Shown here piece after piece: positions 1-64,000 of a DNA stretch of 64,000 nucleotides. Under the pieces are notes generated by a model. It searched no databases. It was not told where the DNA came from and worked only from the letters and a program-made list of their open reading frames with translations. The stretch's first letter is position 1. Every line of letters begins with the position of its first letter. Source of the stretch: Cinnamomum chago (lineage: Eukaryota; Streptophyta; Magnoliopsida; Laurales; Lauraceae); the NCBI GenBank assembly GCA_038049695.1, contig CP142453.1, forward strand, positions 113,724,001-113,788,000, in the 5' to 3' direction. The translations under genes were made by a program, and so were the position numbers.

Positions 1-231
1 GGCATAAGCAACTTTTTTTATTCATTCATTCATATATCATCTGATTTCTGCAAAGTAGAACCCACATTCCATCTTACGTTTCCTGTCATCACTTCAACAC
101 CTCATACTACCAAAAAAAAAAATGCACAAACAAGCAACGACACACACAAAAAAAACAAAAACAGAGAATAGCTCTTTAACTAGAGACGAGACCATATTAG
201 ATGAGAAGCTATTTCTTAATAAGGACATATT

Positions 232-708
232 TCAAGCGATCTTGACCTCGATGGTCTTGGGCTTCTTCGGCTCAGGCGGCGGCAGCTTCTCCACAGTAAC
301 AGTGAGAACCCCATCCTGACAGATTGCAGAGATCTTCTCAATGTTGGCATTCTCCGGGAGCACGAACTTCCTCATGAACTTGCCGACCCTCCTCTCCATC
401 CTCACGTACTTGGCCCCTTCCTTCTCCTCCACCTCCCTCTTCCTCTCACCGCTAATTACCAGCACATTGTCATCCTCCACCTGCACCTTAATATCCCCTG
501 ATTTCAGCCCCGGCATGTCGATGATGAAGACGTACAAATTGGGGCACTCCTTCACGTCCGCGGGAGTCGACGCCATCGCCTTGGCATCCCGAACGTAGGT
601 GCGGGTGGGAGCGTTGCCGGCCTTCTCCATATTGTCTGGCATTTCGTCGAGCATGTGGTGGAGCGTCGACAGCAGAGGATTCTCCAGTCCGAACACTCTC
701 AGATCCAT
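232..708 (-). CDS. cytosolic class II small heat-shock protein (158 aa)
   Basis: ATP-independent holdase chaperone that binds unfolding proteins during heat stress; class II members are cytosolic. The frame is uninterrupted and intronless, as is usual for this family. The start is taken at 708 (protein begins MDLRVFGLE, the typical class II N terminus); an upstream in-frame ATG at 750 would add 14 residues that fit no family member and would lie in the 5' leader. The alpha-crystallin domain covers about residues 45-140, with the consensus I region at [20 protein letters not shown] and the family C-terminal beta strands ending in [20 protein letters not shown]. The tail (PKTIEVKIA) has the I-x-V type motif that docks between subunits. 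Heat-shock elements lie just upstream. Family call is firm; the exact paralogue name is not assignable. Confidence 0.95.
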
Positions 709-810
709 TGCCTTTCCTCTCTCTTCTGCTTTTGTCTCTAATTGCTTCAATTTGATTTCTGTGTTTGTATTGTTTTGAACAGGTTGGGGGAATGAGGTAG
801 AGAAGCAGGG

Positions 811-947
811 ATTTTATAATAGGGGGATGGGGTGAAGAAGAAACAGAAATTTCTAGATATGATTCTGGAGATGACTTTTCCAGGACCTTCTTCTTCTTCC
901 TTCTGTTACAGGACCTTTGCTTTCTTCTCGAAGATTGAGGAAGGTTC
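811..947 (-). promoter_or_regulatory. heat-inducible promoter of the small HSP gene
   Basis: Reading the minus strand, a TATA box (TATAAAAT) sits at 818-811, about 100 bases upstream of the start codon. Upstream of it are heat-shock elements built from alternating GAA/TTC triplets two bases apart: GAAATTTC at 846-853 followed by TAGA (a partial third unit), and TTCTCGAA at 925-932 followed by GAAGGTTC at 940-947. This is the expected binding layout for heat-shock factor trimers. Seen directly in sequence; activity is inferred. Confidence 0.8.
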
Positions 948-1133
948 TAATTTCTTTCTTTGACTGAAATGCCCTTTAGTATTCCAACTGCCATCTAGCC
1001 TCCCTTCGTTAACTACAGTGCTTCAGTGCTTCAGGTGTCAGTATTTCTTCTTCCCATCCACTCTCCTCTCACTCTCTTCTCACTAACCGACGCACATAAC
1101 TTACTTTAAAAAAAAGAAACACTACGTAACACA

Positions 1134-3237
1134 GGATGGTGGGCCAAATAGAGCCCACATTGCATGGGTACACCACATAGTGAATCTCCTGGGATCTTCC
1201 TTCGGATCCACGGATCGGATGGGTCATCGAGTGGCCCACTTAGGTCCCGGTATCAACGCAAGAAACTGAATGGCCCAAAAAATGACTGAAACATTTTAAA
1301 TTTTTTTTTGCTTCTTAACTACTTCCTAAAACACGTACTCTCCATTTCTCTGATCAAACGTTGGATGGTGGGCCAAACAGGGCTCACCTTGCACGGGTCC
1401 ACCACCTACTGGGTCACCTATGGGTCCTCCTTTAGATCCACGGATTAGATAGGTCATCGGGTGGCCCACCTGGGTCCCGGTATCACGGCAAGAAACTGAA
1501 TGGCCCAAACAATGACTGAAACTTAAAAAAATAATAAAAAAATAAAAAAATCTTAATTCTTAACTGTATCCTAAAACATGTACGCTACCTCTATCTGATC
1601 ATACGCAGGATGGTGGGCCAAACAGGGCCCACATCACACGGGTCCACCACATAATGGGTCTCCGGTGGCCCTCCTTCGGATCCACGGATAGGATGGGTCA
1701 TTCGGTGGCCCACCTGGGTCCCGGTATCAACGTAAGAAACTGAATGACTCAAACAATGACTAAAACTTTAAAGAAAAATTTCGCTTCTTAACTGTTTCCT
1801 AAAAACACGTACTATCCTTTTATCTGATCAAACGTTGTATGGTAGGCCAAACAGGGCCCACCTTGCATGGGTCCACCACCTACTGGGTCACCCATGGGTC
1901 CTCCTTCGGATCCACGGATAGGATGGGTCATCGGGTGGTCCACTTGGGTCCCGGTATCAACGCAAGAAACTGCATGGCCCAAACAATGACTGAAACCTAA
2001 GAAAAAAATAAACAAAAACAAATTTTCAATTATTAATTGTTTCCTAAAGCACATACTCTCCCTCTCCCTGATCAGACGCGGAATGGTGGGCCAAACAGGG
2101 CCCACATCGCGTGGGTCCACCACATAATGGATCTCCTGTGGGTCCTCCTTCGGATCCACAGATTGAATGGGTCATTGGGTGGCCCACGAGGTCCCGGTAT
2201 GAACACAAGAAACTGAATGGCCCAAACAATGATTGAAACTTAAAAAAAAAATCCCGCTTCTTAACTGCTTCCTAAAACAAATACTCTCCCTTTCTCTTTT
2301 CAGACGTTGGATGGTGGGCCAAACATCGTCTATCTTGCACGGGTCCACCACCTACTAGGTTGTCCATGGGTTCTCCCTCGGATCCACGAATCAGATGGGT
2401 CATCGGGTGGCCCACCTAGGTCCCGGTATCAACACAAGAAACTAAATGGCCCAAACAATGACTAAAAAAAAACAAACAAACAAAAACAAAATTCACAATT
2501 CTTAACTGTTTTCTAAAACACGTCATCTCCTTCTCTCTGATCAAACGCTGGGCTCACCTCACACGGGTCCACCACCTAAGAGGTCCCCGGTAGGTCCTCC
2601 TTCGGAGACGCTGGATGATGGGCCAAATAGGGCCCACCTCACACGAGTGCACCACCTAATGGGTCGCCGATGGGTCCTCCTTCGGATCCATGAATTGGAT
2701 GGGTCATCTGGTGGCCCACCTGGGTCACGGTATCAATGCAAGAAAATCAAGCGGAACAACTATATGGCCCAAACAATGACTTAAACTTTAAAAAAAAAAT
2801 TCCAACTTCGCAATTGCTTCCTAAAATAAGTCATCTCCCTCTCTCTGATCAGACGTTGAATGGTGAGCCAAATAGGGCTCAACTCGCACGGGTCCACCAC
2901 ATAATGGGTCTTCGATGGATCCTCCTTCAAATCCATGGATCGGGATGGGTCATCTGGTGGCCCACCTGGGTCTCGGTATCAACGCAAGAAACTAAATGGA
3001 CCAAACAATGATTGAAACTTAAAAATAAAATAAAATTCACGCTTCTTAACTGGTCCCTAAAACACACACTCTCCATATCTCTGATCAGACGCTGGATGGT
3101 GGGCCAAACAAGGTCCACCTCGCACGGGTCCACCACCAATTGGGTCGCCCATGGGTCTTCCTTCTGATCCACGAATCAGATGGGTCATCGGGTGGTCCAC
3201 CTGGGTCCCGGTATCAAAGCAAGAAAATCAAGGTGGA
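1134..3237. repeat. tandem array of about 10 units with a two-unit (dimeric) period
   Basis: Units beginning with GGATGGTGGGCC or a close variant start at 1134, 1363, 1608, 1837, 2081, 2309, about 2549 (truncated, about 64 bp), 2613, 2858 and 3094. Spacing alternates 229, 245, 229, 244, 228, showing that two unit types alternate. One type reads CCACCACATAATGG, the other CCACCACCTACTGGGT at the same place. Each unit has a conserved G/C-rich half and an A/T-rich linker. Short open frames on the minus strand across it are by-products of the repetition, not genes. Confidence 0.9.
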
Positions 3238-3449
3238 CCGTGCATAGCATGGGGTGTTGCTAGTTTGTACTATAATAATGAAGTGAATTCTATAAAATAA
3301 TGCTTGTATATGAATGAAAATTCATCAGGGATACTCACTTTTCTCGCACTTGTTTTAATTGATATGACTAAATGACTTCATTTTGAGTTTGGTTTTCAAT
3401 AATTTATCATATTTACAGCTGGAATTGAGCTTCTAAGATTTGGAAATAT

Positions 3450-4828
3450 TAGGGATGGTAACGGGGTGGGGCGGGGGCGGAATTGGGCTGCCCCGTCCCC
3501 GCCCCCAACCTCCATGTCCCCGCCCGCCCCGCAATTCGGGGTATGTTACATACCCCGTCCCCGCCTCGATATGCCCCGCAGGGCCCCACCCCGATGTGGT
3601 ATAAATATAATAAATTAATTTTGAATTGACTATAAAGAAAAAGGTAAATTAATTTATTTTACATGGTAAAAAGCACATGAATGATTCATCTATGTTGTCT
3701 CCATGCTTTTAATAATATTAAAAAAAAAGATCTCCCAAAATAGAATAAAAAGATCTCCCCGCATAAATATTTTATAAGTGTGGGGCACTGTTAGATTGTT
3801 TAATTTTTTTTAATTATCTAATATAAATAATACAAAATTTCATTTTCCTGAAATTCTACCTATTTAAAGTGAGATTTATTCTTATAAGATTTTCTCTAAG
3901 CCCTTGAAGGCCTCTAACATACACTTGAAAATATCATATATGCTTTGAGACATTCTTTATAAAAAAAAAACAATATCTCTCTAAAATATCATTAACTCCA
4001 TCAATACATGGTTTCACTTCATTTCTGGTATTGAACTCCACTCACTAATAAAGAGGTTGATTACATATAATTAAAATTAGTATAATTTATAGTGTTGTTA
4101 GTATGATTAGAATCATATTAAGTTACTAACTATAATTTACCTTGCTATTTCTAATCATATAAGTTATTATAAGCGTATAGCATGATATATCTTATAATGT
4201 TATATCAAATTAGTATAATTTATATTGTTATTAGTATGATTAGAATCATACCAATTATAATTTACCTTGCTATCTCTAATCATATATGTTATTATAAGCT
4301 TAAAGCATGATCTATCATTCTATTATATATTTATATTCGTTTTATTTAATATGATTTATCATGTCACAATTTAACATTAAATATGATTAAAGTAAAATAA
4401 GCTTAGATAGTTAGATAGATTTTTTAACAACTTTAATTTCATTAAATTTGAATTAGAGGGAATAAGATCATATTATATGCTTTTATAATGTCTAGGGTTC
4501 ATTCAATTACATGTTTAACTTTAAAAAAAGTCTTCAATCAATCTACTTAACCCTTAATAACAATATAAAATCAATATATACATTTACATATAAATATGTT
4601 TATTTATTATAAAAGAAATCTAAAATATATATATTTTAGAAGATTATTAATTTCGGGGCGGGTTACGGGGCGGGGGCATGGGGCGGTATTTCGGGGCGGG
4701 GCGGGGTAAGAAACATACCCATCCCCGCTCCGCCTCGGATTCGGGGTATATTTTTTTGGCCCGTCTAAGAGTCGGGGCGGGGTGGGCACTCCGAGTTGGG
4801 GCGGGTCGGGTTAAAAATGTCATCCCTA
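3450..4828. mobile_element. non-autonomous hAT-type element (1379 bp)
   Basis: It starts TAGGGATGGTAAC and ends with the inverted TCATCCCTA. Both ends continue into GGGGCGGGG-rich subterminal repeats in inverted orientation. It is flanked by a perfect 8-bp duplication GGAAATAT (3442-3449 and 4829-4836), the hAT signature. The interior is AT-rich and has no transposase reading frame. Confidence 0.9.
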
Positions 4829-4836
4829 GGAAATAT

Positions 4837-7800
4837 AAGTGACAACAAGGGGTTGCTTAGTTTGTTGGTAATAGTAGCCCCGTCTATCGCTCTGCCCGTC
4901 CGCCAGGCTCAATTCCAAGACAATGGCGGCTCCAAGAATTTGAGTTAATGGGGTCAACAATCCTATAAAGATAACAATGAATTCTCAAACAAAAATAAAC
5001 AAAAATTTTAATACATTATTACTACTAGTTCTTAATCTAAAAAGAAAATCCAAATACATAAATTCCTACAGTTGCCCTCAACGGGTTTTCACGTGTTGAA
5101 ATCGTTGCATAACAGCTTTATTATCAATACTAGCAAACACATTCTTTTCAATATATGTGACCAAACAGTCATTCATCCATTAATTTTGGGGTTAACTTAG
5201 GGTAAATGAAGGGTTACTGGCAGAACGTCTAAAAAATGGATTTAAAAAATAAAAAATAAAAGTTGTGCCCATTAATTCTTTTTGTTTAGGTAGACAGATG
5301 ACCCATTAACTTAGACATTGAGTGGGGTCAGAAGCTTCCCATAAGTTCTATTCATGAAAGAAATTTCTATTTATATATATATATTTTTTTTCAAATCACA
5401 GTGGACCCCACTGGGATCAACATAGGGCCACCCATGTTCCAAGAGGTATGCCATCTTCCCACACGTGTGGGTTATCCTTTCCACTTGTCCTCATGCCATT
5501 CATGAGGTAGGCCCCACTTATTATCGACGGGTAGCCCTCTCTTCATTTACTTAGATGAAAAGACATCATGCATGTTTAACGTCCGATAAAAACAAATTTC
5601 AGACAAGCTGTGGACATATAATGTTTGGCCCAGTTCGGACCATGGACCATCCCTTGTAAGACCTACATCTTTATCCAATGACTAAACTATAGAGATTTTG
5701 TGAGCCCAAAGTGAACCACATATCCTGAATCCTGGTCTCTTTCTCTTGCACATGTCAAATCCGCTAAGAAAGTAGGTCCACTGAGGAAATCTCTTCAGAT
5801 GGATAGTACCCAGTCTCGATCAATCATCTGATGAGATGAACGGATTCGATGGACCTGAATTGAGAGCCAGATTTTGAACATTCAAACCAATCAACAATCG
5901 AGTCAAGTCCAAGTTCGGATTAGTCTAACTCACCAGTCCCTTGATTCAATCCAGCCCGTAGAGAAGCAAATTGGGCCAACCTAATCTGTCCCTTTTCAAC
6001 CTGGTCCATCCAAACATCCTGATTCCACAGTTTAAAGAACTCAAAAACTTGACCCAGAAGGTCATCATGCCTAGCAACTCAACCTTGGACTCGGGCAAAT
6101 AAGGATGAGTCAGCAGAAGATTTTAATCTATGCTCTATAAATCAAGTTCTTAACATTAACACTAGACAACAACACAATTTAACTATGAAACCGTTTATTT
6201 ATTTCTGAAATGCCTATCATTTTAAGATTAACTAATCAACTTGTTTTTGAAAACATTGTTACTTTATATTCAACTTGGAGTTTTTTAAGTAAGAAGATTT
6301 ATTTTTTTTGGCTAACGGAGGGTTCCCAACCCTTGGGATGGACTATTCCCTCTAGGCCAAGAGAAAATCTGGATAAAACCCCTGTGGCCCCTAGGTAGTA
6401 ACACAAGTGGACTAAGCTTTTTGAAAAGGGGAAACCAGGGGTCGATACCAAGTCTTCTAGATCTGGAAGAGAGAGGAACTGTGTCTTGATCTCTCGGCCA
6501 ACCCCTTGGGGATTTTAAGTAAAAAGTTATAATGTAGCAATGAAAGAATTGTTGAGCACTATTTATATCATTTGAGAAATAATGTTTGCCTATCTATATA
6601 CAATAACAAAAATGGAAGTGGAACACCTCACAGTTTAGCACCATTGAACCCGTGCAATTAATGGGTCCGCCATCCCAAACTTTGAGTCTGGATCCATGAG
6701 GCTCCTCAGTAGACAAATCTTGAGCCAAAGGGGTGATATTCTAAGTGGGCAAGTTGAAAATTTGAGCCCTTCAAAATGATCGCCCTTCCTATAAATAAAA
6801 TATACTTGGGTTTTATTTAAATAAGAGTTGGTCCCAATATAAGATTGACCATTTAATTAATAGTGTGATTAACATTACAATCATATGCATTATTATTCAC
6901 AGTTTAATCTAATGATTAAACTTATAGTGGGCCGGGACAATATCCTATTGGAGATAGGGGAGCTCTCATTTTAGGTGGCTTGGATTTTCGACAACCGGGC
7001 TTCACTTTAAAGTTCCACTCCTTCAACACTCAAATTTTCTAAGTAGAGAGACTCCCCAAACTTTCGACACTCACTAGTTCGTGCAAGCATGTTAATTTTC
7101 ATTTGAACAACCAAACGCTCCTCTCCTATTTCTCAATCATTTTGTGGGTGCTCCTTCTAAGATTACTCATTAGGATGTGGACCACAAGATAAAGATAAAG
7201 GTCACCGACCATAACATGCAATATTAATTTGTGGTCCAACTTAGTTTAGATTACATATATTATCTTGTTTTTGTTTAATAATAGGATTTCTCTATCCACA
7301 ACAACACCAACCCCAGAAAATGAGCTGGATCTCTTGATTGCACTTAAAAAAAGCATGTCGAAGAAAAAGATACTTAAACCATTGACTCCCTTGGAGTAAG
7401 TCTCATTAATAGATTAGAAATGCAATTGAGGCTTATATGTAGGTTTTGGTTTCCTTTATCTCCACTGTAGATTTACACAAGAAGAGTGGCTTTCACTCTA
7501 GCATCTCAGAAATGAATGAGAGAGAGAGAGAAATGATAGAAAGGAGATCATCGGAATATAGATAATTTAAACAATCCCAACATGGTTGCTACCTGCTCTC
7601 TCTCTTCCCTTGGTAAATATTGATAAACCCACGCACTCTATCCAAGTTCCTTAGCTATTAGTGCTATGTGGATAAGGGGGCGTCTCATTGTTAAACGACG
7701 AATGGGTACATTGCTCCTCATCTTCAATGTTAGATATTCATTTATTATTACAATGTCTTTCGATTACTATTTGACACTTGGATCTAGTAATGGTTAAAAG

Positions 7801-9454
7801 ATCATGATATCCATGGCAAATACTAATTTACTTGATTACGTAAAAGAGCTTTGAATTTTGAACAACAAACAATCTTTATTGACCTCTTTGGCCACTTTAT
7901 ATCTTCTGATCAACGTGGAATTTCTGGGCAATATGCAGAGAGAGAGAGAGAGAGAGAGAGAGTCAATCTAGGAGGGCGCCTTCAGCCATTGTGAGAATGA
8001 GAAATGAGAACCCTTCAACCACAGTGAGAAATGAGAACCAATCAGAATCATATGGAAAACCATTGAGTCAACTCTTAATAGTTTAAGATCTACAAAAAGA
8101 AACTGATCTTATTTATACTTTGCAAATATTAGTATAAGTCTCGGGTGAGTACACTTTTATGAGTAGGCATATTATATGAATGAATGTGATCAAGAAAGGT
8201 GCATCCCACTTGAGTGACCAAGAGGACATTTGTGTAACCACATTTTCATGTAAAAATAGATAGTAGAAGTAGAATGTTTTTTTTCCCACAAAAATCTTTT
8301 TCTTCCATTGGTGCTAATACTTTTCAGTGAGAAGCATAAAAAATAGTGCCATTTTTTGTGCTTTGCCAATCACAAGACCACGTAACTCTACATGTGCCTA
8401 AATTATAGGGACATTGCCCACGGAGCTACTCTTAAACCTGAGATTAGTCATTGAGATATCAAAACTTAAGTATTTATCTCATGCGATATCCTAAGGTCCT
8501 GCAATATTGCACACTTCATACACTGTGATATCCTACGGCCGTGTGATATCACATTATTATTGTACGAACGGTTCTGCGAGAATTATATAAACTTCGACGG
8601 TTGTGGGGCAAATGTCAGATGGAAGAACGGTGGTACAGTAAATATTCCTAAATTATATATATATATATATATATGTATATGCATAACAAATTAATTATCT
8701 ATCCATAATGGAGCACAAATTATATAAATGTGTGAAATTTGTTCATGTGGTCCACATTATAAAGATAAAAAAAAAACCCATTTAAGTTGTGAACCTACTC
8801 TAGCTATTTTTACTATTCTTTAGAGGAAGCAATATTAATTGTTGGGTTTAACAAAAATGTGATCAAAGCATAATTATAAAAATAAATGTTCTACAAAATT
8901 ATTATTGCATAATGGAGCACATCTATTGGGTCTGTCCATTAGATGCACATTTTTTCCTGCACAATAACTCTGTAAAATTTTAGTCCCATCACAATCATAT
9001 ATTCATTGTTGGATGGGATAAACACAATTTATCCATGCTTCTCACATTAAATTGATTAGTATAATCACAGTTGACCGGAGACTTGGGCTGTGTATACATG
9101 TATAAAGTTAGGATCAAATTGATGGTTTGCATTCTATATAAAAATTTTGACCGATACCTATGGAAAAAAAAAAATTTGACCGATATATTATGGCTGATTG
9201 ACCCACATTTGAGAACTGTCCAAACTATAAGATGACGGTTGCAGTGATTCATGGACTCACATAGGTAATAAGGGGCACACAAGGTATTTTTATTTGTTTG
9301 GATATCCAATGGCAGTGAACCAGACGTGCAAGGTTTTGCTTCAATTTTGCTTACTAAATGCTCTCTAGTCATCCATATAAAAATATACAACATATGCACA
9401 AGATGCAATCATTTTTTCATAAACTAACTGAAAACCCAACTCAAACACTCAACT
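4837..9454. other. intergenic, no gene seen
   Basis: AT-rich sequence without a supportable coding region. It contains a SINE (6297-6512), a GA microsatellite near 7938-7961 and an AT tract near 8656-8674. Short open frames here have no coding character. Confidence 0.6.
6297..6512 (-). mobile_element. tRNA-derived SINE
   Basis: On the minus strand the 5' end carries a polymerase III A-box-like TTGGCCGAGAGA and, about 55 bases on, a B-box-like GGTATCGACCC; the 3' end (6297 side) is A-rich. Flanked by a 14-bp direct repeat, TTTTAAGTAAGAAG (6283-6296) and TTTTAAGTAAAAAG (6513-6526), 13 of 14 matching. A related shorter copy is at 27832-27976. Confidence 0.8.
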
Positions 9455-9464
9455 CTAGTAATTT

Positions 9465-9599
9465 GGTAGGACAACAATTTACACCCGGAGATTATACGTT
9501 CAAAACTGCACTACCACCTGGTGTTACGGGGGAGTTAACCTGACTTCCCCTCGGAGAAATTAGTTCAGACCAAAGGATCAGAAAGCCTCCCATAGCATA

Positions 9600-9651
<52 letters not shown>
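9465..9651 (+). mobile_element. SINE with long poly(A) tail
   Basis: Has a B-box-like TACGTTCAAAACTG and ends in an A run of about 48 bases (9602-9649). Flanked by the direct repeat CTAGTAATTT (9455-9464 and 9652-9661). The intact poly(A) tail and exact duplication suggest a young insertion. Confidence 0.75.
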
Positions 9652-9800
9652 CTAGTAATTTTTAGGTTCTGGGTTGCACCCTTTTATTTTTATTCATTCC
9701 ACGTCAGCTGGTCAAGCCTCATTCTTCCCATTCAACCCACGATCCTGATTTAAAGTGAACCCAACCCAACCCAACCCAACGTGACTAAGTGCATCATGAC

Positions 9801-10693
9801 CATGGTTTAAAAAATCGGCCGAGACCGGGCCGATATCTCACTGAGATATCGGTCTCGGCCCAGTTTCACAGTCATCTCGGCCCATCTCGGCCGAGATGAC
9901 CATTATCTCGGTTTTTTTAATATCTCGGCCGATATATCGGCCGAGATAAAAACCATCTCGGTTTTTTTTTTTTTTTATAGATGAAGCATAGAGGTTTGTC
10001 ACTTACTCACTTGTGTAATTGTATTATTTTTTTCATTTAGAAGTTAGATCTATATACTTTCATGCTAGATCTACTCATACACATGATTTTGAAATTTTTT
10101 TTCAATTTTTTTTATTTTCGGATTTTTTAATATTTGAATTATAATATATCATTTTTTTGGGATTTCATCATAAATATGTTGTTTTAATGATTCATGATCA
10201 TTGTATGGTGTGTAAATGATAGATCTACATACTTTTATGTTAGATCTATATATTTAGGATTTTGAAAATGATATTATTAATTTTTGTTTTCCAAAAAATA
10301 ATTGTTGTTACTTGTTAGAATATTTGTGATACCAAAGGCTTATTAATAGTATGTAGATGATATATTTACATCTACTCATAGTCATAAATACTGTTTGCAT
10401 TATATGAAATATTGGAAAAAAGACAGTGAACTACGAGTCTGTAATACAGACAGGACTCATAACTTAAGGTGACCGAGATTTTGATTTATTGTTGTTACTA
10501 ATGGAAACAAATATAGTTTTCCAGCATTTTCTAATATTCTGGATTTTTTGGATATTTTTGCGAATTTTTTTGGATTAAAAAAAAATTCACACCGCGATGA
10601 CCGCGACGGACCGATATCCGCGACCGATACCGATATCATATCGGTTTTTCGGCCCGGCCGATACCGCGACCGAGACCGAGATTTTAAACCATG
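9801..10693. mobile_element. non-autonomous hAT-type element, CATGGTTTAAA ends (893 bp)
   Basis: Terminal inverted repeats CATGGTTTAAAA / TTTTAAACCATG, flanked by an exact 8-bp duplication ATCATGAC (9793-9800 and 10694-10701). Subterminal regions are packed with short inverted copies of CTCGGCCGAGA and CCGATATCGG; the core is AT-rich. No transposase frame. A diverged second copy lies at 44444-45395 in a CLP1 intron. Confidence 0.9.
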
Positions 10694-11167
10694 ATCATGA
10701 CCCACCAGCCCTTTTCAATCCAAACCTATTAGTGAATGGTCAAATGATCCCTTTTCAACTTTCAAATTGAGTTTGAGTTTACATTTCAACCTGATCAACA
10801 TATGGGTTGTGGATAAACTTCTTACTCTAGGTTCATCCAAAAGATGATACTAGCTAGTGATACAGCTGAAATTGATCAAACCCGACCCAACCCATTCCTA
10901 GTAGTAAAATAGAAACAATGTGCCGGGACCACCTAAGACGAAAGGACACGTGTACGGTGGCCCAGACAGCTTTGACTCTGGCGGAGCAAACCCACCACTG
11001 GCGTAGAATCCCACCCAAAAATACCTGCCCACATTTCATTTCATTTGAATTTGAATCTGAGTTTTCATTTCATTTAATTTCCCATTTCCATCTTCTCCCC
11101 CTTTTCTCTCTCCAATACCGCCATTTTATCCTCCCTTTCCAACTCTCTGCGGGGCAACACAGAGAGA

Positions 11168-11310
11168 TATATAAAAAGAGAGAAAGAAATACGCCTTCTC
11201 AGAGAAAGAGAAGCGGAAAAGAAACCCTAACCCTAGAAAAAGTTGGGGACGGAAACCCAAACGACGATCTCTTCCGAGGAATGATCGAAACCCTAACCCT
11301 AGCTTGGTAG
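11168..11310 (+). promoter_or_regulatory. PP2A core promoter and leader: TATA box, two teloboxes, short upstream ORF
   Basis: A TATATAAAAA box at 11168-11177 is followed by a leader of roughly 190 bases. The leader holds two teloboxes (AAACCCTAA at 11222-11230 and 11288-11296), motifs common near starts of plant housekeeping genes. A ten-codon upstream ORF (11281-11310, MIETLTLAW) contains the second telobox and ends 77 bases before the PP2A start. The motifs are seen; promoter function and any translational effect are inferred. Confidence 0.6.
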
Positions 11311-11330
11311 ATCCGGTCGTGAGACGGTAG

Positions 11331-20034
<8,704 letters not shown>

Positions 20035-20811
20035 TCTCCATGTCTTCTCAGCTTACTGGTATTGCTTCTTCAGTTGTGATGTGTTTCTGTAGATGTGTCT
20101 TAGAAAAGAGGGTTTTTGATAATTGGAGAGTTCATTATCATCTGTCATTCTTTTGTTTAGAGTTGTGCTCTGCTCCCGCTGCTGCTGCTGCTGTTGATGA
20201 TTCTGCTTGTGCTCTCCCTTGCTTAGGTAGAGAACTCTTGAAAGGCTTTGTTGTGCATTCTCTTGTATTCTTAAGAAAATGTAGCAGCAACAGTAGAATT
20301 TTTATTTTTATTTTTTTGCTTTTTATAATCCATTTCAAATGATAAGAAGATTGGATAGGAGGCAGGCTGCACCACCGCACCACCCTGAGATTATGAGAGT
20401 CCTGTCTAGATTCTAGCAGCTAAACAATTCTAAGCTGAGAATATTAGCTATTTCCATTTCTCATGACGAAATGCATGAAACGCATTAGTGGGTCTGGATT
20501 ACCTCCCACTGGTGCCAGTTACCTTCTCTTTGTATTAATTGTTTTCAGTTGTCTTCTGTTTGGACTTGGATATGTTTTGTCGATTGGGCTATAGAAAATG
20601 CTATGGATAGTTGTTCAAAATTGAGAATTTATAATGAGGAAAAAAAAAATCATTGATTTAATTTGAAGATGGTCTATTGAAATAAAATAAGAAGGGTTCC
20701 ATATTGGAGAAAAGCTCGATGCAATTACAAACCCTTAAAAAGGTTCAAAATGACAAGAAAGTCATTAAGTGACAAAAGGGGGAGTAAAATTTTTTTTCTT
20801 TCTCTGTCCCC

Positions 20812-20845
<34 letters not shown>

Positions 20846-22010
20846 GATTTTAATTATTAATTACATTTCATTTCATGTAGTTCAATATTTTTTGATCTCT
20901 TCATTTAGTCAATGTAAAAGGCATGCCGTCATCATTAAGATAAGTTCATAGGTGCTTGCCAGCAATTCCTTCAAAATGGGTAGCTATATCTTCATAGCAG
21001 AGACTCCGACCCAGCTACATTGGGCCCTGCAGGTGTTGGATGACGTCGCTCAGAAGAGAGACTACTTTTTTATGTGAATAATTTTTTAGGTATGTCAGTT
21101 TTCTTCCAATATGATATCAATTTGTGAATCTTCACAGGTTTTTTTAATCTATTTGGCCACCATGTCTTTTAATAGTAGGCTCACCATCCATGCCATGTAA
21201 TATAATTTAATAACAAGAACGTCTCAGTGGAACTTGACCACTTCACTATTTGTTCAATGCAAGTCTTCAATTCTGATGACTTAAGGCACGAGTATATAAT
21301 GATGTTGATGATGACAAATGATGGCAACAAAGCACAAGAAAAATGACTGCCACCAAATCATTGAATTGCAAATTCCAAATAATGGAGTACCACACTGCCA
21401 CTAAACTAGTTGTTAGGATGGGTTGTTGAACAGGGGGAGTGGAGGAAGGGATTTACCATTTGCCACCCACCTTGTTAGCCGCCAGATGAATATGCCGTTT
21501 GTCAAATGGACAGGCAGGCCTAAACAAACAACGGATTCCTGTGGTTTTCCATGGGTTTCGTGATCCATACATACTGTATGATTATTTTACCTCTGATATG
21601 TCTCGCTTATCATGGATGTGAGGTTACATCAAGATCTTCAGGATTGAAAGATTACTTCTTTCCATTGGGATGGCAAATAAAATGTGTGTGTGTGTTTGTT
21701 TGTTAATGCTAAGGACTGTTTGTTTGGTAATGGAGGAGAAAGTGAAAAGCAGGAGTCATTAGTAGATGGAGAAAGTAAAAAGAACCTGGAGTTGTAGAAA
21801 CAGGGTAGAGAGGCTTGGGTTTTTTATGATTTTACTCTTTTGTTTGATATATACAGTACTTGAGAAAAATGGATTGGAGGGGGGAACGTATCAGTGAGAG
21901 TGAGAGATATTTGTTTGGATTATACAAATTTCAAGAGGGGAGGACTCCTTTAATTTCTTTTCCTGTTGTGCCAAACAGTATCAAACAATCTAATGTTATG
22001 TTAGGTGGTC
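20035..22010. other. PP2A 3' flank and intergenic DNA
   Basis: Starts with the PP2A 3' untranslated region. A CT microsatellite lies at about 20813-20845. No further coding region is supportable up to the SINE at 22027. Confidence 0.55.
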
Positions 22011-22026
22011 ACTACTCCGTGTAGTT

Positions 22027-22237
22027 ACCAACGCTTGGTAGAGTGGTTGGTTGGGTCACTCCGTAACCACCCGGAGGTCTCAGCATCGAAACCCACCAAG
22101 TGTTGGAACCCCAGGCTAGGTTTCCTAGTCCGACGTGCCTGGTGAGTGGAAACAGGGGGAGGCCACCGCCCCGGGGGATTTAGTCGGGTGCTCTAAGAGG
22201 TCTTGGATACCCCCGGTTAGCAAAAAAAAAAAAAAAA
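22027..22237 (+). mobile_element. tRNA-derived SINE with exact 16-bp target duplication
   Basis: A-box-like TGGTAGAGTGG near the 5' end and B-box-like GCATCGAAACCC about 50 bases later, then a G/C-rich body and a poly(A) tail. Flanked by ACTACTCCGTGTAGTT at 22011-22026 and 22238-22253, an exact 16-bp match. No clear similarity to the SINE type at 6297 beyond the promoter boxes. Confidence 0.88.
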
Positions 22238-22253
22238 ACTACTCCGTGTAGTT

Positions 22254-23234
22254 TAGGTTAGGATCAGGATCACGAGGATTCAATGCAAGGCAAGAGTGGA
22301 GGAGATCGTGCTCGATTGGAAGTGAGGAAAATGGTACTTCTCCCACGTCTCCAAATGAGTGGTGGCTGTCGAAAAGGTCGCTGACTTCTCAATATTTGTC
22401 AATCCAGAGTGGCCGAAAATTGGCAGTACGTAGAACCATTGAAACTGACAATAGTTACAAATTCCATATAATTTGTAACTGTCATGGTATTTAACATGGA
22501 TTCTGGGAATATTAATAACATGAAACTATTACCATAAATTGAAAATATCACAAAGATGATGAGATTATTACAATATTAATGTCATAATTTCTCAGGGTTA
22601 TTTTATTTTTTTTAATGAAACCAACGAGTGGCCGTGTGGGATTGCACCATCCACAAAAGTGGACCTTATTGGCATCCACCAAAATTCCGGTACAGCTTCA
22701 ATGCAGGATTCCCATAGGAGAAAATCTCCCTACTTAAGATATACCTACCTATATGAATTAGCATTTTAAATTCGTCTTCAGTGATTTTATTGATTTGCAG
22801 CATTTTCCTGTTAATAATCCAAGAGAAGCCCAATTTTGCACTTAGGGGAATAGTCCTGTAAGGTAAAACACCACAGATAAACCCACATCAGAAAAAAAAA
22901 AAAAAACAAAAAAAAACAAAAAAAAACAAACAAACAAACAAAATCCAAAGAAGCCCAAATCTTGAAGATTTTAATCCCATTAATAATTCTGCCATAAACC
23001 CAAGATTGTTATCTGGGATAATGATTGGAGGCAGTAGGAAATTTGCATTTCTTCTGACTTGGAAATTTGAATCCTGTAAGGCTAAAGGCTCTTATCAAGG
23101 GGCTCAACCAAATTGATTTTAGAGGATCCAGATTCACACAGCTCACACAGAGAGATTGAACTCGCCGTGTATTCAGTTGCTGCTGTCAGAAATGGAGAGT
23201 CAATCCTCATAGATACCCTAGCTCAAATATCAGA
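22254..23234. other. intergenic, no gene seen
   Basis: Contains a hairpin at 22446-22484 (arms reading AGTTACAAATT / AATTTGTAACT) and an A/C-rich simple repeat at about 22893-22942. No coding region recognised. Confidence 0.5.
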
Positions 23235-24040
23235 TCAAGAGTGAATGTGATCTTCCTTAATCTTGGTTGTTTTAGAGCCGTTAGCAGCCACCTGGGACCT
23301 TCCTCCTACTGTCCTTCCAAACCCAACCTTGGACAGCTGCACTGAAGGTCAGTGGGATCTCTTTATCTCCAGTCAAGAAGGCTTCACAACTGGGTTCTGA
23401 TAAAAAACTTTTTATAGATGAAGACATGTTAAGGCTGCCTATAATTCCCTCATTAAACAAGTGGCTAAGGAACTTACTATCGTTTCTATCATGGCTTCCA
23501 ACTGTTTCCCTTGCATGCATTGATTCATAGCAATTAAGAAGTATGTGCCGTGCCGTCTTCTGACTGAACTCAACGTCAAAGTTTGTTTGTTTCAAGCTTG
23601 ACAATGAAGCTTTCAAACGGTCCTAATTGCTGCCAGGACCAACGTCACCAGTTAGTCCATCATGTCTTGTTGCTGCTCGCAAATTCTACGTGTGGCTGAG
23701 GAATATTGCATTGTTTTCTCTCCCTCTTGGTTGTTCTTCTCGTTCCAGATAGATCTTTTCCAAATCAAGTTTATTTGGTGAAATGCTTCTTGGATGTCCA
23801 GGTTCATTTATCAACACTTCTTTGTATAGACCAGCTCTCTCCAATCTAACCAAAGAGTTTCTATATCATACATCTAGTAGCATTATAATGGGTGTTTTGG
23901 ATGCTATGCAAATAAGTGTAGCTTGAGCTTGGCACAGGCAAAGCCATGAAGGAATAGAAAAGCGCAATCCTTCAATTAAAAAGGGAGATGGAACTTCATA
24001 TTTCCTAAATTTCAGGACAGTTTGGGTATATCTATCTATA
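23235..24040 (-). pseudogene. broken coding remnant of unrecognised protein
   Basis: Reading the minus strand from about 24040, a likely exon follows an acceptor-like TTTAG and encodes IPSWLCLCQAQATLIC. It meets a stop near 23869 and resumes as coding-like sequence (LVRLERAGLYKEVLINEPG). After two more stops it continues as a 111-codon open stretch at 23616-23281. A shift to another frame then gives VAANGSKTTKIKEDHIHS and a stop at 23235. The continuity of protein-like sequence through several lesions argues for a decayed gene or gene fragment rather than chance frames. I do not recognise the family. It lies downstream of the myosin-binding gene in the same orientation but has no visible link with it. 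Confidence 0.5.
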
Positions 24041-25167
24041 CATAACATGTTCTTCATATTTATTACAATTTTTACTAGAAAATTCCACTCCATGTTTTTT
24101 TCCATACAAAAGCATTGTTTTTAGGTGACTTTTAACATTCTTAAATCTAATGATAGTATCACAGTACTACTAATTTACAAATTCTTAATTGCATTTGATT
24201 TCAGATATTTCTGTGGTTCAAAAGATAGGAACTGATAGAACTTGAAGAAATAATGAAACCTAGTGCCATAGGAAATGCTGAAACTGCCTCGTACAGTTAT
24301 CAATTAGGTCATCTATGGTACCAGTATCAGTATTGCACTCATCAATACTGGTATGTGGGGCATGCGCATAGTAAAAAAATGTGTACGTTTTGGTACATAG
24401 TGCGACTTATATATAGGTTGGGAAGCATTTTAGTGCAATCTACTAGATGAATAACACTCAATCCTCCTATACCATATCCCACAATTTGGAATATTGATGA
24501 GATTCGCTGCTTGTATAGCTGTCTGTCTTCATTACATATGCTGAAACTTGGGTAATATAGGTGTATTTATCCGGATGAAATTCACTTCTATTCATTTGTT
24601 GTATCAGTTCAAAAGAGAATTTAGATTTAAATACAGAAAATGAGGCTGAAGTGGGGTAAGAAAGTAACTGACATCAACTGGAGCAGGAAGCTAAAACCTT
24701 CTTGTACTGCCATCTATTGGCTCCATTTATATGTACAGAAGCTCTGCAGCTGTTTAGCAGCATGCATGTGAAATGAAGATTTTTCAGTAATATCATCACA
24801 CCTGCATTCTTCCCATAGGAGTCCTTGGCTACAGACCACCATCCAAATGACCGAATTTTAATATCCTCACTGCCAAGAGTCTTCTCTCTTCGGAACACCT
24901 AGATTTGATGGGATGAACCCAAATTCATCCTCTTGCAAATTCAAATGATGGTTTTTTTCTGGTTTGAAAAAAATCTTGAGCAAACTCAAATGCTAACAGA
25001 GGCTAGACTAAGTTTCCCATCTCCAGCTTCTCCTGCAAATGCCTGGTTTGATCACATTTTAGTTCATTTCCCCCCATCATGAGTTCTCTTCTCAGTACAA
25101 AAAGATAAAGAAAAAGAAAAAAAGGAAAAAAGAATTGTCGAGCTCGGGTTCCAAACAGGAGGAGGTA

Positions 25168-27227
25168 TCAACTATAGTCCTCCGTGTCATTACATTCCAT
25201 TTCTGTATAACTGTCATCATCTTCAGACTCACAAAATCTCTCTTCTTCGATTTGGAACCTTTCTCTATATCTGTCTAGTTCAGCTTCTAAATCCCTGATT
25301 TTCCTCTCTCTTCTTGTAAGGAGACCTCTCATTACTTGTAGAGCATCTTGGTCGTATTCCACTTGCTCCTCCATCAATCTCCGATAATGCAAGGCCTCCA
25401 TTACGACTGCCGCCTTTTCTTCCTGTAGTCGGGTGATCATGGCCATTGCTTGGTTCGCGGCCACAGCAGAAGCATTTCTTTCTTGGTCCAGCTCTGTAGA
25501 CAATGCGATCAAGGACTTGCGACCCAAATGGAGTTGTCTCTGTAAATGTTGCAGCAAGACCTTCCAATTTTCTTTGGTCATGTTGTTTCCCTTTGAAGAG
25601 TCCAGTGCTTTGTCTATTGCAATTGATAGCCTCTTGCGAACAATAGGAAGCCCGTTGGGATTTGGTGGAGCAGGAGCCTTCGAGGCATCGATCGATGCTG
25701 TTTCATTAGTCTTATCTAGTTTATTTGCCATTGAAGTCTTGTATGCTTCATTTAATTCGATACATTCCACCTCTTTGATGTCACTGTTGCCTGATACACA
25801 AATCCCAAGCACAATCAAAATCAAATGACAATCAATAAAGAAGAAGAAGAGGAAAAAAAAGGCTTCTTATTAGTTATACCCTGCTTTAAAGCATCATGCC
25901 AACATATCAGATTGCCTAGGGATGTTTAATGATAAATATTGCAATAAGATTCGATTTGTTTAAATGGTCACATGCAATGGAATGAATTGCCCATTATAGT
26001 TCTTTTTAAGTGTATTAATTCAAATCAGTGATGATGTTAAAAAAAATTTAAATGATATGATATTTGTATATGAGGATACTGTTAATGATAGCCAATCCAA
26101 GTGATATCTGTAACCTTAACAGGATATATCACATTTCAGATCAATAAATGTATCAGGATAAAATATGTTAACACTTGATATTTCAAGCACTTATTCTAAC
26201 ATTTTAGCGAATGATAGATTGCGAACTTACACTGATCCAACATTCGAGTTGTCCCTACCACAGCTTCCTTGCCATTATCCTCTGATGCAAGCAGACTACA
26301 TTCAGATAGATGCGGTGGCAAAACGTCATTGTCCCAGGTGAGCTCTTCCAATCCATGCTTGAGACCGCCATCTTTGACATCCATACCTGGCCATATGCTC
26401 CTTTCCTGAGCTCCATGATGCTCTTCAGAAATGAATCCGTCGAGGCTTTCAGCAAACTTCCTTTTGCCAATAACCTCATCCACATCGCAATCAATTTCCG
26501 AAAATGGCGAAACATTATCATCCATAATGATATCTGATTCAGCATCTGATGCAATTCTGTGCTCCAAAAAACCAATGTGTGATGAAGGATAAGAGTAGCG
26601 CGATCCCTTTCTCTTCACCGTCAAGGTTTCTGTGTCAAATGGGAAATCAGGAACATGGATTTCCGGTACCTGGCATTCATCAGGTGACATCCAGGTCCTC
26701 AGTGGTGCACCACAACAGGAACACCTATGGACATTTCTTTTCTTGACATCTGATTGATCTTCTTCCTCATTGAGAGGGAATTTCAGATGAATCTTATGAT
26801 CTCTCTCGACCGAAATCTCTAGTTTGGAGCCCAAAATAGCCACCAGAGATCTGTATGTCTCTGCACTAGATTTCTTCTCGGATGCAAATGAAAGCAGACA
26901 GTTTGCGCACATGTGCTGAACATCAGAGAGATTCATATGAACATGGCAATACCCGAGCGACGAGATTTCCTTCCTATGTGTGTTACAGATGGATTCCTTG
27001 TAAAAGAAGTCGGGGTCCCTGCGAAGAAGGACATGATCAATCCTGGTGCAGAGTAGGCATGGGATCTTCAATCCGAAGTAATGAGCAAACTCATTGGCAG
27101 CAAAAGAGATGAGGCCATCTAGAAACAACAAGACAATTAACACCAATTCAAGAAAAGCATAGATCAATGTAGCGGGGAGCTCGCCTAGTTTCTCCTCAAT
27201 GAGCAGTTGGACATCATTTGAAGCCAT
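25168..27227 (-). CDS. GTD-binding (zein/myosin-binding) membrane protein, 539 aa, two exons
   Basis: Plant adaptor of the family whose GTD-binding domain (formerly DUF593) binds myosin XI tails on vesicles. Exon 1 is 27227-26231, ending CAGT before GTAAGT; exon 2 is 25790-25168, after TATCAG. The junction joins one base of a Cys codon to GC and keeps frame. There is one membrane segment at about residues 19-45 (LIYAFLELVLIVLLFLDGLI), Cys-rich patches CLLCTRIDH and CSCCGAPL, and a coiled GTD-binding domain at about residues 405-510 (WKVLLQHLQRQL onwards, many Glu/Arg heptads). The C terminus is acidic (SEDDDSYTEME). Which MYOB paralogue it corresponds to cannot be set from sequence alone. A GA tract and a hairpin lie just upstream of the start. 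Confidence 0.92.
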
Positions 27228-27338
27228 GGTCTAATTAGAACATGCATACAACAATGAAAGACAGCAATGATGGCGACGACGGAACGAAGCAAAGTGAATT
27301 CCCGGAAAACTAGAATTGTGTAGGAAGAAGGTGCAAGA

Positions 27339-27484
27339 TCATGATCTTGGTTTGATCAAGGATGGAGAGGGGAGGCGTGGATTCAAACCAAGATCATGAA
27401 ATGCTATTATTAAGGGAAGGATTGGATGAATCCAATCAAATTCAGGTGAGTTTCTTTTTTTCTCTCATTTAGATGAAGAAAATA

Positions 27485-27550
<66 letters not shown>
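27339..27550. promoter_or_regulatory. upstream hairpin and GA/CT tract of the myosin-binding gene
   Basis: A perfect 17-bp inverted repeat (27339-27355 TCATGATCTTGGTTTGA, with its complement at 27383-27399, 27-base loop) lies 110-170 bases upstream of the start codon at 27227. A 62-bp GA microsatellite follows at 27489-27550, which reads CT on the gene strand. CT tracts are common in plant leaders and core promoters. Whether the hairpin lies in the leader is not known. Confidence 0.45.
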
Positions 27551-27553
<3 letters not shown>

Positions 27554-27831
27554 TAGTTTGTTGTTGTTTGGGGCACATAGACATTGTTTCCCTCCCTCCA
27601 TATGCTTGAAGACCGGGGAGGGAATGTCAAATGGTTTGACAAAATCCATCTCCACCTTAAAATACGGTTCTTTTGAAACGTGCCCACATGTTTTTTATTC
27701 ATTTTTATAGGAAAGAAACTAGAAACGAAAGCATTCGAGTTTGTAAGGTCCTGTTGAGACATCAAGATTGATAGAAAATAACAAAACACTTCTTAATTCT
27801 TGTTTTTTTAAAACACTTCTTAATTCTTGTT

Positions 27832-27976
27832 TTTTTTTTTACCCAACAAAGGGAATCCCTCCGGGCCATAGAGAAGCCTTTGGCCTCTAGGTAGTAGCAC
27901 AAGTAGACTCAACCTTCAATTTCTGAAGAGAAGGAGAACTGTGGTCCTGATCACTCGGCCAACCCCTTGTAGGTTT
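27832..27976 (-). mobile_element. tRNA-derived SINE, shorter copy of the 6297 family
   Basis: On the minus strand it opens with GGGGTTGGCCGAGTGATCA (A box), as at 6297-6512, and shares the CTAGGTAGTAGCACAAGT region with it (plus-strand sense). Flanked by CTTCTTAATTCTTGTT (27816-27831) and CTTCTTAATTCTCGTT (27977-27992), 15 of 16 matching. A further copy of the flank at about 27790-27805 shows a small local duplication. Confidence 0.8.
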
Positions 27977-28418
27977 CTTCTTAATTCTCGTTCAACCACA
28001 TGCAAATATGTGCTAGCGGCTTACCCCATGCATACACCTTTGATATGAAGAATTTAATATATGCATATATATATAAGGTTGATTTAATCATTTGATTTAT
28101 TTAAAAATCAGAATAAAAAGGTATGGGGTTTATGTTTATTTTGCAAAACCATAAGTAACTTATTAACATTCAATCAAAGTGTGTATTGTTGGTTAAAAAG
28201 CATACAAATGAGTGGAAGGTGCACAGGGCCAACTTTACAAATCTTAGAAATCTTAGGAGGATCAATAAAAATAAAAATAAAACTGTTTATTTTTAATGCA
28301 TGTATAATGCACTGGGAGTGAATTATACATAATACATAACGCAGAATTCCAGTTTGTATCCTCAGGACTTCGTTTGCTCTGCAAACAGCTAGTTGATCTC
28401 TAAATCTATTTACCAAAA

Positions 28419-28926
28419 GGGAGAATTTCAAAACAGTCCTTAAGTTTCAGCCTTCTTTCAAAAAAGGACACAAGTTTCAAAACTTTTCAAATTAGTCCCT
28501 AAGTTTTTCAGGAAGTTTTCAATTGAGGACATCCATCTATTTAAAGTTATTTTTCGGCAACTTTATTCCCATTTTCTTTTTAAATACCCAAATTATCCTT
28601 TATTGTAATAAAACTCTCCTTCGCTTCGTCTATGTTCTCCTCGTTTCCCTCGCCGGTGTCCTCACGGTGATCAAGAACACCCGGTATTCCTATAGTGATT
28701 GGCTGCATGTAATGGTTGCCGAAACCATGTCATGACTTTAAATGAAGGATAATTTGGGTATTTTTAAGATACTGAGAGAAAAAGTCACCAGAAAATACCT
28801 TTAAATGGGCGGATGTCCTTAGTTGAAAATTTACTGGAAAGCTTAGAGACTAATTTGAAAAGTTTTAAAAGTTTTGTCATTTTTTGAAATAAGGTAAAAA
28901 CTTAAGGCCATATTTGAAATTTTTCC
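28419..28926. mobile_element. Mutator-type MITE with long terminal inverted repeats (508 bp)
   Basis: The two ends are inverted copies over about 185 bases each: from GGGAGAATTTCAAA on the left, matched by TTTGAAATTTTTCC on the right, through ACTTTTCAAATTAGT to ATACCCAAATTATCC. Flanks TTACCAAAA (28410-28418) and AAACCAAAA (28927-28935) are a 9-bp repeat with 7 matches, as expected for an old Mutator-like insertion. No coding capacity. Confidence 0.8.
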
Positions 28927-28935
28927 AAACCAAAA

Positions 28936-29242
28936 ACATGGTAGGCTTGTAATTAGTTATAACAGATAACAAAACTATAACTGTCACTCACAGATGATTC
29001 GGGTTGTCCCGAGTTGGTTTGGGAATTGGGACTTGAGCAAAATAAGTCTTTTTATTTTTATTTTAGGTGTCTCTGAAACTCACTCTTACTTTTATGTTTA
29101 CTTACAAACATGAAGACATCCCTTTGCTCTCCTTTCTTTTATTTGGGTAGCTCCCTGGCTTGTTGGTGTTTTTTTGGCTTGTCTGGCTTTCCTTTTTGAG
29201 CTGGCCCAACTTGTGGTTTTGTGGGCTTCTTTTCCTAGTTGG

Positions 29243-29286
<44 letters not shown>

Positions 29287-30107
29287 GGGGGTGTAAGTGA
29301 GGTCGAGCTGCCCCATTCATTCTTTTGTACATTGTACATAATCTTTGGAAATATATTCACTTACCTTTACATAATAATAATAATAATAGCAGAACTTTCC
29401 TGGTCCATTGAGATGATTTTTAGCTCTACTATGGGGCCATATGAGGCAGTGGATCCCAAGGAGGAATAGAGGATCGAAAGGGGACCAAGTGGATAAAGAG
29501 CAACTAAATTTTCATACTCATCTAATATGTGGAGCTCACTGAAAACAGTGGGATATGTACTAATTTAACCTCTTGGGGTGATGTTGCCTAGGAATCGGGA
29601 TCCCAAGGGTTTTGACCCACGGTGACGTGGTGGACTCATGGGTTAAACCCTCAAAGGATCTGAACTCGTCGCCTAGGATAGCTATACCTTTTCGGGGCCC
29701 ACTTCTAGGGACCTTGTGATCCTCCAACCTAAAAGATCTTCTCCCATCTCCCAACCCAATTAAAAGGCACTAGGAATTAGTCCAGCACCTAGGTAGGCCC
29801 ACAAGGCTCTCTCGCCTATAGTCCGTAGGTGACATCAACCAAGGGGAATAAATATGTTTGAGGATTTCAAAGTTTTAACAATTTCTTAAGCTAAACTTTC
29901 TATGGAATTCCATCAGGTGAAGTACAATTTGACACTGGTTCAAATTAGCCTGAACTCCAATTCAGGACAGTAGTGAGTACTAGGGGGTTCCATTGACGAT
30001 AGGTGGGGTCCAATGAGGTGCTAAATCATTACCTTATAGGAACTTTGAGAGTTTCCTCGTGTTACTGTTAAATTTTAATGCCTTTTATCCTGCTAGTAAC
30101 ATGGGGG
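28936..30107. other. intergenic, no gene seen
   Basis: Holds a TC microsatellite (29245-29283), which creates low-complexity open frames on both strands, and a short ATA repeat near 29372-29388. Nothing with coding character. Confidence 0.5.
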
Positions 30108-30120
30108 ACTCAAACTTGCA

Positions 30121-30408
30121 CAGGTAAATTCACTTTATCAGTGAAATAGGTTGAATAGTTATTTTAAGAGACAATAACATAAAAGGGGTCAAATAAGAAA
30201 GTACAATATTTCAAAAAAAAATCATCTTTACATTTTATCATAGAAGGACAAAAAAACCTTCTCATTAAGAAAAAAAGTCAGAAAGTTACATTTCTTATTT
30301 CACTAGATGATAAAAAGCCACCCCTTCTTGATTTGACCCCTCGTTTTCTTTTGTCTTGACCATTCACCTCACTTCATTGTAATAGTGAAGTTCCCAAATT
30401 GGCCCAAA
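30121..30408. mobile_element. small MITE, copy 1 of a two-copy family (288 bp)
   Basis: The ends are diverged inverted repeats (left TTCACTTTATCAGTGAAATA; right, inverted, AACTTCACTATTACAATGAA), each followed inward by GGGGTCAAAT. Flanked by a 13-bp direct repeat ACTCAAACTTGCA (30108-30120 and 30409-30421). The right end aligns with the left end of the element at 62564-62862. Confidence 0.6.
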
Positions 30409-30435
30409 ACTCAAACTTGCAAACTCGTTAAGTTT

Positions 30436-31487
30436 TAGGGATGGCAACAGATCAGGTTTTAAGCAGAGACCTACCCCAATATACTCATGCTAGGGGTGGG
30501 TTTGATAATATGTCAGCTGGGTTCAAGTTGGGTATGGTTTTCCAGACTTTTGACTTCAGTTGGGTTTGGAACGGGTTTGGCTTTTGACTGTGCCCCAACT
30601 GCTCCATTTGTCTCCAATTTATATATTACACTGTAAGTTCTTGTACATGGAACTTTCTTTTCTTTCTTTCTTTTTTGCTGAAAAGGGAATCTATATTAAA
30701 GGCAGGCAAAAGATACAAAAGAGAGCCCCATGGGGCCAGTGTCATTACAATGAGTTCCTATTGAGACCAAACAGTCATGCATAATGTCTTTAAGTGCTTC
30801 CCCCATTACAGCTGTTCAAAATGTAGTTTGCGCCATGTGAGTTGCTTCCAGGTTCAAAGCTCCCATGTTCATCAACTGCACATCCTGCATACAAAGTTCC
30901 TGTAAATATAGATCTTGTAAATGAAGTGGCATTGTGGAACTGAGAATGATTTCCTGAGGTGGGTTCAGCTTAGCAAGGGCGTCAGCCATCCTACTGGAGT
31001 CACGCCTGATTAGACTGAACTGCCAGCTTGGTATTTACGATAGAGCCTCACCAACTTTCCAGGGCATGCCAGAATCTGTTGTGAGATTGTTCCAAACTAT
31101 GAAGGAGGAGTCACCTTCAAAGATGACCTCCTGGATTTTTCAACTGAAGGCAGAGGCTGCATCCCCAAAGCAGGGCCTGTATTTCAGCCTCGAGGGCGGA
31201 GTCCGTCACTGTAGCGGAAGCAAAGGCACGAATTAAAGAACCATTATGGTCTCAAAGGATTCCTCCGCCACTGTACATGGAACTTTGTTAGCATGGTAGT
31301 AGGCAGTGACATTCTTCTATAGGTTGTAATTTCAATTCCTATCTCATCTGTTAAAAAAGTGGACCACTAACAAACCCAACCCGATGTTGTGTGTGTCATG
31401 GACTCATGGGCCAGCAACCAGCTTTGGGATCACAACCATAAGACCCATCAGGGTCCAACAGATTGAGTCTACCCATTGACATCCCTA
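30436..31487. mobile_element. hAT-like element with a nested LINE end
   Basis: Starts TAGGGATGGCAAC and ends with the inverted GACATCCCTA, the same terminal sequence as the element at 3450-4828. No 8-bp duplication is visible outside these ends (TTAAGTTT left, CTCACACT right), so it is either old or the ends come from two elements. A LINE fragment (30657-31271) sits inside it. Confidence 0.5.
30657..31271 (-). mobile_element. 5'-truncated LINE end with RNase H remnant
   Basis: The minus strand encodes a decayed RNase H-like stretch typical of plant L1 LINEs (DHNGSLIRAFASATVTDSAL then EAEIQALLWG), with an in-frame stop just before it. The 3' end near 30660 is A-rich (CAGCAAAAAAGAAAG). Flanked by an exact 15-bp duplication TGTACATGGAACTTT (30642-30656 and 31272-31286). 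Confidence 0.85.
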
Positions 31488-32130
31488 CTCACACTTGACG
31501 TACCCTTGAACCCAACTAGCTGAGGGACTGCATGGTATTGAATACATAGCGGATTCAGGGACAGAACAGGCTCCAACAAAGGATTATTAAGCTAGTGACA
31601 GATGAGGAATATAAAATGGAAATGCAAAAAAAGGCTCCGATTTTCCTAAGATTTAAATTACCAAGGTGATAGCTGGGTGTTTATATCTTTATCTCCCATT
31701 AATTCAGTTTCCATTAAAGGGGAGATTATTTGATGGTAATCTTTGGATCCTCACCTTTGTTCCATCAATTTTAACCATTTTTTAGAAATATTGTCTTAAA
31801 TTCCTAGGAGAATTCAATTACATGAAACAAATGACCATGGTACCCTACATGTACAAAAAAATCAATCCCCGAGGAAAACAAGCAAACATCCAGTAGTATT
31901 CCACAAGAAAGAAAAATAATTGCAGAAGCGAAGATACGAACACATTATTATATTTTTGCCAACATTCAGAGTTCATATGAAAAACATGACCACGTTTACT
32001 CAGCTAGTACAGTCAAGTGAGTAAAGTTGCCGTGCCCAGAAACCCAGTAAATTGGAAGTAATAGATGCAGAAGTGCAAGAAACTCAGCAAGTTGAAGTAG
32101 CAGATGCAAAAGCGTATCAACTCACCTAAC
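31488..32130. other. intergenic, 3' flank of the GET2-like gene
   Basis: No coding region seen. The right part should hold the 3' untranslated region of the gene ending at 32131; GTTTACTCAGCTAGTAC and AACTCAGCAAGTTGAAGTAG-like short direct repeats occur at 31994-32125. Confidence 0.4.
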
Positions 32131-34981
32131 TCAGCAAAGCCCTCTCAGAGAAAGGCCAGATATAAGGATCACCGCACAGATGCTGAAATCCATTGAAACA
32201 GCACTCAAAGCCTTTTGCAACACCAACCCCACCTCCAAAGCCTTGCCAACATTATATGCCCAAGCATCTGTGTTTGCAGCTGCTTTTCTAGCTTCTGCCT
32301 CGGCCTTGTTAGAACCTCCCTTGTTCGTCATTAGTAGTCCAAGCACAAGGGTCACATTAGTCACCAATACCAGATAAATGGGCCTAGAGACTATCATGCT
32401 TGTAATAATGCTATGTCCCAGAGGATTTATGCTGTATGATATAACTGCCAAAAAGGCTATAATGGCAGAACAAATCAGCCGGAAATTCTCAGAAGCTGAG
32501 ATGGCCGAGATGATCTGGTCAGACGTGAAAATTAGCCTTTGATTATTGGGCCGTGGTATCACACGTGGCTTGTCACTGACCACAAGATTTGATGAAGTTT
32601 GAATTGATGAAGAGCCGACGGGATTTGATGAAGCCTGAACTGATGAAGAGATTGATGGTATTACACTGCCATGGGTGTCCAGGAAACTGCTAGCAGCTTC
32701 ATTACTTGTCTCACTTTTCGGCAAAACAATACCAGCAGCATCATCCCTTTCATGGATTGTAGCAACTGCAATAGAAAAGGGATGTATAAGCAATAAAAAA
32801 ATAAGCGAAGAAATAAGACACTCATTTTCATCTTTCAAACCAGAAAACTTCATGGTGACTCATCTACTGTACCCCAGCATAAAAGCACGCCAATCAATCA
32901 TTCCAAATTGTGGTCCTCAGGTACAACACAAAATTTGCACGGACCAGATCACTATAACCATATAAGTAGTTTCCATGATATGGACAATCCAAGTTCATCA
33001 AAGATCAATGGTTACAAAAATGCCCCAGACAAATGGACACTCACCTCTCTCTCACACTCTGAGAGGCTAATTTGGTGGCCAATTTGTTGGCTACACATGG
33101 TGTTCATCGAGTATAGGTTGCAGTCAGTAATTCTGTCTCAGTTGTAGTGCCCTTTTGCTAACAATCAAATCAGCTTTAATGAATTAAAAGTACCAAAGGC
33201 TAAAAGATCATTCAATCGGAATTATTTTTGGGTTACACTCATGCATAAGAAGCCCCACAGTTCCGGCAGTATGGATTGGTGTGCTTGTGTATGCAATGTG
33301 TCACCACAAAGTTTTAAAATGATCATGGGAATCCTTTTGAATCCAATCCCAAATGAACATAGAAGAGAAAAAGTGAAAATCCAGAAACAAGCCAAAAGGT
33401 ACCAGCCATTGCAACTTCCCAAATCCTAGAATAGAACATCAGCAGCAGCAGCATCTATAATGATGATGATGGTTGAAACTGAATCATAATGTAAACCCAT
33501 TCAACTTTACAAAGCGTAATAAATATCAACATAACTGTCTCACCTAAGCAGCATGAAGAAGTAATCATCTTAAGTAATTGTTTTATTCCAGCAGACTTCA
33601 ATCTCTCGCAGAGGATATATACTATCTGTGTAGACTTTCTGATTTTTTTCACCCTAGAACTTGTCTGATTGTACCCAAGATTTTGATGTTTATGCATCTA
33701 AAGCTTTTACGTTTTCTTTTTCGTTCTTTTTATTTTTTTCATTTTTGAGCAGAAAATGCCCATCAAGTGATAGCCAATAAGCAAAGCCAGCATCTGTCTA
33801 CACCAGCACCAAGTTTACCAACTCATGCAGAAGCATCCAGATGGGTCAAAACTCACAAGCCAGCCACTCAGAGCCCATCAACCTACACATTAGTGCAAGC
33901 AATGAAGTCCACATGATCAGGCAAAGACTTGAGCCCAAAGATCCTCAATTTCCTTTATTACCCATAATACTAGTTAGTATGTTTTTGAGTTCTCCTTTTT
34001 CGTGCTTTTACTCGTGGTTTCCCTAGATGGTGTGTATAAAAGGCAATGAGATGAAATGAAAGAGCAGGTTGCTTTGGTTGTGACGAAAGAAAAACGGTCT
34101 CCTCCCTCCCTTGGGTGTAGAGAGAATCCACCACCAATGTCAATGATTCTCTGAGTGAAAGGCATCGAGTGAGTCCATGGACCCTAGAGACCGGGGTGTT
34201 TCCATCATCTTCCTTGTCGCCCCTGATGAGTATCCGCCACTTCTAAGGCATGCTCATCTTGCAGCATTCCACATTTGCATCACCAACCCAAAAGACTTAG
34301 CTTGAGTTTGCTACTTAGTCCTTCAGCATTTGCTTCCCACTCACGTGATTCAACAAAACCTCCATTCATTGCACCATCTCCCTTATGATTTAGGATATAA
34401 AGAGTACATTTCACAATTCAGGACAGAAATATAGTAGTTGAAACTTAAAGTTGACACCCTAAAGTGAAGCATGAAACATGTTATAGTTGACCGTGACCAG
34501 TGATTAGTGTTGAGAAATTCGTTTTGGAACCCATTTCAGTTTGGCTAAGAAACTGATATATTTCAGCGAAATATTTCGAAAAATAAAAAAAATAAAAAAT
34601 ATCAAACAAATATTAAAACTTTATCATAATATATAAACTAATACATTTAATTTATTATATAAAATATGGCTAGACCCGTTTTTTTTATTATATATAGATA
34701 TATTTGCCAAGAAATGGTGAGACCCATTTTTTTATTTCTATAGGATATATTTGCTAAGAAAAGGATATACATTATATATATTTTAGGCCCATTTGTTTTT
34801 TCCCCTACATTGAACGTGAGGACTCAGGATGTGACTCATTTATCATGTGCGCTGCTTATGGGCTTCGGGGATCTGAAGTTTGAACCCATCAAACGAAAAA
34901 TGTGAAAGTGCATTACTTGAAGCTTCACGCCCGTAACACAGTCTAGGGCGAACGAAAGAAAGAAAGCAAGAAAGGAAAAAT

Positions 34982-35015
<34 letters not shown>

Positions 35016-35067
35016 GCCTGGCTTTATAGCCGCTGCTTGTCATGACTATTCGCCATCGCCTTCTCCC

Positions 35068-35124
<57 letters not shown>

Positions 35125-36786
35125 TTTTTCTATTTTTTCCCTGCAACCAGGGGCCAGCCCCTTTCTGTCCTCCCATTTTTTTTATTATGGCCAAAACTCT
35201 AGATTTCTAACATTTTGGCCGAAATCTTGAGCCGAAATGGTCCAAAATTTGGGCCGAACTTTTCTCATGGGGTTGTTCGGTTTGTTTTCATGGCTGAACC
35301 AAAATGAATCTCATAATTCTGCCCGTGACACATATAAAAAGGCTACTGAATGCTAATAGAATCGATCTATGTGCACACGCCTCCTCATTCACCACCAATA
35401 AAACATTTCTTGCACCTTTTTCACCCATTATCCTTATTTCAATAATTGAGCACACATAAAAAAAAAGAAAAGAAAGTAAAAGGTAAAGGCCAGCTTGTGC
35501 GGCAGGCTTCATATGAATTACCTCATAAACATCATATAATGATGCAAGAGAACGTATCCTTGGGTTAGGAGAAGCTGAGCTAATTGTGGTTAAAAAAAAA
35601 GGAAACAGCAAGATTTCAAGGCTCCAAGCCTCGTACATTTCCTCGTACATTCTCATTCATTTAGATGGTGAAGCATATTCTTACCTATCCTCAAAAGCTA
35701 AGCCTGCAACATTATGATTATTTGCATTCTGCACTTTGTAAATACTAATTTTGCTTCTTTTAGAGTTAAATATAAAATGTGAATCCTAATTCCTAGGGCA
35801 AGAATGCAGTATTTCATTCTCATATTCTTGATTTACAGCAACACTCTAATACCTAAATTCTACATTTTCCTACAACTAATTCTGCTAGAGTGATGGCAAT
35901 TTTTCTTTTCCTTTTCAATTCAACTTTCTTGGATTGAATGTACGCATTAATAATGGACCTATATACATATATTTCATGCCGTTACTACTTAAAATTAAGA
36001 TATGGAGGATTGGATGGAGGAGGTGCATGATATTTTGAGTCAAATGGGAGCTTCTTTTCAACATGTTGTAAGGGGGGAAATGCAAAGGAGGGAGTTTTCC
36101 GTTCTTCTATTTCCTTTGATGTTTAATTGTTTTGTTTTTATGTAGATGCTTCTTGTTTCGTGCTTAGATAGACTGTTTTTGACTTCCCTTTGTAATCTTT
36201 TTTGGTGCAATAAATTTTACCATTATAAAAAAATAATAATAATAAGATATGGAGCTTTGGGGATGTACTTATGTGTCAGGTCTTGCATAAAAAGTTATGA
36301 AGCATACCATGTAAAAGGCAGAAAATGGAAATCAGGATGTTCGGATATGAGGAATGCAGTTTTTTCCTTTTTTTTTTTTTTTTTTTTCTTTTGTTTCTAC
36401 ATTGGACTACTGGTGAAAGCAAGACACTACATCCTACAGCGCAAGGATCGATCCCTTGCTTTTCAGTGAAACCAAGGTGCCAACACCGCTAAGATATTAG
36501 TGTGATTGCAAATGTAGGGTGTTATTGTGATGCACATATATATAGCTCTTTCTTCACCTGCAGGAATCCCAGACGGGGCAGTGTGGGAATTTCAATCCTA
36601 GCCATCACAAAACAGGACACCCTGATTGGAGGAGGGGACTGAAAACCCCGCATGGCAGCCATGCGGGAGTCTCATAGGGGAATAAGCTCCTGTACATATA
36701 TCAGTAATTGTGTGGGGAGAGTTATCTCATGGCTTAAGGAGAGGAAATCATCTTATAACCTTATGAGAGAAATTTACAGTTTGTGC

Positions 36787-36823
<37 letters not shown>

Positions 36824-38950
36824 TTGTTCCTAGTTTAGGAGCGGTCCAAGCTTGTGGGGCCCACTTGGTCCCTCCTATGATCAAACTAAGCCTTTCAAAC
36901 CCCCTACCCACCCCTAGCTGAATTGCAAACAGTCCAAATTTAACTGTAATCTGAATCTTGTAGGTTCCCTGATTGATCATGCAAAATCTGAAACTAAACC
37001 AACTTTATCTAACAAGGATTAGACAATTTTGAGGCCCTCACATCACCCATGATTAGATGGTTCCTACTTTTTGTAGACGGGTAGACTTTTAAAAGCCCTG
37101 TGCTCCCCATGATTTCCATGCTTTCAACAGAGCCCCACAGGATAGACCATTTTTAAACTTGTAACAGTCTAGCTGTTCACACACACAGAAGAGATGATAA
37201 TGATGATGATGATGTGGTGCAATGGGTGCAATGAACACACCTTGGATGCACTCAAGGCCATGACAATAATGTGGAGGCGGGGATGGAAAGATCTGAAGGA
37301 GACTTATGGGTGTGCAAAATATCAACCCCATTAGATCATCATAAGCTCTTGAGGTAACTGAGTAATAGGTGGGTCCAGGTGAGTTCATCACACCATAAGT
37401 TCATCTTGCATGTTCGCACATATGTATATATGTAAATAAGTATATATTGATTGGTAAAATTAAAGGTTTATTTATATACCATTGGGAGTCAAACCCATCA
37501 TCACCAAATTTGAAGGGAGTGCTGCACACATATCAAAATACTGAGATACTAAAATCTTTTTAGAACCATCAGTTTTAGAAAACAGAAAACTAATTACAAT
37601 TATTTAGATTTGATAGAGCTATCATATTTCTTTACAATTATTTCATAAATAACAGCGCACTACATGGGTATCCAGCTTCAAAAGAGCTTTCTTGAAACCA
37701 GGATCTTGTCTACAGCATACGCACAACCTAATCAGTCATCAGGGAAGTTGCACAGGACTTGAGAATTGAACAAATCATAATCCTTTTAACTTTCCAACAA
37801 AATGTTTGAGCTGGAGACTGTCATATTCGGCAATAACCCCTTTGGAAAAATGACTCATAAACCATTTTATATTTAAAAAAAAAAAAAAAACTATACAAAT
37901 TGTAATCATAAGGTGTGTGCCCGAAGGACTGCATTTACAGACCAAAGCATTATTTGATAGTCTGCAATAGCAGAATCATCTAAACACATGCACATAAGCA
38001 TTGGAAATGAGGTAAAAATCGATATCAACTTGCATTGCTCAAATTATAGGCCTCAGTGCCCATGAAACAAATAAATGAACCTACTGCTCCAACCTATGGC
38101 AAAAATAATAATAATAATAAAGTGCCAAAGTCCATATCCCATCTACACACAGGACCCAATTTGTACAACTAAAACAGATTTACAAGCATGCCCACAAGCA
38201 CATTGGCCATACAATATAATCATCAACTCCCAAATTATCACAACATGATCGCTTTGTTAATCTCTCGTTGACAATTTGCATTGGACAAGCACATAAATCT
38301 CATAATGCATAAGCATCACCATTTTAGCCTTATTCCACCAATCTCGGGGGTCGGCATTAAAAGGTAATTATAGTGTAGATAATCTCTGCACATTCGTAAT
38401 AGGAAACCCCCATTTTTTTATTTTTTTTTGGTTACATCTGTTTTCCATCATCCATCCCTAATCAATCCAAAGCAAAAACACGAAAAATACATAACATTTT
38501 CATAGCTTTCACAATATAGAGCTTGTTTGTGAGGAATCAATTCAAGGGAAACTCATTTCTGTTGGTAATCTCATCTCCTTATGATGACACCAATAATTTT
38601 ATCTCAATCTCGTTATTAGAAAACCTCCTAATGTTGAATATGCTTATTTGTGGTGGGGGAGCACATTGAGAATGATATGTAATGGAAATCACATGCGGAG
38701 GAAATGAGATTCCATGGAAAGAGAGATGGATGAGAATCTGAAATACATTGTATTTCATGGAGAGAAAGAGGGAGATGAGGATGATGATGGGGATGGGGAT
38801 TTTACCGTCGTTGGTTGTTGGAGGGAGAGAAGGTGTTTGTGGAAAATCCTGTTGAGGTGGGAGAGAATCGGTTTGTCCGGTGATGAAAGCTAGGCGATCA
38901 GATCCTCTGTCTACAATTCTCTTTCGTCGAATTTCTCTCGTACTCGCCAT
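32131..38950 (-). CDS. GET2: GET2/CAML-type receptor of the tail-anchored protein pathway (259 aa, two exons)
   Basis: Exon 1 is 38950-38806 (48 codons plus one base, donor GTAAAATC). Exon 2 is 32765-32131, after the acceptor TTTCTATTGCAG. The phases fit (G + TT = Val49), giving 259 aa. Near the N terminus is a basic cluster followed by a conserved turn, EIRRKRIVDRGSDRLAFITG; yeast Get2 and animal CAML use the same plan (Arg/Lys cluster, then R-L-x-x-I-T-G) to capture the Get3 ATPase. A Ser-rich linker with an internal repeat leads to three membrane segments at about residues 143-162, 176-194 and 238-256. In plants this role belongs to the GET1-interacting protein (from memory, Arabidopsis G1IP). 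Role: docks GET3 at the ER with GET1. An alternative unspliced start at 32853 exists, but its 29 codons look like pyrimidine-rich intron. The intron is about 6 kb and contains a LINE end and a TC tract. Confidence 0.75.
35071..35122. repeat. TC microsatellite in the GET2 intron
   Basis: Uninterrupted TC repeat of about 26 units. A GA tract of opposite strand sense lies 50-90 bases away (34985-35005), so the two could pair in the transcript. Confidence 0.85.
36008..36242 (+). mobile_element. LINE 3' fragment in the GET2 intron
   Basis: A 235-bp insert ending in an A/ATA-rich tail (AAAAAAATAATAATAA), flanked by the exact 12-bp duplication TAAGATATGGAG (35996-36007 and 36243-36254). The stretch GGTGCAATAAATTTTACCATT before the tail is typical of plant LINE 3' ends. 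Family assignment is tentative. Confidence 0.7.
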
Positions 38951-39106
38951 CTCCAAACGCTCTTCCCTCTCTTCTCCTCTGTTTCTTTTCTTCTGAAATG
39001 GTAAAGGAAAGAATGGCACGGATCCCTTTAAAATGAAGAGACATGGATGGATGAAAAACCTTGGGATCATGAAACGTGTCAATTAATAATATCTGAAATG
39101 TCCCAT

Positions 39107-39303
39107 GCCTATTTATTATTATTATTATTTATTTATTTACTTTTATAACGGAGGGTGTCCCCACCTTTGCCCGGACTATTCCGTATGGGCCCAAGAGAGC
39201 CGTATAAATTTTTTGTAGACCTAATGTGATAATACAGTTTCAAATTCTTAGTTATGGGGAGCATACCGTAGTCCTATGTCAACTGAACTAACGCTCATGG
39301 TTA
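39107..39303 (-). mobile_element. tRNA-derived SINE
   Basis: On the minus strand it opens with GTTAGTTCAGTTGACAT (A-box-like) and ends in an AATAAT-rich tail at the 39107 side. Flanked by AAATGTCCCAT at 39096-39106 and 39304-39314, an exact 11-bp match. The 3' body (GGTGTCCCCACCTTTGCCCG, plus sense) resembles the matching part of the SINE at 6297. Confidence 0.75.
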
Positions 39304-39314
39304 AAATGTCCCAT

Positions 39315-40565
39315 TTCAATTATTAATTTCTTTAATCCAAGTCGGATTCTTGTGAAAACATATTTGAAATTTACCTTTTAATGATCAAATTGTATCTTAC
39401 CGAAAAGATTACGGGCTTTATTTATTGAAAAATATTCAAGTTAGAATTAGTTATCACTTATTATATGAGATCTTCTTTTTAGAACCTAACTAGCAACCCA
39501 TCCAAACCTTGCAACCAATAAGGAACCCTGTAATAGTCACTAATCCCAAGGATTGGCACACATCCGAATGGGCTGAACCGTTCGATCGAGGGTTGAATAT
39601 TTTTTTAAATATAAAGTCATTAAACTTGTAGGCCACGGATGAAGGGGTTAAGGGTATGGGTTTGGGGTCAAACTTGATACTTGGGGTGGTCTTGTTCCAT
39701 CACCCCGGTCCCATCTCCAATGGGCCCCACAAAAAAATTCTCATATAATATATGAGAACTAGTTATCACCTGAATATTACCGTTATTTATTATTATTATT
39801 ATTATTACTACTACAACTTCAGCCAAAGGAGTTGGAACACATGAGAACACCCACATACGTGAACAGGGGGTATCCACACATGTGAGGAAGAGCTTGGATT
39901 GATCCATGGACAAGTGGGTGAGAGGTGGGGTTTTTAACCAAGTGGGCAGCCCCTTGATCTCAAATTGGCCCAACAGGGGTCCCACCTGATGGATGGATCC
40001 TGACTAGTAGACCACCATTGTCGGCCAAGGATATGTGGTTGGGATAATAGCACAAACCAAAGCAACTTTGTTTTTTTTTTTTTTTTTTCTCTTCGAGGGT
40101 CCACTTGGATTTCAATCGATGTTTTGCTGTTATTCCACGGTGAGCCCACTGGTAGGGCAGTTTAGATGGTGGTGATTCATTGATGTGGGGTGTCACTTAA
40201 TGATGTTGCATTTTGATATTTAAAGGAATTATATGATTTTGAATCTGGAGTTTATACATGTGGGACCCACCTCCAATAAAATGTGGCCATCTTATCATCT
40301 GAAGTCTGAAGACATGTGGGACCCATCTCGATTCGATCTTGCCCATCTTATCATCTGAATAAATCAGGGGTCACACCTCATGTGATTGTAGACATCTCTC
40401 TCTCTCTCAAAATGCCTGCCAGAACTGCAAGCAGCTTAACTATTCTAGCAAATTGTTTACCATGTTCTGTTATGCGTTTGAGACCATGCATTAATTGGAA
40501 ACCACATTAGATTGGAACAAAGTTCTTACTTTTCCATTCCCAGTGAATGCAAATTAGTAATTTTG
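39315..40565. other. intergenic, no gene seen
   Basis: AT-rich with TTA/ATT repeats near 39785-39810 and a T run at 40069-40088. No coding region supportable between the GET2 start and the CLP1 end. Confidence 0.5.
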
Positions 40566-40929
40566 ATTTGGGTCAAGTAAGAAAATCTATACCCAAGAAT
40601 ATTGGTGTGTGTGATTCCACTAAAGCAGAAGTGCTAGCTATTCTAGAAGGTCTTAAGTTGAGTTAATCCGTGGCGATTCCAATTTCATTTTAATGAAATT
40701 AGAGAGTTATTGACCAACATAAATGTTTTTTTTTTTCATGTGTTTAGATCCGCTAATTCCTTAGTGGATGTATTAGCCAAGAAAGGGGTCAATAGGTTGA
40801 TTCCTTGGGTGGGTGTGTTATTGTAATTGAGGTTGCGCTGGTGCATCTCTCTTGCACCTTCCCGTTTCTTTGTTTTGATTTTCTCTCTCCCCCTTTTTTC
40901 TTAATGAAATCTTTTGTTACCGCTTCAAA
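40566..40929 (+). mobile_element. LINE 3' end with RNase H remnant
   Basis: Encodes a decayed RNase H piece (STKAEVLAILEGLKLS, later NSLVDVLAKKGVNRLIPWVG) broken by stops. Ends in the LINE-like terminus CTTAATGAAATCTTTTGTTACC followed by CGCTTCAAAAAA. No target duplication located, so the 5' boundary is approximate. Confidence 0.65.
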
Positions 40930-41137
40930 AAATATATATACAACAGCAAAATGTATGAACTAGCCATCCTGCCAAAATATTCAAATCTATTCTTATTTAT
41001 GATAATATCAGACCACCCTGATCAACAAGCCCAGCTCCAACTAAAGAACAGGAGCTTCATCAAAAAAGATGTGAAGCACTAGGGTGATAGGAGCAATGAT
41101 GTACAAAAAGATGAACAAAGATAAACTCTCCTAAATG

Positions 41138-44100
41138 TTAACTCTCCAGCCATGTCAGGCTTCCTTCTATCAAGTACCTGCTCGGAAGTTCGCCAGGGCA
41201 TGGTGCAAGATAGGTAATCTTCTTCCTGTATCATAAACAAAGATTCACTTTCCACCGAAACCAGTATAAATAATGTGAATACCATGATCACAAATGAAAG
41301 AAATACCTCTGGATGTCAATATCTGTGATATAGATGAACCCAGCCACATTGCTGCAACAAAATTAACAGAATGTTTTTTTTATCGATCGGTAATGGGTAA
41401 ATTGTATTAAAGATGGAGAGAAAATTACAAGATTTATAGAGGTGCCGTATAGAAAAAGCAGCAGCATAGGTATAAGAGAACTAATCCCCAGTGCTATAAG
41501 ACAGGAAATTACATGATAGGTGCAATCGACGACGACAGATTTTATCTCGTTCAAACAAAAATCAACAGAAATTGCTACCAAACACAATGGAAGATAAGGC
41601 AGACACTGCTACCATCATATAATCAATAATTGGGTAAAAGGCACACAACAAATCATTGTTTTTCAAAGTGCACAGCATAATCAATCATACAGTTCATTTT
41701 GGCCAAGCATTTTATACAATACGGCACAACTTTCCACAATCCAGACTGTTCATATCCTAGGATCCTCTCAAGTTCCTATAGTCTCAATCATCCCACTTTT
41801 GGTTCTTTTTACAGAGGTTTTTTATTTGCAAGCCAATATCATAGGGCTGCAATTGTCCCGCAGAGGATCTCTTTATGCAATGCATCTGCAGATGGCGACT
41901 CCAAATAAATGGTCTAGATCTCACTGGAAGATGGGTTCAACCTCGAGAACATGCTCAGCCTGTAAAAACTTAGGATTTGCTTAGGCCTTAAGTTGTGTAT
42001 TTTCCCTTCCAAAAGAGATACAGACCATTATACATGTCTTCCCTTTCTTTAAAATAGCTTGATTATTTCAAGAAAAAGCTCCTTGCTTTTACGTTTCTCA
42101 TTTTTGTTTAATTAGTATTTAGTAGTAACGGAATTACGAAAGGGGGTTGGTCTTTTCAATTTTGGAGAAGGCTGGGGAGGTAATGCCATGATTTACCTGG
42201 AGATAATTTGATCTTGTTCTTTGGCATATGAAATGGCAAGAACTAAATGTAGCAAATCACGATTGATATTAACAGGAACCAGCCGGGTAGGGTCAGCTGA
42301 AGGCTCTGCCCCAATAGGAAGAGCTGAACGTGGTGCCTGTGGCCCACCACCAATTCGGAAAACAAAAAAATCACTGAAACTAGCAACATTGGAATGAGGT
42401 GACAGATCACTGTTGAGACCATAGAAGTATTCCTGTAATAGCAGCATGATGCAGACTGAATCAACATTCTATTTGGCAAAAACAGAAGAAAGGAAAATTA
42501 ACTCAAACAGTAGACCACTAAAAAAATTATTATAGTCATTGACTGCAGAAACAATATATAATTGAAAAAACCACAACATTTATGAAAATTACCGCCACCA
42601 TTTTAGAGTTCAGCAAGTCACCAGTAAAAAGCCATCTTGGACCCTCTTTCTCCTCATTATTACTATTATAAAATAACTAATTTGAAAGATTCACAGACAA
42701 ATATTGACTAAAAAGGTAATTCAGACAGACACACCAAATAAGACAAATTGGAAACTGTAACAGCTACAATTTAGAACAAGATAATTACATGTTCCCAGAC
42801 AAGGCATTTGCAGAGCATCCACAACCTTGACTTTAGAACGGGTAGACCATGGTTTCGTGACCAAGACTGTCACAATCTAATGGGTCCCAACAAGTGGACA
42901 ATAGATCATAACCAAAAATATCCCAAAACAGAAGCTTCTTCATATCTAGTAATCGCTTCCCACAGAGAGACCTACTAAATAGGCAGATCACGAGCAATTG
43001 TCCTCACCTTAGCAATTTCATGATCCAAGGGTACTACAAAACATACATACCTCAGGATCTTATAATTCCTCAGAGAAAAAGGGCATAGAAATTGGGAAAA
43101 CTCAAGTTCCAGTGTAAATGAAAGAGAATTTTTACTGCACAGGTAATAGATTACCAAAGAAAACAACTTCACAGTTTGAAGGTTAACAATAGAAGAGTCC
43201 ATAACTAACCAGATAAAACTGAGACCATAGTTAAGGAACTTAAACTTGCTGAAGCAAGAAACCTTGTCTGAGTCAACTTGTTTTGCAGGAAGTCAAACAA
43301 AGTACCATTCCACAAAAATAAAAAAAAGGGAAAAACAAAAGGCAGCGTTCAAATGTTATACATATTTCCAAACAATAATTATTCTTTTATCAGCATCCAA
43401 ACAAGAATTATTGAAAATATATATAATTCATACTGACATAATTAAGCAAAAAAAAAAAACATACTTCACCACTATCGCAATCATCTTTATGCATCTCCAT
43501 CAACATGTACATATGCATGTATGATAAAGTATTATTTGATGTAGTTTTCATGGTTACAGAGAAATTTTTCTCCATCACTATACATGTATATGAGAATATT
43601 CACCATCCCATCTCCTCCAGACATCAAGTTGCAAAAATTGTGACCCATCTAGTGGGCACCATGGAATTGTGAATGGGCCATAAATGAAAAATCACACGGG
43701 TTGAATGATCCAAACAATATTGGATCCCATTCACAATGAATAGATTAATCAGATGATACTATCTGAAAAATCATGAGATACGCAAAGGACCCACCAAATG
43801 GATGTCCTGTACCACAATACACAAGGTCTGGTGGAGATGGTGAGTGATAGTTCATCTGGTGTGATGTTATGAAAACAGGCTCTTTTACATGCATGATGTG
43901 GCAAAAAACTAATTGTATATGTAAACCGCAACAGAGATGATGGTCTCCAAAAACATGATAGAGATGAAATGTTTCTTTTACCCTTATTTTATAGCTTCTG
44001 GCCTTCTGCCGGACCTTAGGATTTCTCGGGACAACACCTCCCGACTTGTGAAGTTTCACAACATCCACATTTGACTTGCTCTTCAATACATCCTTTAACA

Positions 44101-47100
44101 TGCTGCAAAGTTTCTCCTGAAAAGTTTCATTAGACATAAAAAATAAGAGAAGGTTGGTGCAAAAAGTAGTTTAGGGGAATAATTTTCTTCAACAATCAAG
44201 CTACTCCAAAAATGCCGGACTGTGACATGCAAGGTCTCAACAAATGAGAAATCAATAAGGGAGAAACCTCAGTTAAAGCACTCGTGTTCTGAAAACAGAA
44301 CTGATAATTTACTGGAACCAAGTCTGTATAGTGGCTGAAATCTTCCATGCACACCAAATCAGATATTACAAGTGCAGAATAAACATTTCATGAGTCTAAG
44401 GGTGAATATATTATACATATATAAATAACTATTAGGAAGAGAGCATGGCTCAAAATCAGTCACAGTCGCCATCATGATCGACCTTGAAAACTGTTATGAC
44501 GCAGCATCGCGTCGCGGTTTGCAGACATCTCGCGGTCCATCACAGTGCGAATTTTTTTTTATCCCAAAAAATCTGAGAAATATCCAAAAATTCTAGAATA
44601 TTATAATATGCTAGAAAATAATATTTTTTTCCATTAGTACACACTTTAAAGTAAAATATCAGTCCCCCAAGTCATAACATCCTATGTCGTTGTCTTATCT
44701 AAAACTTGTAAAGTCTATTCTGAATTAAATAAATTTACAAGTATATAATAAAATAATTTGAAATATCACAAATTTTACAAAATGCAACCATGATTTTGAA
44801 CTAACCATTACTATTAGTATTAAACACTTAAAAGTCAAGAAACAAGTAATAGTAGTGTAATACTCAATTACTCAACCATCAAGTAAGCTGACAATGAATT
44901 TCTACTTTCAAGTAGCATTTCTTGGAGGGTAATACTGAGAATCAAACTCCTGTGTTGCACTTTCGTAGTGCCACAGGGGGTATTGTGGTTGAGGAGGGCA
45001 GAAGCATTCATATGAGAATTCACCAAAATTTGGCAAATCATTTGAGTTTGAGGGGTGCTACTTGGACCGAATGGGGGACCGGGCCATGGTTCGGTCCCCC
45101 ATTCGGTCCAAGTAGACTTAATGTTTGAGTTTTGGTGAAAAGAGAGGCTAGGGAAGCTATAGCACCGTCTCAAGAAGCTCCACAGATGGTTTGGGGAAGA
45201 AAGAAAGGGCAAGAAAGTACAAAAACAAAAAAAAACATAGTCGGCCGATATTTTGACCATTTTGTCGGGGTCATTATGACCGTTATATTGAAAATATTGG
45301 CAATATGGACTGTTATTTTCACTTCTTTTTTTTATAACGGAACCGTTATGACCTTTATATTTAAAATATCGTAAGAGTCATTTTTTAAAACCATGGATGA
45401 GAGTCAGACAAGTAAAGAAATCTACACTGGCATAAATGGAAATACCTGACCCAAAACCAAAATAACATTCGTATTGAATGCCTCAATTGCATGAAGAAGC
45501 AACTGCAACCAAAATGTAAAGAAAGAAACAATAAATATCTTGCCCATGTCATTTCTATTAAGCAAAGGAAAACAACAAGTATCCAAAATTATGGACTTAA
45601 ATGGAATGTGTTTTTGCAGGAAGATAGACATTGCACATCGCAAAGCATAGGACTGTATGTGTGTGCATTTTGCACACAAACAATTTCCAGTGAAAACTGT
45701 ACCAATGTCTAGAAGTTAGGAGCACACACATGGGGGTCACCTATGATCATTCCAAACCCATCACACTCGCCTACTCCCATGAATTAGCAGATCTAAAATT
45801 GTCGCCCATCCTGCGGAGCAACCTTAAATGTTGGCACAAAAATCCACTTCATCTAAGGATAGAAATTGCTAAATTTCTCAGTCCCATAACCTGACTTAGG
45901 AGGCGATCCAGCCAACTGACCATGCCTGACCTGATCCACTACTGATCCTGCACAATTATATTTTTGAACTCATGCTAAATTTTAGAAAAATGAAGTTGAT
46001 AGTTGCATATTAATGAATCTTCAACTTAATCACGTTATCATTTTCTGATCAACATGAGGTTGTATATTGATGAATATCAAATATTTAATATATATATATA
46101 TATAGCTCAGATCCCACAGGTCAGATGAACATGGACTTGGAGCCAATTTGACATTTCATCAGACCCCACACTCTACACCCAGATCCAACCCGAAAGAGCT
46201 AAAAGATTGGCCCAGAACTGAGTACGAGGTTAAGCCAGGTCCAACAGATCATCAAGCCAACCTGACCCATTGGAAGCTCTAATCAAATGTTGAACATAAT
46301 TCCTCAAATGAGTTTTTAATAAAACATTCGAAAAGTACCTCATAGCCAACACCTTCTACCCAACCCATTGTGTTGATAACCATGCCAGCAGCTCGAGCTT
46401 CAGCATTACCAGCAAATTGTCTCTCAAGGGTTCGAGCAAGCTCCTTCACAAGCACTTTGTACAAATCTGCATTGGCACTGTGAAATTTTAAATTTAGAAA
46501 TGCTTCTCAAAACCTATAAATTAAAAGAAACTAGACTTGGATATACACTAATTCTAAACAGTCTAAACAAAAGGGTGGAATCAAAACATTTAAGGTTGGG
46601 TGTTATCACTTATTGCGCTTTTCACACCCATTTCCATGCAGCCAAATGTCCATTGTGGCATTTATACATAGCATGACACCAGTAACCAAGTCTTTTCCAA
46701 CAGCTTATTTGTTTCATAACCTGGCCCGAACCCATTACTATGCTACCATAAACTTCAAAATGGGTACCTTCATCTGACGTTCGAAAGCTTTAAATAAAAA
46801 GGTCGTACCAGGCATGCACCCAATGAATCACCAAGGTAACATAATAGCTTGAGGACTAGAGGCCTCAGGCCCTCAGCACTAGACAAGAGCATCTACAGTG
46901 GGCATGTATCTAATCTTCATGATGCCTGCCACCTTAGGACACGCAGCCACTAGGATACCATTTTAATTTCCATTTGAGGAAGAATGGCAAATCCAAACAT
47001 ATAGCCATTAAATGAAGAGAAACAATGATTCAGGGTTAATTAGGTTGTATGTTACTGAAATAGAACGAAAACAGTTACCTTGGCGTCGTGTGCCCAAAGA

Positions 47101-49154
47101 AATAGACAAGGGGCATTTCAAGTGGAATTCCTTCCACTGGATCAATTGGCATTTCAATTGGAGTCGCAGCAATACATCCGGGAATTGTTATGGATCCTTG
47201 ACCAATGTCCAAATCAACAAAAGTAGGCTTCCAACTTTGTTTAGATGCCCAGCTGAGAAGCATCGTTGACAAGCTGCTTTTTCCAGAGTCAGTTGGCCCT
47301 ACGACGATCACCCTGGGTCCCTGAACCATAGCAAGAGATTCAGAACAAAATGCAGAACTACAAACAAGAGATTGTAGAGGACCTTGTCCTGCACGTACAG
47401 GGCATGTGGTCAGGTGTCACTTCCCCCTCAGTTTAGGCTTCCACCTCAACTGAGTATTTTTACCAGTTGGACCCAAAAACATCAATTTGAATGAGCCATT
47501 ATCATTCCAAAGTACAGCTTCATTCCTAGAAGACCTTTTTCCCTTTCATCAACAATGCAGCTAACAAATCTTATACAAGAAGCCAATAAATTCAACAGAG
47601 GATAAATATATGGCATTAGAAATTTATGAGTGATATAAAACTAATTTGTCAAGATACTAAAGACATCAAAAAAACCACCTGAGAAGAATCTGCGCCACCA
47701 GCAGAGGACCCTTTAGCAAAAGCCCTTCTTGCATTCAATACAGCATGTACGTTCACATAGCTCACCATTGGTGTCTAAATATAGAACAAGACATGCATTA
47801 TTTAGGACAGAAGCCAATTTAAAAGCAAATCTATCATGCATAAAAAGGAAGTAGTGTCAAACACAACTGTGAGTCATTAGAGATACAAAGGAAAGATGTA
47901 GCTTACCTCATCAGCAACATATTCTACTTCACTAGGACCATTTACTTCAATTGTGGCACCATTCCAAGTAAAAACCTGATATAAGTGATAGAGTGAACGT
48001 TGGGTTGTCAGGCCCAACCTGTTGTATGTTGAAATAGTCAACCATTTAAACCAAATCACACCCATTCAAATATTGTATTCCCTATAGCTACAACAGCATA
48101 CACCGTATATCCATTCAAATATTGTATTCCCTAGTCTATAGGGAATACAATATTTGAATGGGTGTGATTTGTAACATACAACAGGTTGGGCCTGACAAAC
48201 CAACGTTCACTCTATCAATAAGCCAGTGATTTCATATCAGAACTATATCCACAAGAGGGCATGTATCAGATCAAAATGTTAATGCTGACTGAACGAAGCT
48301 CACTGTTTATGATCTTAAGGAAAACATTTGCATTTTTTAAAATGGTAAAGAATCTATTAAGCTAAAGCTCAAATAATATCAAACATAAGCCAAAGCCAAA
48401 GCCAAAGCCAGCAGTGTAATGATCAAAATTCAAAACAAGCAATGGTGTTAGGAGAGGTTTGTGCTTATTCAGAAGCCAAAGCCAGGTATCAACTTAATAT
48501 GATATGAATGTAGTAGGACAGTTTGCACATTCTCATTCATGTGGGTTACTCAAAACATATTCTATTTAGTTTGATAGAGTTCATAATCATTCAATTTTGT
48601 AATGGTTGCCATGCTCCCTCAATTGGTCTGGAAAGAAAGTAATCTGATACAGAGACTCTCTGCTTTAGAGAGCCTCATTTAATTAATGTCTCTCCACAAT
48701 CCCCATCCAATACAGTTAACAATTTAGGGTTTTGTTCAGAACAAACAAACACACAACCCTCCAACACATGTAATCTCATTTCTTTCACACACACTTGCTC
48801 AATAGAGGAAACCAAATGGACAAAGATCCAATCTTTCCGTTTTGCAATGCAGTTCCACTGCTTGTTGTATTGGGGATATGTGTCTAACCCTAACAGGAAA
48901 GGCATCAGCTAGAAACCAAATGCCTAATTCGAACGCGGATTATCTCTCGTTGCTTTTGAGAGTGGGGGGAGGGAGAGAAAGATTACAGCGAATTTGTGGC
49001 GAGGGGGGAAAGTGATCCAGTTCTCGGGAGGGAGTTCAGTGCCGAAGATCTCAGCAGCGCCTGAGTTGAGACGAAGGCGTATGGAAGTTTCCATGCCCAC
49101 TTCGATTCTCAGCTCGCTTTCCTTTCCCAACTCGAACCGTCGGCTTGTCGTCAT
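41138..49154 (-). CDS. CLP1: CLP1 homologue, mRNA 3'-end processing factor (424 aa, ten exons)
   Basis: Nuclear subunit of the pre-mRNA cleavage and polyadenylation machinery (CF II in animals, CF IA in yeast); animal CLP1 is also an RNA 5'-kinase. Exons on the minus strand: 49154-48987, 47975-47907, 47774-47679, 47320-47079, 46477-46339, 45502-45446, 44116-43982, 42432-42197, 41351-41307, 41225-41138. All borders are GT..AG and in phase, giving 424 aa plus TAA; human CLP1 is 425. The N-terminal beta domain spans residues 1 to about 110. The Walker A motif is GPTDSGKS (119-126) and the Walker-B-like stretch is FVDLDIGQGS (146-154). The C-terminal domain comes from exons 7-10 and ends GSLTWLES. 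No lesion is seen. Introns hold a retroposon (41372-41557), a hAT element with a 74-bp foldback insert, and a foldback duplication beside exon 2. Confidence 0.96.
41372..41557 (-). mobile_element. short retroposon (LINE 3' end) in CLP1 intron 9
   Basis: On the minus strand it ends in TTTAATACAATTTACCCATT then a short A run, a common plant LINE terminus. Flanked by AAAATTAACAGAA (41359-41371) and AAAATCAACAGAA (41558-41570), 12 of 13 matching. It lies 7 bases upstream of the exon 9 acceptor side (41351), close to where branch point and pyrimidine tract must act. The intron is counted here as the one between exons 8 and 9. Confidence 0.6.
44444..45395. mobile_element. second copy of the CATGGTTTAAA hAT-type family (952 bp), in a CLP1 intron
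   Basis: Ends CATGGCTCAAAATC and TTTTTTAAAACCATG, flanked by GAAGAGAG (44436-44443) and GATGAGAG (45396-45403), 7 of 8 matching. The left 200 bases align with the inverted right part of the element at 9801-10693 (shared CGCGGTC, GTGCGAATTTTTTTTTATCC, ATATCCAAAAA, TTCCATTAGTA). It lies between CLP1 exons 6 and 7 and contains the 74-bp foldback insert. Confidence 0.75.
45050..45123. mobile_element. 74-bp foldback insert with 9-bp target duplication, copy A
   Basis: Bounded by the direct repeat TTTGAGTTT (45041-45049 and 45124-45132). It holds a perfect inverted repeat with 24-bp arms (45058-45081 and 45092-45115) around a 10-base loop containing CCATGG. It aligns gaplessly with the 74-bp insert at 56940-57013. 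The extreme ends are not inverted repeats and there is no poly(A) tail, so the mechanism is unclear. Confidence 0.65.
47986..48217. repeat. foldback duplication in CLP1 intron 1 beside the exon 2 acceptor
   Basis: Left arm 47986-48087 and right arm 48136-48217 are near-identical inverted copies; the left carries about 20 extra bases in the middle. The 48-base loop contains a further direct copy of the arm end (CATTCAAATATTGTATTCCC at 48111-48130). The stem begins 10 bases from exon 2 (47975), so it overlaps the expected branch-point region. Confidence 0.85.
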
Positions 49155-49525
49155 CTCTCTCTTACAAACCCACAGGCCCCAACCAAGTGCCAAACAGGAG
49201 AACGGCGTAGGAGTGAACAATGAGTGAAATAAAACTTTAGAAGGCGGTGGAATTAAGCACACTGTTTGTGTGGAATCAATGCGTTTTGGTAATATGTTAT
49301 CGACCGTTCATGTTATTACTTATTAGGACGCAACCTCTTACAAAATAGATGCCCATGGGAGGATGGGTTTTGAAAACATGGTGTCGATCATGTTTTATTC
49401 CAAATTGTTGCCTGATTTTGTTTGTTTCTAACTTGGGTGCTTTTTGTTGTTGGAACGATGATGATGGTAATAATATTAGTAATGTTGTTTGTGGTTAGAT
49501 GGGGTCATGTAGATCTTATAATCAA

Positions 49526-52018
49526 AAGGATTTTATCAAAAGAAAAATCACTCTTTAATTGGCCAATGCACCAAAAATGTCATTTTAGCCAAACCTACAC
49601 CAAACTAGCCTTCCCGCCTAGAAATCCTTCTTTTTTTACCATTATTTTATAGGGTCAACGCCTACCCTTATTTTTATATTGAGGGTCGTTGTGGACCCAG
49701 ACTATAATGCACCAAGGTCGACGTCGACCCTGGCATTCACATCAATACATGTGTCACTATCAATCCTAACAATGTTAAGAAAATTTAAAGGTATTTCATA
49801 TCTAAATTTAAGAATCAGGGTTTGATTGAGGTACCACGTTCATTCATACAAGAATGATTTCGAGACATTTGATTTGCTATTATGGTGTCAAGGGGGTCAC
49901 AAGAATCCAAAGTGGAAGACAAATCTTAAAGACTAGTGCCTAAATTGCGGCCACAAGTTGGGCCCAAGAATAGGACATGTGACGAAAACATAACTTCTCT
50001 AATCCAAGCTGTAAGTGCAGAAATAATAATACTTACAAGATCAGGATGCCTCTTAGGACTTACTCAATGCATGGAGGAGATAGCTGCGACGACCTGAGCC
50101 TGAAAGAGGAGAAAGACAAAGGTCAGAGGACCCTGGCTATGGGCAGCGCAGGGCTCTCCGATGCTTAAGTCAGCAATGAATCGGAGAAGAAGAAGAAGAA
50201 GAAGAAAGACTGAGTGTCCCTGTGAGAATGCTTACCCCCTGCTCCCTTTGGCTCATGCCTTATATATGGGACAGTCTTGGGTGAATGCCAGTGGGCTTGG
50301 TGATGTGACCTGGGTCACATCAGCCCACAAAGTCATTAATGAAGGTCCATCATAGCCCACACTGCATTTAATGTGGGTCCGATCAGCCCACAATGCATTT
50401 AATGCCAGTCACATTGGGCCTGATCTTGCCCTGATCTGGTGGTAGCTGATGTCCCATCAGATCCCTTCCTTGGGCCTTGCCACGAGAGGGCCGTGGCTGT
50501 TAGCTGCAAGCGCAATACTGCATCGCCGAGCTCGCATTGCCGAGACTGGACGGTATGCGCGGCCGAACTGAATTCTGTTCGGCCGAAACCAGCGCGTAGT
50601 GCCGAGACCGAAGTGGATCGGATCATAGCCGAGATCAAGGGACGTGGTCCCCCAAACAGTAGCTAACCGAGCACACCCTAGCCGAGACCAAGAGAAACTG
50701 GTTCACTGAATGGGCCCCCACACACAAGCATTTCCAAACAGTTTCAACAGCCCAAACAATTTTGATCCCAGTTAAAAAAGTTCTCATTACCGTGATGTTA
50801 TTATACAAGAGCTTTAAGGCATGTACGAAGATATCATAAAGAGCTATCTCTCAACGATTTTCCTACAATCAAATATCACAACCCCAATTGATAGTGTCTC
50901 TCAAGCTCTAGACTCTAATATAGATTAGGCAAATATCCGAAAAAAACTATCATGCCACTCATGTAAGAACATACTAAAAGACATGAATTAGCACATAAGG
51001 ACATATTTTTAAAATCAAAACAATAAATATGAACTATGGCTGAAGTTAAGAACTCGTACAAACCAAAACATGCATAGAGATCCAAATAGCTCTCACCGCC
51101 TACATCTTGGGAATTACAAATGTTTTGTCCCAAAATTCAAGATTTCAACATAGATAAGACTATCGAGATCAAAATTCTTTAGTTGTCTTTGTCACTGTAC
51201 TTTGGAAGAGAGGATAACATTCTAGCGTGTCATGTCTACACTGGTTTTGTTATAAGCAGACACCTATGGATGCACAACAACGTTTTTCAAAACAATCATT
51301 TGTTTTGGGTCTATATGTAATATAAATATTTCAATAAACTAGAAAGGGTTAGGGTTAAAAGTGCTTTAGTTGAGAACCCACCTTTGCAGAGAAGCATGTC
51401 CAACAAGTGTTTCAGGTGCGGATTGATTTCCTTCGGGATGGGTAATGGATTATTAACAATCTGAACATATGTACAATTTTCATATAAAAGACTCTGTACC
51501 AAAAATATATATATATAAAGAAATAAAAGATGAAAAAATAAATAAAAAATGGATGGTGCTCTCTCGCAGCAGAGGTAGCACCATGTCCTAAGTATCCTGT
51601 AGTGTGTCCCCATGCTAGCTTACATAGGTTAAGACCCACTACAATAGCAAATCAAATGTCTTGAAACTGTTCATTAATGAATGAATGGAGTACCTCAATC
51701 AAACCCCAATTCTTAATTTTAAATATGAAGTACCTTTAAATCTTTTTGATACTGTTAGAGTCAATAGTGACGCAGGTATTAACATTATGCCTTGACAAAA
51801 TGTAAATGTCAAGGTCGACGTCGACCCTGGTGCATTATAGTCAAGGTCGATGGCGACCCTCCACATAGAAAATGAGGGTCTACATCGACCCACGAAAAAA
51901 TGATAAAAAAAAAAGAAGTGTTTTTGGGCGCGAATGCTAGTTTGATGTGGGTTTGGTTAAAGTGACCATTTTGGTGTAATGGCCACCTAAAGTTTTTTTT
52001 TTTTTTTGTAAAATGCTC
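49526..52018. mobile_element. MULE-like non-autonomous element with about 360-bp terminal inverted repeats
   Basis: The left 49526-49885 and right 51655-52018 are inverted copies over their whole length; shared landmarks include TGGCCA, AGGTCGACGTCGACC, TTTAAAGGTA and GGTTTGATTGAGGTAC. Flanks TATAATCAA (49517-49525) and TAAAATCAA (52019-52027) form a 9-bp repeat with 8 matches, as for Mutator-like elements. The 1.8-kb interior shows no transposase and carries a nested solo LTR. Confidence 0.85.
50010..50724 (-). mobile_element. solo LTR of a Ty3/gypsy-type retrotransposon (715 bp), nested in the MULE
   Basis: On the minus strand it runs from TGTGTGGGGGCCC to CTGCACTTACA (TG..CA ends) and is flanked by an exact 5-bp duplication CAAGC (50005-50009 and 50725-50729). 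Inside are a TATATAAGG promoter box and, downstream of it, TTGCTGACTTAAGCATCGGA, a phrase common in plant gypsy LTRs just after the transcription start. There is no internal retroelement sequence on either side, so it is a solo LTR left by recombination. Confidence 0.88.
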
Positions 52019-52027
52019 TAAAATCAA

Positions 52028-53367
52028 TCTAGTTTCTTATCATAATCTTTGAGGCATGGAAGGTATTAAAATGAAAAAGTATGAAGTGTCTATTTCTTAT
52101 TTACATGGAGTAAGTATCGGTTTCAATGGACTTTTTTTATTTTTTGCAATCTATACAAAAATCACCTTCATTTCTTTCTTTTTTTTATGTGTATGGATGG
52201 TTTGGATATAAATTATATAATTTAAAGTACGTGGTTGAAGAAACAGTGAAATGTGAATATGCCAATCCTAGGAGGAATGTGATTATGAAATGTATGCTTC
52301 AAGTGGATGTGTGCTCCATGTGGTTGTTTGAGGAGTAGTGAAGTGTAGAAAGAAGTTTAAGGTGGACGTGTGCTTCAAACGGATGTTTGCAGAGAATGCT
52401 AGAATGTGATTGTTAAAACCCAAATGTGAAATTTGGAATGTGATACATGAATATGAATGTAAATGTATTTTGAAATCTAAAGTGTAATTTTTTTAAACTT
52501 GTGACAATTATACATGTCGATGAGAGGGAATATCGTTGCTTAACGAAGAATTAGAGAGAGAGAGAGGGAATATCGTTGCTTAATGAAGAAGTAGAGAGTG
52601 AGAGAGAGAGAGAAGTGACGGGAGGGCCCACATTGTTTATATCAAGATTTGAGGGCCTTTTTTATTCTTTAGCGATTCTAAAATGACTTTTTAGGAAAAA
52701 ATGTCAATTTTTTTATGCATTTAATTTCTTCGCCATTTTATTGCAACGTGACGATGGCTGTGAATTAAGCATTTTATCTGCCGAGGTTGAGTGAGGAGGT
52801 TGTTCACCTGTTTGTGCCGTTTACTTGCTTCCTTCCCATCCATTTTATCATTGGATTCGTGTGAAATTATAATCGTAGTCAAGCTTCTTTCTATTGATTT
52901 ATTTTTTTAGAAAGATTCTGTTTATATATATATATATTATTAACACGAGCATTCTTCAATAGACTTTGGTCTTTGTACTTAAGTTAAAAAAAAAAAAAAA
53001 AAAAACTATGTCATTTGAGTTTCATGAAATCCTTTTTTTTTTTTTTTAATCTTAGGTGCTTGTTTTGTGCTTCTTCCTAGTGGTTTGTTGGCAACACACA
53101 AGGTTTCAGTTGAACATGCGCTCCTTTTGTAGGGTACATAGGCATTGAAAGTTTAATTTAGTTTAAGAGCATTGAAAGTTTAAACTAATTAGTATAAGTC
53201 ACAATTTTGTTCTATTCGATTTATGCTGTTTTTTTAGCTTGATTTTTCACGTTTTTGTTGACTAATTGTGCGGGGGATGGTAAATGAAATGAGTTGAACT
53301 CATTTTACAGTCATCTTGAATTTTATTAGGTTCAGTTTGACATCTCTTAAATTTACCTCTTATTGTC
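52028..53367. other. intergenic, no gene seen
   Basis: AT-rich. A short direct duplication (GAGGGAATATCGTTGCTTAA at 52525-52544 and 52565-52584, each near a GA tract) and A/T homopolymers near 52986-53006 and 53034-53048 are present. Confidence 0.5.
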
Positions 53368-53370
53368 TTA

Positions 53371-53708
53371 GCCCATGTTTGACATCTCTATTTCATGTCT
53401 CTATTTCTCTAAATGTCTAAATCGGATAGAGGTTTGAACAATTAGAGCGTTTGGCACAAGATTTTAGGCTCTGCCTGCTTTAGACATTTAGAGGTAAATA
53501 CTCTAAAATCCAAATGCTCCAAAAGTGGGCATAATGAGAAATAGAGCTTTTGGGTCTTAAAATATAGAGGCAAGGTATTTAAAATAGATTCATGCATTAC
53601 CAAATGCGTTTTTTTTTTATCCTAGCATCTTTTTTTTATGACTCTTTTTTTAATGGCTCTATTTTAGATAGATCTATAAATAAAAGAGTAGAGATGCCAA
53701 ACAAGCCC
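53371..53708. mobile_element. Tourist/PIF-Harbinger-like MITE (338 bp)
   Basis: Ends GCCCATGTTTGACATCTCTA and, inverted, GGGCTTGTTTGGCATCTCTA, flanked by TTA on both sides (53368-53370, 53709-53711), the 3-bp target duplication of this superfamily. No coding capacity. Confidence 0.8.
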
Positions 53709-53733
53709 TTAAACCGGTTTAAAACAGACATTA

Positions 53734-54549
53734 GAGCGTTTGGATATATATTTTACTGTGTCCATTTGAAACAGGAATAATACATAAAATGTTTATTTTA
53801 TGTAGTCAAGAAAGTGGCCTGATTTCAAACAGAGACACATGTCTTAAGCGGAAAGACATTGCCATGAACAGTGAAATGGACATTAATCATGACAGTCCGG
53901 TTTTTCCAATTTTGCCTTACCTTATGGGACCCACAACCATGATCCACACCGTTAGAAATGTGAAAAATGCCCAACACGGCCACGTGTCTAAGTTTCAACC
54001 GTTGATCTTTCTCGAATCTCGAGATATTTGCAAAAAATCATGAGCCGTTTGATGTAATATTCCGAACATTGTGGGCCCCACAATCAAGATCTGAACCATC
54101 CATCCTCTTTGAAAATCTACAAATAGCTATGGGATCAAGTTTAAGGTGTTAACTCATTATAGATATTAAGATATTTGTTAAAAAGCATGAACCATTAGAT
54201 GTAAACAAGCTCTCTTTCATATTACTTATTGTCATTCCGGTTTTTATGAATTCTAAATTATTCTGGACCACTAAATGAAGATCCAAACCGCCTATAGTCA
54301 TTAAAATGTGGAACACGTGGTTGAGATAAAATTTCAACCGTTGAATGATCACAGATCTTGAGATATTTGTAAAATGCCCAGACCATTAGATCTATTTTTA
54401 CATGTGTCTTACCAAACAGTTTATTTTTAAAATATCTCTGTCTTACCAAACAGTCTATTTGTAAAACATCAATTTCAAACTGCTCCATTTGAAATAGATC
54501 TATATCATACAGATCTGTTTCGTAAAGATAAGATTTGCTAAACAATCCC
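53734..54549. mobile_element. second Tourist-like element, 22 bases from the first (816 bp)
   Basis: Ends GAGCGTTTGGATATAT and, inverted, GGGATTGTTTAGCAAAT, with TTA on both sides (53731-53733, 54550-54552). Repeated CCAAACAGT(T/C)TATTT motifs lie near the right end. The interior has no transposase. Confidence 0.6.
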
Positions 54550-54552
54550 TTA

Positions 54553-56930
54553 ATGGCTTTTGACCTTTTTAGTGCAAGAAAATCTCTAGCTTCTATGATT
54601 AATCAAGACCATTTAGTATATCAAGCCACAACCAAGCAGATTAGGACCCAAAAGAGCCCATACACTTCAAAATAGTGACATACGTAGGGATTGGTTTCCT
54701 TACACGTTACACTTGATTACATAAACAACATGTACAAGTGTAATTTTATTCAAGAACTCTCATAAGTTATAAAGATGTACATAAACAACATAAACGCTTG
54801 ATTATGTACATAAACATGTACAAGTGTAATTTTAATCGAGCTCTCATAGTTATAAAGATAGTAAACTTAGAACTCTCATAGTTGTAAAACTCTCATAGTT
54901 GTAAAGATGGTAAATTTATAAAACTTAGGATGTATGAAGCATGGGGCAGAATATTCAACATGAGGGAAATAAGGAAATAAAAATGACAGAATTTAACAGC
55001 ATTTTAAAATCTCAGTACTTGGGATTTCCAAACCGGAATATATGAATTACAAAAACTCCAATAAAAAAGAGCCCCAGAAAGACTTTTTGATGAGTGTAAG
55101 TCTACTGGAATTTTTAGTAAGACTTGTATTAGAGTTAAATAGGTAGGGTCTCATGTTCCTGAAAAGGAAAGTCTGCAAACTTTTATTTTTTCACAAATAT
55201 CCCTTTTTCTTATTTTTCATTAAATATTTTTGTACGTGTGAAAAAGCCAACATTTTTCTTTTCCTTGCTTAGTCTTTGAGAAGCTCGACTGCACCAAATG
55301 ATGGAATAGGGTCATTCCCCCTCTTGAAAAATAAATGTCCCCTAAAGCTTTCTCAAGTGGGCTAAGTTTCTTGCATGTGACAAATTTCTTCCTCGTTTAT
55401 ACTCTAACTAGATGGAAGTGAAGTAGGGATGAATACATATTGACCCAAAAATGTTTCAAGTCCTTGGATCAATGAGAGGTAACTATGCTATTAATTTAAA
55501 TAAAAAAGTTTGAAAACTATTTAAAAAGGTGGGGGTTGTGTTTGTGAGAGAGAATTGAATTAGTAGGATTTCTATGACTTATAGTGCTTGAAAATGAAGA
55601 AACAAGGGTGAGTAATAAAATTGACCATCATATAATATCTCCTTAGTGGAAAAATGAATCTTGAGGAGATAAAAAAATAATTTTTCATTCATCACTTTAG
55701 TAATTTAAATTATAAGAAAGTTAAGGTCTCATCTATATAGAATATTCTCCTATGATTAGACTCACTTGCAGTCTAACTCTGTGGGGCTCAAGCCTATCCA
55801 CATAGCCAGCAAGCCTAAATTTCATTATGCCAGCTAATGCATCTTTTCAAGAATGAAAAAAAAAAAAATCAAAATAATGATTTTGCACCATTGGCAAATA
55901 CGGATTGGGTGAAACAGGGGATTCAAACTCTACAAAATAAGAGTAACATTTTCATACGAGCAAATTGCACAAGCAGTTCTATGGGCCCACCTTTGACCAA
56001 TTCAGCCTTTTACATCCTCATCCCCATGATTTAGCATCATATCCATTATTTTTATGCTTATCAAGCCTATACTTACAATTGGATTGAATTTGATAAGAAC
56101 CTATAGTTAATGGATCATTGAACTTTAGGGCTTTTAAATTAAGCCCTAGGACAATTGATGGAGCTGATTTTTCCCATCACTCTTATCCACAACGAAACAT
56201 ATCCATCTATACTACCCACAACGATGTAAATGGATGAAAATAGGCCCCATGATTTGTAGGAGAATCTTGTCTTACGAAATAATAGTAAAACGAAGAAAAA
56301 CATATTATTCTCTTGCTCGGGAGGAGCTTCGAGCTTTTTATTCACTTTTAATCTATGCCCACCCAAATATTTAAACAAGCTAAATTTTTAGACGAGGGCT
56401 CCACCGAGTTTAAGATCATGGTTACCACCTTTATTATTTGACTTTTCTGGTGATGGGGATGTCCTTAATTTAGAATCCCACTCATGTGACAACATTTCAC
56501 CCAAGGGCATGGCCCACTTTTAAGAGAGAGAAAGAGGACGCGATGAATTGGATAAGCATCAATTAAAAGCCGACCTGTCGCTGCGTAAGTCCAAAAGCAA
56601 TCTCTCTTTAATTTTTTTTTAAGCGTTGCAACAGCACAACCAAGAAAATGTCCATACCTCATATGCATCACAAGATGAAGACAGCTACTTACAGGTCTCA
56701 TTTTATTCGTCTCGATGCTGGACTTTAGACCCATTGTAATAACATCAGCAATATTTTAAAAATACGGTATTATTATTGAGTTATTTTTTTCTCAAAACAA
56801 AATTTTATCAAATTTTGATATTTTCAAAATATTAAAAGCCAACCATCCACTTCGATGTTGGCAGATGGAATAACATAAAGAATGGATTTGCTCTTCACAT
56901 GATGTATTTGGACTTGCCCCAAATTTATCT
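54553..56930. other. intergenic, no gene seen
   Basis: AT-rich with short local duplications (CATAAACAACATGTACAAGTG-like segments at 54720-54830; CTCATAGTTGTAAA repeated near 54875-54905). No frame with coding character. Confidence 0.5.
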
Positions 56931-56939
56931 TTTGTGCGT

Positions 56940-57013
56940 CAGTCCTGCTAGCAGGATCGACTGGGAGACCGACTCCTGACCCGGTCTCCCAGTCGGTCCA
57001 TTTAGCTTTTCTC
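56940..57013. mobile_element. 74-bp foldback insert with 9-bp target duplication, copy B
   Basis: Bounded by the exact direct repeat TTTGTGCGT (56931-56939 and 57014-57022). Hairpin arms lie at 56954-56971 and 56982-56999 with one mismatch and a 10-base loop, at the same internal positions (15-32 and 43-60) as in copy A. Just before it is a 14-bp palindrome TCCTGCTAGCAGGA (56943-56956). Confidence 0.65.
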
Positions 57014-57242
57014 TTTGTGCGTTTACGTGGATTTAGCAAACACCATTCAAGGACAGAAAATTTTAGGGGACCCATGTCATCAAATTAAATAAAAAAATGA
57101 AAATCCAACCAACTGATGGTTCAACTTCTTTTTTACTTTCTTCTATTTTTTTTAATAATACATCTATACTGTTTTAATTTCTGGGTTTTTTTTATTTTTT
57201 GTGACACTTTCTTAATAATAATATATATATATATAGAGAGAG

Positions 57243-57482
57243 CAGGGCTCTCTTAAGCTGAAACTTAGTATATCATAAGCTGAAACAATGTTAGTCTCAC
57301 AAATCAAAGTTGATTATATCTATTTTTAGCATGATGGAACTGAAAAACCCAATTTTGATTGGATTTATTTTGATTTTGGAGACGATCATCATATAAAAAA
57401 AACGACAATCGATTTTGATTTGTGGAATAAACACTATTTCAGATTAAGATAAATTAAGCTTCAGCTTAGGAGAGCGGACCCC
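57243..57482. mobile_element. foldback MITE (about 240 bp)
   Basis: About 80-100 bases at each end are inverted copies: GGGCTCTCTTAAGCTGAAAC left against GCTCTCCTAAGCTGAAGC inverted from the right, and ACAAATCAAAGTTGATT against ACAAATCAAAATCGATT. No clear target duplication, so superfamily is not assigned. Confidence 0.65.
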
Positions 57483-59400
57483 ATTAGATAGATAAAGTCA
57501 GGACATATATACTTTTTTAATAGATAAGAGAGTCCCAAGAGCAGAATGGTGAGAGTGGTGACTGGTTAGTGATAACATCCATACACATGTGGACATTAAA
57601 ATCTACACAAACGTTACACATGCCATGGATTGGGATTAAACAAACAAAACCCCATTTGTCCCAATCTGTTGAAACGAGTAGAACAGGCATGTGATCAATC
57701 TTCACTTCTCATGTTTAGACTTAGTTTAGATATTTGCAAATTCCCCTCTCTCAATTTAAACCCACACAATCTGTTGGGACTGATCCTAACCTCAATATAG
57801 GCCTTCCCATAGTAATTATCGGCATATTTTTCTATAAAATTTTCATAATTGGAATAAATAGACCTGTTCTTAGTCCAATGGTGAGCATATCTCTTTCTAC
57901 ATAATTCACCAAGGTTTGATTCTTTGTCGGTCGTAATGCTGATGATTAGAGGCTTGGATTGTGTGTGTGTGTGTGAGTTGTAGGAGCGTAACAATTAAAT
58001 TACATTTACATGTTTCTTGTCTTACTAGGGTTGCAAACTGGATGGTTTCGGTTCCATATTTGGTTTTGATTTGGAATCTATTTTGTTGGTTCTCGATCCG
58101 GTTTCAGAACCAGTTCAACGTAGAGGACTAGAAACTAGTTTCAAAATTGATTCTAATTTCTCTTTATTCTTCATTTTTTTTTAAATAAGTATATTATTCA
58201 ACTTATTACTGTGCATCAAGTCTACTACCTCCAGTATTACATATAAATATGTAAAAAAAAAAAAGAAGTTGATTTTCAAATACAATTTCCAACATCTTAG
58301 GCTCACATGCTGTGTCCCGACTCCACTAGTCAGAACCTATATGGACCAAGACTCATTTATCGATTGAAATCTAAATTGGATTCTAAACTTAATTTTTTGC
58401 GACTCGAAACTTCCAAATAATCAAAGAATCGGATAATCACTTACAAGCTTACGTGTCACTCTTGTCAAAGATAAGTCACCAGCCTAATCCTCTTTGGATA
58501 AACCTTTGAAAGGATCTCAACTAATTTGGTGAATCTTTACATTTCAGTTTAAAATTTAAGGCAGGCTCAACAGAACTTTTAGACGATTCAGAATCCATTC
58601 AATACGATAATATCCACAATAACTTTCCTCGATTGGGCTAGGAATGGATGAGGAAGAAATACAACGTCTTGACTCTTGAAAGTTGAAACGGCTCATGTCT
58701 GTTCTCGTGGCAAACAAAACTCCTAAAAAAGCTTTCAAGACACTATACTGTGGAAGACGTCACGTATGAAGAATCTCCAAAATGACCCTGTTCCTGATCA
58801 ACCAATCCCTTCCAATCACATCCATTGCTTAAAATCTAAACAGCTTTCAGTGTGATGGCCCAACAAAGTAGTGCCAATGGCTCATTTGTAATATAAGGGA
58901 AGTCAGTGTCCAAAATGAGAAGCTATATGAGGTGTAGGCTTGTAGCCTCCACCAGAGGCTCACACAAGTAAACAACTACACACATGACCTACCCATAAGA
59001 AAATGTCAGTCCTCTCTTCCCCATGAAAATCCAACACAAGGACACCCACCAAAAATCATGCGTAAAACAACAGACAAGAAAAAAAACTGAGTAAAACTCA
59101 CTCCCATTTTCCTCCTCATCTTTTCTCCATTCCCTCCATTTACACACACCCATGACCATGAGTTGCTCTCTCCATCATTCCATGGAAAGCTTATTTCCCT
59201 TCTTATCCTTGCAGTGCTGACTGCTGCCACTGATTGGATTTTCCTTCCATGCACGCAAAAAAAAAAGGACTGTTGCTTCTCTCCCCTTCATTCATTCCAA
59301 ACAACCCAATTTCTCTCTCTTCAGATATTTTTCATGAATAAATCCTTTTAGTGTAGATTGATTTCAGACTCTCTTTCTTTTCTCTCTTTTCTGTTTGGGA
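57483..59400. other. intergenic DNA upstream of the LOV protein gene
   Basis: No coding region seen. A TG repeat is at 57959-57974. The last few hundred bases should contain the promoter; they are pyrimidine-rich (CTCTCTTT stretches at 59370-59392 and 59433-59451) but I could not place a TATA box with confidence. Confidence 0.45.
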
Positions 59401-59452
59401 AGGAAAAAGGAAATCAAGGAAAACTGTTTTTTTTTCTCTCTGTCTCTCTGTG

Positions 59453-59635
59453 ATGGAATTGACGGGTGGAGGCTAACGTGCGCAGGAGGAGCACGCGGGC
59501 TGACGTGCGCACATGGGATTGAGGATTCATACGATCAGCGCGGAGGAGGAAATTCGAGGAGGAGTGGAGGGATTCTGGAGGCGATGGGTTCTGAACTCGG
59601 ACCGGGTCGGCTCGGCCCGATCGAGGAGTCGCTGA
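59453..59635 (+). promoter_or_regulatory. upstream ORFs in the LOV protein leader
   Basis: Two ATGs precede the main start at 59584. The first opens a 7-codon ORF (59453-59476, MELTGGG). The second (ATG 59513) opens a 40-codon ORF in another frame that runs through the main start and stops at 59635. Its start context is weak (C at -3), whereas the main ATG has G at -3 and +4, so leaky scanning is likely. These matter only if the transcript starts upstream of 59453, which is not shown. Confidence 0.45.
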
Positions 59636-62600
59636 GTTCGCGCTACTCGGAGTGGATCCGCGAGGCTCTGGAGGAGCTGCCCGACAACTTCCTGATCACG
59701 GACCCGAGCATCTCCGGGCACCCGATCGTCTTCGCCAGCAGCGGGTTCCTGAAGATGTGCGGGTACCCGAGGGAGGAGGTTCTGGGTCGGAACGGGAGGG
59801 TCTTTCAGGGACCCGGGACCGACCGGAGATCCGTCTCCGAGATCCGGGAGGCGATCCGGCAGGAGCGGTCGGTGCAGATTAGCCTGTTGAATTACAGGAA
59901 GGATGGGACGCCGTATTGGGTGCTCTTCCATTTGTGCCCTGTTTTTGGTAAGGAGGATGGGAGGGTGACCCATTTCGTCTCGGTTCAGGTGCCGATCTCG
60001 ACGAATTCTAGGGTTTTGGGATCTGGGTCTTGGAGGAATTGGAGTGATATGGTCGGGGACCCGTCGATTAGGCGGGAGATTGTTTTCGGGTCTTGTCGGA
60101 GGGAGGTGTGTTTGGATTCTGTTGGTGAATTGAGTCGCTCTCTCCCGTTTGATTCCTATGTTGATTCGGATAATAGAGGTTTGTAATTGTTCATCTCTTT
60201 ATTTGTATTCGATGTGTTTTCATTTTGGGATCTGTCTAATTCTTGCTGAATTTATCATGGGTACCTTCTTTTTCAAGTTCATCTGCAATTTATAGTTGAA
60301 AGGCAGTTCATTTCATGTGCACTTGTTACTGATTTGTAGATTATACTAGATATTGTGTTGCTTGAGAATTTTTAAGTGTACTTGAACTGATTCGGTTATA
60401 GAATTATAGTTACTCTGTTTTGGTGGGTGTTCTCTGGTGATTTATTTGTTAAGTTATTGTATTTGTTTGGGTTAATAGTTTGAAAGTTGTTAAACTTTTC
60501 AGTTAAGCTCATCAGTTTTGATTGTGAAGGAGGTTTTTTTTTTTAGATTGAATGTTTGCTTCCCTGCTGGATTTAGCCTTATGATTTTGGACCAGGATCA
60601 GTGACTGTTATGGGTCATTCTTGAAAGCGGTATATGAACAATCAATTGCTTATTTGGAATGGTTTCCACCATGGACCATTCATGGTAGTGTTCGCTGGAC
60701 TGATGATGTTGATCTACCAACCCCTTATTCATGTATAAGGTGGCGAGAGACATGGAATCAAAAGTGGTTTATCAAGATCAGTGTTTAAAATGCCATTTAT
60801 TACATAATGTGCCACGATGCCATGCTGAGTTTTGTTTAGTTGATGAAGACTTAGTACTGGATATATATTATACTGTTTTCATCTGTTTCTTGATGTTTGA
60901 TGCAACTGTTATTATATTTGTTTCTATTATAAAAAGAATCACCGATTTGAAGTTCCACCTTGAAAGAAACTTGAGAATATGAATTTGATCTATTTTTATT
61001 ATATTTTAAAAAACATCATCTTTTGGTGATTAATTTATGCATAAACCAGTATAACCGATGTGCATGCTAAAATAACGATCTCAATTTCTTTAGTTTCAAA
61101 TATTTCTTCAAATTTTTTTTTAAATGAACTTTTTTTTCTGAAATGAAAGCTGAATTCAGCAAGCTCCCATTTTTTTTTCACAAAATTATGTCTTAGTTAT
61201 CATCTGTGCTATACTCTATATCACTAGTGACACTCTAGCACTATACAGCAGAAATTGATTATTATGAAACAGAGGATTGCCTGACATGCAATATTGTTAG
61301 GTTTCTCTTATGGTGCTTTAATTTAGCGGTTGACAACTTATTACTACATAGCGATATACTGATGTTATCATTGCGAGTTCAGTTTTTGCATCACTTGCGT
61401 GCACAGGCGTGGGTGTGTACGTGATTTCTTACGACAAGGACTCCCCTGCATGAAAAATTGTCTTGTGTGTTAATGCAGAGGTGGGCACCCTGCATTAATG
61501 CATGAGGGCTAATTTCATGCAGGGGACTACCTACTGATTTCCACAGGTGAAAATCTCACTTTGACAAGAGTCCTAGCACCGTTGGAAGTCTCATTGCCTC
61601 AACCATGAGATTACAGGTTTGAGTCACATGACCTTCAGAATAACTTTTGACACTCTAATTGCAATGCTAAAATATTTGTTCCTTTTATATAAATGTTGTT
61701 TTCATTATTTACTGTTATTATTTCATTTAGATATGTTCTTCAATTGAATGGGGCAGTTGTGTATATTTCTGTCCATTGATGTTCTAAGTTTTAATCATTA
61801 GAATACTCTCTGTCATTCACTGATGCTTTAATGGTGGTTTTGCTTGTCGAAATTGGGGAAGAGCATTATCTCACTTTACCACATATGTAGGCTTATTGTT
61901 CAAATGGTGATTCCTACAGGTTTAGAAGCTGAAGAGTCATGTGAGGCAAGTGATTCGGAGAAACAAAAAGCAGCCACAGGCATCAACAATATTTTATCCA
62001 CATTGACTCACTATAGCGAGCTAAATGGCAAAGTGGTCACTGGGAAGAGATGCAGCTCCATCGGAATAGTTACTCTTAGTTCATCTTTAACTATATCTCT
62101 TGGTAGAATCAAACAAAGTTTTGTATTGTGAGTTATTTCAAATTCTTGTTTCTTTAAGTTGCTGTAGTTCTCCCCAGTTGTAGTGATCACACTGCTTTCA
62201 GAAAGATTCTTGAAAGTTTTTCTCGGATACTTAGACAACATATGTTTATATCTGGCAGGACTGATCCCCATTTACATGACATGCCCATTGTGTATGCAAG
62301 TGATGCATTCCTAAAACTGACAGGTACGTCTGGCTATATCAATTTTTCTATTTTTTAGTAATATATGTTTTATGTTTGATTAAAACCTTTTCTTCTGCTA
62401 AAAATTCGTTCCCCTATTAGTTTTTCACTTCATATTATCTGAAATGCATGCATTTTCAGTTTTCTAGTTCGCTCTCTTAGGATGAAGCCCTTCAAATCAC
62501 TTGCATGTTTTTTTTTTTCTTTTAAGTGATTAACTTCCTTCAATCTTATAAGGCACCTTGCATCCAGTTTGGTAACTTTACTATTAAAATGAAGTGATGT

Positions 62601-63120
62601 GAAATTTCAAATTAAAAGATAAAAAAAGTGGGGTCGAATAAAAAAGTGATATTTTTTGTCATTTAGTGAAATGAGAATGTTACTTTTTTATTTTTTATTA
62701 GGATAAGATGGTTTTTTGTCATTTAGTGGCATGTAAAAGTAAATTTTTGACTTTTAGGTGTTTTTTGAAATATGGTACTTTCTGATTTGACCCTTTTTAT
62801 TTTATTGTCTTTTGAAATGACCATTCACCCTACTTCACTAGTGAAGTGAACTAACAAACGGGTAATATTTTACTTTTAATTTTTTTATTGATGTCTTTAA
62901 TATAACTTTCTATGCTTATCAACTTGTGTTCATGTAAATGGATTGTTACACAAGTCTTTACTTTTTCTAGGCTACTCCAAACATGAAGTGTTGGGACGCA
63001 ATTGTAGGTTTTTACAGGGGCCCAATACAGATGTTGAAGCTATATGTCAGGTTTGGACTATCTTGGATCTCTTGCAAATTTAGTTGTTTTGAATTATTTA
63101 ATTTTTGGGAAAATTTATTA

Positions 63121-63158
<38 letters not shown>

Positions 63159-63414
63159 CTTGTTGTGTTATAGATAAGGGAAGGCATTGAAACAGCACAA
63201 TCCTGTACAGTGCATATTTTGAATTACAGGTGCTTAGTAAAACTGTTATACTAGTTTTCACTAGATCCGAAAGGCATGCAGATTTTCTCTTTAGATTTCA
63301 TTTTTGAGATCTTCTCCTGCTGCTTTGACTGATTTAGCAATAACTTTCAGGAAAGATGGAAGCTCATTCTGGAATTTTCTTCACATATCTCCTGTTCGGA
63401 ATGCATCTGGCAAG
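59584..63414 (+). CDS. TLP1: twin LOV/PAS photosensor-type protein, first six exons (3' partial)
   Basis: PAS/LOV protein of the PLP/TLP1 type, with two LOV domains and no kinase or F-box. Exons: 59584-60178, 61920-62127, 62259-62323, 62971-63050, 63174-63229, 63351-63414; all GT..AG and in phase. The last exons lie beyond the window. LOV1 (about residues 25-138) has GRNGRVFQG at 68-76, with Gly71 where a photoactive LOV has Cys, and YWVLF where FWNFL is usual, so it should not form the flavin-cysteine adduct. LOV2 (from about residue 260) has GRNCRFLQG with Cys301, the flavin-contact stretch NYRKDGSSFWNFL and HISPVRN, so it looks photoactive. The start is the first Met giving the family-like N terminus; the frame is open further upstream but without an ATG. 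Flavin binding and blue-light function are from the family, not shown here. Confidence 0.9.
61438..61531. mobile_element. 94-bp foldback MITE in intron 1 of the LOV gene
   Basis: Two arms of about 45 bases each are inverted copies (CCCCTGCATGAAA on the left and TTTCATGCAGGGG on the right; TTAATGCAG and CTGCATTAA inside), meeting at GTGGGCAC. No target duplication found. Confidence 0.6.
62564..62862. mobile_element. small MITE, copy 2 of the 30121 family, in intron 3 of the LOV gene
   Basis: Left end CCAGTTTGGTAACTTTACTA matches the inverted right end of the element at 30121-30408 (CCAATTTGGGAACTTCACTA), and both continue into AATGAAGTGA and later GGGGTC. The right end is an inverted copy (TAACAAACGGG). 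Both copies share the interior TGGTCATTTAGTG-like / GTCAAATCA style motifs. No duplication recognised around this copy. Confidence 0.6.
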
Positions 63415-64000
63415 GTTTAAATTCTGCTACTTCTTTTATCTAGTTAGACATTCCTTTTGTCCTCTTTGCCTTGGTTGCTTCACCTTCTAAAATTCTTTTT
63501 AAAATTAAAAGAAACTTGAGATTTAAATGCTTACATCCTCCAATATGACTAGTTCTTGGGATCCACAACGATGTATAATTGTAGCACTTCTTCATTCAGT
63601 TTCTGCTTATCACGATCTTTTGTTCACTGTGATTTGCATTTCTTGTGTTGGATTTTTTTGGTGTGTTTTTTAGGCTGATGAAACATAAACACCTAACTTA
63701 AGCAAAGTGCTCTGGTGCATTTGACATATTAAGTGGCGGCATGATGGTCCATGGTTTGGACGGTTCTTAGGGTTGGTCAAGCTGTAGATGGACCTGAAAT
63801 GTGTGAATCAGATTATATCTATTCCATTGGTGGACTTTCTCTTGTTTAATGTTGAACAATAGTCACCACTGTTTAATGCAATTTACATGCATGTTACAAA
63901 TTGGATAAATTAAGATCATCTCACCAATGAGAAATTTCTCCTGTAGCTTATCTACAGCATGACCAGTTACATGAAAAATGGCAATAGAGACATGTGTAGT

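What the first reader, a model, noticed from the sequence alone, without database searches (positions are those of the whole stretch)
45041..45132. 74-bp foldback insert, copy A: candidate undescribed miniature element
An insert of exactly 74 bp is bounded by an exact 9-bp direct repeat (TTTGAGTTT) and contains a perfect 24-bp-arm hairpin with a 10-base loop. A second insert of exactly 74 bp (56940-57013) aligns with it without gaps, has the hairpin at the same positions, and has its own, different 9-bp direct repeat also starting TTTG. Two independent insertions of equal length with duplicated targets indicate mobility. The ends are not inverted repeats, there is no poly(A) tail, and 74 bp is far below usual MITE sizes. 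Known 9-bp duplications belong to Mutator-type transposases, so a MULE-mobilised relic is one option; a template-switch or RNA-derived insert is another. Lengths, repeats and hairpins are seen directly; mobility is inferred.
Basis: partly seen in the sequence, partly recalled or inferred. Interest (0 to 1): 0.75.

Follow-up and report, generated by a model that had tools for sequence, protein, structure and literature searches.

The report
Tiny hairpin transposon family in plant
The 74-base insert is one copy of a family of very small hairpin-shaped jumping DNA elements scattered through what looks like a plant genome, an unusually small version of a known kind of mobile DNA rather than something wholly new.

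Summary
Copies A (45050-45123) and B (56940-57013), 74 bp each with different exact 9-bp flanking repeats, belong to an interspersed family in the window's own 1.06-Gb, plant-like genome. A 20-position end motif occurs 332 times exactly (reversed-pattern control 1). Of the first 30 listed, 28 close within 49-153 bp on a 9-bp direct repeat (24 exact; control 0.3%). A sits in a repeat whose other copies (40 scored of 204 candidates, 40 of 40) lack it. So mobility is shown for the family. The 74-bp size is explained: members of about 150 bp are nested foldbacks with two hairpins, and deleting between their short direct repeats gives 74-76 bp. Tips are asymmetric and lie outside the sub-terminal hairpin, as in the published Mutator/Foldback family Tm1. 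Best reading: a non-autonomous foldback MITE family, probably moved by a Mutator-like transposase; no partner element was found in a limited look. The TTTG bias fails (only A and B among 77 exact duplications). Whether 74-bp copies jump as such, or shrink after insertion, is undecided.

The parts
45041..45049 (.). copy A, left target-site duplication TTTGAGTTT
   Evidence: present once, with substitutions, in 6 aligned empty sites
45050..45123 (+). copy A, 74-bp element
   Evidence: with its duplications (92 bases) as query, 107 genome matches from 40 scored of 455 candidates
45050..45069 (+). copy A, left end motif GAGGGGTGCTACTTGGACCG (SAGNNNTGCTANNTGGACCG)
   Evidence: 332 exact sites genome-wide, control 1
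45058..45081 (+). copy A, 5' arm of the 24-bp perfect stem
45082..45091 (+). copy A, 10-nt loop
45092..45115 (+). copy A, 3' arm of the stem
45104..45123 (+). copy A, right end CGGTCCAAGTAGACTTAATG (asymmetric to the left end)
45124..45132 (.). copy A, right target-site duplication TTTGAGTTT
56931..56939 (.). copy B, left target-site duplication TTTGTGCGT
56940..57013 (+). copy B, 74-bp element of a diverged subfamily (tips CAGTCCTG and, read inwards, GAGAAAAG)
56947..57006 (+). copy B, hairpin (outer 5 pairs, 2x2 internal loop, 18 pairs, 10-nt loop)
57014..57022 (.). copy B, right target-site duplication TTTGTGCGT
   Evidence: 4 paralogous places cross the joined site
49800..49997 (-). empty-site paralogue, in this window, of another family copy (L086, 104 bp): 198 columns without a gap across the junction, 159 identical (80%)

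Best explanation
A non-autonomous, miniature foldback DNA transposon (MITE) family. Shown: copies have conserved, asymmetric tips (left [GC]AGNNNTG; right, read inwards, roughly [GC]NNAAAGT) just outside a sub-terminal hairpin. They sit in A+T-rich targets with a 9-bp duplication, and related sites without them exist. Shown: longer members (about 150 bp) carry two hairpins joined by a third palindrome, and this layout contains 10-11-bp direct repeats; deletion between them, done in silico, gives 74-76-bp single-hairpin elements with one or the other loop orientation, one of them identical to a natural copy. Inferred: a Mutator-like (MULE) transposase acting in trans binds the sub-terminal inverted repeats, cuts at the tips and makes the 9-bp duplication. 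Inferred: the 74-76-bp class arises repeatedly by hairpin-promoted deletion, before or after insertion, and stem arms stay matched because one arm can be copied from the other.
For: Family: 332 exact end motifs, control 1; 1013 at up to 1 mismatch, control 47. Boundaries: 28 of the first 30 listed exact sites (all on contig 1, chosen by the left tip alone) close on a 9-bp repeat (24 at 9/9, 4 at 8/9); left-flank words from further out reach 9/9 in 0.3% and 8/9 in 2.7% of 600 trials. Length: 22 of 24 exact cases are exactly 9, 2 extend by one base. Target A+T 81% against 63% in flanks. Empty sites: A, 40 of 40 scored (204 candidates) span the join, 6 of them aligned; B, 4 of the 4 hits that are not B's own flanks; L086, ungapped. 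Size class: 75 exact left-right pairs of 62-92 bp, control 0, 50 of 75 at 74-76 bp. Deletion: L070 (150 bp) gives 74 bp by either repeat pair, L044 and L063 give 75; L142 (114 bp) gives 76 bp identical to the natural L143. Several end-defined subfamilies hold both short and long members. Arms: 34 double-changed cells against 12.9 shuffled, 92.5% paired against 86.1%; within-copy arm identity 0.905 against 0.850 for opposite arms of different copies, 0 of 2000 permutations.
Against: No element with these ends and a transposase was seen. The end signature is absent within 1.5 kb of 30 MULE domains (one poor match to a looser signature in L111), which is a short reach and only 30 of 150 scored and 3015 candidate places. 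Two of 30 sampled end motifs had no right boundary (best 7/9 and 5/9; I read them as truncated). Short copies are not each other's nearest relatives more than chance in all 91 elements tested (1284 of 5000 shuffles as high) and only marginally in a 52-element subset (238 of 5000), so amplification of the 74-bp form as such is not shown. One of the five pairing measures does not stand out (further pair types 18 against 15.3, 60 of 500 shuffles as high).
Confidence: 0.8

Rival explanations
1. In-situ shrinkage only: all 74-76-bp copies inserted as ~150-bp (or longer) elements and lost one hairpin afterwards by slippage or recombination between the direct repeats; the 74-bp form itself is not mobile.
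For: In-silico deletion products have the right size and one matches a natural copy exactly; several subfamilies hold short and long forms; both loop orientations occur with the same ends (GAGCCCTG tips); short copies do not cluster in the full set; copies of 49 and 55 bp with intact duplications look like deletions.
Against: Some subfamilies are mostly short in the sample (GAGCCCTG / GAGGAAGT tips: 4 of 5 bounded members are 73-74 bp), and near-identical short copies sit at different targets (L059/L073 98.6%, L009/A 98.7%).
Confidence: 0.4
2. The 9-bp duplications come from a DDE transposase of another superfamily rather than a MULE.
For: No MULE with these ends was found in a limited look; the end signature was not compared with other transposon superfamilies.
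Against: MULE target duplications are 8-11 bp and several plant MULE groups are listed with 9 bp (PMC6446971, passages); Tm1, a Mutator/Foldback family, has the same layout of asymmetric tips, sub-terminal inverted repeats and 9-bp duplications (PMC3169594, abstract and passages).
Confidence: 0.2
3. Retroposed or template-switch inserts, i.e. RNA-derived hairpins with no transposase.
For: Strong hairpin as RNA.
Against: 9-bp duplication of nearly constant length; conserved tips on both sides in 93 bounded elements, though end shape was part of how these were picked; clean empty sites.
Confidence: 0.03

Closest known systems
Tm1 Mutator/Foldback family of root-knot nematodes (PMC3169594; abstract and passages seen)
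   Same: 9-bp target duplications (8-10 bp in 45 of 53 complete elements there); asymmetric short tips (motifs A1/A2) outside the inverted repeats; composite inverted repeats; mostly MITE-like members of variable length.
Plant foldback elements (SoFT, FARE, Hairpin, Tnr8): recalled; only reference-list titles for FARE, Tnr8 and 'Foldback transposable elements in plants' seen; FARE paper not held
   Same: Foldback structure in plants; 9-bp-class duplications (recalled).
Mutator-type MITEs of plants (PMC12550479, PMC12595863; passages seen)
   Same: Multicopy, A+T-rich target duplications within the 2-9 bp given for MITEs, inverted repeats.
   Different: MITEs are defined there by terminal inverted repeats next to the duplication; here the outer 8 nt are not inverted, and half-size copies consist of almost nothing but one hairpin.

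Membership tests
MITE (non-autonomous class II element) | multicopy, short, target-site duplication of fixed length | tested here: met
MITE (non-autonomous class II element) | terminal inverted repeats | tested here: inconclusive
   outer 8 nt match 1.9 of 8, next 12 nt 9.5 of 12 on average: sub-terminal rather than terminal
MITE (non-autonomous class II element) | empty sites with a single target copy | tested here: met
MITE (non-autonomous class II element) | same ends as an autonomous partner in the genome | tested here: inconclusive
Mutator/MULE superfamily | 8-11 bp target duplication | tested here: met
   9 bp, A+T-rich; range from PMC6446971 passages
Mutator/MULE superfamily | mobilised by a MULE transposase (PF10551) | not testable with these tools
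   MULE domains are abundant in the genome, but no link to these ends was seen
Foldback-type elements | internally repetitive inverted repeats that fold back | tested here: met
   150-bp members are nested palindromes with two internal hairpins and 10-11-bp direct repeats
SINE / retroposon | tail and variable-length duplications | tested here: not met
   duplication 9 bp in 22 of 24 exact cases; right ends are a conserved tip
Known structured RNA (Rfam) | match at gathering score | tested here: not met
   no match in the window

The most novel reading that the evidence does not exclude
The paired stem is a working part of the element: the transposase (or the transposition intermediate) recognises the folded sub-terminal hairpin, or copies one arm from the other, so arms change together between copies, and a single 74-bp hairpin with 8-nt tips is a complete substrate, one of the smallest mobile units of a eukaryotic cut-and-paste system.
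Probability: 0.2. Interest if true: 0.65.

Novelty: new variant of a known kind. Interest (0 to 1): 0.38.

Why it matters
It gives a well-bounded, high-copy series of natural size variants (49 to 189 bp, related tips, same 9-bp duplication), from which the smallest DNA that such a transposase accepts could be read. It shows a simple route by which foldback elements halve themselves to a near-fixed size. Tools that require inverted repeats at the very tips, or longer elements, may miss such families (inference), and near-perfect 24-bp hairpins are possible small-RNA sources (not tested here).

Tried and rejected

TTTG target bias: rejected; of 77 exact duplications only A's and B's own begin TTTG, plus one 8/9 case, L155.

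Known RNA family: none in the window at gathering score.

Parent or autonomous element: not found. 30 MULE loci (about 3.3 kb each) scanned with three signatures, no hit; a looser signature gave one poor hit in L111. L147 and L149, the two sampled end motifs without a right boundary, run into other sequence and look truncated.

In my notebook (entry 1) I wrote that L031 has the left-type end on both sides. That was wrong: one search shows one end of each type, in reverse orientation.

Other empty-site candidates: L150 against L140 (73%, gaps away from the junction) and L081 against window 28452-28622 (72%, a one-base gap near the junction) are weaker than L086.

Viral contigs scanned with a window protein, hoping to place the organism: no relative. 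No plant collection is held, so species and spread among plants are unknown. Paper searches for such a family (I saw listings) listed none that I recognised as this one; repeat libraries such as Repbase or P-MITE were not available, so 'undescribed' is not established. A genome count of the 127-157-bp class did not complete.

Full report
What was checked. Copy A occupies 45050-45123, 74 bp, between two exact copies of TTTGAGTTT; copy B occupies 56940-57013, 74 bp, between two exact copies of TTTGTGCGT. A has a perfect 24-bp stem with a 10-nt loop; B's stem is 18 pairs, a 2x2 internal loop and 5 pairs. They align without gaps at 48 of 74 positions. Both fold far better than shuffled sequence (z -11.3 and -6.6 on the + strand).

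Setting. The window lies in G000, contig 3, of a 1.06-Gb genome in 14 contigs. That it is a flowering plant is my reading from memory of the encoded proteins (small heat-shock protein-like and LOV/PAS-like frames); no call names the organism.

The family. With A as query the genome gave 107 matches from the 40 places scored of 455 candidates; with B, 65 matches from 40 scored of 60 candidates. The stem core occurs 285 times at up to 2 mismatches, with 0 for the pattern read backwards. The left tip plus stem start, SAGNNNTGCTANNTGGACCG, occurs 332 times exactly (control 1) and 1013 times at up to one mismatch (control 47). In the window only A and B are convincing members.

Boundaries. I took the first 30 listed of the 332 exact sites (all on contig 1), chosen by the left tip alone, and looked for the best 9-base match to the left flank 40-170 bases downstream. 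24 of 30 match 9/9, 4 match 8/9, 2 have none (best 7/9 and 5/9); the same search with flank words from 30-220 bases further out reaches 9/9 in 0.3% and 8/9 in 2.7% of 600 trials. 22 of the 24 exact duplications are exactly 9, two extend by one base. Elements are 49-153 bp in that sample; a wider look up to 1450 bases found no better boundary than 7/9 for the two misses. In this larger set a match of at least 8/9 and an end shape were required, so its share with duplications is not a test. Duplications in the 28 bounded sites are 81% A+T against 63% in the flanks.

Empty sites. A's flanks joined with one target copy match 40 of 40 scored places (204 candidates) at 84-88% identity, each spanning the join. 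Six of the 40 were aligned with the filled site and lack the insert plus one duplicated copy, apart from substitutions. B's joined flanks gave six hits: two are B's own flanks and four cross the join at 77-84% (not aligned letter by letter, and two of the four lie 28 kb apart with the same match, so they may be one duplicated site). A third member, L086, has an empty paralogue inside this very window (49800-49997, 198 columns, no gap, 80%). The duplicated TTTG start is no bias: among 77 exact duplications only A and B show it.

Anatomy. The outer 8 nt of the two ends differ (1.9 of 8 matching), while the next 12 nt match 9.5 of 12: asymmetric tips outside sub-terminal inverted repeats. The left tip in this set was partly selected for by the search; the right tip only by a loose A-rich criterion. 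Members of about 150 bp hold two hairpins joined by a third palindrome. In L070 (150 bp) deletion between either pair of 11-bp direct repeats leaves 74 bp, with opposite loop orientation; L044 and L063 leave 75 bp by the one pair that is exact there. The same operation on the 10-bp repeats of L142 (114 bp) gives the natural 76-bp element L143 letter for letter. Several end-defined subfamilies hold both short and long members. Genome-wide, 75 exact left-right pairs of 62-92 bp exist (control 0), 50 of 75 at 74-76 bp. So the striking equality of A and B follows from the repeat layout.

Does the 74-bp form jump? Not settled. Near-identical short copies sit at different targets (L059/L073, L009/A, L143/L156), but a nearest-relative test on the outer ends gives no clustering of short copies in all 91 elements tested (1284 of 5000 shuffles as high) and a marginal one in 52 (238 of 5000).

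Stem pairing. In 24 hand-chosen diverse single-hairpin copies, 92.5% of cells pair (shuffled 86.1%), with 34 double-changed cells (shuffled 12.9) and 9 pairs with a double change (shuffled 5.2, 1 of 500 as high); the number of further pair types does not stand out (60 of 500). In another set of 21 copies (19 near A, plus A and B; it shares members with the first), arms within a copy are more alike (0.905) than opposite arms of different copies (0.850; 0 of 2000 permutations). Related sequences can inflate such shuffles, so this is support for arm-to-arm copying or selection on pairing, not proof.

Mechanism and comparison. A near-constant 9-bp, A+T-rich duplication with conserved tips points to a cut-and-paste transposase (established knowledge of such enzymes). 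MULEs make 8-11 bp duplications, and plant MULE groups with 9 bp, some without terminal inverted repeats, are listed in PMC6446971 (passages). MULE domains abound in this genome (150 scored of 3015 candidates), but none of the 30 looked at carries these ends within 1.5 kb. The closest described architecture that I saw is Tm1, a Mutator/Foldback family with asymmetric 7-bp tips, sub-terminal inverted repeats and 9-bp duplications (PMC3169594, abstract and passages). I therefore call this a new, exceptionally small variant of the Mutator/Foldback MITE kind; membership in the Mutator superfamily itself is inferred.

Noticed in passing
window 47986-48217: Another foldback, with no evident likeness to this family: 65-nt inverted arms (86%) around a nested palindrome with 36-nt perfect arms (48052-48171); no exact flanking duplication of 7-10 bp was found in a quick scan.
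   Followed up: partly
window about 49510-52031: Inverted repeats of about 450 bases some 1.6 kb apart, looking like a long-inverted-repeat element; its left arm holds the empty-site paralogue of family copy L086.
   Followed up: partly
window 44980-45202: Copy A's host sequence is itself an interspersed repeat with 204 candidate copies (40 scored), of unidentified type.
   Followed up: partly
L092: A family copy (74 bp, duplication CTGTTTTTT) lies directly beside another family-like half hairpin, suggesting insertion next to or into another member.
   Followed up: no
G000:C3:89726038, 89736910, 89747782: Three end motifs at an exact 10,872-base spacing, suggesting a copy inside a large tandem duplication.
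   Followed up: no
L129 (G000:C1:8010282): A family member with a run of about 20 G in its stem.
   Followed up: no
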